A DNA stretch of 64,000 nucleotides from Salinisphaera sp. LB1. Its GTDB lineage: Bacteria; Pseudomonadota; Gammaproteobacteria; Nevskiales; Salinisphaeraceae. Location of the stretch: contig NZ_CP029488.1 in NCBI RefSeq assembly GCF_003177035.1, positions 2,418,001-2,482,000 of the forward strand. The letters run 5' to 3'. The notes under the pieces are model-generated. The model had not been told where the DNA came from. It did not search any database and saw nothing but the letters and a program-made list of their open reading frames with translations. How positions within the stretch are numbered: the stretch's first letter is position 1; every line of letters starts with the position of its first letter. Made by a program: the position numbers and the translations under genes. Positions 1 to 64,000 of this stretch are shown piece after piece.

Positions 1-1017
1 GAGCAGCGCGCGCTGGCGCCAGTGCCGCAGATAGCCTTTGAGCCGGCCGACGCCGGCCTCTCCGGCCAGTGTATCGGCCGCGCCGGTCATTAGTTCCACC
101 ACGCGATAGGCGCGGTCGACTTCGACGCCTTTCATGCGCCGATGAATCTCGGCGATGTCGGCATCCTTTTTGGCTTTAAAGCGAGCCGCGAGCGATTCGT
201 CCGGGATGGCCTCGGCCGCGTCCTCGTCGTAGATACGCAGGAATCGTCCGGCGGTAAGCCCCGCCGACGCCAGCGCCCGCTGCCAGGCGGCGACCACGTC
301 TTCGGGGTTGTCTTCGCTGGCGGTGGTATCGATCTGGTTCAGCACGAACAGGAACTTGCTCGCGTCGTCGCGGTTGATGGTGTCCGAGACCAGATGCTGC
401 AAGGTATCGCGCATGGCACCGGGCTCGGGATGGCGCGCGTCGAAGAACACCAGCACCAGGTCCGACAGGTCGATGATGCGATCGGTGATCTGCAGCGTCG
501 CCGAGCGTTGGCTGTCGGCGTCGAAACCGGGCGAATCGAGCAGGATCTTGCCGCGGATCTGCTCGGAATTGCAGGTCTTGAGCTGTAGATAATTGTTGAT
601 GCGCCGTCCTTCGCCGGCCGCGACATCCTCGATGTCGCCGCTGATCCGGTAGAAGGGAAAGCGCAGATCCGCATCCAGCGCCGAGCCGGGCAGGGTGCGC
701 GGCTCTTTGTCCTCGCTGTAGCAGATTACCGAGAAACGATCGTCGACCGCCTGGTTGCCGGTGCGTTGCAGGGTGGTGCCGAGATAACTGTTGATGAAGC
801 TCGACTTGCCGGCCGAGAAGGTGCCCAGCAGTGAAACCACGGGCCACCACGGCACGCGCCGGGTGAAACTCTCGCTCGGCGCCAGCAGCCCCATGCGATG
901 CGCGATGCGATCGAGCCGGCGGAACTCCGCCAGCGGCTCGAGCAAAAGCGGGTTCTCGCGTTTGAGATGGGTTTCGAGCGAATCGGTACGCGTGGCGTGT
1001 TTCGAGGATTGACTCAT
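1..1017 (-). CDS. Dynamin-family (EHD-like) GTPase, 3' end cut by window edge
   Basis: A reading frame open to the window edge gives 339 residues from an ATG at 1017, with an AGGGGGG Shine-Dalgarno just upstream. The P-loop GTFSAGKSS lies near residue 65, the switch/G3 motif DSPGFD near 160 and a G4-like NQID near 225. The pattern, including TGNQAVDDRFSVICY after the P-loop, is that of bacterial dynamin-superfamily proteins, which remodel or tether membranes using GTP. The rest of the protein, normally a helical assembly domain and a membrane-binding region, lies outside the window, so the subclass cannot be settled. It is divergent from nothing obvious, and the 218 bp to the next gene look empty. 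Confidence 0.8.
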   Translation of the reverse strand, partial: MSQSSKHATRTDSLETHLKRENPLLLEPLAEFRRLDRIAHRMGLLAPSESFTRRVPWWPVVSLLGTFSAGKSSFINSYLGTTLQRTGNQAVDDRFSVICYSEDKEPRTLPGSALDADLRFPFYRISGDIEDVAAGEGRRINNYLQLKTCNSEQIRGKILLDSPGFDADSQRSATLQITDRIIDLSDLVLVFFDARHPEPGAMRDTLQHLVSDTINRDDASKFLFVLNQIDTTASEDNPEDVVAAWQRALASAGLTAGRFLRIYDEDAAEAIPDESLAARFKAKKDADIAEIHRRMKGVEVDRAYRVVELMTGAADTLAGEAGVGRLKGYLRHWRQRALL

Positions 1018-1235
1018 AAGCCCCCTGAGGCTGACATGCACCGGCGCAGCGCGCCGCGACTTTCATCATAGTATGCCAGCGGCCGCGTCTGTTTCGCGGT
1101 GGCGCCGGCCGCTTGCCTCCCAGGCAAGCCAAGGCTCATGCACGATCAAGCGCCCGGCCGTGGACGGCCTGGGGCGCAACGCCTGATGACGCGAATCTGC
1201 GCCGAAATATGCGATCAGTTTTCTTCAGTCGGGGT

Positions 1236-1517
1236 CTAGCGCGTCGATGTGCCGTCGCCGGCGTTATCGTTGTCGTTGCCAGGGCGCGGCGATGTCGCGC
1301 TGTCGTGTTCCGGATGCTTGACCACAGGGGACTGCCCCTTGTAGCCGCCGGCGGAATCCTTTTTCACCGGTGACTGCACGTCATAGCCGTGCTTCTTGGC
1401 CTCGTAGCCGCCCGCTGCACCTGCCGCGGCGCCGGCTGCCAGAACACAGCCCTGGAGCGAGGCGCCGAGCATGACAATGGCGGCGGCCAGGGCGGAGGAA
1501 TGCAGTACTCGTTTCAT
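1236..1517 (-). CDS. Small lipoprotein of unknown function
   Basis: 93 residues. The start at 1517 (MKRVLHSS) gives a lipoprotein signal peptide with the lipobox LQGC at about residues 21-24, so Cys24 should be lipidated. A Gly/Ala-rich stretch follows (AAGAAAGAAGGYEAKK), then two short imperfect repeats, QSPVKKDSAGGYKG and QSPVVKHPEHDS, and a polar tail rich in Asp, Asn and Gly. No family is recognised. A longer upstream extension of the frame exists but lacks a signal peptide and a good start. It is likely anchored in the outer or inner membrane facing the periplasm. Confidence 0.65.
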   Translation of the reverse strand: MKRVLHSSALAAAIVMLGASLQGCVLAAGAAAGAAGGYEAKKHGYDVQSPVKKDSAGGYKGQSPVVKHPEHDSATSPRPGNDNDNAGDGTSTR

Positions 1518-1746
1518 GACAATCGACCGGTTCGGCTTGTGGCAACGAGTATAGGCGGCGCGGATGAATATCGGCAGAACCAAGTGTAGCTCGGCCACGG
1601 GCCACGGGTCAGATACGCGGCGCGGTGTGGAACGGCAATGCGACCCGAGGCAGTCCGATTTCGGTAATCCGAAACGACGCGCCCGGATGATCCGGGGGGC
1701 CTGGCAGTAGTACACTGCCCGCCTTTGCATTCTGCAGCGATTTATC

Positions 1747-2598
1747 ATGAGCGATTCCACCGAGTACACACCCCCGAAGGTCTGGACCTGGGAAAAGGAA
1801 AGCGGCGGCCAGTTCGCCAGCATCAACCGGCCCTATGCCGGGCCCCGCTACGAGGCTGAGCTGCCCGTCGGCAAACATCGCTACCAACTGTATTCGTTGG
1901 CGACGCCGAATGGCGTAAAAGTCACCACCCTGTTCGAGGAATTGCTCGAAGCAGGCCACAGTGAGGCCGAATACGACGCCTGGCCGATCCGTATCGGTGA
2001 CGGTGAGCAGTTCTCCAGCGGCTACGTCGCCGTCAATCCGAACTCCAAGATTCCAGTTCTGGTCGACCACAGCCTCTCCGAGCCGCGGCGGGTGTTCGAA
2101 TCCGGCGCTATCCTGCTGTATTTGGCCGAGCGTTTCGGCGCATTTTTGCCCAACGATCCGGACGTTCGCACCGAAACGCTGAACTGGCTGTTCTGGCAGA
2201 TGGGAAGCGCCCCTTACCTCGGCGGCGGTTTCGGCCACTTCTACAACTACGCGCCGGAGAAGATCGAGTACGCGATCGATCGCTTCACCATGGAAGTCAA
2301 GCGCCAGCTCGATGTGCTCGATCGGCGCCTGGCCGACCATACCTACCTCGCCGGCGACGAATACACCATCGCCGATATCGCCACCTGGCCGTGGTACGGC
2401 GCGCTCGCGCTGGGGCGGCTCTACGACGCTGGCGAGTTCCTGCAGGTGCAGGACTACGAACACGTTCAGCGCTGGGCCCGGGCCATCGATGCGCGCCCGG
2501 CGGTGGTGCGCGGGCGCATGGTCAACCGTCTGTGGGGCGACGAGTCGGAACAGTTGCCGGAGCGCCACGACGCCAGCGATTTCAAGCGCCGTCGTTAG
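1747..2598 (+). CDS. yghU: Glutathione-dependent disulfide-bond oxidoreductase YghU
   Basis: 283 residues, close to the E. coli YghU length of 288, and alignable with it from the N-terminus (KVWTWEKESGGQFASINRP) to the C-terminus (ERHDASDF). The thioredoxin-fold N-domain has PNGVKVTTLFEEL and the glutathione-binding NPNSKIPVL and FESGAILLYLAE motifs. The C-domain is the all-helical GST domain with the GDEYTIADIA motif. The family reduces disulfides and organic hydroperoxides using two glutathione molecules. The protein ends six or so residues earlier than E. coli YghU, and its TAG stop is the first three bases of a short dispersed repeat (see findings). No clear Shine-Dalgarno precedes the ATG. 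Confidence 0.93.
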   Translation: MSDSTEYTPPKVWTWEKESGGQFASINRPYAGPRYEAELPVGKHRYQLYSLATPNGVKVTTLFEELLEAGHSEAEYDAWPIRIGDGEQFSSGYVAVNPNSKIPVLVDHSLSEPRRVFESGAILLYLAERFGAFLPNDPDVRTETLNWLFWQMGSAPYLGGGFGHFYNYAPEKIEYAIDRFTMEVKRQLDVLDRRLADHTYLAGDEYTIADIATWPWYGALALGRLYDAGEFLQVQDYEHVQRWARAIDARPAVVRGRMVNRLWGDESEQLPERHDASDFKRRR

Positions 2599-2614
2599 GG
2601 CTGTTGCCGTTTCG
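2596..2614 (+). repeat. Copy of the TAGGG-CTGTTGCCGTTTCG short repeat
   Basis: TAGGGCTGTTGCCGTTTCG, directly abutting yghU so that the repeat's first three bases are the gene's stop codon. Related copies are at 21380, 33622, 33889 (inverted), 37999 and 39547 (inverted). Confidence 0.6.
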
Positions 2615-2735
2615 AGCGCGCGATGCGGCTGCGGCCGGGCGCCGCAGCCGCGACCGCACGCTGTAAAATGAGTCCTCTCGTATAGCAGTCAGGGCGGATC
2701 GCCACGCTGGGCGGTTTGCCAACAAGGAGGTCGTC

Positions 2736-3716
2736 GTGAAGATCGGAGTGCTCGGGCTCGGCCGCATGGGCGGCAACATCGCATGCCGTCTGATGGATGA
2801 TGGCCATGAATGCGTGGTCTTCGACACCCATGCGGAGGCGGTGTCGCGTATTGCGGATGCCGGCGGCGAGGCCGCCGAATCTCTGGCCGGCATGATCCGG
2901 GCCTTGCCCCAACCCCGCACGCTGTGGCTGATGCTGCCCGCGGGCGAAGTCACCGAAAACACGGTCGCCGAACTGGCGCCGTTGTTGGCACCCGGCGATA
3001 CCCTGATCGATGGTGGCAACGCGAACTTCAAGGACGACGTCCGCCGTGCCCGAACGCTCGCCGAACACGATATCCGCTACATGGATGTCGGTGTCTCCGG
3101 CGGCGTCTGGGGCCGGGAGCGCGGCTACTGCCTGATGATCGGCGGCGACAAGGACACCGTCGAGCGACACGATCCGATCTTCGCCACGCTGGCCCCCGGC
3201 CCGGGCGATATCGACGATACGCCCGGGCGCGAGACACTGGAGCCGCGGGCGGAACAGGGCTATCTGCACTGTGGCCCGGTCGGCGCCGGGCATTTCGTGA
3301 AAATGGTCCACAACGGCATCGAGTACGGCATGATGGCGGCCTATGCGGAAGGCTTCGATATCCTCAAGAACCGTGCCGCCGATTTCCTGCCCGAGGACGA
3401 GCAGTTCGACCTCAACCTGGCCGATATTGCCGAGGTCTGGCGGCGCGGCAGCGTAATCTCCTCGTGGTTACTGGACCTGACGTCGATCGCGCTGGCCGAG
3501 GACCAGAGCCTGGACGCCTTTACCGGCGAGGTCTCCGACTCCGGCGAAGGCCGCTGGACGATCAATGCGGCGATCGAGCAGGCGGTGCCCGCCAACGTGC
3601 TCTCGGCCGCGTTATTCGCCCGCTTCCGGTCGCGCAACACGCCGAGCTTCGGTGACAAACTGCAGTCGGCCATGCGCAACCAGTTCGGCGGCCACGTCGA
3701 GACACATAACGAATAG
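2736..3716 (+). CDS. gnd: 6-phosphogluconate dehydrogenase, short decarboxylating type
   Basis: 326 residues. The start is GTG at 2736 with an AAGGAGG Shine-Dalgarno five bases upstream. The Rossmann dinucleotide motif [13 protein letters not shown] is at residues 6-18, followed by the substrate-binding segments [20 protein letters not shown] and the catalytic [16 protein letters not shown]. The length matches the short, usually NAD-preferring class (about 300-330 residues) rather than the 470-residue E. coli Gnd. It oxidatively decarboxylates 6-phosphogluconate to ribulose 5-phosphate in the cytosol. A modest insertion ([20 protein letters not shown]) precedes the catalytic HCGPVGAGH segment. 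It appears monocistronic. Confidence 0.9.
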
Positions 3717-3925
3717 GGCCGGTGTCATTGCCCGGCTCGCCGCGCTGCGGCGCAAAACCCGCCGGGCCCCGGCGTCGGCCCTAGTGCGATCACGACCGCA
3801 ATGGGCGACGGCGTGACCGGCTAATCGATCGGCATGGGCGCACGCGAGCCGGACGTGCGTCTGTTTTCAAGTCCTGCAATTCGCGGCCGATAAGGTAGCG
3901 TGATACCGCGAACTGGCACGTTGGA

Positions 3926-6361
3926 ATGCAGATTCCCGATCGAGACACCACGATCCATCGGCAGCTCGTTGACGGCCTGACCGATCACGCGATCTACATG
4001 CTCGACCTCGAGGGCCATATTCTTTCGTGGAGCGCGGGCGCCGAGCGTCTGACCGGGTATGCCGAGCGCGAAGCAATCGGTGCCCCCGTGACCATGCTCC
4101 ACGAACTCGGGCCGCCCCCGGCCGAAGTCCTGGCGGGGGCGCGCCAGTACGGTCGCCACGAAGGCCGGGTCTGGCGCCGGCGCAAGGACGGCGGTTGTTT
4201 TCCCGCCTACAGCGTGACCGAAGCGGTGTTCGATGCCACTCGCCTGACCGGCTTCGCGGTGGTCGAACGTGAATGCGGCGAGACCTGGCGCAACGATCAC
4301 GCGCGTCTGGCCGAGCGCCAGTTTCGATTGCTGTTCGAGGGGGTGACGGTCTACGCCATCCTCATGCTCGATCGCGACGGTCGGGTCACCAGCAGCAATC
4401 CGGGGGTGGCGGCGATCGAGGGATACGCGCCCGACGAAATCATCGGCCGGCATTTTTCCATCTTCTACGGCCCGCTCGATCGCGGGCGCGGCCGGCCGGA
4501 AGAAACGTTGCGCTGTGCGCGCGAGCATGGACGACACCAGGCCGAGGGCTGGCGCTACCGCCGTGATGGCACAGCCTTCTGGGCCACCGTGATCGTCATG
4601 CCGATTCGTGAACACGGGCACCTGATCGGCTATGCCCAGATCACGCGTGACATGACTCGTCGCAAGGAACACGAAAACGAAATCCTCAAGGCCAAGCGAG
4701 CGGCGGAGCATCGCTATCGCGAATCGCGCTCGATGTCGGGGTTTCTCGACAACGTGATCGGCAATATTCCCATCCGTGTGCTGGTCGAGGATAGCCAGAC
4801 CGGTCAGATTCTCATGGACAACGCGGCGCGTTCGGCATCGAGTACGGCGCCGGCCATCGACGCCGATACCATCGTCCGGCGGCTGCGGGGCCGGGCCGCC
4901 AAGACGCTTGACGACGACGAGATCCGCGAGATGCGGATTGGCATCGATACGGCCGAGGGCGCGGTTCGGCTCAAGTGCCGCGTGATGCGCGTCAATGAGG
5001 ATGCCGGGGGCGCGGCCAACTTGATGTATCTGGTCGAGGACGTCACCGAGGAGCACCGCGCCCACGAGAAGATTCATTTCATGGCGCATCACGATGCGCT
5101 GACGCATCTGCCCAATCGCACCCTGTTCAACAAGCGTCTGGGCCAGGCCCTGAAGGCCGCCGAGTACGATGACACGAGCGTCGGCCTGCTGCTCATCGAC
5201 CTGGACAACTTCAAGAACATCAATGATGTGCTCGGTCATCCCGTCGGTGATCAGCTGTTGATTCAGGTGGCCTGCCGGCTGCGGGCCGCGCTCGGCGACG
5301 CGGCCATGCTGGCGCGCATCGGCGGTGACGAGTTCTGCGTGGTGTTGCCCCACTGCAGCAATGTGGGCGAGCTGGAGGCGGTCGCCCGGCGTCTGATCGC
5401 CGACATGCACGCGCCGCTCGTGGTCGGCGAGCATGTCGTGCAGTCCGGCGTGAGCATCGGGTTAGTGCTTTCCAGCGCCGATGCCGACAACACCGAGGAA
5501 TTGCTGCGCTGCGCCGATCTGGCGCTCTACGACGCCAAGCGCGGGGGCAAGGGAACCTGTTCGGTGTTTCATCCCGAACTGCACCGCGCCGCGCGGCAAC
5601 GACTGGAGATCGAGACCGATATGCGTCGGGCCTACGACGCCGACGAATTCGTGCTGTACTACCAGCCGATCATGGACTCGGACAGGCTGACCGTGTCGGG
5701 CATGGAAGCCCTGCTGCGCTGGCATCATCCCGAGCGCGGCGTAGTGCCGCCGTTGGAATTCATACCGGTCGCGGAGGAGACCGGCCTGATCCGGGCCATC
5801 GGTGCGCGCGTGCTCATGCGGGCCTGCGCCGAGGCGGCGAACTGGCGCGGCGAGGCGACGATTGCGGTCAACCTGTCGACGGTGCAGTTCGACGATCACG
5901 CGCTGGTCGATCACGTGCGCGATGCGCTGTCGAGTTCCGGCCTGGCCCCGCATCGCCTGGAACTGGAAATCACCGAGTCGATCCTGCTCGATGCCTCGCG
6001 CAACAACATCCGCCTGCTGGAAGCGCTCAAGGCGCTGGGCGTGAAGATCGTGCTCGATGATTTCGGCACTGGCTATTCGTCATTGCACTATCTGCGCTCA
6101 TTCGCCTTCGATCGGATCAAGATCGACAAGAGTTTCGTCAAGGAGATCTGCCACGACGCCGAGGCGCAGGCGATCGTGAAGGCGATCATCACGCTCGGTC
6201 ACAGTCTGCAGATCCAGATCACGGCCGAGGGAGTCGAGCATATCGATCAGGCCACCCGGCTGCGCAGTGACGGCTGCTCGCATCTGCAGGGTTTTTACTT
6301 CGGTCGGCCGGAGGAGCAAGCCAGCGCCGCATTGACCGCGCCGCTGGAACAAAGCGGCTGA
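3926..6361 (+). CDS. PAS-PAS-GGDEF-EAL cyclic-di-GMP signalling protein
   Basis: 811 residues, with no membrane segments. Two PAS domains are visible at about residues 12-115 and 125-250 (AIYMLDLEGHILSWSAGAERL and AILMLDRDGRVTSSNPG), then a less clear PAS-like region at 265-375. The GGDEF domain has an intact GGDEF at 466-470. The EAL domain has MEALLRW (EAL at 594-596), NLS, EITES, DDFGTGYSS, KIDKSFV and AEGVE, all the residues of an active phosphodiesterase. The inhibitory RxxD site before GGDEF is absent (GDAA in its place). Both synthesis and hydrolysis of c-di-GMP are possible, and the complete EAL motif set favours net hydrolysis. It ends four bases from the convergent esterase gene. 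Confidence 0.93.
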   Translation: MQIPDRDTTIHRQLVDGLTDHAIYMLDLEGHILSWSAGAERLTGYAEREAIGAPVTMLHELGPPPAEVLAGARQYGRHEGRVWRRRKDGGCFPAYSVTEAVFDATRLTGFAVVERECGETWRNDHARLAERQFRLLFEGVTVYAILMLDRDGRVTSSNPGVAAIEGYAPDEIIGRHFSIFYGPLDRGRGRPEETLRCAREHGRHQAEGWRYRRDGTAFWATVIVMPIREHGHLIGYAQITRDMTRRKEHENEILKAKRAAEHRYRESRSMSGFLDNVIGNIPIRVLVEDSQTGQILMDNAARSASSTAPAIDADTIVRRLRGRAAKTLDDDEIREMRIGIDTAEGAVRLKCRVMRVNEDAGGAANLMYLVEDVTEEHRAHEKIHFMAHHDALTHLPNRTLFNKRLGQALKAAEYDDTSVGLLLIDLDNFKNINDVLGHPVGDQLLIQVACRLRAALGDAAMLARIGGDEFCVVLPHCSNVGELEAVARRLIADMHAPLVVGEHVVQSGVSIGLVLSSADADNTEELLRCADLALYDAKRGGKGTCSVFHPELHRAARQRLEIETDMRRAYDADEFVLYYQPIMDSDRLTVSGMEALLRWHHPERGVVPPLEFIPVAEETGLIRAIGARVLMRACAEAANWRGEATIAVNLSTVQFDDHALVDHVRDALSSSGLAPHRLELEITESILLDASRNNIRLLEALKALGVKIVLDDFGTGYSSLHYLRSFAFDRIKIDKSFVKEICHDAEAQAIVKAIITLGHSLQIQITAEGVEHIDQATRLRSDGCSHLQGFYFGRPEEQASAALTAPLEQSG

Positions 6362-6364
6362 GCG

Positions 6365-7312
6365 TTAGCCGGGCGCCAGCGCGCCGCGCAGGGCGTCGGC
6401 CACACGATCGAGCATGGCGGTCGTGACCGACAACCAGGCATACATTTCGATCGAGCCGTGAATCACGCCGGGAAAATGGGCGTGATCGCAGGCCACGGCG
6501 TCGTCGCGCAGACGCGTCGCGTAGAGCGCGCCCTCGTCCATGAGCACGTCGGCGCCAACGGTCAGCACCAGCGCCGGGGCGACACCGGCCAGCGAGCCGG
6601 CCAGTAACGGCGACACGCGCCAGTCGCCGGTGTCGGTGGCTTGATCGGTGGTATGGCGGCCGAACCATTCCATGAATTCTGCCGTCAGCGGTGGCGTGTG
6701 GCGGTTGCGCCAGCGCGACGGATAGTGCCGGGCGACACCGCGCAGGTCGGTGGCCGGATAGATCAGGGCCTGGAAGGCCAGCGGCCAGCCGTGATCGCGC
6801 GCCGCCAGCGCGACCACGGCCGATAGGTGCCCGCCGGCGCTGTCGCCGGCCACGGCCACGCGCTTCGGGTCGATGTCGAACTCGGCCGCGTGGGTGGTCA
6901 GCCACTCAAAGGCCAAAATGGCATCCGCGCTCGAAGCCGGCAATGGGTGCTCGGGTGCCAGGCGGTAGTCCACCGCGATCAGTTGGCAGCCGCAGCGCCG
7001 GGCGATCTGCCGACAGATGCGGTCGTGCGAGTCGAGATCGCCCAGCACCCAGCCGCCGCCGTGATAATAGATTACGGTCGGGGCGGGCGCGGCGCCCAGC
7101 CCCTCGGGCCGGTAGCGGCGGATGGCGATATCGCCGGCCGGGCCGGGTATCCGGTGATCCTCGACCGCGTCCATGGCCACAGGCTCGCCCCCGGATCGCG
7201 CCAGGGTATCCACATAGAGCTGGCGCGCCTCGGGCACAGTCAGGTCGGTGAATGAAATCTCGGCACCGTTGAGCTTGTCGACCACGGCTTGTACTTCGGG
7301 AAGCAGTGTCAT
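6365..7312 (-). CDS. Alpha/beta-hydrolase, hormone-sensitive-lipase-type esterase
   Basis: 315 residues. The family IV (HSL) lipase/esterase hallmarks are all present: the oxyanion motif HGGGW at about residues 84-88, the nucleophile elbow GDSAGG at about 157-162, a catalytic Asp in GADVLMDEG and a catalytic His in GVIHGS. There is no signal peptide, so a cytoplasmic esterase acting on short-chain acyl esters is likely. The true substrate cannot be read from sequence. It is convergent with the GGDEF-EAL gene to its left. The ATG at 7312 has no striking Shine-Dalgarno, but the N-terminus aligns with the usual helical cap of the family. Confidence 0.88.
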   Translation of the reverse strand: MTLLPEVQAVVDKLNGAEISFTDLTVPEARQLYVDTLARSGGEPVAMDAVEDHRIPGPAGDIAIRRYRPEGLGAAPAPTVIYYHGGGWVLGDLDSHDRICRQIARRCGCQLIAVDYRLAPEHPLPASSADAILAFEWLTTHAAEFDIDPKRVAVAGDSAGGHLSAVVALAARDHGWPLAFQALIYPATDLRGVARHYPSRWRNRHTPPLTAEFMEWFGRHTTDQATDTGDWRVSPLLAGSLAGVAPALVLTVGADVLMDEGALYATRLRDDAVACDHAHFPGVIHGSIEMYAWLSVTTAMLDRVADALRGALAPG

Positions 7313-7556
7313 GGATTATTCGCAGATGGGACAGGGCCACAACGTAGCGCAAAAGCGACGCGCACCATAGTCGACCGAGGGCGGCAGGGCCGAGCGGGCC
7401 GGCGTGTTCAAAGTCGCGGCGGCACGGGCTGCTGCCGTGACCGGCCCGGGACCCGAGTAACAGGCGTCGCGGTCCCGCGGGGCCCGGTCCCGGCGCGACG
7501 GCACAAGCCGCACCCGCGGGTTGGCACCGCAGGCGGTGCCCGCCGATGGCGATCGA

Positions 7557-9914
7557 TCAGACGATGTCCGCCCAGCGAAAGCCGCGCGCCCACTCCAGCG
7601 CCGCGCCGGCGGGCAGGGGGCGACTGTAGAGAAAGCCCTGGCCGTACTCGCAGCCCATCTCGATCAGGCGATTGTGGGTGGCGATATTCTCGATACCCTC
7701 GGCCACGGTCCGCCGCTTGAAGCTCTGGGCCAGACTGATGATGGCGTCGACGATCATTTCGTCGTCGCCGTTGTCGCGCATGTCCTGGACGAAGGAGCGG
7801 TCGATCTTGATCTCGTGGGCCGGCAGACGGCGGAAGTAATCGAGCGACGAATAGCCGGTGCCGAAATCGTCCAGCGAGACCTGCACGCCGAGCTCGCGAC
7901 AGGCCAGCAGCGTTTCGATCACACGATTAGAGTCGTCCAGCGCCGTGGTTTCCAGCAGCTCGAGAATCAAGCGCCCGCGCAATCGGACCGGGCAGTCCTG
8001 CAGTGCGTGCCAGAGGTCGTTGCAGAAGCCCGGGCTCAGGAAATGGGACGGGCTGAGGTTCACGCTGATGGTGAAATCGAGCGCTTCGTCGTCGAGCCGC
8101 TGCAACTGGGTGATTGCGCGCTCGATCACGAAGCGCCCGACCGCCCCGGCGAAATCAGTATATTCGAGATGGTTGAGGAACGAACCCGGCGCGATCAGCC
8201 CGTCGGTGGGGTGGTTCCAGCGCAGCAGGGCCTCGAAACCGGCCACGCGCCGGCCGACCAGGTCGATCTTGGGCTGATAGTGCAATTCGAATTGCGACTC
8301 GCGCAGCGCCTCGGCGATGCGGTCGAGCACGCGTCCGCGTTCCTGGCGCGAAAAATAACGCGCCAGATCGAATTTCTCATAACGATTCTTGCCCAGCTCC
8401 TTGGCGGCGCACATCGCCTGGTCGGCATGACGCAGCAGCAGATCGACGCTCGCGTCGTCGTCCGGATAGACCGTTACGCCCATGCTGGCGCTGATCTGCA
8501 GCGTGGTTCGGCGATATCGGATCGGCTCGTGGATCGTGGCCAGAAGATGGGCGTAGGCGCGCTCGTCTTCTACATCCTGCAGGATGACCACGAATTCGTC
8601 GCCACCCAGCCGCCCGACCCAATTCGGTTGACGCACGCCGCGGCGAAGCCGTTCCGCCACCGCGCAGAGCACCACGTCGCCGGCGGCACGGCCATGGGTG
8701 TCGTTGATCGTCTTGAAATCGTCCAGGTCGAGCAGACCGACCGTCAGCCGTGTATTGCGCCGCGCAGCCGCGACCAGTGCGCAACCGAATAACTCGCTCA
8801 GGCGATAGCGATTGGGCAGGCCGGTGAGGGCGTCATAGTGGGTGGCGCGCGCCAGGTTTTTCTCCTGTTCGCGTTTTTCGCGATACAGCTGGTCACGCTC
8901 GATCAGGTTGCCGAGCGTTTGCAGCAGGGGCTCGAGTTCCTGTGCCAGCCCCAACTCGTAGTCGATGTCGCGGTTGGCCAGCCCCACGACCCCGATCTGG
9001 CGCTTGCCCGAGAACACCGGCATGCCGATGTAGGTCGACATCGGTGGGTGCTCCGTGGGCAGTCCGATGCTCAGCGGCTCGGCGTCGAGGTCTTGCGAGA
9101 TGACGACCTTGCCGCGGGTCATGGGGGCGCCGACCAGGTTGTTCAGGCGTTCGAAGCGGATGCCCTGCTCACGCACTCGCTGGTAGAGCGCCTGGCTGTC
9201 CGGCGTCCAGTCGCGGTTGTGAATGGCCTGCACCTTGAGATACGGATTACCGGCCGTGTCGTGTCGCATCTCGCCTATGAAACCGAACCGGCTGCCGGTA
9301 AGCGTGATCAGGTCATCGAGTACTACCGCGTAGGCGCTGCGCTCGTCCACGCCGGCCAGAAATGCGTGCTGGGCCCGCCGGATTGCCGCGGTGAGGTCCG
9401 ACTGCTGCATATAGCGCCCGCTTGCCGCCGGCGTGGGCCGCCGACGCGCGAGCTCGTCCTCGATGATCGCGCCCAGGCTGTAAAGAACGTCCAGTTCCAC
9501 CTCATCGCGACGGCGCGGCGCGGTATCGATCACACACAATGTCCCGACCTTGAAGCCGCCGGGTTCGTGTATCGCGACGCCGGCGTAGAAGCGGATGCCG
9601 GGAGCGCCGGTAACCCAGGGGTGGTCGGCCAACGCCGGATCGCGGCGGGCATCGGGCACGACGATGGACTGCGTGTCACGCAGCGCTTGATCACAGAAAG
9701 AGGCCGAACGCCCCACCTCGGATTCGGTAACGCCGGGATGGGACTTGAACCACTGGCGGTCGGCGCCCATCAGTGTGAACAGCGCGATGCCGGTGTGATA
9801 GTAGCGCCGGGCGATTCGGGTGAGCCGCTCGAAGCGTTCCTCGGGCGGTGTATCCATCAATTGCAGGCGATCCAGCGCGGCCAGTCGTTGCGTTTCGAGC
9901 GTGGATGAATCCAT
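7557..9914 (-). CDS. GAF-GAF-GGDEF-EAL cyclic-di-GMP signalling protein
   Basis: 785 residues from the ATG at 9914. A 40-residue upstream extension of the frame is low-complexity and was rejected. GAF-type domains lie at about residues 25-155 and 175-345; the first has the ASFCDQAL and GTLCVID pattern common in such sensors. GGDEF is intact at 437-441, and EAL is at 561-563 with NLS, DDFGTGYSS, KIDRSFV and AEGIE present. The I-site position reads RQPN rather than RxxD, so product inhibition of the cyclase is probably lost. It is soluble. The same GGDEF-EAL composite layout as the 811-residue protein 1.2 kb away suggests parallel input pathways into c-di-GMP. Confidence 0.92.
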   Translation of the reverse strand: MDSSTLETQRLAALDRLQLMDTPPEERFERLTRIARRYYHTGIALFTLMGADRQWFKSHPGVTESEVGRSASFCDQALRDTQSIVVPDARRDPALADHPWVTGAPGIRFYAGVAIHEPGGFKVGTLCVIDTAPRRRDEVELDVLYSLGAIIEDELARRRPTPAASGRYMQQSDLTAAIRRAQHAFLAGVDERSAYAVVLDDLITLTGSRFGFIGEMRHDTAGNPYLKVQAIHNRDWTPDSQALYQRVREQGIRFERLNNLVGAPMTRGKVVISQDLDAEPLSIGLPTEHPPMSTYIGMPVFSGKRQIGVVGLANRDIDYELGLAQELEPLLQTLGNLIERDQLYREKREQEKNLARATHYDALTGLPNRYRLSELFGCALVAAARRNTRLTVGLLDLDDFKTINDTHGRAAGDVVLCAVAERLRRGVRQPNWVGRLGGDEFVVILQDVEDERAYAHLLATIHEPIRYRRTTLQISASMGVTVYPDDDASVDLLLRHADQAMCAAKELGKNRYEKFDLARYFSRQERGRVLDRIAEALRESQFELHYQPKIDLVGRRVAGFEALLRWNHPTDGLIAPGSFLNHLEYTDFAGAVGRFVIERAITQLQRLDDEALDFTISVNLSPSHFLSPGFCNDLWHALQDCPVRLRGRLILELLETTALDDSNRVIETLLACRELGVQVSLDDFGTGYSSLDYFRRLPAHEIKIDRSFVQDMRDNGDDEMIVDAIISLAQSFKRRTVAEGIENIATHNRLIEMGCEYGQGFLYSRPLPAGAALEWARGFRWADIV

Positions 9915-10396
9915 AGAAATGCCCCGGCGTGTTGGCACCGACGTGGCTCGGGTGTCGTATGCGTGTCGATTGATGCCGCTACGTTCGTCAACGGAACACG
10001 CCGTCGTTGCACTGCGAACGCCCTCGGTTCCCATGCGTTGATAAACGAATACAGCCGGGACTTAAAGTAAGTTCCAGAATCAGTCCAAATGGTGCGCAAT
10101 ACAATTGCGGCACTAAATACGTAACGGGTCGATTGGCAAGTAATTGTTAGTGAATGGTTTTAATATTTATTTTCAAGCCATGAAGTTAGGGTTGCGAGCC
10201 ATGGTCTGGTCAGTTAAAGCATCGCCTGATAAATACTGGTCTTCGATTGTTGCGACCTATCGTCGCCACCGCGGACGAACACGGACGGCGCGGTGCCGCC
10301 ACGCGATTGCGGCAGCGTCTTTGTGCAGGTCATGGCACACTGCAACGCCGTCTTGAAGCGACGATCCCCGGTCGGCGATACTACTCAGGAGCGCCC
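9915..10396 (+). other. Intergenic region between divergent c-di-GMP gene and rarD
   Basis: 482 bases without a supportable gene. Bases about 10040-10240 are clearly more AT-rich than the surroundings, as expected for the divergent promoters of the GAF-GGDEF-EAL gene and rarD. I could not pick a confident -35/-10 pair. Confidence 0.5.
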
Positions 10397-11326
10397 GTGA
10401 CGCCACGCTCGTCGTCCTCGCCTTTCTCCCAGCCCACCTTGGGTCTGGGGGCTGCCGTCGCTGCCTTTCTGACCTGGGGCGTTCTGCCGCTGTATTTTCA
10501 TCTGATCGATCTATCGGTTTCCCCGTGGGAGATTCTGGCGCATCGCATTCTGTGGACGGCGGCCCTGCTCGGGATTGCGGTCGTGCTGTTGCGCCGCACG
10601 GACCGGGTGGTTGCCGTGTTCGTCGATCGTCGACTGCTGTCCATGCTGGTGTTGAGCGCGGCGCTCGTGGCCACCAACTGGGGTACGTTCATCTGGGCCG
10701 TGGTCAACGATCACGTGATCGAGGCGAGTCTCGGTTATTACATCAATCCATTGCTGAATGTGGCATTGGGCTTCGTGGTCCTCGGCGAGCGCCTGCGCCG
10801 ACTGCAGTGGGTCGCGGTAGCGGTGGCTGCGGCGGGTGTCGTCTTTTCGGTCGTCGCCTACGGGCAGGTGCCCTGGATCGGCTTGATCCTGGCCGGCTGT
10901 TTCGGCTTCTATGGCCTGATTCGCAAGCGGCTGTCCGTCGACAGCGTCACCGGCCTGCTGGTCGAGACGCTGCTGCTATCGCCGCTTGCGCTGGTCTGGC
11001 TGGGCTGGCTGTATGCCCACGGCGAGGCCGCGTTCGGTATCGACGGCGCGCGTACCGATGCGCTGCTGTTCGGCGCGGGTGTCCTCACGATCGTGCCTTT
11101 TACCCTGTTCGCTGCCGGGGCCCGTCGGCTGCCGCTGGCGACCATCGGCATCATTCAGTACATCACGCCGACCCTGCATTTTTTGACTGGTGTCGTGCTG
11201 TTCCATGAGCCGTTGACGACCGCCGATATCACGACCTTTGCCTGTATCTGGCTGGCGTTGTCGATCTATACCGTCGATATCGTCCGTGCGCAGTGGGGCG
11301 CGTGGACGATGGCTCGCGCGGGATGA
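10397..11326 (+). CDS. rarD: RarD-type EamA-family transporter
   Basis: 309 residues starting at a GTG (10397) with an AGGAG Shine-Dalgarno six bases upstream. A longer frame from 10247 has a non-membrane N-terminal extension and was rejected. About ten hydrophobic helices are visible in two EamA repeats. The N-terminal FLTWGVLPLYFHLI, together with SPWEILAHRILWTA and TNWGTFIWAVVNDHVIEASLGYY, are typical of RarD/chloramphenicol-sensitive-type proteins of the inner membrane, whose natural substrate is undefined. The gene runs alone, and the next gene starts 233 bases later. Confidence 0.87.
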   Translation: MTPRSSSSPFSQPTLGLGAAVAAFLTWGVLPLYFHLIDLSVSPWEILAHRILWTAALLGIAVVLLRRTDRVVAVFVDRRLLSMLVLSAALVATNWGTFIWAVVNDHVIEASLGYYINPLLNVALGFVVLGERLRRLQWVAVAVAAAGVVFSVVAYGQVPWIGLILAGCFGFYGLIRKRLSVDSVTGLLVETLLLSPLALVWLGWLYAHGEAAFGIDGARTDALLFGAGVLTIVPFTLFAAGARRLPLATIGIIQYITPTLHFLTGVVLFHEPLTTADITTFACIWLALSIYTVDIVRAQWGAWTMARAG

Positions 11327-11559
11327 CGGCGCGTGATGACGGCCAGCCTGGGCACTGTGCGCCGCGTCCAAAACCGGTTCGTTCGCGTTTTTATGCCATG
11401 CCGCGCGCCCGGGGCCGGCATGCTCTGTTCGGGGCCCGCGACTTATCGCCGATGGTTGCGTCGGCAGCTGGCCAGTACGGTAGGCGGGCCGCGCGTCCGC
11501 CGACGCATGTTTTCTTTCGACCCGGTGTGCCCGGCACGTCGCCCGGTGCATAGACCGCC

Positions 11560-12651
11560 ATGTCTTTACGTCATCTATCCAGTGGAGACGATACGCGCCG
11601 CGCCGCGGTTCTGCGTGTGGTGTTGATAATTCCCATGTTGTTCGGCCTGGTGTTCGTGCCGATCAACCTGCTTCAGGACCGGCTGCCGCTCGCGTTGGCC
11701 GAGGTCGGCATGATGATCTACGCGGGTGTGATCTATCGTCTGCTCGGGCGCGGGCTGTCGCTTCGGTCTGCGACCTGGGCCTATCTGATTCCGTTTCTGT
11801 CCGTGCTCGTCTTTGCTCTGGCCACGGCGGCGAATGTGTCGGTATTCGTTTGGGCGCTGGTGATCCCCCTGGTCTCGCACCGCCTGCTCGGGCGCCGCGA
11901 CGGGTCCATTGTCGGGCTGGTTTTTCTCGCGCTGGCGGCGGCGATCATGCTCCTGCGTTTCGGCTTCGCACCCACGGTCGTCGAATGGGCCGAGATGAGC
12001 GACGCGCTGCTGTGTGCCGCTACGCTGTTCGCGATCTCCCTGGCGCACGAGATCGAGATCACGCGCGCCGAGCATCAGTTGCGTCAGCGTGCCGATCTCG
12101 ACAGTCTCACCCATCTAGCCAGCCGCGTGCGATTCCGCGAACTGTTCGACCAGGCCCGACGGGCCGCCCAGCGCGGCGAACCCGGGGCGCCCACGCACGT
12201 ATCGATGATCCTCATCGACCTGGACCATTTCAAGCGCATCAACGATCGCTATGGCCACGATATCGGCGACATCGTGCTGGAAGCGGTGGCGATGCGGCTA
12301 CTCCACCAGTGTCGCGAGGCCGATATCCTGGGCCGTGTGGGCGGCGAAGAGCTGGCGATTCTGCTGTTCGATCTCGATCATGCCGACGCGGTCCAGCAGG
12401 CCGAGCGGCTGCGGCAAACCGTTTCAGATACGCCGGTGGCGGCACGCGATCATGCGGTCGCGGTGACCTTGAGTCTTGGTGTGGCGAGTTTTTCGCTGGC
12501 CGGGCACAGCTTCGAGGAAATCTTCGCCGAGGCCGATGCGCGGCTGTACCAGGCCAAGCGCGAGGGGCGGAACCGTACCCAGGGCCAGCCGGTTGCTGCG
12601 CAGGCGCGTCAATTGCGCCTACTGGAGCCGTCGCCGGAACGCCGGGACTGA
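11560..12651 (+). CDS. Membrane-bound diguanylate cyclase (GGEEL variant)
   Basis: 363 residues. Five to six hydrophobic helices occupy residues about 18-160 (a MASE-like sensor with almost no periplasmic loops), followed by a GGDEF domain. The nucleotide signature reads GGEEL at 261-265 instead of GGEEF/GGDEF. The catalytic acidic residue is kept, and only the last aromatic residue is changed. An RxxD inhibitory site (READ, 252-255) is intact, consistent with a working cyclase under product inhibition. Other conserved pieces are ILIDLDHFKRINDRYGH and ADARLYQAKREGRN. There is no obvious Shine-Dalgarno before the ATG. Confidence 0.88.
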   Translation: MSLRHLSSGDDTRRAAVLRVVLIIPMLFGLVFVPINLLQDRLPLALAEVGMMIYAGVIYRLLGRGLSLRSATWAYLIPFLSVLVFALATAANVSVFVWALVIPLVSHRLLGRRDGSIVGLVFLALAAAIMLLRFGFAPTVVEWAEMSDALLCAATLFAISLAHEIEITRAEHQLRQRADLDSLTHLASRVRFRELFDQARRAAQRGEPGAPTHVSMILIDLDHFKRINDRYGHDIGDIVLEAVAMRLLHQCREADILGRVGGEELAILLFDLDHADAVQQAERLRQTVSDTPVAARDHAVAVTLSLGVASFSLAGHSFEEIFAEADARLYQAKREGRNRTQGQPVAAQARQLRLLEPSPERRD

Positions 12652-12909
12652 TTACACGATGCGCGCTGAAATGGCCATTGCACCCGGCAATACGGCGCCG
12701 ACACGCCGGTCATCGTACGCCGGGCATTCGGGTTTGCCTGCGTCTTGATTACGTCTAGAGTTCAGTCAAAGGCTTGACGACGCGATGGCTTGCACCTGAA
12801 GCAGCAATGCTTTGGCCCTCCTTCCTTATTTGCGCTCATGCACGTGCATTCGCGGACGCACTGCCTGCTTATTCAGCCCGCTGTGCGTTGCCAATAGTCA
12901 AGTCCCGCG

Positions 12910-13668
12910 TCAATTCGTTTTATGATCGCTGTCGACAAAATGCACCACGCGCCGTAGCGGGAACCCGGGCGCGCCATAGTGGCTGTGCTTGCCGTGCGCT
13001 TTGGCGACAGCGTCGGGTTCATCGGGAACATGGTCGCCGAATCGCACCGGCGCGAGCTTGTGCGCGGCCGTGTGGATATGCATCACGTATCGACGCGCCG
13101 CGGTGCGCGATAGCGGCTGCCCGGCGGGCGCGCAATGATAGCCGAAGTATGCCCGGCTCGGTCGCCGCCTCGGGTCGTCGGGCGGGATGTCCCAGGCGCG
13201 CACGAAGGCCACGCAATGGCGCGGGGCCGCAGCGGCCGGCACGGGCGCAGAGCGCGTAAATCGCGCCAGGATCGCCTTGGCATGGGCCGCGCCGTGGCCG
13301 ACGGGTACCAGCTGTTTGCTGTGCCAGGTCAATTGTACCGGGTCGCGGTTGAATCGCCACTGCTTCGCGGTCAGCGCATGCAGCCGATACACGGAAAAAT
13401 CGAGTGCGGTCTGGATGCCATTGGCCTCCAGGTACATGGCTTCGGTGATCGCGCCTTGCCGCCGGCGGCGGTGATACTCGTCGTAGCCGCCCGGCGTTCG
13501 ATACGCAATCGCGATGTTCTGCCCACGGGTGCCGCCAGGTAGCTGCAATTGCCCGGCTGAATGGAGGGGTGCCGTGCCCGTGGCGGCACTGTGCATCAGT
13601 GCGCATCCCGACAACGCCAGCAATCCCAGCAAACCCAGCCAGGCCCCGTGACGGACTCTTATCGTCAT
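12910..13668 (-). CDS. Putative lipoprotein of unknown function
   Basis: 252 residues. The N-terminus MTIRVRHGAWLGLLGLLALSGC is a lipoprotein signal with lipobox LSGC, so the mature protein would start at Cys22. The mature part is basic and His-rich and has no motif I recognise. WRFNRDPVQLTWHSKQLVPVG and a Pro/Arg-rich segment (DIPPDDPRRRPSRAYF) are the most distinctive stretches. Two isolated cysteines in the mature region could form a disulfide. It sits between a diguanylate cyclase and a chemoreceptor on opposite strands, which gives no functional hint. The 258 bases to its right-hand neighbour at 12651 look non-coding. Confidence 0.65.
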   Translation of the reverse strand: MTIRVRHGAWLGLLGLLALSGCALMHSAATGTAPLHSAGQLQLPGGTRGQNIAIAYRTPGGYDEYHRRRRQGAITEAMYLEANGIQTALDFSVYRLHALTAKQWRFNRDPVQLTWHSKQLVPVGHGAAHAKAILARFTRSAPVPAAAAPRHCVAFVRAWDIPPDDPRRRPSRAYFGYHCAPAGQPLSRTAARRYVMHIHTAAHKLAPVRFGDHVPDEPDAVAKAHGKHSHYGAPGFPLRRVVHFVDSDHKTN

Positions 13669-13738
13669 CGGTGGACCTATTCGTGTGCCATATCGCCATC
13701 ATACGACTGTGCCGACGTGCGCGGATGCGCTGCGTTTG

Positions 13739-15422
13739 TCAGGCGGTGGCCTCGGCCGCAGTGCGGCGTGTCGGCGTGTGCTCCGGGCGCGTGGCGCTCG
13801 CGCTGTGATCGCTGGCCCGTGGCCGGCTGCGGATTCTGGGCGGGCGTGCCGTCGTCATGGGCTGGTCGTCGACACGGAAGATCGACACGCTCTTGCCGAG
13901 TTCGCCGGCCTGGACACTGACCGACTGCGCCGCCGCGGCGGATTGCTCCACCAGTGCGGCATTCTGCTGCGTCATTTCGTCCATCCGGGTGACCGCCTGA
14001 CTGACCTGCTCGATACCGGATTTCTGTTCGTCGGCGGCCATTGAGACCTGTTCCATGAGCCCGCTCACCTCGCGAATGGCGGACACGATATGCTCCATGG
14101 TTTCGCGGCTGTTGCTCACCAGTGTATTGCCGGCTTCCACCCGGCTGCTGGATGCTTCGATCAGCGTTTTGATCTGCTGCGCCGATTCGGCGGTGCGCCC
14201 GGCGAGAGCGCGCACCTCGCTGGCCACCACGGCAAAGCCCCGGCCGTGTTCGCCCGCGCGCGCTGCCTCGACGGCCGCGTTCAATGCCAGCATATTGGTT
14301 TGAAAGGCGATGTTGTCGATCATGCCGACAATGGCGCTGATCTCGGTCGACGACTCGTGGATCGACTGCATGGTATGCACCATGCGCCCGATCTCCTCGC
14401 CCCCGCGTTCGGCCGTGTCCGAGGCCGTGCGCGCGAGTTCGGAAGCCTGCCGGGCGCTGTCTGCGCCCTGGCTCACGGTCGCCGTGATTTGTTCCATGCT
14501 GGCCGCCGTCTGTTCCAGGGAGGCGGCCTGTTCCTCGGTCCGCCGCGCCAGGTCGTTGTTGCCGGCGGCGATCTCGGTGGTGGCCGGCGCCACGATGCCG
14601 ATGCCGTGTTTGACGTCGGTGACGACCTGCGTCAGGCCGGCGCGCATAACGTTGAGCGAAGCCACCAGGGCGCCGATCTCGTCGTCGCGGTGCGCTTCGC
14701 TTGCGGCGACCAGATTGCCGGCGGCGACCTGACGGCTCAACGTGAGCGCCGAACGCAACGGCCGGCGGATGCTGAGGCCGAGCTGTACGATCCAGCCGGT
14801 CAACACCAGTCCGGATATCGCCGCCAGGGTGATCTGAATGGTCAGCGCGTGCGTGCCGGACACGCCCGCCGCAGCGGTAGCGCCCAAGCCAAGCCATGTC
14901 GCCAGCAGCAACAGGCCGAGACGCCAGCTGAGGGAGATATTGCGCAGCCGCGCGACGCGCGCGCAAGCTGTGCTCGACAATGACGCCCTGGTCGAGGTGG
15001 GCTTTCGGCTTCTCGCCAGCGCGCAGCCGGGCATACACTCGGGTGGCGGTGGCTTTTTCCTCGTTTGTGGCGCCACGCCGTACCGACGCATAGCCCACGG
15101 CCCCGCCGTTCTGCATGACCGGTATCACGGTGGCGTGAACCCAATAAAAGTCGCCGTTCTTTCGCCGGTTCTTGACGATGCCGGTCCACGTTTCGCCAGC
15201 GCGTATGGTGGCCCAGAAATCGGCGAACGCTTCCGGCGGCATGTCGGGATGGCGAATGACATTATGTGGTTCGCCGACAAGCTCTTCCCAGTCGAACCCG
15301 CTCACCTCGATAAAGGCTGGGTTGGCGAAGACGATATAGCTGTCAAGGTCGGTCTGCGAGATCAGATACTGATCGGGGCCGAGCACATATTCGTTCTGGG
15401 TTACCGGCGTGTTATGGCGCAT
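13739..15422 (-). pseudogene. Aer-like PAS chemoreceptor, split by a frameshift
   Basis: Read from 15422, the frame encodes an Aer-type PAS domain (SQTDLDSYIVFANPAFIEVSGF, then HPDMPPEAF and [13 protein letters not shown]) up to about 14965. The downstream half (two close hydrophobic segments [12 protein letters not shown] and [16 protein letters not shown], a HAMP-like region and a full MCP signalling domain with the conserved [16 protein letters not shown] tip) continues in a different frame to 13739. The switch falls in an alternating CG tract at 14956-14964. Restoring one CG dinucleotide yields the continuous junction [13 protein letters not shown]. As it stands, the gene gives only the PAS part. 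It could be a true pseudogene, a slipped-strand phase-variable locus or a sequencing error. If intact it would be an energy/aerotaxis sensor. Confidence 0.8.
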
Positions 15423-15884
15423 GGTTTTCGAGCGAAGCTCCTGGTCGGATGGTCTGCAGAGCCCGCCAAGGATCGGCGCGCCTGCCTTGGTATATTTCGG
15501 CTGATGCGCGGCTCGATTTAGGTATCCGAGTTACTTTTTTTGTCCAGGCGGCATACGGCACCCGCCAGCCACCGTCGATGGCAGCCAAGCGGCCGGTCGC
15601 TGGTTTCACCGCCGCCACCAGGCCATGCGTCGGTATGTGTCGATAGATCGTTTCGTATCGGCCGGCCGGCACAAGACGGCAGCGGCGGCTCTGGAAGGGG
15701 GCAGGCGCGGCAAGCTGGCTGGCCGAGCTGCATACCGGGCGGGCCGTGGTCATGGCGTATCGCGTCCCCGATTCCGCACGCCTGCCGGAGGGCGTTGAAA
15801 ACAAAGCGTACATTTTTCGTTTCTCTGGGTCGGGCGGGCCCGGCTTAGACTGCGAACGATCATTTTTATTGTTCGGTATTCCGC
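15423..15884 (+). other. Intergenic region between divergent genes
   Basis: 462 bases between the frameshifted chemoreceptor (minus) and the beta-propeller gene (plus). Small open frames here lack start signals and family features. It must carry both promoters; a T-rich block at about 15533-15541 is visible, but no convincing promoter pair was found. Confidence 0.45.
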
Positions 15885-16922
15885 ATGCTTTATCGCCGCT
15901 CCGTTCCCCTTGTCGCGGCCCTCGTCCTGTTTGGCACGATCTGGATGGCCGGTGCCGGCAGCGCCATGGCGGCGGTCACACATCGAATCCAGCTGCCACA
16001 TCAAGGCAGCGGCCTGGATTTCGACGACATGACCTACGCGCCGTCGCTGCATCGCGTACTGGTTCCCGCGGCGCAAAGCGGCGCGTTGGCGCTCATCAAC
16101 CCGGCGCGCCAGACCCTGGGTGAATGGCGACACATCGTGCCGTCGGGCCAGGGTGCCGATCACGACGATGCCGGCACGACCTCGGCCGATTCCGGCGACG
16201 GGCTGGTGTTTGCCAGCGATCACAAGGACGAAGCGATTGTTGCCGTGAATCCGCACGGCGGGCAGGTCGTGGCGCGTGCCAAGCTGGCCTCGGGCCCGGA
16301 TATCATCCGCTACGTGAAGCCGCTCGATCAGGTGTGGGTCACTGAGCCGGAAACGCATGAAATACAGCGGTTCAAAGCTACCGCCGGGGCGCATCCGTCG
16401 CTGCGACTGCTGGGCGCGATCTCCCTGCCAAAAGGCTCGCCCGAGTTGCTCGCCGTGGACGCGGCCCATTATGCGGTCTATGCCAACCAGCGGCCGGCCA
16501 CCACGCTAAAAATCAGTCTGCGCTCGTTGCAGGTCGTGGCCTCCTGGCCCAACAGCTGCCAACGCGACCAGGGGCTGGCCCTGGCCCCGGCGCGGAACCT
16601 GCTGTTCGTCGGCTGTCGCGAGGGTAAGGTCGTGGCGCTCGATACAGCGCAAAACGGCAAGGAAGTCAGCCACGCTGCGGTGGGGGCCGGTGTCGATCTG
16701 ATCGCGTGGAACCCGCACTTGCAACACCTGTATGCGCCCGGTGCGCGCAGCGCCACCCTCAGCGTGCTCAAGCTGACCGCGCACGACCAACTGCAGAAAG
16801 TCGCGACCGTACCCACGGCCAAGCATGCGCACTGCGTGGCCACCGACGATCAGAATCATGCCTACGTCTGCGATCCGCGGCACGCGGCGATTATTGTGTA
16901 TCGCGACCATAAGACCGACTGA
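15885..16922 (+). CDS. Secreted YncE-like beta-propeller protein
   Basis: 345 residues with a cleavable Sec signal peptide (MLYRRSVPLVAALVLFG..., likely cut after ...AGSAMA). The mature part shows repeated blade-like units (HRVLVPAAQSGALALINP, DGLVFASDHKDEAIVAVNP, RNLLFVGCREGKVVALDT, HLQHLYAPGARSATLSVL), the pattern of seven-bladed YncE/YVTN-type propellers. Such proteins act in the periplasm or outside the cell as binding scaffolds; no catalytic site is evident. Several Cys residues (SCQRDQ, VGCREG, HCVATD, YVCDP) could form disulfides. It is a single gene with no operon partner. Confidence 0.75.
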   Translation: MLYRRSVPLVAALVLFGTIWMAGAGSAMAAVTHRIQLPHQGSGLDFDDMTYAPSLHRVLVPAAQSGALALINPARQTLGEWRHIVPSGQGADHDDAGTTSADSGDGLVFASDHKDEAIVAVNPHGGQVVARAKLASGPDIIRYVKPLDQVWVTEPETHEIQRFKATAGAHPSLRLLGAISLPKGSPELLAVDAAHYAVYANQRPATTLKISLRSLQVVASWPNSCQRDQGLALAPARNLLFVGCREGKVVALDTAQNGKEVSHAAVGAGVDLIAWNPHLQHLYAPGARSATLSVLKLTAHDQLQKVATVPTAKHAHCVATDDQNHAYVCDPRHAAIIVYRDHKTD

Positions 16923-17618
16923 CGGTCGCGCGGGTTTGTGCCGGTCCATTGATTGGCCGGTGCAGCCGCTCGCCGCCGCGCCCCGGGCGAAACCGAGGCG
17001 CGGCACGCCTAAACAGCTGCCTGTTCCATTCTCGGTGGCCCGCTTGGCGAGGGGCGGGACAAGGCGAATCCCCGAATACAAGCCACTATGCCCCGGACCG
17101 CGTCAAGCCAGGGCGGGCGGGAGCCGGCCAGCCCGCATAGGACCTAACCCCCAACCGGCCGGGCCTCGCCGCTTAAAGACGGAACGCCGCCTCGGCCGTG
17201 CGCATGGGCGCCCGCGTGCCGGGGCGCACCGGCGTGGTAACGACTCGGTCGGCATACGGCCCGAGTTATGAGTCGGCGCTTCGGATTACGGCCTGCCCTC
17301 GATAGTCCGGGCGCCGGGGTGCAGGGCCGGCCCGCGGAATAGGCCGGCGCGCCACATCGGGGCTGACACGCCTTCAGACCGTCACGCGGTATTGCGTGAG
17401 ATGGCAGCCGCCTCGAGAAAAACACGGGCCGCACCGGCCGCGTGGTCTCTTTTGCGAGGCCGGCGTCGATATCGCTATCACGGCAATACGCTCAAGCTTT
17501 CCCCTGACGCGCCGTTACTTCCCGGGGCCCAAAACTTATCTCAATGTGTCCGCGCATGCCTTTCTGTATTGAGCCGGCATATGCGTACAGACATTGGCCA
17601 GCCGAGTTCGCGATCAAG
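16923..17618 (+). other. Long intergenic region, no gene supported
   Basis: 696 GC-rich bases between the beta-propeller and dCache-chemoreceptor genes. Short frames on both strands have the composition of shadow frames and no family features. I see no tRNA-like structure or clear terminator. Confidence 0.45.
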
Positions 17619-19826
17619 ATGAAGCATTTCAAGTCAATCAAGCACTTTGTCGTCCTCGCTGCCGGGGCCTGTATTCTGGCCGTGGTTGGCGCGTTGCTCA
17701 TCTACAGCTACTTTTCAACGACGCGGACCGAGCAGATGGTCCAGGCGCGGACTTCGTCGTTGCTGAAAGCCGGTATTGACAAGCGCCTGACATCGCTAGC
17801 CAATGCCCAGGCCGCGAAAATCAACGGTAAGTTGGAGCGGGCATTAGGTGTGGCGAAGTCGCTGGCCCATGCCAACGAATTAATGGGATCTCCGGACGGC
17901 AAGGAGCCGGCACTCGGTATCACGCGCCGCGGCATGTCGGCACTGACCAAGCAGGCAGTGGTCAAGAATCCGTTTTTGCTCGATGCCTTTATCGGCTGGG
18001 AGCCGGATGCCTTCGGTTCGGATAGCGCCTATGTTCCGCCGCAACAGGATGGCAAGGGCTATAACGGGGGCGGGCGTTTCAGGCCTTGGTGGTACCGGAC
18101 GAAAAACGGCGACGTCAAGGTGCTGGCGCTCGGTATCCAGAATGGCATGGAAAGCCAGAAAATGCTGTCTTCCGGCGTGCGCAAGGGCGAGTATTATCTG
18201 TGCCCCCGGGAAACCCACAAGATATGCATCATCGACCCTCATATCTACAACTATGGCGGGAAGAACAAGATGGTGACATCGTTCAACGTCCCGATCATGG
18301 TCGATGGTGTTTTCAAGGGGGTGGCCGGGACGGACCTTTCCGTCAATTTCATCCAGTCGTTTCTTTCGCAGGCCAACAACGCACTCTACAACGGCGCCGG
18401 TCGCATGGCGCTGGTCGCGCCGCTCGGGCGGTTGGTCGCTTACACCGCGGATGCGTCCAAGCTCGGCAAGCCGGCCAGCCAGGTGCTGGGCGACGCCAGC
18501 ATGACGCGTCTCAAGCAGGCTCGCCAGAGTGATAAAGCGATACGCATGACGGATCACAAGGCTGGGATGATCGAGTTCTATCACCCCATCCGGATCGGTA
18601 ATACCGACACCATCTGGACGCTGGTGCTGCAATTGCCCGTCTCGGCGGTGATGGCGGACCTCAATGCCATGCACGGTGATCTGACGCAGCAACGCACGCA
18701 CGACATCGTGGGCATGGCCCTCATCAGTGCGCTGGTCGCGGGATTGGGTCTGGCGTTCATCTGGTGGGTCGGGCGCGGTATCGCGCGGCCGTTGGGCGAG
18801 CTCGCGGGACGTATGCGGGATATTGCCACCGGCGATGGTGACCTGACGCGGCGCCTGCCGGTATCCGGGCGCAATGAACTGGCGGCCGTTGCCACCCAGT
18901 TCAATTCCTTTGTCGACAAGATCGAGCGGGTCATGGTCGACGTTCGCCGTAGCAGTGAGAACGTCAAAATGGCCTCGGTCGAGATTTCCGCCGGCAGCAT
19001 GGATCTTTCCCGACGCACCGAAAACACGGCGGCCAACCTTGAGGAGTCGGCAGCGGCCATGGAGGAACTCACCAGTACGGTGTCCAATTCCGCCGAATCT
19101 TCGCGTCATGCCGCGAGCCTGGCCGATAGCGCGGTAACGGCGGCTGAAAGCGGCAATGGCCTGATGACGGATGTCGTGGGCACGATGCGCGACATCAGCG
19201 CGTCTTCCCAGGAAGTGGTCAGGATCATCGATGTAATCGATTCGATCGCCTTCCAGACCAACCTGTTGGCGCTCAATGCCTCGGTCGAGGCGGCACGCGC
19301 CGGCGAACACGGCCGAGGATTCGCGGTGGTGGCCGAGGAAGTCCGGCGCCTGGCCAATCACAGCACCGAGTCTGCGAAGGAGATCAAGACGCTGATCGAT
19401 ACGTCGGCCGAGAAAACGGCCAGCGGCGAAGCCCTGGTCCAGCAGGCCGGCGACAAGATGAAAGACATCGTCGAACAGGTCCAGCGTGTCAATCATCTGA
19501 TCAACGAAGTCACCTCGGCAGCCGACGAACAGAAAACCGGCATTTCCCAGGTCAATCAGGCCGTCACGCAACTGGACCAGATGACGCAGGAAAACGCGGC
19601 GCTGGTGGAGGAGTCCGCAGCGGCATCCGAGTCGCTGAAGCGGGAAGCGTCGCAATTGGCCGAAACGGTGAGCAGCTTCAAGGTCCGCATGTCACTCGAC
19701 GATGCGGCCGATGCGGCGGATACCGTCACATCCGCGGCCAGGGGCGAAGCGCGTCAGGACAACGCGATGGCGGATCGCGGTGGCGAGAAATTCGGCGAAG
19801 CCGCGCCGCAAACGAGCGGGCTTTGA
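17619..19826 (+). CDS. Methyl-accepting chemotaxis protein with dCache sensor
   Basis: 735 residues from the ATG at 17619, the start that places the first membrane helix ([22 protein letters not shown]) at the N-terminus. A large periplasmic dCache-like domain spans about residues 35-365, with [10 protein letters not shown], a [11 protein letters not shown] segment and a [15 protein letters not shown] stretch typical of double-Cache sensors. The second helix is near 370-392, then HAMP and the cytoplasmic MCP hairpin with the tip [31 protein letters not shown]. No NWETF-type C-terminal tether is present. dCache receptors usually bind amino acids or carboxylates; the ligand here is unknown. The adjacent TAXI-TRAP uptake system may share its ligand (inference from position only). 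Confidence 0.9.
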
Positions 19827-20171
19827 GGTTGGCCCGGATGCCAATAGCGAGCTGCGTACCTTGTGCGCGGCGGCGGCGAGGCATGAGGGCCGTGATGGGG
19901 TAGGTCGTGGAGGTCATCGCTCGCGGTGGCCCGGCGGCCAGAGGATAGGTGGCCCCGCGCAGCGGGACGGGCATGAGCGTCGCTTTGAGCCGGTCGCTGC
20001 TTCGGCGGAGGCCGACGCGCCTGAGCGCGGCGCCACAACCTCTGGTTGGCTTCGTGCCGCGCTCGCTGGATAAATGCGGGGAGGTCGCGCCGGTTGTGCT
20101 TGGAGCTTATTCCAGCAGGCAACGTGGGCCGTGGGCTTTTCGGCGAAGCGCGGCTGCATGGCCCGCCCATC

Positions 20172-20202
20172 TTGACAATCGCACGTGCCGGCGTGCTATA
20201 GG
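20172..20202 (+). promoter_or_regulatory. Possible sigma-70 promoter for the TAXI-TRAP genes
   Basis: TTGACA at 20172-20177 and TATAGG at 20197-20202, with a 19-base spacer. The -35 is perfect, but the spacer is long and the -10 weak. It would leave a leader of about 170 nt before the solute-binding-protein gene. The remainder of 19827-20380 shows no gene. Confidence 0.4.
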
Positions 20203-20380
20203 GTAATTTCAGTAGACGGGCGGGAAACGACGACACCGGCCGTGTGTATTGTGGAATAAAAATATGTTGGCGTTTTCCGCCGACGCGGATAGCCGGCCCA
20301 CCCTGTCATTTTAACGGGCGAGCCGTGCCGGGATCGGGCCAAACGGGCCACAAAAAAACAGATTAACCGGGGGATACATC

Positions 20381-21382
20381 ATGCTATTACGGACCATTAG
20401 AACTGTTCTCGTATTCACGCTCCTGTGCGGCCTTGCGCCATTGGCCGGGGCAAAAACTTTCATCACGATCGGTTCGGGCTCGACCACGGGGCTTTACTAT
20501 CCGACTGCAGTGGGCATCGCCAAAATCGTCAACGAAAGCGGCATCCCGGTGCGGGCGAATGCGCGCTCGACCGGTGCTTCGGTGTACAACTGCCGGGCGA
20601 TTGGCCAGGGTCAGCTCCAGATGGGCATCGCCCAGAACAACATTGCCTATTACGCCTACAATGGCAAAGGCGTTCAGGCGTTCGAGGGCAAGCCGATCGG
20701 CAAGCTGCGTGGTCTGGCAGTGCTCTATCCGGAAACTATCCAGATCCTGGCCCGCAAAGGACAAGGCATCGAAAGTGTCGCCGATCTCAAAGGCAAGCGG
20801 GTTTACGTTGGCGACATCGGCTCGGGGACCGAGCAGGACGTCAAGCATCTGCTGGCGGTTTACGGCCTGAGTTTCGATGATCTCAAGGCGCCGGTACGTG
20901 GCAGTGCCGGTAATGCCGTTGGGCTGCTGCGCGACGGGCGGATCGATGCCATGTTCTATACCGTCGGCCTGGGCGCGTCGGCTATCACCGAGGCGGCACA
21001 GACCGCGCCGATCGATCTGGTGGCAATTCCGCAGGCCAAGATCGACGAGTTGCACAAGAAATACGCGTTCTATACCGCGGTAACAATCCCTTCCGGCACC
21101 TATCCCGGGATCGATCACGACGTCTCAGCGGTGACGCTCAAGGCGACGTTGGTGGCCTCGGCCGATCTGCCGGAGGACGTGGTGTATCAGTTCATGAACA
21201 CGGTATTTAACAAGCATTTGCAGTCGTTCTACAACGACATCCAGAACCCGAACCTCAAGAAGTTCTTCACGGTGAAGAGCGCGCTAGATGGTATGCCGAT
21301 CCCGCTGCATCCCGGCGCGGTGAAGTTCTTCAGGCAACAAGGCGTCACGGTTCCCGACGATCTGATGCCGCCAGCCTCGTAG
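20381..21382 (+). CDS. TAXI-family TRAP transporter solute-binding protein
   Basis: 333 residues with a Sec signal peptide ending near LAGAKT. The family signature FITIGSGSTTGLYYPTAVG follows directly, as in TRAP-associated extracytoplasmic immunogenic (TAXI) proteins, and further conserved parts include VRANARSTGASVYN, MGIAQNNIAYYAYNG and KRVYVGDIGSGTEQD. It captures a carboxylate or amino-acid-like ligand in the periplasm and hands it to the membrane subunit encoded just downstream. The ATG follows an upstream GGGGGATACATC Shine-Dalgarno. The TAG stop coincides with the start of a dispersed short repeat. Confidence 0.92.
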   Translation: MLLRTIRTVLVFTLLCGLAPLAGAKTFITIGSGSTTGLYYPTAVGIAKIVNESGIPVRANARSTGASVYNCRAIGQGQLQMGIAQNNIAYYAYNGKGVQAFEGKPIGKLRGLAVLYPETIQILARKGQGIESVADLKGKRVYVGDIGSGTEQDVKHLLAVYGLSFDDLKAPVRGSAGNAVGLLRDGRIDAMFYTVGLGASAITEAAQTAPIDLVAIPQAKIDELHKKYAFYTAVTIPSGTYPGIDHDVSAVTLKATLVASADLPEDVVYQFMNTVFNKHLQSFYNDIQNPNLKKFFTVKSALDGMPIPLHPGAVKFFRQQGVTVPDDLMPPAS

Positions 21383-21398
21383 GGGCTATTGCCGTTTC
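21380..21398 (+). repeat. Copy of the TAGGG-CTGTTGCCGTTTCG short repeat
   Basis: TAGGGGCTATTGCCGTTTC, again supplying the stop codon of the preceding gene (the TAXI solute-binding protein), as the copy at 2596 does for yghU. Confidence 0.55.
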
Positions 21399-21451
21399 AC
21401 GCGACGCCGCATTACGGTGATTATCGACGCGTTTTTGCGTTAACCGCCGAA

Positions 21452-21472
21452 CCCCGGCCGTGCAGGCCGGGG
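21452..21472 (+). terminator. GC hairpin between TRAP binding protein and permease genes
   Basis: Perfect 8-bp stem CCCCGGCC / GGCCGGGG with a GTGCA loop, followed by TCGTTT. It has only a short T-run, so it is more likely a partial attenuator or mRNA-stabilising hairpin that favours the binding protein over the permease than a full terminator. Confidence 0.5.
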
Positions 21473-21494
21473 TCGTTTGGTTAGGGGTCACGCC

Positions 21495-23525
21495 ATGGTC
21501 GAGCACGTCAGGGCAGAAGCTGCCGATATCGTCAAATCCAGCGAGTTCGGGGCGCGCGAGCCGCGTGCCACGTGGCAGCGCTGGCTGCTTATCGTGATTG
21601 CCGTGGGCTGGAGTCTGTTTCAGCTGTACGCAAGCTATTTCGGTACGCTGAATCCGCAGAAGATCGGCGCCATTCATTTGGCTTTCGGCTTCGCGCTGGC
21701 GTTCCTCGCTTATCCGCGCAGGTCCGGCCGGACGGATCGCATTCCCTGGTACGACTGGCTTCTGGCGATCGCCAGTGTGACCGCGTCGCTCTATGTCCTG
21801 GTCGATTACTACAATCTGACGGCGGTCCAGGGCGGTATGCCGATCCCGCGGGATGTGTGGTTTGGCACCGCGCTGATCGCCGTGCTGGCGATTGCCGCGT
21901 CTCGTATCGTGGGCTTGGCCCTGCCGATTATCGCGGGCGTCGTTGTACTGTATGCCGCCACCGGGCCGGCCGGCATCATTCCGCTGACGCCGCCCGATAT
22001 CATCTATTTGCATAACGGCTATAGCTGGTCACAGATCGTCCAGCAGCTTTTCATCACCACCGAGGGCATCTGGGGCACGCCGATCCAGGTTTCGGCTACC
22101 TTCGTGTTTTTGTTCGTGCTGTTCGGCGCGCTGCTGGAGAAAGCCGGAGCAGGGCAGTACTTCGTGGATCTTGCGTATAGCGGACTCGGCACCTTTCGCG
22201 GCGGCCCGGCTAAGGCCGCCGTGGTGGCCAGTCTGCTCACGGGGGTGATCTCCGGCTCTTCCACGGCCAACGTGGTGACCACCGGCACGTTCACCATCCC
22301 GTTGATGAAGCGGGTTGGCTATCCGGCGGTCAAGGCCGGGGCCACCGAGGTGGCGGCTTCGGTCAACGGCCAATTGATGCCGCCGATCATGGGCGCGGCC
22401 GCTTTCATCATGGCGACGTTCCTGAACATCCCGTATTCACAACTCGTGATTTATGCGTTGGTGCCGGCGGTGTTGACCTATCTCGGGCTGCTGTTTGTGG
22501 TGCATCTTGAGGCTCTCAAACTCGGGCTACAGGGTCTGCCGCGTTCGGAACTGCCGGCGTTCGGGCCCACCTTCATCAAGGGTGTGCACTACCTGATCCC
22601 GGTGGCGTTTCTGCTCTACGAGCTGATGTGGGTGAAGCTCACCCCCGAGCGCAGCGCCCTGAATGCCACGTTTGCATTGATCGCGCTCATCCTGGTTCAG
22701 GAGGCCTACCGGGGGTGGCGGGCCAATGGCAACGTCATGGTCGGCCTCTGGCACGGCGTCAAGGAGGTGTTCGGAGGCCTGGAACTCGGCGCCCGCAACA
22801 TGACGACGATTGCCATCGCAACCGCCGCGGCCGGGATCATCGTGGGTATGGTGACCATGACCAACCTGGGCTACGGCCTGACCCAGGTCCTGGGTGCCCT
22901 GTCCGGGGGCCATGTATGGGTGGTGCTGATCCTGTCCGCGCTGACCTCGCTGATCATGGGTATCGGCTTGCCGACCACGGCGAACTACATCGTCATGGCG
23001 GCGCTGGTGGCGCCGGTCATCGCAACGCTTTCCGGCGCGGCTGGCATGGTCGTGCCGTTGGTGGCGATTCATCTGTTCGTGTTCTATTTCGGTATTCTCG
23101 CCGATGACACGCCGCCGGTCGGCTTGGCCGCTTATGCGGCGGCGGCGATCTCGCGCGCGGATCCGATCGCGACCGGGGTCCAGGGGTTCATCTACGATAT
23201 GCGCACCGCCATTCTGCCGTTCATGTTCTTCTACAATCCGCAGCTGTTATTGATCAACGTGGGTAGTTGGTACAACGCAGCTTGGGTGATTCTGACCGCT
23301 CTGATTGGAATGCTGGCCTTCGTGTCCGCCACCCAGGGGTATTTGCTGACCCGCATGCGCTGGTACGAGCGGGTGGTGATGCTGGTAGGGGCCTTGCTGA
23401 TGCTTAAGCCGGGCGGCCTGACCGACGTCGTGGGCATCGTGCTGCTGGGGGCGATTATGCTGTATCACCGCGGGCGCGGCCAGCCAGGCCCGTTGAGGCG
23501 GGCTCCGCAATCGGCTCGGGGCTGA
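21495..23525 (+). CDS. TRAP transporter fused membrane subunit (4TM + 12TM)
   Basis: 676 residues from the ATG at 21495, chosen because AGGGG lies seven bases upstream; a TTG 18 bases earlier is in frame but has no Shine-Dalgarno. The N-terminal part carries the small DctQ-like helices (WLLIVIAVGWSLFQLY...) and the rest the large DctM-like domain, with GSSTANVVTTGTFTIPLMKR, PPIMGAAAFIMATF and IMGIGLPTTANYIVMAALV. This fused architecture is normal for TAXI systems. It works as a Na+-coupled secondary importer in the inner membrane with the binding protein encoded upstream. Na+ coupling fits a marine or halophilic lifestyle (inference). Confidence 0.93.
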   Translation: MVEHVRAEAADIVKSSEFGAREPRATWQRWLLIVIAVGWSLFQLYASYFGTLNPQKIGAIHLAFGFALAFLAYPRRSGRTDRIPWYDWLLAIASVTASLYVLVDYYNLTAVQGGMPIPRDVWFGTALIAVLAIAASRIVGLALPIIAGVVVLYAATGPAGIIPLTPPDIIYLHNGYSWSQIVQQLFITTEGIWGTPIQVSATFVFLFVLFGALLEKAGAGQYFVDLAYSGLGTFRGGPAKAAVVASLLTGVISGSSTANVVTTGTFTIPLMKRVGYPAVKAGATEVAASVNGQLMPPIMGAAAFIMATFLNIPYSQLVIYALVPAVLTYLGLLFVVHLEALKLGLQGLPRSELPAFGPTFIKGVHYLIPVAFLLYELMWVKLTPERSALNATFALIALILVQEAYRGWRANGNVMVGLWHGVKEVFGGLELGARNMTTIAIATAAAGIIVGMVTMTNLGYGLTQVLGALSGGHVWVVLILSALTSLIMGIGLPTTANYIVMAALVAPVIATLSGAAGMVVPLVAIHLFVFYFGILADDTPPVGLAAYAAAAISRADPIATGVQGFIYDMRTAILPFMFFYNPQLLLINVGSWYNAAWVILTALIGMLAFVSATQGYLLTRMRWYERVVMLVGALLMLKPGGLTDVVGIVLLGAIMLYHRGRGQPGPLRRAPQSARG

Positions 23526-24076
23526 ACCGGCCGACCAACAAGCGCGCCGGCTTGCATGGCGGCTGCGGGCGCCGGGAGCCGCAGCGTCGTCGATACATGG
23601 AGTAGGGAGAGGCGCTGGTCGCCGCAGGGCGGAAGAGGATTTTTGTGCGTCGTTTCGGACGGTGGGCTGAAGGCAGGGCAACCCCCGTGCGGGGCACGGG
23701 CTGCGCGGCCGCGAGTTGGGGCGCTCCAACGGTCGCCGATTGCGCCGCGCGTTGCGTCCATTCAAATGTCTCCTGGGGCGTGCCTTGCCCGAGACTGGCC
23801 GGCGGGGCGGTTTCCCGGGTCGCCGTAATAGCTGCCTTATCCGCGCTGATGTGCCGGCCTGACAGCCCGTGCGACGGCGCTATCGGCTGATCCCGGGCGC
23901 AGCTCGTGCGGGTGGCGGCGTACCACTCCGTCGGAGTGGGTGTGAGCGCTTGCAGTCGAAGGTGGGGCAGCGACCGGTGTTTGGATGGTTGCCAGTGAGC
24001 GATTCGGCGCGTGGCAGAGGGCGGAATGCCAGTTGAGCGCCGGTAGGGCAGCCGTTTCTGTCCGAGGCTTGCAGCG
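23526..24076 (+). other. Intergenic region, no gene supported
   Basis: About 550 GC-rich bases after the TRAP permease gene. Open frames on both strands are shadow-like (Arg/Pro/Ala-rich, no start signals). No hairpin with a plus-strand T-run was seen, so TRAP transcription may end by Rho. Confidence 0.45.
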
Positions 24077-24106
24077 AATAAAAAAGGCTTTCCGGAGAAA
24101 GCCTTT
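24077..24106 (-). terminator. Rho-independent terminator for the lipoprotein/porin unit
   Basis: On the minus strand, a 10-bp perfect stem GAAAGGCTTTC-type (24083-24092 with 24097-24106, loop of 4) is followed by TTTTTTATT. It lies 27 bases past the stop of the 24133-24591 gene and so ends that gene and probably the porin upstream. Confidence 0.85.
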
Positions 24107-24132
24107 CAAGGTTCAGATGCTCAGCCGTTCAG

Positions 24133-24591
24133 CTACTGATGGGCACTCTTTTGCCACTGCTGATACTGCTTCCATTGCAGCCATTCGCGGAACTTCCGGT
24201 ACTGCGGTGAATCCTTCGACATGTGCTGGAAGTTCTGGAACTTCTGATACTTCTCGAACTGACGGTATTCCTGTTGTTGCTCCGGGCCTGCTGCAGGCTG
24301 CGTCGATGTCGACGCAGCCTGGCCCTGATTTGCCGCCGTATCCGTGGGCTGCTGATTGGCGTTCGGGTTGAGCAGGGCGCCTTGCCCGGGCTTGTCCGAG
24401 AAAATGCGCATGCCGCCCTGATAGTTCTGGTCGGTCTTGTGCATATGAATCAGCCCGGGGCCTTTGGCCATGTGGTCGCCGGAGCCCGGCAGCTGATCAT
24501 AGTTCTGAATGTGCCCATGCACACCACCGGCACAGCCAGCGGTTGCGATGGTCGCCGCCACCGCCAGGGTGCCCCATCCGTAATGCTTCAC
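24133..24591 (-). CDS. Gln-rich lipoprotein of unknown function
   Basis: 152 residues. The signal peptide MKHYGWGTLAVAATIATAGC has a TAGC lipobox. The mature protein begins with a His/Gly-containing stretch (GGVHGHIQNYDQLPGSGDHM, then LIHMHKTDQNYQGGMRIF). A low-complexity linker follows, then a C-terminal third very rich in Gln, Tyr, Phe and Lys (repeated QxFxxYQKFQxF and WLQWKQYQQWQK patterns), probably helical. No known family is recognised. It is 34 bases downstream of the porin on the same strand and shares its terminator, so it may be co-expressed with the porin. Confidence 0.7.
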   Translation of the reverse strand: MKHYGWGTLAVAATIATAGCAGGVHGHIQNYDQLPGSGDHMAKGPGLIHMHKTDQNYQGGMRIFSDKPGQGALLNPNANQQPTDTAANQGQAASTSTQPAAGPEQQQEYRQFEKYQKFQNFQHMSKDSPQYRKFREWLQWKQYQQWQKSAHQ

Positions 24592-24625
24592 AGCAACTCC
24601 TCAATACACCGATAGTCGGCTTAAA

Positions 24626-25741
24626 CTACATGAACTTCAGGCGGACACCCGTATAGATCTGGTTGATGTCTTTCACGCCCGTGCCCAGGCCGCTGGCGGT
24701 GTACAAATGGTAGGACGCATACAGCTGGATGCTCTTGGTCCAGTCACGACGGTAGGCCAGACCGTACTGGTTGCCCTTGCTACCATCCATGTAGGCGCCA
24801 TCCGTACGGTCATAGTTGACCTGGAAATGGTTGTTGCCCTTCACGTAGCCGATGCCGGCGAAGTAGTTGTTGGCGCTGTTCTTGCCGTAGCGGACGAAGT
24901 CGCGATGCTTGCCCGAGACGGTGAACACGATACCCGACGGCAGAAGCAGCGACGCCGAACCGCCCATTTCGCGGAAGCGATGGCCGTTAACGTAAAGGCT
25001 TTTCTTGGGATCGTACTTTTCGCCCTGATTCTGGGAGTCGACATAGTCCGCTGCGACCGCGAATTTGCCGCCCCGTGCAAAATCCGTGGCGTAGCGTGCG
25101 GCCAATTCGTACGCATGGCCGCTGTCCACACTCGCGGACAGCGTCGTTCCGTTGAACGTCGGCGAGTCGTAGCGAATGGCGTTCTGACGCGACAGCGCGT
25201 CAAATTCGTTGAAGACCTTGCCTACCTTTGCACTGGTGACTTGGCCGTCCTTGCTGATGAAGCTGAGTCCACCAGCATAGTCGGCAAAATCGACACCGCC
25301 ACTGAGGTAGGTCAGGCCGGAATAATCGACCTCGGAGGTCGCATTGGCGGCACCGTCGACCTTGCCCAGCGTGAAGCGGCCGAAGTTGCCTTCCAGATAG
25401 ATATTGGCCTGTCGATTGTCGAGGAACGTACTCTGCTCGTTGCCGGAGTTTTTCACATCCCATGAAGCGCTGGCGTTGTTGCCGAGCCCGATTTCGTAGT
25501 CGAAACCGACTTTCATGCCATTGCTCATCATCTGGTCGCCGGTGAACCGGAACCGGGTGTTGGAGCCGGTATTGTCGACGAAGCCCACGTCGGTGTTTTT
25601 GCCGTTATCGACCACGCTCACGGCACGGTCGACCTGACCGGATACCTTGAAATCGAAAGCCTGTGCGGCCGGGGCGGCGACGCCCATGGCGGTGATGAGT
25701 GAAACTGCCGACGGCAGCACATACTTGTTGATGGAACGCAT
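24626..25741 (-). CDS. Outer-membrane general porin, Neisseria/Burkholderia type
   Basis: 371 residues. The signal peptide ends at AQA-FDFKVSGQVDRAV, and the first beta strand is typical of Gram-negative trimeric porins (Porin_4-like). Alternating amphipathic strands continue to the end, with conserved pieces RFTGDQMMSNGMKVGFDYEIG, FGRFTLGKVDG and AVAADYVD. The last strand is QIYTGVRLKFM: the outer-membrane insertion signal normally ends in Phe, and here one Met follows it. It should allow diffusion of small polar solutes. A strong promoter and a 200-nt leader precede it. An AGGGGG Shine-Dalgarno sits about ten bases before the ATG. Confidence 0.9.
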   Translation of the reverse strand: MRSINKYVLPSAVSLITAMGVAAPAAQAFDFKVSGQVDRAVSVVDNGKNTDVGFVDNTGSNTRFRFTGDQMMSNGMKVGFDYEIGLGNNASASWDVKNSGNEQSTFLDNRQANIYLEGNFGRFTLGKVDGAANATSEVDYSGLTYLSGGVDFADYAGGLSFISKDGQVTSAKVGKVFNEFDALSRQNAIRYDSPTFNGTTLSASVDSGHAYELAARYATDFARGGKFAVAADYVDSQNQGEKYDPKKSLYVNGHRFREMGGSASLLLPSGIVFTVSGKHRDFVRYGKNSANNYFAGIGYVKGNNHFQVNYDRTDGAYMDGSKGNQYGLAYRRDWTKSIQLYASYHLYTASGLGTGVKDINQIYTGVRLKFM

Positions 25742-25950
25742 TGGTTTAGAACCCCCTGAGCATGCTGATTACCCGGGCCCGATCGGCCCGAACCCTGTTC
25801 GCTGAATATCCCGCCACGGCAGGCTGTGCCGGGCGGCGGGCTGGAACGTATCTCCCTGCTTCAGTCCGTACGCCCGGGCGTAATCTGATCAGCCGCGATG
25901 TGCCAAGGCCCTGTGGCCTGCAAAAGCCGGCATATCCAACTTACGACGCT

Positions 25951-25979
25951 GTATAAGGCGGGGCGAGTAGAAGTGTCAA
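25951..25979 (-). promoter_or_regulatory. Near-consensus sigma-70 promoter of the porin gene
   Basis: Reading leftward: TTGACA (25979-25974), a 17-base spacer, then TTATAC (25956-25951). The -35 is perfect and the -10 matches four of six, including both key positions TA. Transcription from about 25944 leaves a leader of about 200 nt, long enough for post-transcriptional control. An AT-rich stretch (25980-26050) lies upstream. Confidence 0.75.
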
Positions 25980-26483
25980 GTTGTTGTCATGCGATTATGA
26001 GAAAATATTAAAGCCATTTGTTCTAGGCGTCTATTTATCGCCCTTTTTTCGGGCCTTTTCGCGGCGATTAATCCGTTAGTCGTATCCGGCAAATCGGGCA
26101 TGGGGACGCCGCCTTCTTCCTGCCGGTCAGCGCTCGGATTTCCACCCTGCCGCCCGATGGCGAGGCCTGTTGCGGTGTGCCGGAGAGTGGCCTTGCGCGG
26201 GGCATCAGGCGCCGATAGCTGCGGCGCCGTGCTAGCGAGGGGCTTGTCGTGTCGGGCGATGCCGGCGATGCGTGTCCCATCGCGGCGATATGAGTTATCC
26301 GGCAGAACTGCCCGCTCGCACTCAAAAGGCGCCCATTACTGACGCGTTGCGCCGCCAGAGCTGGCTTTCGGAACAACCGGCGGATTGCGCCGACCGGACG
26401 CTTGCAAACTCGGTCACGCAGACCGGCCACGGCCAAGCAGCCGCTGCGGCCTCGAATTGCCGGCTCGCGACCATAAATGGGCT
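25980..26483 (+). other. Intergenic region upstream of the porin promoter
   Basis: About 500 bases with no supportable gene. The first 80 bases are AT-rich and probably belong to the porin control region. The rest is GC-rich and lies downstream of the minus-strand livF. Confidence 0.45.
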
Positions 26484-27182
26484 TCAGACCCCCAGATAAC
26501 GGCTCATGACGTCCTTGTCGGCGCGTAATTCGCTCGGCGTTCCCTCATACACTTTATGGCCGTTGTTGATGACGTAGCAGCGGGTGGCAAGCGACAACGC
26601 CGCCGCCACGTTCTGCTCGACCACGACGAAGGTTTGGCCGGCGGCGGCCAGCTCGCCGCAAATCCGGACCAGATCCTTCACGATCAAGGGCGCGAGGCCT
26701 TCGAACGGCTCATCCAGCAGAATCAGCTTGGGGTTGCGGATCAGCGCCCGTGCGATTGCCAGCATCTGCTGCTCGCCGCCGGACAGGTCCTGGCCGCCGC
26801 TGCGCCGCCGCTCGGCCAGCCGCGGGAAGGTGTCGTAGATGCGGTCGAAGGACCAGGCGTCGGTCGCTGTGAGGGCCGCCAGTTTGAGGTTTTCGTGGAC
26901 GGTGAGCGCGCCGATGATGCGCCGTTCCTCCGGCACCAGTTGCATGCCCGCCCGCGCGATCTGGTAGGGCGGGCGGCCCTGGATGGATTCGCCATCGAAG
27001 GTGATGGTGCCGGACCGGGGCCGGACCACACCCATCAGCGAATTGAGCGTGGTGGTCTTGCCGGCGCCGTTGCGACCGAGCAGGGCCACGACTTCGTTGC
27101 GCTCCACGTGCAGGTCGAGGCCGAACAGGATATGCGAGTCGCCATAGAAGCTGTCGATGCTGTCGACCTCAAGCAAGCTCAT
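26484..27182 (-). CDS. livF: ABC transporter ATPase, branched-chain/amide type (LivF)
   Basis: 232 residues from the ATG at 27182. Walker A GRNGAGKTT, signature LSGGEQQMLAIARAL, Walker B KLILLDEPFEGL and an H-loop-like VVVEQNV are present; the length and MSLLEVDSIDSFYGDSHILF start are typical of LivF. The start overlaps the end of the LivM-LivG gene by 14 bases, so the two are translationally coupled. It is the second ATPase of a HAAT-family importer with LivH and fused LivM-LivG. The substrate could be a branched-chain amino acid, urea or a short amide; the amidase upstream favours the last (inference). Confidence 0.9.
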   Translation of the reverse strand: MSLLEVDSIDSFYGDSHILFGLDLHVERNEVVALLGRNGAGKTTTLNSLMGVVRPRSGTITFDGESIQGRPPYQIARAGMQLVPEERRIIGALTVHENLKLAALTATDAWSFDRIYDTFPRLAERRRSGGQDLSGGEQQMLAIARALIRNPKLILLDEPFEGLAPLIVKDLVRICGELAAAGQTFVVVEQNVAAALSLATRCYVINNGHKVYEGTPSELRADKDVMSRYLGV

Positions 27183-29040
27183 TTTCTTCCATCCCTCCGA
27201 GGTAGGCTTCCTGGACTTTCGGGTGGCCCTTGATGTGCTCGGGCGTGCCTTCGGCCAGTTTCTCGCCTTCGTAGAACACGGTGATGTGCTCGGCCAGTTC
27301 GAAGATCGCATCCATATCGTGTTCCACCACGATCAGCGTGCGGCCGACCCGGAGCCGCTGCAGCAGCGCCACCGTGTCGGCGCGTTCCGACGGGCTCATG
27401 CCGGCCAGTGGCTCGTCCAGCAGCAGCACCTCGGGGTCCATGGCCAGCGCCAGGCCGATCTCGAGCCGGCGTTTCTCGCCGTAGGCGAGCACACTGGTGG
27501 GTTGGTCGGCGCGTTCGGACAGGCCCATTAGTGCCATGAGCGACTCGACCTTGGCGTTGACCGCATCCCAGCGTGCCAGCCGGCGCAGCATGTCGAGGCG
27601 GAACGCACCGCGCTGGCGCGCGAGCACCGGTATGGTCAGGTTCTGACGCACGGTCAGGTTCACGAACAGCTGGTTGATCTGGTAGCTCTTGCTCATGCCG
27701 AGCTGTGAGACTGCCGCCGGGCCGTGCTTGGTGATGCGCTCGCCGCGGAAGAAGATGTCGCCCGCGGTGGGAATGTGTTCACCGGTGAGCATTTTGAAGA
27801 ACGTGCTCTTGCCGGCGCCGTTGGGGCCGATCAGGGCGCGCACTTCGCCGGCCCGTACCGTGAAGTCGACGGTGGTGACCGCGTGCACGCCGCCGAAGTG
27901 CTTGCTCAGGCCGCGTGTTTCGAGCACGACCGGGGCATCGTCGGCGGTCCGCGGTTGCACTGACGCCGGCGGCGTGCCGGTCTCATCCGCGGATCGCGGC
28001 CGGGTCGGCGAGGCGCTGCCGGTGGCGGGTTCGGCCGGGCCGCCAGTCGGGCGCGGCTGCATATAGCGCAGGATCTCGCCGCAGATGCCGCGGCGGAACA
28101 GGGTCACGAGGATCACGAACACCGCGCCCAGGATCAGCTTCCAGAGCGCGCCGATCTCGGGAATATGCTGGAGTACCTCGCGCAGGTAGAGCCAGATCGT
28201 GGCGCCGAGCAACGGGCCGATGAGCGTGCCGCTGCCGCCGATTACCGTCTGCATCACCAACTGGCCGGAGGTTTGCAGGGCGAAGGCGTCGGGTGGCATG
28301 TAGGCCTGCAGGATGCCGAGCAGGCCGCCGGCGAAGCCGCCGTACGCCGCGGCCACGATGAATATCGTGAGCTTGTACTTCTGCACGCTGTGGCCGCAGG
28401 CGATGGCGCGCGGCGTGTTTTCGCGGATGGCCATGAGCACCGCGCCGAATGGCGATTTGACGATGCGCCGGGCGAGCACGAATCCGACCAGGAACAGCGC
28501 GGCCATGAAGCCGTACATGCTCCACTCGCCGGACTTCACGACGATGGTGGCCACGCCGAGATGCAGGACCGGCGCCGGCACGCCGGGCAGGCCGTTCTCG
28601 CCGCCGGTGAAGGCCGACAACGGGGAGTTTTCCAGAAAGAACGACATCTCGCCGAAGGCCAGCGTGATCATGGCGAAATAGATGCCGATCCGGCGCAGTG
28701 CGAACACCCCGATCACCGCCCCGTAGACCGCGGCCAGCAACGTGCCGATCAGCAGCGCGGCGTAGACATTGGGCACCAGCCCGTTGACCAGCAGATACGC
28801 ACTGATGAAGCCGCCCGTCCCGAAGAAGGCGGCCTGGCCGAAGGACAGCAGGCCGGTGTAGCCGAACAGCAGGTCAAAGCCGAGACCGAACAGCCCCCAG
28901 ATCATGATGCGCGCCATGGTATCGGCGTTGAGCCCGATCCAGGGCAGGATGAAGGGCGCGATGATCAGACCGGCGGCCACCGTCAACTCTACCCGCCAGC
29001 CGCCGCCCCCGGCGCCGCGTCGCGGCAATAGCATGCTCAT
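27169..29040 (-). CDS. Fused ABC transporter permease-ATPase (LivM-LivG)
   Basis: 623 residues. Residues about 1-335 are a LivM permease (eight or more helices, with the LLFGYTGLLSFGQAAFFGTGGF and VMQTVIGGSGTLIGPLLGA motifs). A Pro/Thr/Ser-rich linker of about 45 residues follows, and residues about 380-623 are a LivG ATPase with Walker A GPNGAGKST, signature LAYGEKRRLEIGLAL (the usual LSYG-type variant), Walker B VLLLDEPLAGM and VVEHDMD. LivM and LivG are normally separate; a fused version occurs in some proteobacteria. It starts with an ATGA overlap with the livH stop. The ORF continues open upstream in the livH region, but that part is a shadow frame. Confidence 0.92.
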   Translation of the reverse strand: MSMLLPRRGAGGGGWRVELTVAAGLIIAPFILPWIGLNADTMARIMIWGLFGLGFDLLFGYTGLLSFGQAAFFGTGGFISAYLLVNGLVPNVYAALLIGTLLAAVYGAVIGVFALRRIGIYFAMITLAFGEMSFFLENSPLSAFTGGENGLPGVPAPVLHLGVATIVVKSGEWSMYGFMAALFLVGFVLARRIVKSPFGAVLMAIRENTPRAIACGHSVQKYKLTIFIVAAAYGGFAGGLLGILQAYMPPDAFALQTSGQLVMQTVIGGSGTLIGPLLGATIWLYLREVLQHIPEIGALWKLILGAVFVILVTLFRRGICGEILRYMQPRPTGGPAEPATGSASPTRPRSADETGTPPASVQPRTADDAPVVLETRGLSKHFGGVHAVTTVDFTVRAGEVRALIGPNGAGKSTFFKMLTGEHIPTAGDIFFRGERITKHGPAAVSQLGMSKSYQINQLFVNLTVRQNLTIPVLARQRGAFRLDMLRRLARWDAVNAKVESLMALMGLSERADQPTSVLAYGEKRRLEIGLALAMDPEVLLLDEPLAGMSPSERADTVALLQRLRVGRTLIVVEHDMDAIFELAEHITVFYEGEKLAEGTPEHIKGHPKVQEAYLGGMEENELA

Positions 29041-29912
29041 TCCCGCCCCTCCTGACCGAACAGCCCCTGGGGCCGCAGTACCAGGACCAGCGCCATGGCC
29101 GCGTAGAGCATGACCTGCGAGTAGGCTGGATTGAACATGGAGGTGAGGCTGATGATCTCGCCGGCGATCAGCCCGCCCAGGATGGCACCGGGAAAGGAGC
29201 CGAGCCCACCGATCACGACCACGACGAACGATTCCACCAGCACCTGCTCGCCCATATCGGGCGTGACCGACACGATCGGCGCGTCGATGGCTCCCGCATA
29301 GCCGGCCGCCATCGCGCCCAGGCCGAAGACCACCATGAAGGTGCGTTGCACGTTGAGGCCGAGCATGCCGACCATGCGCTGGTCCTCGATACCGGCCCGC
29401 ACGACCAGCCCCAGCCGCGTGCGATACAACACCAGGTAGAGGATCAGCAGCGTGACCGCGACGATCACCATCACGATCAAGCGATATTTGGGATAGATCA
29501 TGAAACCCATGTTGAAGATGCCGTTGCCCCAGTCCGGCACCGCCATGCGGCGACTGATGCCGCCGAACAGCAGACGCACGACTTCGACGATCACGATGCC
29601 CAGGCCGAAGGTCATCAGGATCTGGTCTTCCGGCGGGCGGTCGTAGTACAGCCGGATCAGGCCGCGCTCGATGATCACGCCGAGCACGAGCACGAACAAC
29701 GCGCCGCAGGCCACGGCCAGCACGAAGGAGTGCGTGGCCTGCATCACCGCATAGCCTACATAGGCGCCCACCATGAACAGGGCGCCGTGGGCGAAATTCA
29801 GCACGCCCAGCGTGCCGAGAATAATGGTGAGACCGGTACTGATCAGCGCCAGCAGCGTGCCCAGCGCCAGCCCATTGAACAGCTGCGACAGCAACAGCGA
29901 GAGATTCGGCAT
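29037..29912 (-). CDS. livH: ABC transporter permease LivH
   Basis: 291 residues. It is a LivH-type inner-membrane permease with about eight helices. The motifs TGLTIILGTLGVLNFAHGALF near residue 27 and FVVVVIGGLGSFPGAILGGLI near 230 are diagnostic. It pairs with the LivM half of the downstream fusion to form the translocation pore. It overlaps that gene by four bases (ATGA) and lies 141 bases after the binding-protein gene. It is part of the same minus-strand operon. Confidence 0.93.
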   Translation of the reverse strand: MPNLSLLLSQLFNGLALGTLLALISTGLTIILGTLGVLNFAHGALFMVGAYVGYAVMQATHSFVLAVACGALFVLVLGVIIERGLIRLYYDRPPEDQILMTFGLGIVIVEVVRLLFGGISRRMAVPDWGNGIFNMGFMIYPKYRLIVMVIVAVTLLILYLVLYRTRLGLVVRAGIEDQRMVGMLGLNVQRTFMVVFGLGAMAAGYAGAIDAPIVSVTPDMGEQVLVESFVVVVIGGLGSFPGAILGGLIAGEIISLTSMFNPAYSQVMLYAAMALVLVLRPQGLFGQEGRE

Positions 29913-30053
29913 GACAAGTCCTGTTGAACTCGCGGGACAAGCCCATCAAAGCGCCGGATCAGAGCCCGTGAATCGGGATGATCCGGTATTCGGCAAGAGC
30001 GCGGCTCCGGCGCGGCAATCCACCGCCGCACCGGCACCGCCAGCGGCACGGGT

Positions 30054-31412
30054 CTAGGTATAGGAACCGAGCTTGCAGGCAAAGGTGCCGGGCGGTGGCA
30101 TCACATCCTCGCCCGGCGTGACGCCGACGATCTCGAAGTAGTCCTCCTTGCTCTTCATCTGGCTCTTGCTCTTGCCGACGACCACCGGCACTTCACGCAC
30201 CATCTGGTGGTCCTCGGCGCGGTAGTAGACCTCGCCCAGCGTGCTCTGGATGTGCTTGCCGCTTTCCAGGGTCTTGATCACCTCGGGCGGATAGAAGGTA
30301 CCGGCGCGGGTGACCGCATCCGCCCAGATCATCGACTGCAGATAGGCGATATGGGCCGTCCAGCGTGGCTTGGAGCCGTATTTCTTTTCGAACGAATCGA
30401 CGAAGGTCTTCGCGTAGTCGTTGCGATCGGCCATCGTCCACCAGAAATCGAGCGTGCCGTACACGCCGGCCATGATGTCGGGGCCGAGCTCGGAGGCCTG
30501 GAAAGGCGAGATGTTGGGCACCACCATCTTCATCTTGTCGAGGATGCCGAACTGCTGGGCTTGCTTGCTGGAGGCCACCGAGTCGTTGCCGAAGCACACG
30601 TTCACGAATACATCGGCGCCGCTGTTGGCGATGTTGAGCAGGTAGGAGCTGTAGTCGGAGGCACCGACCGGCACCAGCACTTTCGAGACCGTCTTCCAGC
30701 CCTGCGCCTCGGTGAACTTGCGGGTGGAATCGAACACGGTGTGGCCATACGTGTAGTCCGGCACGAGATAGGCCGCCTTCACGTTCTTGCCGATCTCCTT
30801 GGCCACGACCGGCGCCAGCGCCTTGCCCGCCATATAGGCCGAGGGTTGAGAGCGGAAGCCGTAACGCTGGCAGTCCTTGCCGGTGGTGTCGTTGGAGCCG
30901 CTGGCCCCGACCATGTTGACCACCTTCTCGCGCTGGGCGAGTTTCTCCAGCGCGATCGCCACCGCACTGCTGGAGCAGCCGCTGATCATGATCGCTTTCT
31001 TTTCGTGGATGAAGCGCGTCTGCACCTGGACGGCACTGTTGGGCTTGGTCTCCGAATCGCCGATGCCGTATTCCACATGCTTGCCGAGCACGCCCTGGCT
31101 GCCCTTGAGCGAATCCATCATCGCGGCCATGCCGGTGCCGTTGTTGATGTGCTCGAAGGCCAGCTCGTAGCCCTTCTTCTCGTCCTGGCCGGCGGTGGAA
31201 TAGGCGCCGGTCAACGGCACGCTCAGGCCGACGAAGACACTGTCGCCGCTCGCCCCGGCCGGGAACGTCCCGAGGCTGGGATAGTCCTTGGCCCAGGCGG
31301 TATTGAGCAGCGCGCCGGGCAACATCAGCGCGCCCGCCGCGCCCAATCCGGTCTTCATGAAGGCGCGGCGGCTCGTGGCCGGTCCGAACCCGTTCGATCT
31401 ACGAGTTGACAT
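30054..31412 (-). CDS. Tat-exported amide/amino-acid-type substrate-binding protein (LivK-like)
   Basis: 452 residues from the ATG at 31412, with a GGAGG Shine-Dalgarno upstream. The N-terminus has a twin-arginine signal (SRRAFMK at about residues 14-20, then a hydrophobic core and an AWA cleavage site). The mature protein is a type-I periplasmic binding fold (Peripla_BP_6): VGLSVPLTGAYSTAGQDEKKG, GYELAFEHIN, MISGCSSSAVAIALEKLA and YLVPDYTYGHTVFDSTRK. Tat export and length resemble urea- or amide-binding members more than classical 370-residue LivK. It feeds the LivH/LivM-G/LivF complex encoded downstream. Confidence 0.88.
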   Translation of the reverse strand: MSTRRSNGFGPATSRRAFMKTGLGAAGALMLPGALLNTAWAKDYPSLGTFPAGASGDSVFVGLSVPLTGAYSTAGQDEKKGYELAFEHINNGTGMAAMMDSLKGSQGVLGKHVEYGIGDSETKPNSAVQVQTRFIHEKKAIMISGCSSSAVAIALEKLAQREKVVNMVGASGSNDTTGKDCQRYGFRSQPSAYMAGKALAPVVAKEIGKNVKAAYLVPDYTYGHTVFDSTRKFTEAQGWKTVSKVLVPVGASDYSSYLLNIANSGADVFVNVCFGNDSVASSKQAQQFGILDKMKMVVPNISPFQASELGPDIMAGVYGTLDFWWTMADRNDYAKTFVDSFEKKYGSKPRWTAHIAYLQSMIWADAVTRAGTFYPPEVIKTLESGKHIQSTLGEVYYRAEDHQMVREVPVVVGKSKSQMKSKEDYFEIVGVTPGEDVMPPPGTFACKLGSYT

Positions 31413-31881
31413 GATTTTCGATTCCTCCGATAGGCGGCACCCGGGGTGCCGTACAGCCTTTGACGTCGCGCCCTGCCGGCGTCCGTTGCAACCTGGATTC
31501 AATAGACGGCGACGGTATGCCGATCCGTGGATCGACGAGCGGCCCCATGGCGTCACGCGTTATCTGGCTTACGCTCTTGTCGCGGCCGTATGCCCGGTAA
31601 CCGAAGTCATCCGCGCGAATCCGGTGCCTTTGCAACAAGAGGGTTTTGTTGATTTATTTCGCGTCACCCACGCAGCTACTGTCGGTGCTGCCGAGACCGG
31701 GGATCAACAGAGACTTCGTTAAGGGTCTTATCTTAAGCCTAAGAGTAATGAGGATTCATGGGGTTGCGTTTTCACTTATAGACGGAAGTCGTAGCGCCGG
31801 GCGCGGTGCTGTGTGCGGCGGCAGCAGGCCTGGGTCCCGATTCCCAGCCCCATGCATTGCCCATCATGGTGTGGACTCGCC
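31413..31881 (-). other. Intergenic region between amidase and transporter genes
   Basis: 469 bases, no gene. An AT-richer block at about 31630-31790 could hold the promoter of the transporter operon. I found no sigma-54-like or near-consensus sigma-70 element. Confidence 0.45.
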
Positions 31882-33198
31882 TTACCGGACTTTTCGGTCG
31901 GGGTCGGCGGGGGTGCTTTCGAACGCCTGGGCCAACCATTGGGCGGCCCGTAAAAGCGCGGCATCCCCGTCGCGCGATCCGATCAGCTGAATGCCGACCG
32001 GTAGCCTGTTCGGGCCGGTCAGGCCCGGTACGTTGACGCAGGGCACGCCGAGCAGCGTCCAGATCCGATTGAAAACCGGGTCGCCCGTGCCCGAGGTCGC
32101 CAGCGGCGCCTCGCCGGGCGCACTGGGCGTAAGCAACACATCCACGTCGGCCAGGCAATCCGCAAACGCGGCGCGACACTGCGCGGCGCGACGGCGAGCG
32201 GCTTCGTAGTGGCCGGCAGCGATCGTCGCCCCGTGATCGAGCAGCACGGCCAGCCGTTCGCTGAGTTGGCGGGGGTGCCGGTCGCGCTCGAACGCCAGGC
32301 AGCGAGCGGCTTCGAAGGCCATGATCGTTTCCTGGGCCGCGAGCAGGTCGTCGAAGATAGCCGGTAGGGTCACGGTCTCGACATCGCCGCCGGCCGCGGT
32401 CACACGGTTGATCGCCGTATCGCAGGCGGTGCGCGTGGCCGAACGGGCGGCGTCCCATTGCGGGGTACGGCAGAAGCCGAAGCGCGGCGGCGTGCCGGAT
32501 GCGGTATCGATTCTCAGATCGCGCCCACTGAGCACGCTGCCGAGCAGCGCAGCACCGGGGACATCGGCGGCGAAAACGCCCACGGTGTCCAGCGACCAGG
32601 CCGCGGGCTTGAGGCCGGCCGGACTGATCCAGCCGTAAGACGGCTTGTAGCCGACGATACCGCAGAACGACGCCGGCCGAATGACCGAGCCCGCCGTCTG
32701 GGTGCCGATGGCCAGCGGCACCTGACCGGCAGCGACCGCGGCCGCCGAGCCGCTGGACGATCCGCCCGGTGTGCGTTGGCAGTCGTGCGGGTTGCGGGTC
32801 TTGCCGGGATTGAAGAAAGCGAACTCGGTGGTCACCGTCTTGCCCACGACGAGCCCGCCGGCCTGTCGGATCAGGGCGACCGCCGCCGCATCCGACGACG
32901 GCGTGTGCCCGGCATAGATCGGTGAACCGTAGGCGGTGGGCATATCGTGGGTATCGAATATGTCCTTGATGCCCACGGCCAGCCCCTGCAACGGCCCCCG
33001 CGCCGGCATACGGTCGAGCTGCCGGGCGGCGTCCAGCACGGTATTCGGATCGCAGTGCGTCCAGGCCCGGATCTCGGACTCGCGGGCTTCGATGCGTGCC
33101 AGGCATTGCCGGGCCAGGGCTTCGCAGGACAGCGCGCCACTCGCGATACGGTCGCGGGCGGTGGTGGCGGAGAGAACCGGTTCGGCATCACTGATCAT
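31882..33198 (-). CDS. Amidase-signature family hydrolase
   Basis: 438 residues from the ATG at 33198, with AGGGA eight bases upstream. The Ser-cisSer-Lys triad is present: Lys in GLAVGIKDIFDT, the cis-Ser and adjacent residues in the Gly/Ser-rich TPGGSSSGSAAAVAAG, and the nucleophile Ser in GTQTAGSVIRPASFCG. The family hydrolyses linear amides, including allophanate-like or aryl amides. It is on the same strand as the ABC importer downstream, suggesting uptake and deamidation of one substrate (inference). Bases 33038-33175, encoding residues about 9-54, recur as diverged fragments in three repeat elements at 37.1, 38.7 and 41.8 kb. Confidence 0.9.
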   Translation of the reverse strand: MISDAEPVLSATTARDRIASGALSCEALARQCLARIEARESEIRAWTHCDPNTVLDAARQLDRMPARGPLQGLAVGIKDIFDTHDMPTAYGSPIYAGHTPSSDAAAVALIRQAGGLVVGKTVTTEFAFFNPGKTRNPHDCQRTPGGSSSGSAAAVAAGQVPLAIGTQTAGSVIRPASFCGIVGYKPSYGWISPAGLKPAAWSLDTVGVFAADVPGAALLGSVLSGRDLRIDTASGTPPRFGFCRTPQWDAARSATRTACDTAINRVTAAGGDVETVTLPAIFDDLLAAQETIMAFEAARCLAFERDRHPRQLSERLAVLLDHGATIAAGHYEAARRRAAQCRAAFADCLADVDVLLTPSAPGEAPLATSGTGDPVFNRIWTLLGVPCVNVPGLTGPNRLPVGIQLIGSRDGDAALLRAAQWLAQAFESTPADPDRKVR

Positions 33199-33621
33199 CG
33201 GGCTTTCCCTTGGCTGCCAGTGGACTGATACGTCCAAGCGCAATTTGGTGGGGAGAGATCGGGCATCACGAGGCAGGGGATGGCTTGCGGTTGTCGAAAG
33301 CCTCAGCCGACCCAAGCCTGGTCACGCCCTCTACGCAATCCTAGCCCGGAAGAACGCCGGGTGATATTCCAGTGCTGCGCATATGGCTTGAGCCGAGTCC
33401 AGGGCCACCGCCGACCGGCGTGACCGCAACATGACCTGTCGCGAGCAAACGGAGCGGTGTCCGTGGTCGCGGGGCCGTCCACGGCGGGTGTCCCGCACAC
33501 TAGCGCGCTATTTTCCGCAGGGATTACCGGGGCGGTATTGTGGGCTGCAAATATTTCAATTCGGGATCTGAGCTCGATTATTTCGGATAACTTTCTCCCT
33601 GCTTTATCTACGTTTAGCGGC
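33199..33621 (+). other. Intergenic region upstream of amidase
   Basis: About 420 bases with no supportable gene, ending at a MITE-like element. Bases 33540-33615 are AT-richer than average. Confidence 0.4.
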
Positions 33622-33908
33622 AAGGGTCTGTTGCCGTTTCGTCCGAGTCCGCGCCAAGCGCTTCCTGAAAAATTACTTGGGGGCGGCAAGACGAGGCGTA
33701 GCGAATGTGGCGTAGTCGTTCTACGCGAGAGAGCTACAACGCTGGATTGCCGCAAAACAGCGCTTGTCCCTGCGGGTTGGGCCGCAAATCGCGCCCTGCG
33801 GCGTTGTGAGTCTGGGTCGTGGCACGCCACGACGCGGCGACTCACGCCTTGCCGGACACGATTTGCGGACGCCAACGCGGCGCTCGCACGAAACGGCAAC
33901 AGGCCCTA
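33622..33908. mobile_element. MITE-like element bounded by inverted short repeats
   Basis: A 287-bp segment. The left end AAGGGTCTGTTGCCGTTTCG (33622-33641) recurs inverted at the right end (33889-33908; reverse complement TAGGGCCTGTTGCCGTTTCG). The interior contains further inverted repeats, such as GGCCGCAAATCG near 33780 against CGATTTGCGG near 33860, and has no gene. Size, inverted ends and lack of coding capacity fit a non-autonomous element. No transposase for it is in the window. Target-site duplication is not evident. Confidence 0.55.
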
Positions 33909-34044
33909 GTGAATTTGCGTTCATTTGCGGACAAATTTTTTTCTTTGTGCGCATTATCTAGGGGCGGTTCGTGTTACGCCGGTGCATGCAATTCTGACAC
34001 GGCTTGCACCGGCTTTTTTCGATCAATTCAACCAACCCGTCGCT

Positions 34045-37020
34045 TTAATCCCTGAATGGCCCCTCGATCCCGAATTCGTGCATCAGGCTCTTGTGAGTGT
34101 TGTATGCCTTGAGCAGCGCCCCGCCATAGCGGTCAGTCAGCATCGCCTGGCGTTCGGCATCGGTTGCCGATGCGAGAGCGCCCCAGACCGCGGCCAGGTT
34201 TTCAGCGGTTCGGCGCGCTTCGTCTAGACTGGTGCGATCGGCGGCGAGTGAGGTTATATCGCCCGCCGAGGCCGCGCCGACCCCGGCCACGGCTTGCGCA
34301 CCACCGTCGGTATAACCGTCCGGTAACTCGCCTTTGAGATTCACCACGCGATGAAAGCGAATCAGATCAAGAATCTGATCAACGGCCTGTTTCGCGCCTT
34401 CGACCCGTGAGTGATGCTCGGTGTCCGCGGCCGCGTGGGGCAACAGCGCCAAACGGCCGGGGTATTTCTCGCTCAGTGGCAGATAGGGCGCCATCGGCCC
34501 GGAGACGGCGCCGGTTTGCGGGTCGGTGAACAGATCGGCGTCGACCGCGGCGTGGCGAATCCGGCCCGACGCCAGCGCACGGTCGAGTGCGTCGACATCC
34601 ACCCCTTCACCGCGGTCGTAGTTCAATAGGACCGCGCCGTGATTGACCGCTGCGAAGACGCTCTCGCCCAGAAAACCGGCGTTGGCGAATTGGCCGGTCT
34701 GGGGGTCCAAAGCGCCAAGGCCGGTGTGCAGTGACAGCACGTCGGCGCCCTCTGCGGCCTCTTCCCTGGTTGCGGCAAAGGTAAAGCCTTCGCTTTCAAT
34801 CCAGGGGCGGTGATTGGCGCGCGCGAAAACCCGCACATTCATACCAAAGGCAGCGGCGAGTTTGGCCACCTCGCGGCCGATATTGCCGTAGCCGAATACT
34901 GCGATGGTCTTGCCTTCGAGCTTTTCGGTCGGGACCTTCCGCAGGTCGCGGCCGGTGTCAAAGTCGCCGGCGGCGGTCGCGGCGTGCAGTTCTTCGACCG
35001 GCAGATCGGGCAGCACCTTCAGCAGCGCCTTCATCGTCATCTGCGCGGTCGCCCGGCTGTTGAAGCTCGGCGTGTTCATCAGCGGTGCCCACCCGCCCCG
35101 GCCGTCGCCGCCACCCCAGGAGGCAGAGCCCATGTTGCCGGTGCCGGCACCAATCCGCACCCCGCCCAGCTTGAACACCGCGGCTTTCGGCAGGAACGTG
35201 GCCGCCGCAATCACCGCGTCGTACTGACCGTCGCCGGCAGCCGCCATGATTTCATCTTCGGACGAGATGTCGGGGATGTAGAAAAAATGGATTTTTCCTT
35301 TTTCCAGTTCATTTTCGTCGGCCCGCGCGGTTTCGTGGAATACGCCGCCGCTGGCTTCGACGTGGGCCTTGACCTCGGAATGATCCGGCAGACCGTCGGC
35401 GTCGAACTTCAACCCGACGCGATCACAGATCAACACCTTGTAGGCGCGCTCCGGATCGTCCATTCGACGGTTGACAGCAGCGGCATCGGCGGCCGGGAAC
35501 GTCTCACCGAGCGCTGCCAGTTCTTCTTCCAGCACTACGGCCTTCGCGCGCTGCCAGGCGTATTGCAGGTTTTCGAGTAGTGCCGTCACGTCGCTGACCG
35601 GACGGATACCGCCAATCCAGGCACGATAGTCGCCCGGGGTGCCGGGGAAGGCGTTGATGTAGCGCGCGACGTCGAGCCCCGGCTCGTAGCTGCCGTTCGG
35701 ATGCGTCACGCCGGTATAGGAAAGGATCGCCTTGGAATAGGCGACGATGCGCGTGTGGATGGCCGGATCGGTGATGTCGGGGTCGCGCACCTTGAGCAGC
35801 GTGACCGCGGCGCCGCGATAGTCCGGGTCGCGCACGCCGAGTTCGAACAGCGGGTTGGCCGCCACCCAGCGATTCACCTCGTCGCGGTTTTTGCTCGAGC
35901 GGGCATTGAGATCCGCTACCGAACCGACACGCTTTTCGGTGCGCAGCAGGCCGAACGTGGTTTCCGCAAAAGCCAGCGTCGAAAAGGTATTGATCACGCC
36001 GCCCAGCATCTTGTCCTGTGCGGGGTCGTAAATCGGGCCGATGTTCACGCTCCGCTCGCCGGTCAAAGGCTTTTTCGGATCGACGGGTGTTGCGAGCTTG
36101 AACTGGCGTGGAATGGCCCACGACGGCTGCTGCTGATTGCGCTCAATCAGATCGAGCGCAGCCGGGGTAAACGAGGCGACATAGTACCCGGCGACGCCGC
36201 CGATGGCCTTCTGGAACGGCATGAACAGGCAGCAGCGCTGGGTGACTTCATGCACCAGCGTCTCGCCCCAGGGCATGGCACCCAGCATCGAGGTCGCGTC
36301 CAGCACCGCATGGTGTTCTGTCGGATTCATGTCAATCCAGGCCAGCAGCCGCTGGACATCGGCGGTCGCGTAGGTCGACGCACCAGTGGTCTCGTGGCCC
36401 ACGCCGATGACCAACTTGACACCCATGTCGGCCAGCGTTTCGGCCGGCGGTACCACGCCTTCTTTCTCGGCGAAGTGGATGCGGCCTTCATCGCCGTCGC
36501 GCGCGTGGCGCATCATCTCGATGATCTGCGTCCCCCAGGACTGGCGGAAGAATCCCGACGCCTTCGCGCCTTCGGATTCCGGTCGCAGCGTGTCGACGAA
36601 AACGTGCTGCGAGGAATCCCGGGTGGTGATCAGATGCTGCACACACACGGTAAAGCCGGAATGGCCGCCGCCGAGGCCAATGGCCATTCTGTTTTCTTTG
36701 GGAAACGCGAAGTAGCGGTGGATTTCCCGCATCATATCCAGCAGGAACTTGTCCGCCGGATAGCCGCGGTGCATCGACCGCCCGACTTCGGCGGCGGTGA
36801 AAGGGCCAAGATCGCGGCCCCTGTCATCGCGCTTGCGGTAGTTCTCCTCGAGCCAGTGCTCGAACTCGAATTTCAGCAGCCGGCTGTCAACCTCGTCCGC
36901 CGCCCCGTCGGTAATCGGGCCGACCCCGAAGAACGGATTGCCCGTCCGCTCCGGGGCGCCGCCTTCAGTTGCCTTGATTGCGGCCAGACGTTGGGCTTTG
37001 AGGCGTTCGATGTCAGACAT
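34045..37020 (-). CDS. Aminotransferase-class-V / D-2-hydroxyacid dehydrogenase fusion
   Basis: 991 residues. Residues about 1-500 look like a PLP-dependent phosphoserine-aminotransferase-type domain: GLGGGHSGFTVCVQ near 115, an Asp in AVLDATSMLG (D241) and the probable Schiff-base Lys271 in MPFQKAIGG. Residues about 520-900 are a D-isomer 2-hydroxyacid dehydrogenase with Rossmann motif VFGYGNIGREVAKLAAAFG (from about 708), the substrate-binding Arg in LASGRIRHAAVDAD and a late His in LLPHAAADTEHHSR. The two activities are successive in the phosphorylated serine pathway (SerA then SerC), so a bifunctional serine-type enzyme is plausible, but substrates are inferred. The last 110 residues are helical and unassigned. 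Confidence 0.8.
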   Translation of the reverse strand: MSDIERLKAQRLAAIKATEGGAPERTGNPFFGVGPITDGAADEVDSRLLKFEFEHWLEENYRKRDDRGRDLGPFTAAEVGRSMHRGYPADKFLLDMMREIHRYFAFPKENRMAIGLGGGHSGFTVCVQHLITTRDSSQHVFVDTLRPESEGAKASGFFRQSWGTQIIEMMRHARDGDEGRIHFAEKEGVVPPAETLADMGVKLVIGVGHETTGASTYATADVQRLLAWIDMNPTEHHAVLDATSMLGAMPWGETLVHEVTQRCCLFMPFQKAIGGVAGYYVASFTPAALDLIERNQQQPSWAIPRQFKLATPVDPKKPLTGERSVNIGPIYDPAQDKMLGGVINTFSTLAFAETTFGLLRTEKRVGSVADLNARSSKNRDEVNRWVAANPLFELGVRDPDYRGAAVTLLKVRDPDITDPAIHTRIVAYSKAILSYTGVTHPNGSYEPGLDVARYINAFPGTPGDYRAWIGGIRPVSDVTALLENLQYAWQRAKAVVLEEELAALGETFPAADAAAVNRRMDDPERAYKVLICDRVGLKFDADGLPDHSEVKAHVEASGGVFHETARADENELEKGKIHFFYIPDISSEDEIMAAAGDGQYDAVIAAATFLPKAAVFKLGGVRIGAGTGNMGSASWGGGDGRGGWAPLMNTPSFNSRATAQMTMKALLKVLPDLPVEELHAATAAGDFDTGRDLRKVPTEKLEGKTIAVFGYGNIGREVAKLAAAFGMNVRVFARANHRPWIESEGFTFAATREEAAEGADVLSLHTGLGALDPQTGQFANAGFLGESVFAAVNHGAVLLNYDRGEGVDVDALDRALASGRIRHAAVDADLFTDPQTGAVSGPMAPYLPLSEKYPGRLALLPHAAADTEHHSRVEGAKQAVDQILDLIRFHRVVNLKGELPDGYTDGGAQAVAGVGAASAGDITSLAADRTSLDEARRTAENLAAVWGALASATDAERQAMLTDRYGGALLKAYNTHKSLMHEFGIEGPFRD

Positions 37021-37124
37021 TTCCTGCGTACCGTGCGACGTTGGATCAACAGCATCCTACCTCGCGCATTTGTCCGGAAAGCGCCTAAAACCGTCGTACG
37101 CTGTAATGAAAACGCCACATGCAT

Positions 37125-37355
37125 CTTTTGAAGTTTTCGTCGATCTGACGGTATTCGAATCGCAGCGCGCCCAGGCCCGGATTTCGGGCTCGCAGGTTTC
37201 GATACGCGCCAGGCATTGCCAGGCCAGGGCCTGGCAGGACAGCGCGCCGCTCGCGATACGGCCGAGGGCCGTGGTGGCGGAGAGAGGCAACAGGCAAGAC
37301 CTGACCCCGGCCACGCGTGACCAGACCTGACCCCGGCCACGCGTGACCCCGGCCA
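37125..37355 (-). repeat. Chimeric amidase/yceH repeat, truncated copy 1
   Basis: On the plus strand, 23 bases matching yceH (cttttgaagttttcgtcg at 37125 onward) join at 37147/37148 to about 135 bases matching codons 9-54 of the amidase gene. The right end follows: GGCAACAGGCAAGACCTGACCCC. The end motif then continues as tandem 26-bp units (37297-37322 and 37323-37348, AGACCTGACCCCGGCC...). There is no intact reading frame. It sits between the start of the 991-residue gene and the end of the UPF0114 gene. Confidence 0.75.
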
Positions 37356-37443
37356 TACGGTGATCGCAACAGACGCTAAGCCCAGCTCGGGAATTGCCAG
37401 GTCGGCGACGACAGCCCGGTTGGCATCGGCGGCTCGAACACAG

Positions 37444-37953
37444 TCAGTGATGGCGCGTGAGCTTGTCCAGCATGCCCATCGCAAAGGCCGAGAAAACGAA
37501 GGTAATATGGATGATCACATACCACATCAGGTTTGATTCAGCCACGTTCGGCGTATTCATGAAGATCTTGAGCAGATGAATGGACGAGATCGCGACAATC
37601 GAGGACGCCACCTTGTTCTTCAAACTCGTGTAGTCCATCCGGCCGAGCCAGTCGAGCTTGTCCGAATCCGACGCCAGATCGAGGCGCGAAACGAAGCTTT
37701 CGTAGCTCGACAACATCACCATCACGATCAGGCCACCCACGAGCGACAGATCGATCAGCGTGAGCACGAGCAGCACCAGATCGGTCTCCTGAATCGCAAA
37801 CAGGTGCGGCAGCACATGCAGGATTTCCTCGAAGAACTTGATACCCAGCGCCACCAGCGCGAGGCTCAGCCCAAGATAAATCGGCGCCAGCACCCAGCGC
37901 GACGCATACATACATCGCTCGATTACGGCTTCCATACGTTCACCCGGCGACAC
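37444..37953 (-). CDS. UPF0114 membrane protein (YqhA-like)
   Basis: 169 residues from a GTG at 37953, preceded by AAGAGGAG at seven bases; the internal ATG at 37935 aligns with the E. coli YqhA start but has a poorer ribosome site. The protein matches YqhA throughout ([26 protein letters not shown]-type loop, [38 protein letters not shown]), with four predicted membrane helices. It is a conserved inner-membrane protein of undefined role. It is flanked on both sides by repeat elements. Confidence 0.9.
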
Positions 37954-37998
37954 CGTCGTTCTCCTCTTCGTGGCTTCATAACGTCTGGCCAGACCGCC

Positions 37999-38017
37999 AA
38001 GGGCCTATTGCCGTTTT
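37999..38017 (+). repeat. Diverged copy of the TAGGG-CTGTTGCCGTTTCG repeat
   Basis: AAGGGCCTATTGCCGTTTT, in the 5' flank of the UPF0114 gene. It matches the other copies at most positions; the leading T is replaced by A. Confidence 0.45.
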
Positions 38018-38159
38018 CATGCCAGCGCGCGGCGACAGCCTTTGGGCTGTCAGACACAGCCGCGAGCGCATAAGGACACGAGTCTACACAAATCGACGAC
38101 GATGCTGGGCTGCGGCCGCCGTCGCCCCGACGTAACAGGCCTGATATAACAGCGCTAAA

Positions 38160-38817
38160 GGGGTCAGGTCTTGAGCGCCAAAGGGGTCAGGTCTTGCCCT
38201 GTGCATCAAGTTGCTTCTACAACTCGGCATTCTCCGCCTCCAACTCCGTTACCCGTCGCTCCAGCTCCGCAATCCGCTCCTTATCGGCAGAGCGCCCCGT
38301 GCTTACGCGGCTATTTCGGCATAGGCGTCCAGATCGACTGGGCGGCAAAGCTGGTGCATGAACTCGGCCTCCTTTCGGCCTTTCATGCGTGACAGTTCGA
38401 CGAGCAGCGGGTTGTCGCGATCGTCGTCAGCAACGAGTTCGCGAGCGGCCGCGTCGACGTCTTTATTGGTTGCGAAGTCGTAAAGCCGGCCGGCCCGGGA
38501 GCGGATTTCGCCGGGCGTTTGCGGCCCGGGCCGTAGCAGCAGGGGGAGGATCGCGAACTGGGCTTTGGTGAGCTTGATGTCGGTGAACTGGCTGGCGGCG
38601 CGGCACATCCGCTGTTTGTTTTTCTCGATACCGCTTTTGAGGTTTTCGTCGATCTGTTGGTATTCGGGTCGTAGTGCGTCCAGGCCGAGATCTCGGGCTC
38701 ACGGGCTTCCGTGCACGCCGCGCATTCGCGGGCCAGGTCTTCGCAGAACAGTGCACCGCTCGCGGTACGGTCGCGGGCCGTGGTGGCGGAGAGAGGCAAC
38801 AGGCAAGACCTGACCTC
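38160..38817 (-). repeat. Chimeric amidase/yceH element with inverted terminal repeats, copy 2
   Basis: The longest copy. The left end GGGGTCAGGTCTTGCC (38183-38198; a tandem extra copy of the end motif starts at 38160) and the right end GGCAAGACCTGACC (38802-38815) are inverted repeats. Read on the minus strand, the interior is a stretch homologous to amidase codons 9-54 followed, at the same junction as copies 1 and 3, by the last two-thirds of yceH, down to its stop codon. The yceH part still reads for about 100 residues (FTDIKLTKAQFAIL, GEIRSRAGRLYDFATN) but is cut by a one-base deletion near 38303, so it is a broken gene fragment. Confidence 0.75.
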
Positions 38818-38888
38818 GACCGATGCGCACAACCTGCGCCGCTGGCGACCCTTATACTCGAAGCCAAACCTACACGCGAGCCACGGCC

Positions 38889-39518
38889 ATGAACGTACCC
38901 AAATTGATACGTACCGCCACGGCCTGTCTGGTCACCGGCGTACTCGGCGGCTGTGTCGGGCTGCCGAAGGGCACAACGGCGGTCGAGCCGTTCTCGCTCG
39001 ATCATTATCTTGGCCGCTGGTATGAAATCGCCCGGCTGGATCATCGCTTCGAGAAAGGTTTGGACTGTGTCACCGCCACCTACAGCAAGCGCGATGACGG
39101 CGGCGTGCGCGTGGTCAATCGGGGAGTGAATCTCGACCAGGGCAAGGTGAGGGAGGCGGTCGGCAAGGCTTATTTCGTCAAGAACGCCCACATCGGCCAG
39201 TTCAAGGTGAGCTTCTTCGGGCCTTTTTATGCCGGCTACAACATTCTCGAACTCGACGATAACTACAGCCACGCGCTCATCGCCGGTCCGAACCGGGACT
39301 ATCTCTGGATCCTCTCGCGCACGCCGCAACTCGCGTCGAAAACCCGGCAATCCTTGGTCCAGCAGGCTGCGGATCTCGGCTTTCCGACCCAGGCGCTGGT
39401 TTTTCCCGACCAGAGCGGCCGCTGCAATCCCTACCGCGAAGATGGAGCCGACCGTGTGTCCACCGCCTATGCGAACCAATCGACGCCTCGTTCGTCCGGT
39501 CGCGAATCCCGACTCTGA
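38889..39518 (+). CDS. blc: Outer-membrane lipocalin (Blc-like)
   Basis: 209 residues from the ATG at 38889; an upstream extension of the frame runs into the repeat element and was rejected. The lipoprotein signal ends at VLGGC. The lipocalin fold follows, with the GRWYEIARLDHRFEKG motif (first structurally conserved region), VVNRG and the late SRTPQ segment (third conserved region). The family binds fatty acids or lysophospholipids at the periplasmic face of the outer membrane and is often stress-induced. The C-terminal 30 residues (NPYREDGADRVSTAYANQS...) extend past the usual end. Its promoter must lie in or next to repeat copy 2. Confidence 0.9.
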   Translation: MNVPKLIRTATACLVTGVLGGCVGLPKGTTAVEPFSLDHYLGRWYEIARLDHRFEKGLDCVTATYSKRDDGGVRVVNRGVNLDQGKVREAVGKAYFVKNAHIGQFKVSFFGPFYAGYNILELDDNYSHALIAGPNRDYLWILSRTPQLASKTRQSLVQQAADLGFPTQALVFPDQSGRCNPYREDGADRVSTAYANQSTPRSSGRESRL

Positions 39519-39546
39519 ACGCGCGGTGAGTCAGCTCCGTCTATTG

Positions 39547-39565
39547 CGACACGGCAACAGGTGCC
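39547..39565 (-). repeat. Diverged inverted copy of the TAGGG-CTGTTGCCGTTTCG repeat
   Basis: Reverse complement GGCACCTGTTGCCGTGTCG, about 30 bases after the lipocalin stop. It is the weakest match of the family. Confidence 0.35.
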
Positions 39566-39759
39566 TGTGTCTTGCCGAAGTTGACGAATTAATGACCGCT
39601 CAGCTGTGCTCGACTCAGCTGTGCTCGACCGGGTGAGCGTCCACGGGTCCTAAAGTCTGTTCTCTAGACGCCGATATCGAGATTACCGCCGGGTGCCGTC
39701 CGGCGCTCGCTCATGAGTGCCCATATCTGTTGGGTACGGTGAAACTATCGGACAAGAAC

Positions 39760-41277
39760 ATGACGACAAGCCGCATTACCGCGACCTATCGAAGCCGGGT
39801 CGATCGCCTGATGTGGATAGCGGCCGCCGCCCATATCGCCCTCTGTCTGATGCTCGGAGCGATCAGCAGTTGGCCCGTGACGCTGAGCGTTCTGGTCACC
39901 GCGGTCGCGCTTGCCGGATGCGTTACGTATCGCTGGCCGGGCACGCTGGCCAGCGGCATGTCGATGGCAACGCTGTTCATGATCCTGTCGGCGCTGCTGA
40001 TTTTCCAGATGCACGGCATGATCGAAGCGCATTTCAGTATTTTTATCATGCTCTCGATCCTGATTCTCTACTGCGATTGGCGTGTGATTCATACCGGCGC
40101 GGTCGTGATCGCGATCCATCACTGCACATTCGTATACCTGCAACATCTGGGCATTACGACCGTCTTCCTTAACGTGCCGGACACGGCGACGCTTCGATTG
40201 GCGGGGCGTCTCGCGATCCATGTCGGTGCGGTACTCGCTCAAACGGCGGTCTTGACCTATTTGGCCCAAGAGTTACGGGGCTCTATCGGTGACAGCTTGG
40301 ATGTGACCGCGTTTGCACGTAAGGCCCGGCGCGGTGAACTGGACACCGCGTTTTCGCCGGCGCAACGGCAACGGCCAACGCTGCAAGCGATTGCGGACAT
40401 GCAAGCCCAACTCGGTCAGGCCTTGCAACAGGTTCGCGCCAGCGCGCGCACGGTGCAGACATTGAGTACCGATACGGCGACCGCTCAAACCACACTTCAC
40501 GACCAATCAGGTCGGAGTGCCGCCCAGATCGAACGCGTTGCTGCCGGCGTTGAGGAATTGTCACAAACGACCCGACAGAGCGCCGCCGAAGCGCAGCGCA
40601 CGCAAGCGCTGGCGACCGATACCGGCGCGACCGTAGAGCAAGGCGCCGACAACATTGGGCGTGTCCGCGATACCATGCTGGAGATTGAGGCGAGCACACG
40701 AGAAATCGATGGTTTGATCGGAGAGATCGATGCCATCAATTTCCAGACCAATCTCCTTGCCTTGAATGCATCCGTGGAGGCAGCGCGTGCGGGCGAGAAT
40801 GGTCGGGGTTTCGCGGTCGTGGCCGGAGAGGTCCGTAATTTGTCACAACGGACATCCCGGGCAGCCGAGGCGATTCGTTCACGCATGACCATGGCGACCG
40901 GGCAAGTCACCGCCGGGGTGGATGAAGTCCGGACCGCGGAAAACCAGATGCACCAAATCGTGACCACATTCGCCCAGGTGGCTGAACGTATGGATGGCCT
41001 CAATACAACCAGCCAGCAACAGCATATCGGCATCGAAACGCTCAACGCCGCCATTCTCGAGTTACAGGACGCCCTGAGCCAGTCGGACCGTTCTATAGCC
41101 GACAGCCGCGTGGCCGCGAGTCAACTGCAGACCGAAGCCAGTCGGCTCGCCGAGTCCATTGGCGCCTTCAAGCTCGAAAGCGACCATCATGATGGCGGCG
41201 ACAACCAGCGGCGAAAACCAGCGACGCCCCCGATCGCCGCTGAAACTGACGACGCCCCAGGCACGCTAGCGGCCTGA
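39760..41277 (+). CDS. Chemoreceptor with multi-helix membrane sensor, no HAMP
   Basis: 505 residues from the ATG at 39760 (TTG and GTG starts further upstream are less likely). Residues about 18-175 are five or six closely spaced hydrophobic helices without a periplasmic domain ([16 protein letters not shown] ... [16 protein letters not shown]). The cytoplasmic MCP domain follows after a linker, with the conserved tip [31 protein letters not shown]. No HAMP domain or C-terminal CheR/CheB tether is visible. It probably senses membrane state, redox or a membrane-soluble cue. It stands alone with no che genes nearby. Confidence 0.87.
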
Positions 41278-41370
41278 GCCCGCATGCCGCAATTCAGTGT
41301 TAGCGCGCCGCGTGTAGGTTCTCGACCCGTACTCGCGGCGCCTCGGGTCCGGGATGCCGGCTAATGCGGT

Positions 41371-41927
41371 CGTCGCCGAGCGCCCGAGCTTGCGGCGGCT
41401 GTTTCGGCATAGCCGTCCCGATCGACTGCGCCGCAAAGCTGGTGCATGCACTCGGCCTCCTTGCGGCCTTTCATGCGTGCTAGTTCGACGAGCCGCGAGT
41501 TGTCGAGGTCGTCCTCATCAACCCGTTCCCGAGCGGCGACCTCGTAAAGCCGGCTGGCCCGGGAGCGGATTTCACCGGGCGTTTGCGGCCCACTCAGCAG
41601 CAGCAGGGTGAGGATCGAACTGGGCTTTGGTGAGCTTGATGTCGGTAAGCTGGCCCGTGCCGTACATCCGCTGTTTGTATTTCTCGATACTGCTTTTGAA
41701 GTTTTCGTCGATCCGACGGTATTCGGGGCGAAGTGCGTCCAGGCCTGGATCCCGGGCTCGCGGGTTTCTATACGCGCCAGGCATTGCCGGGCCAGGGCTT
41801 CGCAGGACAGTCGATACGGTCGCGGGCAGTGGTGGCGGAGAGAGGCAACAGGCAAGACCAAGAGACCGCGCGCGATACAGTCGCCGGCCGTAGTGGCGTC
41901 GAGAGGCAAAAGGTAAGACCTGACCCC
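41371..41927 (-). repeat. Chimeric amidase/yceH repeat, copy 3 with duplicated right end
   Basis: The left end is truncated inside yceH (homology starts near 41371 at a point inside the coiled-coil tail). The yceH part is collinear with copy 2 but carries its own small deletions. The junction to the amidase-like part is at about 41717, as in the other copies. The right end appears twice: an altered GGCAACAGGCAAGACC at about 41846-41861, then a second, diverged block ending GGTAAGACCTGACCCC at 41927. The 819-base gap 41278-42096 holds nothing else I can support. Confidence 0.7.
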
Positions 41928-42096
41928 GAAGGCTGCTCGAAGGGGGCTTTTTATGCAAAGTGCGCTCTAAGAGCTTGGTAACCTGCTCTCTACTCTACCC
42001 GGACGATGTTCTGAAGACGTGGTATGTATCCGGTTTCCCCGGTATCCTTGACGTTCAACACGATTGTTCACATAACAATTCCGAACGCGCGGAGAT

Positions 42097-43617
42097 ATGA
42101 CGCAATCCGAAAACCAGACGCTCGCCGAACCGCCCGTCAGCATCCTGGACCGATTTCGGGCGTTTCATCGGTTGGCACTTGCCGACCATCAAACCTACCG
42201 CGCTCTATACGCCAATTACCTGACGACCGGACTTCGCATATTCGACCTGAAAGTGGGTATCGTCAGCCGCATTGATCAGGAGAGATACACCGTACTCGCC
42301 GTTGAGCCAAAGAATGTGGGCATTGCCGCGGGAGACGTGATGCAATTGGGCCAGACTTACTGCGCCCTCGTCTTGCGCCACCAGTCAACCATCGCCGTTT
42401 CGCGGGCGGGATCGAGCGAGAACTTCTCATCTCACCCGGCTTATCTCGCCCAAGGCCTGGAGTCTTACCTCGCCGCGCCGATCTGGGTTAACGACGCGCT
42501 CTACGGCACCCTGAACTTCACTGCGCCTAGCGCACGGCAAATCCCGTTCGACGAAGTGGATATCGAGGTCATTGAGCTCATGGCCCGCAGCATCGGCCAA
42601 ATCATTGAGCGAGATCAGATTGAGCGCGCTCGTCTTGACGCGGTCGAGCGCATGCGCGAAAACACAGAGCTATTCGAGAGCGCGTTCGAGTATGCAACCA
42701 TCGGTATGGCGTTGGTCGGCACAGATGGCCGCTGGCTGCGGGTCAACTTAGCGTTGACCGAAATCTTGGGCTACCCGGAGGAAGAACTCCTTAGTATCGA
42801 CTTTCAGACCATCACCCACCCTGATGATCTGGACACCGATCTCGAGTTCCTCCAGGAGATGCTTGACGGACAGCGCGACAGCTATCGGATGGAGAAGCGC
42901 TACTTCCATAAAAAGGGCCACGAGATCTGGATACTGCTCAGCGTCTCCTTGGTGAGATACGAGAATGCGACTCCGAGATACTTTGTCTCCCAGATACAGG
43001 ATATAACCGAGCGCAAGCATTCCGAGGCGCAACTTGCCCGCAAGCAGCGCGAGTTGGAGCTTGCCAATCGCAAGCTACAGGAGCTTTCAACGGTTGATCC
43101 ATTAACCGGAGTGATGAACCGGCGGGCCTTCAATATGCGACTCGATCAAGAGATCAAAAGGGCAAGCCGCTCAGGCCTTCCGATCTCATTTTTGTTGATC
43201 GACGTGGACCATTTCAAGCGTTTCAACGACGACCATGGCCATCAGGCCGGGGATCAAGCACTTTCCGAGGTTGGTGCTGCGTTGATGGCCAACAGACGAG
43301 TGAATGACGCCGTCGCGCGCTACGGGGGCGAAGAGTTCGCGATGATTCTACCGCAGACCGACGCACAAGGATGCGCGGTCGTGGCAGAACGAGTAAAAGA
43401 GGCGGTGGCGTCAATTGATGGCCTAGCGTGCCCTATCACTGTAAGCATCGGCACCGCCACATTTGAGCCAGCTCGGAGCGTCAGGGAACCGCCTGCGGGC
43501 GATTCGTTGATCGAAGTGGCGGACAAGGCGCTGTACGCAGCTAAAGCGGAGGGTCGCAACCGGGTGGCGGTCGGGTGCACCCTCCAGGGTGGGGCCATTA
43601 ATAACGGTGGGCAGTAG
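42097..43617 (+). CDS. GAF-PAS-GGDEF diguanylate cyclase
   Basis: 506 residues, soluble. A GAF domain spans about 35-175 (VMQLGQTYCALVL, SYLAAPIWVNDALYGTLNF), a PAS domain with PAC about 190-305 (GMALVGTDGRWLRVNLALTEI, FVSQIQDITERK), then GGDEF. The catalytic motif is GGEEF at 410-414, and an RxxD inhibitory site (RVND, 401-404) is present, so it should be an active, feedback-inhibited cyclase. The substrate-binding FLLIDVDHFKRFNDDHGH is intact. Codon use is slightly less GC-rich than in its neighbours. GGAG lies unusually close (two bases) to the ATG. Confidence 0.92.
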   Translation: MTQSENQTLAEPPVSILDRFRAFHRLALADHQTYRALYANYLTTGLRIFDLKVGIVSRIDQERYTVLAVEPKNVGIAAGDVMQLGQTYCALVLRHQSTIAVSRAGSSENFSSHPAYLAQGLESYLAAPIWVNDALYGTLNFTAPSARQIPFDEVDIEVIELMARSIGQIIERDQIERARLDAVERMRENTELFESAFEYATIGMALVGTDGRWLRVNLALTEILGYPEEELLSIDFQTITHPDDLDTDLEFLQEMLDGQRDSYRMEKRYFHKKGHEIWILLSVSLVRYENATPRYFVSQIQDITERKHSEAQLARKQRELELANRKLQELSTVDPLTGVMNRRAFNMRLDQEIKRASRSGLPISFLLIDVDHFKRFNDDHGHQAGDQALSEVGAALMANRRVNDAVARYGGEEFAMILPQTDAQGCAVVAERVKEAVASIDGLACPITVSIGTATFEPARSVREPPAGDSLIEVADKALYAAKAEGRNRVAVGCTLQGGAINNGGQ

Positions 43618-43762
43618 TCTCAATTAAAGCGCTACCGGCTGGTGTCTGCCGCTACTTCGAATCACTTTACTGACACTCACTTGAGCTTCGGTGCGCGAGC
43701 TGTTGCTCGAGTCGCGCCGATTCAATGATATCCATCGCGGCGCACCGCGCGCGTTTCTACGG

Positions 43763-44434
43763 TTAGGTCTTGACTTGTGCGTCAAGCTGCTCCCAAAGCT
43801 CGGCATTCTCCGCCTCCAACTCCGCCACCCGTCGTTCCAGCTCCGCAATCCGCTCCTTATCGGCAGAGCGACCCGAGTTTGCGGCGGCTGTTTCGGCATA
43901 GGCGTCGCGATCGACGGCGCCGCAAAGCTGGTGCATGAACTCCGCCTCCTTGCGGCCTCTCATGCGCGGTAGCTCGACGAGCAGCGAGTTGTCGGGATCG
44001 TCGTCGTCAACCAGTTCCCGAGCGGCAGCGGTCACGTCTTCATTGGTGGCGAAGTCATAGAGCCGGCCGGCCCGGGAGCGGATTTCACCGGGCGTTTGCG
44101 GCCCGCGCAGCAGCAACAGGGTGAGGATCGCGAACTGGGCTTTGGTGAGCTTGATGTCGGTGAACTGGCTGGCGCCGCACATCCGCTGTTTGTATTTCTC
44201 GATACCGCTTTTGAAGTTTTCGTCGATCTGAACGAGGCTGCGCGCGGCCAGGGCGCGGGCGGCGCGTTGCACTTCGATCTTGGTCAGCGACATCACCGGT
44301 TCGCGGGCCGATTTCTGGTTGGCCGCGTTGGCGAGCGCGTTGAGGGTGAGCGGCATCTGGTCGGGCGTGGTGACGGATTTCTCCATCAGGCAACCGATGA
44401 GGCGGGCTTCGATGTCGGTGAGGGTAGGGAGCAT
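43763..44434 (-). CDS. yceH: YceH family protein (DUF480)
   Basis: 223 residues, E. coli YceH being 215. Two winged-helix-like halves are visible: LTDIEARLIGCLMEKSVTTPDQMPLTLNAL at the N-terminus and FTDIKLTKAQFAILTLLLLRG ... TPGEIRSRAGRLYDF in the middle. A coiled-coil tail (RIAELERRVAELEAENAELWEQL) ends the protein. The molecular role of the family is not settled. Bases 43763-44230 (codons about 69 to the stop) are the segment shared with the chimeric repeats. The last bases of the gene, GGTTAGGTCTTGAC on the plus strand, resemble the GGTCAGGTCTTG end motif of those repeats. Confidence 0.92.
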   Translation of the reverse strand: MLPTLTDIEARLIGCLMEKSVTTPDQMPLTLNALANAANQKSAREPVMSLTKIEVQRAARALAARSLVQIDENFKSGIEKYKQRMCGASQFTDIKLTKAQFAILTLLLLRGPQTPGEIRSRAGRLYDFATNEDVTAAARELVDDDDPDNSLLVELPRMRGRKEAEFMHQLCGAVDRDAYAETAAANSGRSADKERIAELERRVAELEAENAELWEQLDAQVKT

Positions 44435-44513
44435 GGGCAGGGTGTTGTGGAATCCGCCCCCATGCTACGCATAAAGCGGGCGGGATGGGGTGCCCGGCCC
44501 GCGTGAATTCGCG

Positions 44514-46475
44514 CTACGGCTTGAAGGCGACGGTCCAGCTGTCGTTGGCCAGTGCCAGCACGGTGTCGATGGCCTCGGCGGGCACGCCTTCGCGGTCGCC
44601 CTGTTCGAGCGGGTCGTAGTGGAACACGAACAGGCGCGAGGCGAACTGGTGGAAGGGCAGGCTGGCCTCGCCATGGCGTTCGCCGTGGCCGTGGGTGTCG
44701 GTGCAGATCCCCTGGCCCCAGTCCTGGCCGCTGTCGTTGTTGGGGTTGAAGAAGTAGACGCGCATTTCGCCGTCCGGGTCGAGCGCGACACGGCGGATGG
44801 CGATGGCGTGGCGGCCGACGTAACGGGCGGCGCTGTCGGTGGCGGCGATGCCGGCCGGCTGCGGGTGGATCACCGGTACGCCGCCGTTGTAGGCCGGGTG
44901 GTAGCTGGCGTAGAAATCACGGATGAAGGCAGCGTGGTCTTCGATCTGCTCGGTGCCGGCGTTGGCGACGACGCGAAAGCCGTTGCCGACCCACCAGCCG
45001 TAGAACTCGGGATGAATCCAGCGGTGCAGGTCGTCGTCGCGTTCGCCGCAGAGCCGGCCCATTTCGATGTAGATACGGTCGAGATGCGGTACCAGAATCA
45101 TCGATACCGGGTCCACGTCCAGCGGTCGCTGTTTGGCCAGCCCGGCCGCCAGGCCCTTGGAGGAGACGATGTCGCCCTCGAAGCGCAGCAACACTTCGTT
45201 GTCACGCGCGGCCCAGGCGATGAGCTGGAGCAGGTAGTCCGGATCGTTGTCGGCCCACATCGACAGGCCGATCACCGATTGGCAGGTCGGGTTGTTGCCC
45301 TGGCCGACGCCGAGCGGCTGGCCGAGCAGGTTGAGCACGCCGGCCATGAGCCATATGCGCGGTTCGCGGCGCGCGCCGAAGGCGGTGGTGAGCGTGGCGG
45401 CCGTCTCGGCCGACAGCGGCAGGCGCAACTGGCGCGACAGGCCGGCGGCGACCGGGCCGTTGAACAGAGTGCCGCGTTCGAGCAACTGGGCGAGGCCGTA
45501 GATTGCCTGGGCGATTTCGACGAAGATGATGGCGTCGATGATTTCGTGCACCAGTGCGGTATGGCACTGATAGGCATCGGTGCCGGTACGGCCCAGCCCG
45601 AGCGTGACCGGGATCAGGTGCTCGCCGCCGATTTCGGGGGTCCGCAGGTGGCGCAGGAACACGGCGTTGTAGACCGAGACCAGCCCGGTGTCGTGCATGG
45701 CCTGGGCGAATCCCTGGGCTTCGGCGCGCAGTTCGTCGTCGGTGAAGGTCGGCAGGCGCATGCGGTAGACATCCACGCCGGGATCTTCGGCGCAGCCGGG
45801 CGTAGGCGCGAACAGGCAGTTGACGAGCTGCTGGGCGGCGGTGTTATCGGTGTCCAGCGTCGGGTCGAACAGGCATTCGGCGATCTGGATGACCATTTCG
45901 CGCACGTCGTCAACGTCGATCGGGCGTTGTTCGAGAATGCGCCAGACCTCCGCCACCAGGCTGTCGAGGATGCTCTCGTAGCCCATCGCCTCGACCTGGA
46001 ACTGGTACAGCGCCGCCACCATCGGCCCGAGGGAAAACGGCCGTTCGCGGTCGGCCTCCCGCAGCTGGCCGGACAGCAGGTCGAGGTTGAGCGCCATGAC
46101 CTGGGTGATGAACTGGCGCGCGTGCTCGGCGGTGATGCGCGGGTGCGCATAGTCGCCGCGCGCGACGGCCAGCAGGCGCAGCTGGCTGAGTGCTTCGATG
46201 ACGGTGGTCTGCGCATCGCCCGTGCGTAGCGAGAGTTTGGCAATATCGGGCTGCAGAATGGCCGGGTGGTCCCAGTCGGTACCGCGAAACACGCCCGCCG
46301 ACTCAAAGCGTTTGACGCGATGATAGAGGGCGGCGGGGCCGCCTTCCTCGGCCAGGACCATGCCGGCGGCGGCCAGCGCCTGGGTGTTGGAGGCGTTCGG
46401 GTCGGCCTGGCGGGCTTGGCCCAGCGCCATCAGCGTCTGGTCGAACTGGGGAGTGCTCGGCGTGCTCGGGATCAT
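44514..46475 (-). CDS. Large cytoplasmic protein of unknown function
   Basis: 653 residues from the ATG at 46475; a 25-residue upstream extension is possible but has unlikely composition. No Shine-Dalgarno is clear. There is no signal peptide or membrane segment. The sequence is rich in ordered helices, with notable pieces FNGPVAAGLSRQLRLPL, WLMAGVLNLLGQPLGVGQGNNPTCQS, MILVPHLDRIYIEMGRLC and a C-terminal half with HPEFYGWWVGNGF and MRVYFFNPNNDSGQDWGQG. I do not recognise a family or a catalytic signature. The Cys- and His-containing GQGNNPTCQS segment could be functional. It lies between yceH and sbcB on the same strand, with about 80-100 bases on each side, so operon membership is uncertain. 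Confidence 0.75.
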   Translation of the reverse strand: MIPSTPSTPQFDQTLMALGQARQADPNASNTQALAAAGMVLAEEGGPAALYHRVKRFESAGVFRGTDWDHPAILQPDIAKLSLRTGDAQTTVIEALSQLRLLAVARGDYAHPRITAEHARQFITQVMALNLDLLSGQLREADRERPFSLGPMVAALYQFQVEAMGYESILDSLVAEVWRILEQRPIDVDDVREMVIQIAECLFDPTLDTDNTAAQQLVNCLFAPTPGCAEDPGVDVYRMRLPTFTDDELRAEAQGFAQAMHDTGLVSVYNAVFLRHLRTPEIGGEHLIPVTLGLGRTGTDAYQCHTALVHEIIDAIIFVEIAQAIYGLAQLLERGTLFNGPVAAGLSRQLRLPLSAETAATLTTAFGARREPRIWLMAGVLNLLGQPLGVGQGNNPTCQSVIGLSMWADNDPDYLLQLIAWAARDNEVLLRFEGDIVSSKGLAAGLAKQRPLDVDPVSMILVPHLDRIYIEMGRLCGERDDDLHRWIHPEFYGWWVGNGFRVVANAGTEQIEDHAAFIRDFYASYHPAYNGGVPVIHPQPAGIAATDSAARYVGRHAIAIRRVALDPDGEMRVYFFNPNNDSGQDWGQGICTDTHGHGERHGEASLPFHQFASRLFVFHYDPLEQGDREGVPAEAIDTVLALANDSWTVAFKP

Positions 46476-46578
46476 GCAGGGATATCGGCTCAAATGAAGT
46501 CGCGCCGATGGCTGGTGCCGTCGGGCGACGGTCACCATACACCGATTCACGGGCCATGCGGGCCCGGGGGCGGGGATG

Positions 46579-48018
46579 TCAGAGCATGCCGCGCAGCTTG
46601 TCTGCCCAGGCTTTCAGATCCAGCAGCAGTTGCAGGCGGGCCGGATCGCCCTGGACGCGTTCCATGAGCGCGGCGACGACGTCATCGTATTCGTCCAGCG
46701 TCAGTCCGCCGTCGGGCGCGAACTCCAGCCGCTTGGCGACCCAATTGCGCCAGTCGTCGCGTTCGGCGTCGGTGAGCGAATCCGGGAAGTGGCGGGCGCG
46801 GTAGCGGAAAAGCAGTTCGTTGAGCCGGTTGTCGGCGAACACGATGGCCCCGTCGGCCAGCTCGGCGGGGGCGGTGGCGCGTACCGCGTCGGCCCGCTTG
46901 CGGTCGTCGTTGGAGACGAAGCCGTCGTACAGGGCGGCCTCGGCATCGGACTCGGCATCGAATACCCGGGCATCGAACACCGCCGTGGCCTTGGCCTCGA
47001 CCTCGGTCAACCGGTCGTGGATCGCCTTCCAGTGGCGCCGGCACTGGTTGATGTCGAGATTGAGCCGGGCGACTTCGTTCTCGCGCATCATCTCGAACGG
47101 GGCCAGCACCGGGCATTTGTTCAGATGCACGCCCTTGAGCGCGACTCTCGGCGTGTCTTCCGGCAGGTCTGCGCTGGGGGTGAAGATGCGCTCGTGGATT
47201 TCGTCGGGGGCGAGCTCCAGCAGCGGCGCCGGGTCCACCCGCAGGTCGTAGACGATAATGCAGTTCTTGTTCGATGGGTGGGCCGCGATCGGCATCACCG
47301 GCGACAGGCAGCCGTTCTCGGCCGGGAACTTGGACGAGACGTGCAGCGCCGGCTTGCGCGTGTCCATGTCCAGCAACTGGCGGGCGCTGGCCTTGTCGCG
47401 GTGGTTGAGGACGTAGTCGTACAGCCGCGGCTGCTTGTCGCGGATCAGCTTGGCCAGGCCGATGGTGGCGTGCACGTCCGACAGCGCATCGTGCGCACGC
47501 TCCTGGGCCAGATTATTGGCCGGGGCGAGCTGGTCGAGCCTGAAGCTCGGGGCGCCATCCTCGCGCTTCGGCCACTCGATGCCGTCCGGGCGCAGCGCAT
47601 AGGTCAGCCGCACCATGTTGATGATGTCCCACCGGGAGCAGCCGTTCTGCCACTCGCGGGCATACGGGTCGAAGAAATTGCGCCACAGGGTATGGCGGGT
47701 GACTTCGTCGTCGAACGCCAGGCTGTTGTAGCCGACGCTGCAAGTACCGGGTTTGGCCATCTCGGCGACGATGGTTTCGATGAACTCCGGCTCGGGCACG
47801 CCGTGTTCGGCCGCGTACTGCGGCGTGATGCCGGTGATCAGCGTGGCCTCGGGGTGGCCGAGCATGTCGGCCGGCGGCTGGCAATACAGCACCAGCGGAT
47901 CGCCGATGATGTTGAAATCCATGTCCGTGCGGATGCCGGCGAACTGGGCCGGCTTGTCGCGCTTGGGGTCGGCGCCGAAGGTTTCGTAGTCGTGCCAGAA
48001 GAAGGTCGGCTCGGCCAT
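46579..48018 (-). CDS. sbcB: Exodeoxyribonuclease I
   Basis: 479 residues (E. coli ExoI 475). The DEDDh exonuclease motifs are visible: FFWHDYETFG at residues 6-15 (D and E), SVGYNSLAFDDEVTRH (middle D) and ERAHDALSDVHATIGLA (H and D). The SH3-like and helical C-domains follow (APFEMMRENEVARLNLD). It degrades single-stranded DNA 3' to 5' and suppresses unwanted RecF recombination. The ATG at 48018 shares its A with the TGA stop of yheS upstream, so the two are translationally coupled; a longer frame starting at 48369 is a shadow within yheS. Confidence 0.95.
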   Translation of the reverse strand: MAEPTFFWHDYETFGADPKRDKPAQFAGIRTDMDFNIIGDPLVLYCQPPADMLGHPEATLITGITPQYAAEHGVPEPEFIETIVAEMAKPGTCSVGYNSLAFDDEVTRHTLWRNFFDPYAREWQNGCSRWDIINMVRLTYALRPDGIEWPKREDGAPSFRLDQLAPANNLAQERAHDALSDVHATIGLAKLIRDKQPRLYDYVLNHRDKASARQLLDMDTRKPALHVSSKFPAENGCLSPVMPIAAHPSNKNCIIVYDLRVDPAPLLELAPDEIHERIFTPSADLPEDTPRVALKGVHLNKCPVLAPFEMMRENEVARLNLDINQCRRHWKAIHDRLTEVEAKATAVFDARVFDAESDAEAALYDGFVSNDDRKRADAVRATAPAELADGAIVFADNRLNELLFRYRARHFPDSLTDAERDDWRNWVAKRLEFAPDGGLTLDEYDDVVAALMERVQGDPARLQLLLDLKAWADKLRGML

Positions 48019-49919
48019 CAGGCAGCGCTCGCTTCGGCTTGCAACGCATCCAGCGCTTCGGCGTGTTCCATCCAGTTCGCCTCCGCGGTATTGAGCTGCT
48101 TGCGCAGCCGGGCCTGTTCCTGCGACAGCCGTGCGGATTCGGTCGGGTTTCCGTACACGCTGGGCTTGGACAGTTCGGCTTCGACGTTGTCGATTTGCTT
48201 GGCCAGCCGTTCCATTTCGTTCTCGGCTTTCTTCAGCGCGTTGCGCAAGGGCTTTTCCTTCGCCCGCTGTTCGGCCGAGCTGCGCCGGTTGGCCGCGCCC
48301 GCGCCGCCAGCGGCGGTGGTCTTTTTCGTGTCGCTGCCTTCGCGCGCCGACGCCTGGCGCGAAATCCATTTCGCGTAATCGTCCAGATCGCCGTCGAACG
48401 GTTCCAGCGAACCATCGGCGACGCGCCAGAGCTGGTCGCAGGTGGCGTCGATCAGGTGGCGGTCATGCGCGATCATCACCACCGCGCCGGTGAAGCCGGC
48501 CAGGGCGGTCTCGAGCGCATGGCGCATGTCCAGGTCGAGATGGTTGGTCGGCTCGTCGAGCAACAGCAGGTTGGGTTTCGTGTGCACGACCAGCGCCAGC
48601 GCCAGCCGGGCCTTCTCGCCGCCGGAGAACGGGCCGATCGGTTCCAGCGCCTTGTCGCCGCGGAAATCGAAACCGCCGAGGAAATCGCGAATATGCTGCT
48701 CGGAGGCCTTCGGGTCCTGGCGCTGCAGGTGCTGGGCGGCACTGGCCGAGTTGTCCAGCACTTCGAGCTGGTGTTGGGCGAAGTAACCGACGTTGAGATA
48801 CTTGTCGTACTGCACGTCGCCACCCATGGGCGCGAGTTCGCCGGCCAGCAGCTTCATCACCGTGGATTTGCCGGCGCCGTTGCGCCCGAGAATCGCCAGT
48901 CGGTCGCCGGGGATGAGCCGCAGCTTGATGTCGGCCACCAGCGGTTCGTCGCCATAGCCCACATCGGCGTCGTCCACGCGCAGCAGGGTGTCGGGCAGGC
49001 GGTCGGGCTTGAGGAATTGGAACGAGAACGGCGTATCCCAGTGTGCGGCCTCGACTTTCTCCATGCGCTCCATCTGCTTGAGCTTGGACTGTGCCTGCCG
49101 GGCCTTGGTCGCCTGGGCCCGAAAACGATCGACGAAGCCCTGCAACTGGTTGAGCTTCTTCTGCTGGTTTTCGAAGGCGGCCTGCTGCTGGGCCTTGGCT
49201 TCGGCGCGCATCATCTCGAAGCGAGAATAGTTGCCGGTATAAAGAATCGCCTTGCCGTGTTCCAGATGCAGCGTATGCGTGGCCAGCGCATCGAGGAAAT
49301 CGCGGTCATGCGAGATCACGACCAGCGTGGCGGGGTGGGCGCCGAGATATTCCTGCAGCCAGAACACCGCATCCATGTCGAGATGGTTGGTCGGCTCGTC
49401 GAGCAGCAGCAAGTCGCAACGGCGCATGAGCGCGGCGGCCAGATTCAGGCGCATGCGCCAGCCGCCGGAGAAATCGTCGAGCGGGGCGTCGTGTGTCGAC
49501 GGCGCGAAGCCCAGGCCGTGCAGCAACCGCGCGGCCCGGGCGCGGGCGGCATAGCCGTCGATCTCGGCCAGGCGCCCGTGCAGCTCGGCCATGGCGTTGC
49601 CGTCGCCGGTGGCCTCGGCTTCGGCCAGCCGCGACTCCACCGCGCGCAATTCGACGTCGCCGTCGAGCACGAACTCGATCGCCGGCTGGGCGCCGGACGG
49701 CGCATGCTGGCGCACGGTGGCGATCTCCACGCCGGCCGGAATATCGATCTCGCCGGCGTCGGGCGCGAGTTCGCCGAGCATCATCGCGAGCAGGCTGGAT
49801 TTGCCGGTGCCATTGGCACCGACGATGCCCACGCGCTGGCCGGCCTGAAGTCGCAGGTCGACGTCTTCGAGGAGTTTGCGCGGGCCGCGGCGGAGGGTGA
49901 CGTGTTTGAAGGCGATCAT
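48018..49919 (-). CDS. yheS: ABC-F family ATPase YheS
   Basis: 633 residues (E. coli YheS 637), collinear from MIAFKHVTLRRGPRKLLEDV. Two ATPase domains carry Walker A GANGTGKSS and GRNGAGKST, ABC signatures FSGGWRMRL and FSGGEKARLALAL, and Walker B LLLLDEPTNHLD in both. The linker (RFEMMRAEAKAQQQAAFENQQKK) and the C-terminal coiled coil (ALKKAENEMERLAKQID) are ABC-F features. There are no membrane helices. ABC-F proteins act on the ribosome to rescue stalled or difficult translation. It is followed directly by sbcB, an unusual but apparently coupled pairing. Confidence 0.94.
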   Translation of the reverse strand: MIAFKHVTLRRGPRKLLEDVDLRLQAGQRVGIVGANGTGKSSLLAMMLGELAPDAGEIDIPAGVEIATVRQHAPSGAQPAIEFVLDGDVELRAVESRLAEAEATGDGNAMAELHGRLAEIDGYAARARAARLLHGLGFAPSTHDAPLDDFSGGWRMRLNLAAALMRRCDLLLLDEPTNHLDMDAVFWLQEYLGAHPATLVVISHDRDFLDALATHTLHLEHGKAILYTGNYSRFEMMRAEAKAQQQAAFENQQKKLNQLQGFVDRFRAQATKARQAQSKLKQMERMEKVEAAHWDTPFSFQFLKPDRLPDTLLRVDDADVGYGDEPLVADIKLRLIPGDRLAILGRNGAGKSTVMKLLAGELAPMGGDVQYDKYLNVGYFAQHQLEVLDNSASAAQHLQRQDPKASEQHIRDFLGGFDFRGDKALEPIGPFSGGEKARLALALVVHTKPNLLLLDEPTNHLDLDMRHALETALAGFTGAVVMIAHDRHLIDATCDQLWRVADGSLEPFDGDLDDYAKWISRQASAREGSDTKKTTAAGGAGAANRRSSAEQRAKEKPLRNALKKAENEMERLAKQIDNVEAELSKPSVYGNPTESARLSQEQARLRKQLNTAEANWMEHAEALDALQAEASAA

Positions 49920-50101
49920 GGGCGCGATTGTAAAGGATCGCCGCGGCTGAACCGACCGCGATCGGCGATTCATCGGCCCGGGTGGTGCATGCGCGCGGGT
50001 TTGCGGGCCCGGTTCGGCGCATCATCCGGGCAACCGGGCGCTATTGCGGTCGCCCTGTGCGCAGGCTAGTTTCAAGGCCCGGGGTTCTCACAGGGGCGGC
50101 C

Positions 50102-50392
50102 ATGACGGCCCATCGCAGGTCCTACGGCGCGGCCTACGCGGTCGCCAGTCTCGTGTTGCTGGTGGTCGTCACCCTGCCGATCTACTGGCTGCTGGTGGTC
50201 GCCGGTGCGCCCTACGCCCTGTGCTACTGGGTGATGTCGTTTCTGATCAGCGGCGGGGTTTATCTCGCGCTGTTTCTTTATCGCGAGCAGGCGCTCGAAA
50301 CCGGGCCGTTCTTTGCGCTCACGTTGTCTTTCGCCACGGCGATGACGGTCATGTACGTGTTGCTTACCGGTACCAGCACGCTGACCGGCTGA
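50102..50392 (+). CDS. Small inner-membrane protein, unknown function
   Basis: 96 residues from the ATG at 50102, with AGGGG six bases upstream. Three hydrophobic helices are visible (AYAVASLVLLVVVTLPIYWL, YALCYWVMSFLISGGVYLAL, FALTLSFATAMTVMYVLL), separated by short polar loops. No family is recognised. It is divergent from yheS across about 180 bases and convergent with rhlE, so it stands alone. Confidence 0.65.
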   Translation: MTAHRRSYGAAYAVASLVLLVVVTLPIYWLLVVAGAPYALCYWVMSFLISGGVYLALFLYREQALETGPFFALTLSFATAMTVMYVLLTGTSTLTG

Positions 50393-50404
50393 CCCGGCGC
50401 CCAT

Positions 50405-50441
50405 GAAAAAAGCGCGCCAGGCTCGAAGCCCGACGCGCTTT
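50405..50441 (-). terminator. Rho-independent terminator of rhlE
   Basis: On the minus strand, AAAGCGCG pairs with CGCGCTTT around an inner GGGCT/AGCC stem and is followed by six T. It lies about 50 bases past the rhlE stop. A-rich sequence on the other side could also help end the convergent small membrane-protein gene. Confidence 0.8.
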
Positions 50442-50490
50442 GCGGGTGCCGCATCGATGGCCGTAGCGCATCAATGCCGGCGGGCCGCGA

Positions 50491-51876
<1,386 letters not shown>

Positions 51877-52117
51877 GCATTGTCCTGGTGGTGTGAATAG
51901 CAGACCGACCTGGATTGTTATGCAGTGTCCGTGTCGATCTTCGGCGGCCAAGCGGGAGGCTCGGCGGCGCGGCTTCGGTCGGGGCCCGTGCGATGGCATA
52001 TGGGTGGAACCGACCAACTTAAGTATAACGCGTACCGGGCGTCACGTCATCGCAGGCGACGCCCCGGTTTTATGGCATCGTGGCATTCAATCTTCCCAGC
52101 CATGGAATGCTCGACCC

Positions 52118-52633
52118 ATGACCGATGAATTCGCGCCGCTGCGAATTGCGGTGCTGACCGTATCCGACACCCGCACCGAGGCCACCGACAAGTCCGGCCG
52201 CGTGCTGGTCGAACGCCTGCAGGCCGCCGGCCACATCCTGCACGATAAGCGTATCTGCCCGGACGATGTGTACGAATTGCGCGCGATCGTCGCACGCTGG
52301 ATCGCCGACGACGCCCCGGACGTGGTGATCACGACCGGCGGCACGGGACTGACCGGGCGCGATGTCACGCCGCAGGCGATCGAGGTGCTGTTCGATCGGC
52401 GTATCGATGGCTTCGGCGAGATGTTCCGGATGTTGTCGTACGACGCCATCGGCACCTCCACGCTCCAATCGCGCGCGATCGCCGGCGTGGCCAAGGCCAC
52501 GTTCATCTTCTGCCTGCCGGGTTCGTCGGGCGCGACGGCCGATGGCTGGGACAAGCTCATCGCCGACCAGATCGATATTCGCACGCGGCCGTGCAATCTC
52601 CATGAGCTGCGACCGCGACTGCTGGAGCGTTGA
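52118..52633 (+). CDS. moaB: Molybdenum cofactor biosynthesis protein B
   Basis: 171 residues from the ATG at 52118 (E. coli MoaB 170). The MoCF-biosynthesis fold is shown by RIAVLTVSDTRTEATDKSG at the N-terminus, the molybdopterin-binding TTGGTGLTGRDVTPQA at about residues 70-85 and LPGSSGATADGWDKLI near the end. The family adenylylates molybdopterin or resembles proteins that do; E. coli MoaB itself is not essential for the cofactor. No other moa genes are nearby. An in-frame extension upstream to 51875 overlaps the rhlE start and was rejected. Confidence 0.93.
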   Translation: MTDEFAPLRIAVLTVSDTRTEATDKSGRVLVERLQAAGHILHDKRICPDDVYELRAIVARWIADDAPDVVITTGGTGLTGRDVTPQAIEVLFDRRIDGFGEMFRMLSYDAIGTSTLQSRAIAGVAKATFIFCLPGSSGATADGWDKLIADQIDIRTRPCNLHELRPRLLER

Positions 52634-52672
52634 TTGTGCGCCGCCAGTGATCGTAGGCCCCAGTCCGGGGCC

Positions 52673-52709
52673 GAAAAAAGCCCCCGCCGAGCGCTCGGCG
52701 GGGGCTTTT
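52673..52709. terminator. Bidirectional rho-independent terminator, moaB/ppa
   Basis: Perfect 12-bp stem GCCCCCGCCGAG / CTCGGCGGGGGC (52679-52690 and 52693-52704), flanked by six A on the left and five T on the right, so it terminates both convergent genes. Confidence 0.95.
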
Positions 52710-52761
52710 TCATCGCGCGAATGCCGGCCATTCGGCCGGGCATCGGATGGCGCGCCAGCGA

Positions 52762-53295
52762 TCAGCCCTTGTTGTAGGCCTCGATGGATTTCTCGATCTC
52801 GGCCTTGGCCTTGTCGACGCCTTCCCAGCCGGTGATCTTGACCCACTTGCCTTTTTCTTCGTCCTTGTAGTGTTCGAAGAAGTGCTGGATCTTGTTCTTC
52901 AGGCGATCGTCGATGTCGCCGAGATCGCGCACGTCCTTGTAGTAGTCGGTGCTGATCTTGTCGGTCGGCACGGCCAGGATCTTGGCGTCCAGGCCCGATT
53001 CGTCCTCGGTGCCCAGCACGGCCACCGGGCGGCACTTGATCACCGCGCCCGGCACGATCGGCTCGGGGGTGAGCACCAGGACGTCGACCGGATCGCCGTC
53101 GTCGTACAGGGTCTTCGGTACGAAGCCGTAGTTGGCCGGATAGTGCATCGCGACGTTCATGAAGCGGTCCACCATCAGGCAGTTGCTGTCCTTGTCCACT
53201 TCATACTTCACCGAGGAGGAGCCCTCGACGATTTCGATGATGACGTTGATTTCCTCGGGCGGGTTCTTGCCCGGCGTCAGTGCTTCGTAGCCCAT
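52762..53295 (-). CDS. ppa: Inorganic pyrophosphatase, family I
   Basis: 177 residues (E. coli PPase 176). The family I active-site residues are in NVIIEIVEGSSSVKYEVDKD (Glu and Lys), NYGFVPKT (Tyr), the metal-binding signature DGDPVDVLVL (three Asp) and KDVRDLGDID. It is cytoplasmic and hydrolyses pyrophosphate to pull biosynthetic reactions forward. The ATG has a GGAAGGCGC Shine-Dalgarno. Its downstream end is the bidirectional terminator; upstream, 307 bases separate it from the pyrophosphate-dependent phosphofructokinase. Confidence 0.96.
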   Translation of the reverse strand: MGYEALTPGKNPPEEINVIIEIVEGSSSVKYEVDKDSNCLMVDRFMNVAMHYPANYGFVPKTLYDDGDPVDVLVLTPEPIVPGAVIKCRPVAVLGTEDESGLDAKILAVPTDKISTDYYKDVRDLGDIDDRLKNKIQHFFEHYKDEEKGKWVKITGWEGVDKAKAEIEKSIEAYNKG

Positions 53296-53602
53296 CTGCG
53301 CCTTCCGTTGTGATTGGTGGATTGAGAATCGGGCGTTAGTGTACCGAAGGCCGGGCGCAAACCCGAACAGCGCGCGATACGGGCGCAAGCCCGCCGGGAT
53401 GCGCCGGGCCGGCCTTGATGTACAGTGGCCCCGGCTTGGCCAGCCGGCGACCCCGCGTGAAACCTCGATCACGGGCGGTGCACCGGGTGCGGGCGGAAGC
53501 CGATGCCTGGGTGCCGCCGGCTTGCAGTCCAAGAATGCGGTTATCTCAATAGGCTCAAAAAGCCTAAGCCGAGTCTGTCTGAGCCGCCCTCGGGCAACGG
53601 AT
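53296..53602 (-). other. Intergenic region with weak hairpin after pfp
   Basis: 307 bases without a gene. TAGGCT/AGCCTA (53550-53555 and 53561-53566) with a loop of five forms a small hairpin downstream of the phosphofructokinase stop, possibly a weak terminator. The rest would hold the ppa promoter. Confidence 0.4.
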
Positions 53603-54865
53603 TCAGACCTCGAATGCGGTATTCAGCTTCTTCGGCACCGCCTGGTTCCTGAGCCGGGCGTAGTCCGGCAGGCCATCCACATAGGGTGGATAGTTCTCGC
53701 CGGCGATCAGCGGCTTGAGATAGCGGCGCGCGGTCTCGGTGATGTGGAAGCCGTCTTCGCTGATGAAATCGCGCGGCATGAATTTCTCGACGTTGGCCAC
53801 ATCGGCCAGCGGCGCCTCGCCCAGCGACCAGCGATAGGGCGCGTCGGATTCGCGCTTGATGGTCACCATGACGCCGGATTTGCCCGCCACCGCGTATTCG
53901 ACCGCGGCGCGGCCGACGGCGTAGGCCTGCTCGACATCGGTCGCCGAAGCGATATGGCGGGCGGCCCGCATCAGGTAGTCGGCAATGGCGTAGTGGTATT
54001 TGTAGCCGAGTTCGGATTTGACCAGCTCGGCGATCCGGGGCGCGACGCCGCCCAGTTGTACATGGCCGAAGGCATCGGCCTCGCGGCCGTCGCCGCGTTT
54101 GAACTCGGCCCCGATCTCGACGCCTTCCGAGGCCACGATCGTGCAGTAGCCATACGTCTTGACCGTTTCATCGACGCGGGCGAGGAACTTCGCGCGATCA
54201 AACGCGATTTCAGGGAACAGCAGGATATGCGGCGCATCGCCCGCTTCCTCGGCGGCCAGCCCGCCAGCGGCAGCGGTCCAGCCGGCGTGACGGCCCATCA
54301 CTTCGAGGATGAAGACCTTGGTCGAGGTGCGGCACATACTGTGCAGGTCGTAGCCGGCCTCGCGGATCGAGACCGCGGTGTACTTGGCCACGCTGCCGAA
54401 ACCGGGGGAGCAGTCGGTGTGCGGCAGGTCGTTGTCCATGGTCTTGGGGATATGGATCGCCTGGATCGGATAACCGAGGGCGTCGGCCAGCTGGCTGACC
54501 TTGGCGCAGGTATCGGCCGAGTCGCCGCCGCCGTTGTAGAAGAAGTAGCCGATGTTGTGGGCCTTGAACACCTCGATCAGGCGTTCGTACTCGGCGCGGT
54601 TTTCCTCCAGGCCCTTGAGCTTGTAGCGCGCCGAGCCGAACGCACCGGCGGGCGTGTGGCGCAGTGCTGCGATGGTGGCGTCGTCCTCGGCCGAGGTGTC
54701 GATCAAGTCCTCGGTAAGCGCGCCGACAATGCCGTCGCGGCCAGCATATAGGGTGCCGATCGTGTCGCCGTACTCGCGGGCGGCCTCGATCACGCCCGCG
54801 GCCGATGCGTTGATCACGGCCGTCACGCCGCCGCTCTGGGCATAAAAAGCGTTTTTCTTGGTCAT
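53603..54865 (-). CDS. pfp: Pyrophosphate-dependent 6-phosphofructokinase
   Basis: 420 residues from the ATG at 54865, upstream AAGGA. The phosphofructokinase core is visible: FYAQSGGVTAVINAS (nucleotide/PPi loop), FYNGGGDSADT, IPKTMDNDLP and MGRHAGW. The Asp in GGGDS and the Lys in PKTMDND are the residues that distinguish PPi-using from ATP-using enzymes, so PPi is the likely phosphoryl donor and the reaction is reversible. It works in glycolysis or gluconeogenesis. It is divergent from adk across 280 bases; the ORF upstream of the ATG is open but falls in the shared promoter region. Confidence 0.92.
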   Translation of the reverse strand: MTKKNAFYAQSGGVTAVINASAAGVIEAAREYGDTIGTLYAGRDGIVGALTEDLIDTSAEDDATIAALRHTPAGAFGSARYKLKGLEENRAEYERLIEVFKAHNIGYFFYNGGGDSADTCAKVSQLADALGYPIQAIHIPKTMDNDLPHTDCSPGFGSVAKYTAVSIREAGYDLHSMCRTSTKVFILEVMGRHAGWTAAAGGLAAEEAGDAPHILLFPEIAFDRAKFLARVDETVKTYGYCTIVASEGVEIGAEFKRGDGREADAFGHVQLGGVAPRIAELVKSELGYKYHYAIADYLMRAARHIASATDVEQAYAVGRAAVEYAVAGKSGVMVTIKRESDAPYRWSLGEAPLADVANVEKFMPRDFISEDGFHITETARRYLKPLIAGENYPPYVDGLPDYARLRNQAVPKKLNTAFEV

Positions 54866-55145
54866 CCCTGTGTTTCCTTTGAACTGGCCGGCGCCACGGC
54901 CGGCGATCGGTACTCTGGGTAGCCCCCGGCTGAATACCCGGTGATCGGAGATGGCGCGCGAACTGCTCGTGGAGTGTTGCCGACGCAATCGTTCGGCGCC
55001 CAGCATACGTGAGGCCAAGAGCCCGGCACAATTGACTTGGCCGGGGGCAAACAGTAACGTCGAGCGTCGGCCAGCGTATCGGACAGGGCAGTCTGCGCGG
55101 CGGCCTCCACCCTATATATTTAAAAGGTCTTTTGGCGGGGATATC

Positions 55146-55703
55146 ATGCTGAAAATCGTGCTGCTGGGCGCGCCCGGCTCGGGTAAGGGAACGCAGAGCG
55201 CCAAGCTCGTCGAGGAATATGGCGTGCCGCAGATCTCGACGGGCGATCTGCTGCGCACAGCGGTGGCGGAGCAGACCGAGCTGGGTCTGAAGGCCAAGGC
55301 GGCGATGGATGCCGGCGAGCTCGTGTCCGACGATATCGTGGTGGGCATGATGCGCGAGCGGCTCAACCAGCCCGACACGGAAAATGGCTTCATCCTCGAC
55401 GGATTCCCGCGCAGCGAGGCCCAGGCCGAAACCCTGGATGAGCTGCTGACCGAGCTCGACCGCCCGCTGCAGTGCGTGGTGCATCTCAAGGTCGACAACG
55501 AAGAACTCGTGAGTCGCCTGATGGCCCGTGGCCGGGCCGATGACAACGAGGAGACGATCCGCAATCGGCTGGCGGTTTATCAAGAACAGACCCAGCCGCT
55601 CGTGGCTTATTATGAGCAGCGCGGTCTGCTCAAGCCGGTGGCCGGCGTCGGCACGGTCGACGAGATCTACGCGCGCATCAAGGACGCCCTGGCCGACGTC
55701 TGA
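55146..55703 (+). CDS. adk: Adenylate kinase, short (LID-less) type
   Basis: 185 residues from the ATG at 55146, with GGGG nearby upstream. The P-loop GAPGSGKGTQSA (residues 8-19), AMP-binding STGDLLR and FILDGFPRSEAQA, and RLMARGRADDN are present. The long zinc-type LID insertion of the 214-residue E. coli enzyme is replaced by a short loop after RGRADDNEET. It equilibrates AMP, ADP and ATP. A TATATATTTAAAA block about 30 bases before the ATG may be its -10 region. Downstream is a cluster of three hairpins. Confidence 0.95.
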   Translation: MLKIVLLGAPGSGKGTQSAKLVEEYGVPQISTGDLLRTAVAEQTELGLKAKAAMDAGELVSDDIVVGMMRERLNQPDTENGFILDGFPRSEAQAETLDELLTELDRPLQCVVHLKVDNEELVSRLMARGRADDNEETIRNRLAVYQEQTQPLVAYYEQRGLLKPVAGVGTVDEIYARIKDALADV

Positions 55704-55761
55704 AGGGCAGTTTGCGCCCATCAACCCCAGTGTCGGCGATCTCCAGTACCGGGCGTGCTCG

Positions 55762-55809
55762 GCGTTATTAACCCGGCAAAAAATAGATGATTTTTCGGGT
55801 TAATAACGC
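55762..55809. repeat. Long inverted repeat downstream of adk
   Basis: Perfect 14-bp arms GCGTTATTAACCCG (55762-55775) and CGGGTTAATAACGC (55796-55809), with a partly self-complementary A/T-rich centre (CAAAAAAT ... ATTTTTC). It is the first of three hairpins in 170 bases. Confidence 0.85.
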
Positions 55810-55850
55810 GAGTGTGCGAGCGCATGCTCGCCACGGCCATTGGCCGCGAA

Positions 55851-55899
55851 GCCTTTGAAAATAAAAGACGGACAGGCGCCGGCTTTTATTTTTGAAGGC
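55851..55899. terminator. Inverted repeat between adk and rnd
   Basis: Arms GCCTTTGAAAATAAAAG (55851-55867) and CTTTTATTTTTGAAGGC (55883-55899) pair at 15 of 17 positions. A- and T-rich arm parts allow termination from either side, of adk and of rnd. Confidence 0.6.
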
Positions 55900-55903
55900 G
55901 TTG

Positions 55904-55930
55904 AAAACAGCTGATGAAGTCCGCTGTTTT
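55904..55930 (-). terminator. Hairpin just past the rnd stop
   Basis: 8-bp arms AAAACAGC (55904-55911) and GCTGTTTT (55923-55930), loop of 11, nine bases from the rnd stop codon. A short T-run is present on either strand; it could contribute to termination of rnd. Confidence 0.5.
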
Positions 55931-55939
55931 GATGCCGGA

Positions 55940-57109
55940 TTAACAGCCTCGGGCCGCGTCGGTGCGGGCGGCTTCCACCGCCTCGACCACGGCACGCCCG
56001 GCGACTTCCGCGCGCCATCCCCGGAGCAGGCGGCCATCCCGCCGACCGGCCACGATCGCCGCCACGTCGGCCCGGCTGGCCACCGCGGCCGGTGGTATGT
56101 CGGCCGCTTCCGCGGCCCGGGTCAGGGCGCGCATGCCGGTCTTGATCCGGCGTCGCGTGGCTTCGTCCGGCGGCCCGGCGTTCGGATCCAGCACCTCGGC
56201 GGGGCGCGCCAGTCCGCGCACCACGCAGTTCAGAAGCGCATCGCCGTGTCGCTCCAGCGTTCGCGCGGGCAGATCCGGCGTGTCCGCCAGGTCGATATCG
56301 CGGGTGGGCTGGCTTTCGGCGATGGCGATCAAGGGCGCATCGGCCAGAATCCAGCGCCGCGGCCGATCGGCGGCCATGGCCTCGCGCTCGCGCCAGTCGG
56401 CGAGCTCGGCCAGAACCTGTTGCGCGACCGGGGTAAGCCGGTTCCAGGCCTTGATCCGTCGCCAGGCGGCGCGGGTGTCGACGTCGAAACGATCCGGCTC
56501 GACCATGCGCTCGAAGTCGCCGGCCAGCCAGTCGAGCCGATCGGCGGCGGCGAGCGCTTCGCGCAGTACCTGGTAGGCGACAGCCAGATAACGGACATCG
56601 TCGGCGGCGTAGTCGAGCGCGCCGTCCGGCAGCGGGCGCTTGCTCCAGTCGGTGCGGGTGTGGCCCTTGGGCAGTTTCTTGTCGAGCAACGCCTCGACCA
56701 GGCGGGCATAGCCCATCTGGTCGTCGAAGCCGAGCAGCGGCGCGGCCACCTGGGTGTCGAAGATCGGCGCCGGCATCGTGCCGAAGCTCTGATAGAGCAC
56801 CTCGAGATCCTGTTCGGCGGAATGAAACACCTTGCGCACACGCGTATCGGTGAGCAGTTCGGCCAGCGGGGTCAGGTCGGAGAGCGCGAGCACGTCGATC
56901 AGGCCGATATGATCGGTGTCGGCGATCTGGAGCAGACACAGCTTCGGATAGTAGGTTCGCTCGCGCAGAAACTCCGTGTCGACGGCGATCCAGTCGCGAT
57001 CCGCGAGTCCGGCCACGAACGCGGCCAGCGCGGCGTCGTCCTCGATCGTGACGACGCGCTGCGGCGCCTTCGGTATCATGCGCTTGGCTTCATCGAGCTT
57101 GTCGTTCAT
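55940..57109 (-). CDS. rnd: Ribonuclease D
   Basis: 389 residues from the ATG at 57109 (E. coli RNase D 375). DEDDy exonuclease motifs: WIAVDTEFLRERTYYPKLCL (D, E) near residue 40, KVFHSAEQDLEVL (D), and DYAADDVRYLAVAY (D, Y) near 180. An HRDC domain follows (WRRIKAWNRLTPVAQQVLAEL and a second such helical repeat). It trims 3' ends of tRNA precursors and other stable RNAs. No Shine-Dalgarno is seen before this ATG; a second Met 10 codons in is possible. Only 18 bases separate its start from the divergent gene on the other strand. Confidence 0.94.
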   Translation of the reverse strand: MNDKLDEAKRMIPKAPQRVVTIEDDAALAAFVAGLADRDWIAVDTEFLRERTYYPKLCLLQIADTDHIGLIDVLALSDLTPLAELLTDTRVRKVFHSAEQDLEVLYQSFGTMPAPIFDTQVAAPLLGFDDQMGYARLVEALLDKKLPKGHTRTDWSKRPLPDGALDYAADDVRYLAVAYQVLREALAAADRLDWLAGDFERMVEPDRFDVDTRAAWRRIKAWNRLTPVAQQVLAELADWREREAMAADRPRRWILADAPLIAIAESQPTRDIDLADTPDLPARTLERHGDALLNCVVRGLARPAEVLDPNAGPPDEATRRRIKTGMRALTRAAEAADIPPAAVASRADVAAIVAGRRDGRLLRGWRAEVAGRAVVEAVEAARTDAARGC

Positions 57110-57127
57110 AGGGATTTCGCGTTGACC

Positions 57128-57658
57128 ATGGATTTTGTCCGCCGACTCGTCGACCTCATGCTGTTTCGCCGCGGGCCGCAGGACATGCCCGGCGATCAGG
57201 CAACATTGGTGGTCAGCATAGCGGCTTATTGTATCGTTCTGTTCGTTCAGGTCGCGCTGGTCGGTCCGTTGGCGGCGGCGCTGGTCCAGGCGGGCCTGGC
57301 GACGCTCATGCTCGGCCTGTACGTGGCGGTGATCCTGCGTCTGCGGGGGTTGTCGAATCGCTTCAACCAGACTGCGACCGCCTTGTTTTCCTCGGGGACG
57401 GTGCTCACGCTGATCATGCTCGCCCCCACGCGCGCCCTGCGGCCCTATCTGGATGCATTGCGCAGCGCGACCGATCCGTCGCAGGTGCCGATGCCGTCGC
57501 CGCTGTTCGCGCTGGCCTATCTGGTGGTCGGGATCTGGGGGCTGGCGATCTATACCCATATCTATCGGCATGCGCTCAACGTGCCGATCTTTTTCGGCGT
57601 GGCCGTAACTGTCGGCTTCGAGTTGTTGTTGATGCTGGTCTTTTCGGCTCTCGGCTGA
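57128..57658 (+). CDS. Multi-pass membrane protein of unknown function
   Basis: 176 residues from the ATG at 57128. An amphipathic N-terminus (MDFVRRLVDLMLFRRGPQD) is followed by about five hydrophobic helices (LVVSIAAYCIVLFVQVALVG, GLATLMLGLYVAVILRL, LFSSGTVLTLIMLA, LFALAYLVVGIWGLAIY, GVAVTVGFELLLMLVF). The pattern (soluble lead, then five helices) resembles Yip1-like proteins, but I could not confirm it. It lies 35 bases upstream of mpl on the same strand, suggesting a two-gene operon, and starts 18 bases from the divergent rnd. Confidence 0.75.
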   Translation: MDFVRRLVDLMLFRRGPQDMPGDQATLVVSIAAYCIVLFVQVALVGPLAAALVQAGLATLMLGLYVAVILRLRGLSNRFNQTATALFSSGTVLTLIMLAPTRALRPYLDALRSATDPSQVPMPSPLFALAYLVVGIWGLAIYTHIYRHALNVPIFFGVAVTVGFELLLMLVFSALG

Positions 57659-57693
57659 GTTCGTCGGGATAGCGCCTGCCACTCGAGTTTGCG

Positions 57694-59049
57694 ATGCACA
57701 TCCATATTCTGGGAATCGGCGGCACGTTCATGGCGGGTGTGGCGCTGCTGGCGCGGGCAGCGGGGCATACGGTAACGGGCTCCGACCAGGGGCTCTATCC
57801 GCCCATGAGCACTCAGCTGGCCGAGGCCGGCATCGCGGTCATGGACGGCTATGCGCCGAGCCATCTGGAGCCGGCGCCGGATCAGGTCGTGGTCGGCAAC
57901 GCGATGGCGCGCGGTAATGCCGCGATCGAATACATGCTGGACGCGGGGCTCGCCTACACCTCGGGCCCCCAGTGGCTGGCCGATAACGTACTCGCGGATC
58001 GCTGGGTGCTGGCGGTGGCCGGCACGCATGGCAAAACCACCACCGCGAGCATGCTCGCGCACATACTGATCGACCAGGGTGCCGCACCCGGCTGGCTGAT
58101 CGGCGGCATCGCCGCGGATCTGGGGGCCTCGGCAGCGCTCGGTAGTTCCAAGTGGTTCGTGGTCGAGGCCGACGAGTACGACACGGCCTTTTTCGACAAG
58201 CGCTCGAAGTTCGTCCACTACCGGCCGCGCACGCTGATTCTCAACAATCTCGAGTTCGATCACGCCGATATTTTCGATGACCTGGCCGCGATCCAGCGCC
58301 AGTTCCATCATCTGCTTCGCACCGTGCCGGGCTCGGGGCGCATCGTGCACAACGCGGCCGACGCGGCGCTTGATACCGTCATCGCACAGGGCTGCTGGAC
58401 GCCGCGGGTCCCATTCAACGGCGCGGCAGGGTGGCATGTCGAGCCCCTGCGCCCGGATCATGGTCGACTGCGCATTTATCGGGGCCCCGAAGTCGTCGGC
58501 GAACTGGCCTGGGCGCTCAAGGGCGCCCACAACGCCGCGAATGCCTGCGCCGCGATCGCCGCAGCCGAGCACGCCGGCGTCGAGCCGCGCGCTGCCATCG
58601 GCGCGCTGGCCGGATTTCGTGGCGTCAAGCGGCGACTGGAACTCCGCGGCACGCCGGGCGGGGTGGCGGTCTATGACGATTTCGCGCATCACCCGACCGC
58701 TATCCGCACGACGCTGGATGGCCTGACCGCGGGGCGGCCGAAAGGACGCGTGCTGGTGGCCTTCGAGCCGCGCTCGAATACCATGCGGGCCGGGGTGCAC
58801 GAGCACACCCTGGCGGCCAGCTTCGAAAGCGCGGACCGTGTTTACGGCTACGACGCCGGCATCGACTGGGACCTGGCCGGCGCCATGCGTGCCCTCGGCG
58901 ATCGGTTCCGTGCAGTCGATGATATCGACGCGCTGGTGGCGGCGATCGCGGCCGAGGCGCGCCCGGGTGATGTCGTCGTGGTGATGAGCAATGGCGGCTT
59001 CGGCGGTATTCACGACAAACTGCTCGCCGCGCTTGAACCCCGCGCCTGA
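57694..59049 (+). CDS. mpl: UDP-MurNAc:L-Ala-gamma-D-Glu-meso-Dap ligase
   Basis: 451 residues (E. coli Mpl 457). Mur-ligase motifs: N-terminal Rossmann HIHILGIGGTFMAGVALLAR, ATP-binding AGTHGKTTTASML near residue 110, the catalytic Glu/Asp stretch FVVEADEYDTAFFDKRSKFVHY and the later NNLEFDHADIFDDL, plus ALKGAHNAANACAA and YDDFAHHPTAI of the C-domain. It reattaches the murein tripeptide released during wall turnover to UDP-MurNAc, so it serves peptidoglycan recycling in the cytosol. A 9-bp inverted repeat (GCGCCTGTT/AACAGGCGC) at 59074-59093 follows its stop, without a T-run. Confidence 0.95.
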   Translation: MHIHILGIGGTFMAGVALLARAAGHTVTGSDQGLYPPMSTQLAEAGIAVMDGYAPSHLEPAPDQVVVGNAMARGNAAIEYMLDAGLAYTSGPQWLADNVLADRWVLAVAGTHGKTTTASMLAHILIDQGAAPGWLIGGIAADLGASAALGSSKWFVVEADEYDTAFFDKRSKFVHYRPRTLILNNLEFDHADIFDDLAAIQRQFHHLLRTVPGSGRIVHNAADAALDTVIAQGCWTPRVPFNGAAGWHVEPLRPDHGRLRIYRGPEVVGELAWALKGAHNAANACAAIAAAEHAGVEPRAAIGALAGFRGVKRRLELRGTPGGVAVYDDFAHHPTAIRTTLDGLTAGRPKGRVLVAFEPRSNTMRAGVHEHTLAASFESADRVYGYDAGIDWDLAGAMRALGDRFRAVDDIDALVAAIAAEARPGDVVVVMSNGGFGGIHDKLLAALEPRA

Positions 59050-59176
59050 CCGGCGTCCCCGCCCGCGGAACAAGCGCCTGTTGGAACAGGCGCCAAGCGT
59101 ATCCTGCGACCGGGTTCGCAAGGCGGCCCGGACCGTCGGGGCCGGCGCGTTCAGACGCCGGCCCCGGGTCGGGCAT

Positions 59177-59201
59177 AAAAAAGGCCGCGATTCGCGGCCT
59201 T
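59177..59201 (-). terminator. Minus-strand rho-independent terminator between mpl and glrR
   Basis: 9-bp perfect stem AAGGCCGCG / CGCGGCCTT with a 3-base loop, followed on the minus strand by six T. It points away from mpl and toward no annotated minus-strand gene, supporting a separate minus-strand transcript. Confidence 0.85.
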
Positions 59202-59704
59202 GAGAGGGCGGTGACCCGCCCGTGCTTTTCTTCTTTGATAATCCGCCGAGTCGGGCCGGGCTACGCCGAGGCACGAGGGGGGGACCGGGAGAACCCCCGG
59301 CCCGACCGGCGAAACGGGTGCGTGGCTGCGCTGCAGGACATCGGAAAAATTCGCTCTGGCCGGGCCGTTAACGCCGAGGCACGAGGGGGGGACCGGGGAA
59401 ACCGGCCCGACCAGGCGAACCCATGTCGCGCAATCACGCGAACTCTGTTGAACAAGCCACCAGGTGTCGGTTCGACTGTGCGGTTGCCGACGATTCGTGG
59501 GTTGTTCCGACTGTTCAAACTCCTTTGTTGTGATCCGATCGCCACTTCCGACAATCATCCGTGCGAATAGCCGAATCCTCGACATGACGGCAACGGTCAT
59601 CGCCAGTCCGTGCCACCCTGGCGCGCGAAGCGTGGGGCGGCAGCGTCGAAGCCTGTCGGCCGTTCGTTATCGGTGCTGCAAGTGCGGTCTGTCGTCCGAA
59701 TTTG
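59177..59704 (-). ncRNA. Candidate sigma-54/GlrR-controlled small RNA with twin modules
   Basis: Predicted transcript from about 59704, 12 bases after the sigma-54 element, to the terminator at 59177-59201, about 530 nt or shorter if processed. Two homologous modules stand 108 nt apart. Each has an outer stem (59361-59367 with 59403-59409, CGGGCCG/CGGCCCG; and 59250-59257 with 59299-59306, GTCGGGCC/GGCCCGAC), an inner CCGG...CCGG hairpin, and a 27-base block identical in both (59263-59289 and 59371-59397) whose transcript reads CCCGGUCCCCCCCUCGUGCC and onward, mostly unpaired. A 149-codon frame crosses the region but lacks a Shine-Dalgarno and family features. GlmY-like control is inferred; sequence similarity to GlmY or GlmZ is not evident. 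Confidence 0.6.
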
Positions 59705-59715
59705 TTTAGGGTTTA

Positions 59716-59731
59716 GCAACCGCCGTGCCAG
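59716..59731 (-). promoter_or_regulatory. Consensus sigma-54 promoter
   Basis: Reading leftward: CTGGCACGGCGGTTGCT, with TGGCAC at 59730-59725 and TTGC at 59719-59716, five bases between. This matches the sigma-54 (-24/-12) consensus TGGCAC(G)-N4-TTGC(A/T) at every fixed position. Expected start near 59704. Confidence 0.85.
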
Positions 59732-59750
59732 AAAAAGGAAAATAAATTAA

Positions 59751-59763
59751 TATCAATAACTTA
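59751..59763 (+). promoter_or_regulatory. IHF binding site
   Basis: TATCAATAACTTA matches WATCAANNNNTTR at all fixed positions. It sits in an AT-rich island between the sigma-54 promoter and the upstream palindromes, where DNA bending would let a bound activator reach the polymerase. Confidence 0.75.
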
Positions 59764-59826
59764 TAAATACAATTAAGCACTTCCGGCGCGCCCGGCCAGC
59801 GGATCGGGCCCAGTGGCGCGGAAAAC

Positions 59827-59844
59827 CGTCGCCAATCAGCGACG
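59827..59844. promoter_or_regulatory. GlrR-type activator site 3 (proximal)
   Basis: CGTC-N10-GACG: half-sites differ by one base each from TGTC/GACA, and the palindrome is symmetric. About 130 bases upstream of the predicted start. Confidence 0.6.
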
Positions 59845-59890
59845 GATGGCTTAGTTATTATTTAAGTAATTGAATATAAATATAAAATAA

Positions 59891-59908
59891 TGTCGCCATG
59901 AGGCGACA
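59891..59908. promoter_or_regulatory. GlrR-type activator site 2, also a possible glrR terminator
   Basis: TGTC-N10-GACA, exact match to the sequence recognised by GlrR at enterobacterial glmY. The same palindrome (8-bp stem with a 4-base loop, then TATTTTATA on the minus strand) could also act as the transcription terminator of the glrK-qseG-glrR operon. Confidence 0.75.
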
Positions 59909-59934
59909 TAAAGCACGGGAACGGCACCAATGGT

Positions 59935-59952
59935 TGTCGTCTACGGGCAACA
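59935..59952. promoter_or_regulatory. GlrR-type activator site 1 (distal)
   Basis: TGTC-N10-AACA, seven of eight fixed bases. It lies between the glrR stop and site 2, whose centre is 44 bases away. Confidence 0.5.
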
Positions 59953-59959
59953 GCCGGAT

Positions 59960-61324
59960 TCAGGACTTGAACTGCCCCGGATCGACATCGTGACGCGCCA
60001 GCAGCTTGTAAAATTCGGTGCGGTTGCGCTGGGCGAGCCGGGCGCTTCGGGCGACGTTGCCTTCGGTGATGCGCAATAACTGGACGAGGTAGTCGTGCAC
60101 GAACTCGTCCCGCGCCTGTGCCAGGGGCCGGATGCTCGAGGCCGACGCGTCGGGGCCGCCGTGCTGGGCCAGCGCCTTGTCTACGGCGGCACGGCCGATC
60201 ACCGGGCCGCGCGTGAGCGCGACATTGTGTTCGACCACGTTGGACAGTTGCCGAATATTGCCCGGCCAGCTGTACGCCGTAAGCCGTTCCATGGCTTCGG
60301 GGGCATAGACCTTGGCCCGTCGCCCCGATCGGCGCGCGAGGCGATCCAGGAAATGCCGCACCAGGGGCGCGATGTCTTCGGGCCGCTCGGCAAGTGAAGG
60401 CAGTGCCAGGCTGACCACGGCCAGACGATAGTAGAGATCCTCGCGGAACGTGCCCTCGTTGATGGCCGTATCCAGATTACGGTGGGTGGCCGAGATCACG
60501 CGCACGTCTACCGGGATGCTATGCCGGCCGCCGACCGGCCGGATCTCGCGTTCCTGGAGTACGCGCAGGAGCTTGACCTGAAGGGCGATCGGCATATCGC
60601 CGATTTCGTCCAGAAAGAGGGTGCCGCCCTCGGCCGAGCGGAACAGCCCGGGCTGGGCGCTCTTGGCATCGGTGAATGCGCCTTTTTCGTGGCCGAACAG
60701 TTCCGACTCCAGCAACTGCTCGGGCATGGCGCCGCAGTTCAACGCCACGAACGCGTGCTGGGCGCGCGGGCTGGCTTCATGCATGACACGCGCCATGACT
60801 TCCTTGCCGGTGCCGGATTCGCCGGTGATCAGCACGCTGGAGTCGGTCTCGGCCACCATTCGGCCCTCGGCCAGCCGTTCCCGCATGAGCGGCGAGCGGG
60901 TCACGATGCGCGCCTGCCAGATCGATTCCCAGTCGCGGCTGGGCAAGCCGCCCTGGGCCAGGGCCTGGTCGACGCGGGCCAGCAGCGTTTCCTTGTCCAC
61001 CGGCTTGGAAAGAAAATCGAGCGCGCCGGCCTGGGTCGCCGACACGGCTTCGGGGATCGTGCCGTGGGCCGTGATGACGATGACCGGAATATTGGGGTGA
61101 TTGGCCGATAGCCGTTGCAGCAGGTCGAGCCCGTCCATGCCGTCCATGCGCAGATCGGTGATCACGCACTCGGCGGCGAAGTCGCCCAGGATATCGAGCG
61201 CGCGGTCGGCGCTTTCGACGCTGGCCACGGTGTGTCCGACGCCTTGGAGGCGAATGGTCATCAAGCGACGCAGGCTCGGGTCGTCGTCGACCAGCAGCAG
61301 CCGGCCCTTTCGGTGTTCGGTCAC
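59960..61324 (-). CDS. glrR: Sigma-54 response regulator GlrR (QseF)
   Basis: 454 residues, start GTG at 61324 overlapping the qseG-like stop (GTGA). Receiver domain: [12 protein letters not shown], phosphoacceptor Asp in [12 protein letters not shown] (about residue 55), Lys in [11 protein letters not shown]+ domain: Walker A GESGTGKE, the sigma-54 contact loop [13 protein letters not shown], Walker [14 protein letters not shown] and [10 protein letters not shown]. The C-terminal helix-turn-helix ([20 protein letters not shown]) fits the Fis type. In enterobacteria GlrR activates glmY from a sigma-54 promoter. Here three GlrR-like sites and such a promoter lie directly after the gene. Confidence 0.95.
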
Positions 61325-61902
61325 GGGTGTTTCTCGACAGTATCCAGGCGGTCTTCGATGTTCGACAGCGCCTTGAGTTTGTTCTGGGCCTTCGCCAGCC
61401 GTGCCTTGAGATCCGCGATCTTCTGCGCTGCGTCACTGGGCTCATCGGCGTTGGCCTGGGTCAGTTCGCCGTAGAGACGGGCATAGTCGCTCAGGTACTG
61501 GCGGGCATCGGGGTCCCAGGGCGCCGGCTTGGTGTTGAGCGCCAGGCTGGCGTAGCGCGCGGCCTCGTCGGGCGTATAAAGCCGCTGGTGCGGCGATCCG
61601 AGCGCCAGCGCCAGATAGGCATAGCTGATTGCGCTCGGGCTGGTCCGAACCTGGCGGCGGGCCGTGCGTACGGCGGCTTCGCGCCCGGCCGGTGTTGTGT
61701 CCGCCAGCCGGCGGGCATAGCTGAGCAGAGTCAACGCGGGGGCGGACATTTCAGGTGGCGTCTGCGCGGTTGCCGACGGGTTGCCCTTGTCGAGCGCGCA
61801 GCCCGATACGGCCAGGACCGTAGCCAGGCCGAGCGCGACTGCCAGCCCCCGTCGTGGCGTGCGCTGCTCAGGCGCGCCCGTTCCGGCGTGGGATATGCAC
61901 AT
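61321..61902 (-). CDS. qseG: QseG-like lipoprotein of the GlrKR operon
   Basis: 193 residues from the ATG at 61902. After a basic lead, LAVALGLATVLAVSGC gives a lipobox VSGC. The mature part is helical, with a tetratricopeptide-like AISYAYLALALGSPHQRLYT region and a C-terminal coiled coil (KIADLKARLAKAQNKLKALSNIEDRL). Position between glrK and glrR and these features match QseG, the outer-membrane lipoprotein that modulates the GlrK kinase in enterobacteria; sequence similarity is weak, so the name rests on context. It overlaps glrK by 35 bases and glrR by four, indicating tight coupling. Confidence 0.75.
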   Translation of the reverse strand: MCISHAGTGAPEQRTPRRGLAVALGLATVLAVSGCALDKGNPSATAQTPPEMSAPALTLLSYARRLADTTPAGREAAVRTARRQVRTSPSAISYAYLALALGSPHQRLYTPDEAARYASLALNTKPAPWDPDARQYLSDYARLYGELTQANADEPSDAAQKIADLKARLAKAQNKLKALSNIEDRLDTVEKHP

Positions 61903-63361
61903 GGAAAACGCTGTCGCGATGCCCGCGCACGACCACCTGCGCGTAGCCGCCATGGGCTTCGGCGCAGTCGCGCACCACCGACAGGCCGATGCCGGTCCCC
62001 TTGACCGCGGACTTGCCGCCGGGCGTGCTGCTGCCGCGGACGAAGGCTTCGAAGATACGTTCTCGTTCGGTTGTCGCCACGCCGGGCCCGTCATCCGATA
62101 CATATAGATCCGTCCCCTCTGTCGGGCCGTATTCGACCTCGATACGGATAGTGCCGCCCATCGGCGAAAATTTGACTGCATTCGCCAGCAGATTATCCAC
62201 GATCAGGTGCAATCGATCCCGGTCAGCGCTGAGTATGACCGGTGACCGCGGTCGATCGACGCGCAGATCGCGTGCCTCGATGGCCAGTTTCTGGCGTTCG
62301 ACCATGCGTTCGATCAGCGCCGCCAGATCGAATTCGGTGTACTCCAGGCGCGCCCTCTGTTGCTGCCAGGTCGCCGAATTGAGCAGATTGTCGATCAGCG
62401 CCGCCAGATCCTGGCTGTTGCTCTGCAGAATCGTGGCCACCTCGCGCTGTGCCTCGCTCAAAACGCCGACCGAGCCGTCAGCGAGCAGTTCCGTACCTTC
62501 GCGGATGCTGGCCAGCGGTGTCTTGAGTTCGTGCGACATGTGCCGGATGAACTGTTGTTTCTCCTCGTCGAGCGTGGCCAGACGCTGGCGCATCCAGTCC
62601 AGACGCTCACCGAGGCGATCGAGTTCGGCCGCCGGCGCGACGATCGACACCGGGCGCGAGAAATCGCCCGTGCCCAGATGACTGACGGCATCCAGAATCT
62701 GGCGCAGCGGACGCGCGATGACAAAGGTCAAAAATAACCCGAGCGCCACGGCCGCAGGAATCAGGGCAAACACGCAGACGAGCAGGAACAGCCGCGCATG
62801 GCGCGCCGTGCGCTGCAGATGATCGAGCTCCTGGTCGACGAACCGGGCGCCCTGATCGGCGATGGCATCGGTCGAGTGGCGGATTGTGTTCAGCGTGCTG
62901 ATGACCTGATCGGTCTGCTTGTCGCCGGTGCCAAGTCGCTGGGCCAAACCGGCCACTTGCTCGCGCAGCGATGACAGATTCCAGCTCGGCACCGTATCCA
63001 GATGCAGGCGGGCCAGGGACTTGAGTTCGCCCTCGAATGCCTGGGCCTGTGAGCGGAAGCGATCGACCAGGTCGGCCTGGCCGAGTACGCGATACTGGCG
63101 GGCACTGCGTTCCATGCTGATCAGCAGGCTGTTGAGGCGTTTGCTGTCGCGCGTGACGGCGACGCCCTGCATCACCAGCCGCTCGCTCTGCGCATTGAGC
63201 TGATTGACATAGACCACGCTGGCCACGATCGCGACCATCAGCGGTGTGGCCACGACGGCGAAGCTGGCCAGCACCAGGCCGTTGATCGAGCGCGGACGCA
63301 GCAGCACGCCGAGCAGCCGGCGGCGGGCCGAGGTCTCGTTGTGGGAATCGCCTCTGGGCAT
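61868..63361 (-). CDS. glrK: Sensor histidine kinase GlrK (QseE)
   Basis: 497 residues. Membrane helix 1 at about residues 28-50 (NGLVLASFAVVATPLMVAIV), a periplasmic helical domain of about 130 residues, helix 2 about 190-212 (LFLLVCVFALIPAAVALGLF), HAMP, then the kinase core: HMSHELKTPLASIREG with the phosphorylated His, the N box LLANAVKFSP, DDGPGV (G1) and GTGIGLSVV (G2). It senses envelope state and phosphorylates GlrR. It is the first gene of the operon glrK-qseG-glrR; the promoter must lie in the 94 bases shared with the divergent pmbA. Confidence 0.94.
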   Translation of the reverse strand: MPRGDSHNETSARRRLLGVLLRPRSINGLVLASFAVVATPLMVAIVASVVYVNQLNAQSERLVMQGVAVTRDSKRLNSLLISMERSARQYRVLGQADLVDRFRSQAQAFEGELKSLARLHLDTVPSWNLSSLREQVAGLAQRLGTGDKQTDQVISTLNTIRHSTDAIADQGARFVDQELDHLQRTARHARLFLLVCVFALIPAAVALGLFLTFVIARPLRQILDAVSHLGTGDFSRPVSIVAPAAELDRLGERLDWMRQRLATLDEEKQQFIRHMSHELKTPLASIREGTELLADGSVGVLSEAQREVATILQSNSQDLAALIDNLLNSATWQQQRARLEYTEFDLAALIERMVERQKLAIEARDLRVDRPRSPVILSADRDRLHLIVDNLLANAVKFSPMGGTIRIEVEYGPTEGTDLYVSDDGPGVATTERERIFEAFVRGSSTPGGKSAVKGTGIGLSVVRDCAEAHGGYAQVVVRGHRDSVFHVHIPRRNGRA

Positions 63362-63455
63362 GCCGCCAGCATAACCGCTCGCCGCGCCGCGCGCTTATTG
63401 CGTGGGGGGCCGCGCGCCCGCTATTTTGGCGGTTTGCCTGCCCGGATCCTGCTGC

Positions 63456-64000
63456 ATGACCGATACCCTCGCCGTACCTGCCGATGCCCGTGAACTGCCC
63501 GGCGCGGACGCGCTCCGCGAATCGCTGACTTCCATGCTCGATCGCGCGGCCGCGGCCGGTGCGGATGCAGCCGAGGCGAGTCTTTCAGCGTCGCGCAGTC
63601 TGTCGGTGTCGGTGCGCGATCGGCATCGTGAATCGCTGGAATATGAAGGCGATCGTACGGCGGCGGTGACGGTCTATCGCGGTCGCGCCAGCGGCAGCGC
63701 CTCGACCACCGACCTGACGCCAACGGGCCTGGCCGCCGCCCTCGATCAGGCGCTGACCATCGCGCGTTTCACCGAGCCGGATGCGTATGCGGGCCTGGCC
63801 GATGCCGCCCTGATGGCGCGCGGCTGGCCGGACCTGGGTCTGTACAACCCGTGGGCGCTCACCCCGGCGGCGGCCCAGGACCAGGCGCTGGCCGTGGAGG
63901 CGGCCGCGCTCGACACCGACCGGCGCATCGTCCAGACCGACGGCGCGACCGTGGCTACCCAGGATGCGATCAGCGCCTACGGCAACAGTCATGGCTTTAT
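63456..64000 (+). CDS. pmbA: PmbA/TldE metalloprotease-type protein, 3' end cut
   Basis: 181 residues are visible from the ATG at 63456, open to the window edge. The N-terminal TldD/PmbA domain is recognisable: MLDRAAAAGADAAEASLSAS, LSVSVRDRHRESLEYEGDR, TAAVTVYRGRASGSASTTDL, AALDQALTIARFTEPDAYAGL and YGNSHGF at the edge, in the order found in E. coli PmbA. PmbA with TldD matures modified peptides and degrades CcdA-like antidotes; the catalytic His residues are in the TldD partner, so this subunit is probably non-catalytic. It is divergent from glrK. Confidence 0.9.
   Translation, partial: MTDTLAVPADARELPGADALRESLTSMLDRAAAAGADAAEASLSASRSLSVSVRDRHRESLEYEGDRTAAVTVYRGRASGSASTTDLTPTGLAAALDQALTIARFTEPDAYAGLADAALMARGWPDLGLYNPWALTPAAAQDQALAVEAAALDTDRRIVQTDGATVATQDAISAYGNSHGF

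Follow-up and report, generated by a model that had tools for sequence, protein, structure and literature searches.

The window analysed in this study is a 64 kb stretch of the Salinisphaera sp. LB1 genome. On its minus strand, a predicted RNA lies 3' of the glrK-qseG-glrR operon and is convergent with mpl. The features of this locus are as follows.

61868..63361, minus strand: glrK (qseE), sensor kinase with HisKA, HAMP and HATPase_c domains
61321..62181, minus strand: qseG-like ORF overlapping glrK, assigned by position and tblastn matches in relatives, with no Pfam match
59960..61324, minus strand: glrR (qseF), response regulator, assigned by Pfam domains and 54.7% identity to a Klebsiella record annotated as GlrR
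59935..59952, minus strand: GlrR-type operator 1, TGTTGCCCGTAGACGACA, fitting TGT-N12-ACA, 222 bp upstream of the sigma-54 site
59891..59908, minus strand: GlrR-type operator 2, TGTCGCCTCATGGCGACA, exact TGTC-N10-GACA, 178 bp upstream of the sigma-54 site
59827..59844, minus strand: weak GlrR-type operator 3, CGTC-N10-GACG, read in the sequence
59715..59730, minus strand: sigma-54 promoter, TGGCACGGCGGTTGCT, exact consensus
59177..59704, minus strand: predicted transcript of ~528 nt, its start placed from the sigma-54 site and its end from the terminator
59423..59600, minus strand: fossil EF-hand ORF, limits approximate, from alignment with the sister genome (G006) and three-frame translation
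59345..59422, minus strand: module 1, covarying stem with C7 loop; fold -39.8 kcal/mol, z -2.9; 76.0 bits with covariance model R1, whose building set included it
59237..59316, minus strand: module 2, covarying stem with C7 loop; fold -43.0 kcal/mol, z -2.3; 62.9 bits with R1, whose building set likewise included it
59177..59201, minus strand: intrinsic terminator, 9-bp stem (59201-59181) running into T6, z -4.5

The real start of the qseG-like ORF is probably further in than the listed frame gives. Both the sigma-54 promoter and the strong same-strand terminator that the first-pass annotation had described were recovered here. The promoter at 59730-59715 is the sole exact match to TGGCAC-N5-TTGCW within the window, and TGGCAC-N5-TTGC is present in all 13 other Salinisphaera genomes too. 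The operator consensus, TGT-N12-ACA, is the GlrR binding-site pattern given in PMC6075780. A site of the operator 1 type was found 216-223 bp upstream of the sigma-54 site in 9 of the 14 genus genomes, and one of the operator 2 type (TGT-N12-ACA with at most one mismatch) at 175-180 bp in all of them except G006 (13/14). Cognates of operator 3 with at most one mismatch lie 110-113 bp upstream in 10/14, the copy in the window having two mismatches. These conserved distances from the sigma-54 site were counted as support for GlrR control: the glrR product is the likely activator, and GlrR/sigma-54 control of the transcript appears very likely from the arrangement of its sites.

The two modules in the window form a 56-nt direct repeat, 77% identical at a spacing of 108, and have in common a 27-nt block (CCCGGTCCCCCCCTCGTGCCTCGGCGT), as had been noticed at first reading. 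To trace them in relatives, R1 was built from 37 of 39 modules (38 from the genus and one from G015, a sister genus). When R1 was run with strict filters across 85 genomes of the order, 38 modules were found in all 14 Salinisphaera genomes, the numbers per genome from G000 (the genome of the window) to G013 being 2, 2, 2, 4, 3, 3, 2, 5, 3, 2, 2, 3, 3 and 2. The covariance modelling over homologous regions that had been proposed as a check thus gave a positive outcome, with stems that covary. The arrays adjoin mpl in 14/14 genomes and lie between glrR and mpl in 13/14; the contig of G007 begins after glrR. By blastn against 61 genomes, the stretch had a match at E 4e-4 or better in 13/13 congeneric genomes. 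Some match at E 0.1 was present in 44/61 genomes; beyond Salinisphaera, G015 gave the best one (E 1.9e-6), and the others were short and weak.

G015 contains one module and one weak antisense match by R1. The module is located directly 3' of a sigma-54-like site, and glrR of this organism is on another contig. A second, diverged C-loop hairpin was also noticed in G015 (L045 4098-4162; 17.3 bits, E 0.039, fold z -6.3), which lies behind its own operator-like and sigma-54-like site and has a T-run. R1 detected no module in G014 and G016, which belong to the same family as Salinisphaera, and had no match in 69 of the 85 order genomes. The one weak match in G074 (E 8.9e-4 in the 85-genome search) was attributed to chance, and a C-rich stretch 3' of glrR in G021, which does not fold stably, was excluded from the count (z +0.7, 12 bits, E 1.8).

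A pattern scan of contigs from 84,980 species returned 20 stretches. Two or more copies were present in 12 of them: Salinisphaera orenii, S. japonica, S. shabanensis, S. halophila, S. hydrothermalis, five unnamed Salinisphaera, a record named Endozoicomonas sp. G2_2 and one Lysobacterales MAG. The remaining eight were single matches in other classes or phyla, and about that many are expected by chance according to a rough estimate. The same scan gave 0 matches in viral contigs. The Endozoicomonas sp. G2_2 record (L091) carries a Salinisphaera array and is probably misnamed.

Alignment A3, from which four weak antisense R1 matches had been removed beforehand by a stricter cut-off, places the stem at columns 4-9/76-81 and 13-23/64-73 (6 + 10 pairs). 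Over 38 distinct modules, 94.4% of cells are paired as the 23-pair structure requires, compared with at most 46.9% when it is slid along the alignment. Cells changed on both sides numbered 31, compared with a mean of 10.6 in shuffled alignments (0/500 as high) and at most 13 when slid. Eight pairs were double-changed (4/500 shuffles as high; 9 when slid +3), a number that by itself is not decisive, and there were 26 further pair types (39/500 shuffles as high). With the same structure, the structure-blind MAFFT alignment A1, which leaves out two of the 39 modules (G007_m4 and G012_m2), gave 25 both-side cells vs 9.9 (0/500 as high; up to 22 when slid -2), 7 double-changed pairs (46/500; 9 when slid +3) and 26 pair types (193/500). 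Because the rows are related, and because R1 and A3 were made from the very modules they describe, all these pair counts are inflated and should not be read as probabilities.

The main covariation support falls on columns 8-9/76-77, 14/72 and 18-23/64-68 of A3. While the stems vary across modules, the loop is nearly invariant over at least 20 nt and includes a GGU/GCC mini-helix that is paired in 37 of 38 distinct rows. The C-tract of the 39 modules is 5 (3 modules), 6 (24), 7 (10) or 8 (2) nt long. Covariation in these alignments supports a stem of 16 pairs that displays the nearly invariant C-rich loop. The outer stem of the first-pass annotation is therefore paired and covarying as claimed, with 6 + 10 pairs rather than 7-8 bp. 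The inner CCGG hairpin, which had been thought to be kept paired by selection, did not fare so well: its pairs are formed in 90.1% of cells, equal to shuffles, none changed on both sides, and two of the four are broken, in 5 and 7 of the 38 distinct rows. The whole 529-nt stretch folds with modest stability only (z -2.2), and the comparative evidence for a structured RNA is stronger than fold stability. That a structured, conserved module array is real appears close to certain. The linkers 3' of the modules are AU-rich (GCGAAAUUUA and similar). By eye, they often have a small hairpin of their own (e.g. GGCAGCCCGGCUGCC; L034, L042), which is also seen 5' of module 1.

The absence of a convincing gene 3' of the sigma-54 promoter, noted at first reading, holds for the window but not for most of the genus. 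In 9/14 genomes the transcript contains, 5' of the modules, an ORF for a secreted EF-hand protein of 93-98 codons (longest start). Counted from the first base of the sigma-54 site, it begins at 31-61 nt, and it ends 45-69 nt before the first C-tract; all three ORFs tested among the nine matched Pfam EF-hand families. By sequence, the array in these nine genomes is in the 3' part of the EF-hand mRNA before the terminator, which is not the case in the window, where the ORF has decayed. The ORF region of the window aligns with that of G006 with many gaps and no whole frame. A 149-codon frame (59151-59600) starts within the fossil, and its ITTKEFEQSEQPTNRRQ corresponds to VTKKEFKQYERHMKRRQ of G006. 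No intact EF-hand orthologue was found elsewhere in the genome of the window, the best candidate being 43% identical over 74 residues of a 272-codon frame. G002 has an ORF remnant, and alignment and translation revealed no recognisable trace in G009, G010 and G013.

When the window is compared with G006, identity reaches 90.9% and 93.4% for the two modules, vs 54.0% for the leader/ORF region; the modules are thus the constrained part. Identity in the operator region is 54.9%. Parsimony on an Mpl tree of 15 rows, among them G015, gives four changes in the state of the ORF, and two changes are forced by well-supported branches. In all five ORF-less genomes the sigma-54 site and a terminal T-run are still present, the run being at least T6 in four of them and T5 in G002. 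All five also have two modules, which suggests that loss of the ORF may accompany a smaller array; the nine ORF-bearing genomes have from 2 (two genomes) to 5. We see an even chance that these arrays constitute a new RNA family, one whose tandem regulatory module originated in a 3'UTR and came to be the part under selection, the EF-hand gene being lost at least twice in the genus (remnants in G000 and G002, intact in the sister G006) with the array kept, so that an mRNA turned into a stand-alone non-coding RNA.

Comparison of the genomes established, as far as sequences can tell, the module, its structure, its synteny and the loss of the ORF with retention of the modules. The explanation that we prefer, with a probability of roughly 48%, is a multi-module regulatory RNA under GlrR/sigma-54 control, born in the 3'UTR of an EF-hand mRNA and acting in trans, most likely by base pairing. 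Such an RNA would have arisen in the 3' untranslated region of the mRNA for a small secreted EF-hand protein as 2-5 tandem modules, each a long hairpin with one common C-rich loop. The coding part has decayed in the window, leaving the array as the only evident product there. It would be transcribed from the sigma-54 site with GlrR as the activator, and cleavage in the linkers, plausibly by RNase E since they are AU-rich, may free modules of ~80 nt. The loops could then work in trans when the envelope is under stress; base pairing to G-rich translation-initiation regions would be the most likely means. A function in trans is likely, given that modules are retained after loss of the ORF. Base pairing as the mode of action is uncertain, with the odds about equal on either side. 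The drift of the C-tract between 5 and 8 nt suits pairing with G-tracts, whereas the length of the conserved block exceeds that of a usual seed, a point in favour of recognition by a protein and against pairing. The preferred explanation is also weakened by the two modules of all five ORF-less genomes, compared with 2-5 in the others.

The search for targets did not give a clear answer. Sites of the form ACGAGGGGG-N3-11-ATG, matched to the loop, numbered 25 in the 14 genomes (2 of them antisense to modules) vs 31 and 26 for two scrambled patterns, so that enrichment of Shine-Dalgarno sites over scrambles is not clear. Backward-read controls (2 for the loop-matched pattern vs 8 and 8 for the scrambles) slightly favour the loop-matched pattern, the numbers being small. 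Among ORFs 3' of loop-matched sites, the sole orthologous group seen more than once is that of a secreted protein, present in 3/14 genomes (G003, G005 and G007). A long complement of the loop, searched as a 14-mer with one mismatch, had 41 matches, 38 of them the modules and 3 elsewhere. This lack of clear Shine-Dalgarno enrichment, the single recurring candidate and the few near-complements weaken the case for pairing. It is possible that pairing occurs through the short C-tract alone, and few targets would suffice.

The recurring secreted small protein, the sole recurring candidate target, has a conserved GAGACGAGGGGGA before its start (L123, L125, L133). In the window, a pattern match occurs at 41941, at the dynamin-like gene. 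The porin, suggested earlier as a target through AGGGGG, is not supported: an orthologue (E 1e-40) was found in 7/14 genomes, that of the window among them, and the motif is absent from the start regions of all five readable relatives among the six with an orthologue, that of G002 not being readable.

The main and close rival to base pairing, itself rather unlikely in our estimate, is that the modules are repeated sites of a multivalent sponge, made under GlrR/sigma-54, that titrates an RNA-binding protein. CsrB/RsmZ and CrcZ are RNAs that titrate their proteins in this way, and CsrB/RsmZ carry GGA motifs in their loops. The 2-5 copies on linkers of variable length would fit a sponge, as would the nearly invariant loop of at least 20 nt with its paired mini-helix and the failure of searches in the 14 genomes to find a conserved complementary target. 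On the other hand, a strict protein site would not usually have a C-tract varying from 5 to 8 nt, no CA-rich motif and, unlike in CsrB/RsmZ, no GGA motif occurs in the loops of the 38 genus modules, and no candidate for the partner protein was identified.

It is less probable still that the hairpins act in cis, protecting or controlling the EF-hand mRNA, with the array of the window a relic. The location of the array directly after the EF-hand ORF in 9/14 genomes agrees with a cis role, and the low copy number of the ORF-less genomes (2 vs 2-5) is what relaxed selection might give. However, 5/5 ORF-less genomes keep the sigma-54 site and the T-run end, and the modules of the window and G006 are 91-93% identical compared with 54% in the ORF region.

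A decoy for RapZ that controls GlmS as in enterobacteria appears quite improbable. According to PMC6075780, the sRNA gene glmY of E. coli is driven by GlrR (QseF) through a sigma-54 promoter that has three TGT-N12-ACA sites. The array resembles GlmY, as described in PMC6075780, in adjoining glrK-qseG-glrR, in its sigma-54 promoter with three operators, here judged by sequence, and in a link to an envelope regulon; the activator type is alike, and a RapZ-family gene is situated about 5.4 kb beyond the window. Unlike GlmY, which lies upstream of glrK, the array is 3' of glrR, and it consists of several near-identical tandem modules that are usually attached to an EF-hand ORF. None of the 12 Rfam matches obtained with E values of up to 5 is to a GlmY/GlmZ model.

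Finally, a translated repeat protein is hardly credible: the 149-codon frame does span both modules at the window's spacing of 108, but module spacing is a multiple of three in only 6/24 intervals, the frame has no Pfam match and the changes follow base pairing, so that conservation of this frame as protein, named in advance as grounds for giving up the RNA, was not observed.

The RNA had been regarded as undescribed, and Rfam indeed has no match at the gathering threshold over the window. The 12 sub-threshold matches (59040-59970) were considered chance, the best being group-II-D1D4-2 with E 0.017 on the plus strand. Several known RNAs show partial likeness to the multi-module RNA that we prefer. 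NrsZ of Pseudomonas has repeated modules as well; it differs in being ~226 nt long and activated by NtrC, the likely activator of the array being GlrR, and the absence of an Rfam match bears on this comparison only if NrsZ is among the Rfam models. The Gram-positive sRNAs IsrR and RoxS act through C-rich motifs, a likeness to the array at the level of motif description, and differ from it in that loop-matched target sites are not clearly enriched for the array. The gene glnA is under sigma-54 control. GlnZ is an sRNA released from the 3'UTR of glnA, a regulated mRNA, as stated in PMC9731577. The array would share with it such an origin, and may be released by processing in a similar way; unlike GlnZ, its modules are repeated and its ORF was repeatedly lost.

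A search of titles and abstract openings, with most subscription journals outside its scope, found no paper on this RNA or on a GlrR-linked EF-hand gene, and none naming both GlrR and EF-hand. For sRNAs of Salinisphaera it found nothing relevant, the sole match concerning an MRSA strain. If the preferred explanation is true, control of a regulatory RNA by GlrR (QseF) extends beyond enterobacteria and to an unrelated RNA. Moreover, the fourteen related genomes seem to catch the conversion of an mRNA into an sRNA at several stages, with the ORF intact, decayed or gone, and it becomes testable whether 3'UTR RNAs can outlive their genes.

A GlrR-linked EF-hand gene is further indicated in scattered Gammaproteobacteria. 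GlrR was detected at E 1e-140 or better in 56/276 genomes of the class, and the flanks 3' of glrR were examined at 38 loci outside the genus (27 class-wide and 11 others). Exact TGTC-N10-GACA occurs in 8 of these flanks, a sigma-54 match within 900 nt in 9, and TGT-N12-ACA together with a sigma-54 site in 5. Reading eleven of the loci by eye revealed a small secreted EF-hand gene 3' of glrR in five (G335, G192, G213, G187 and G221); this is a lower bound, a strict regular expression applied to all 38 having found 3. All five genes are behind a sigma-54 or near-consensus site, most with GlrR-type operators (G213 has no operator match), and four of the five proteins, not that of G335, passed the Pfam curated cut-off. 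It is likely, judging from these flanks, that the GlrR-linked EF-hand gene is an old and apparently undescribed GlrR target. The EF-hand unit with its GlrR/sigma-54 control seems to be old, and the module array appears to have been added to its 3'UTR in Salinisphaeraceae.

The five EF-hand loci (L209, L193, L197, L191 and L185) come from five distant Gammaproteobacteria. In G022 (L100), GlrR-type operators and a sigma-54 site 3' of glrR are followed by a short peptide and a second protein, which we take to be BON-like and periplasmic.
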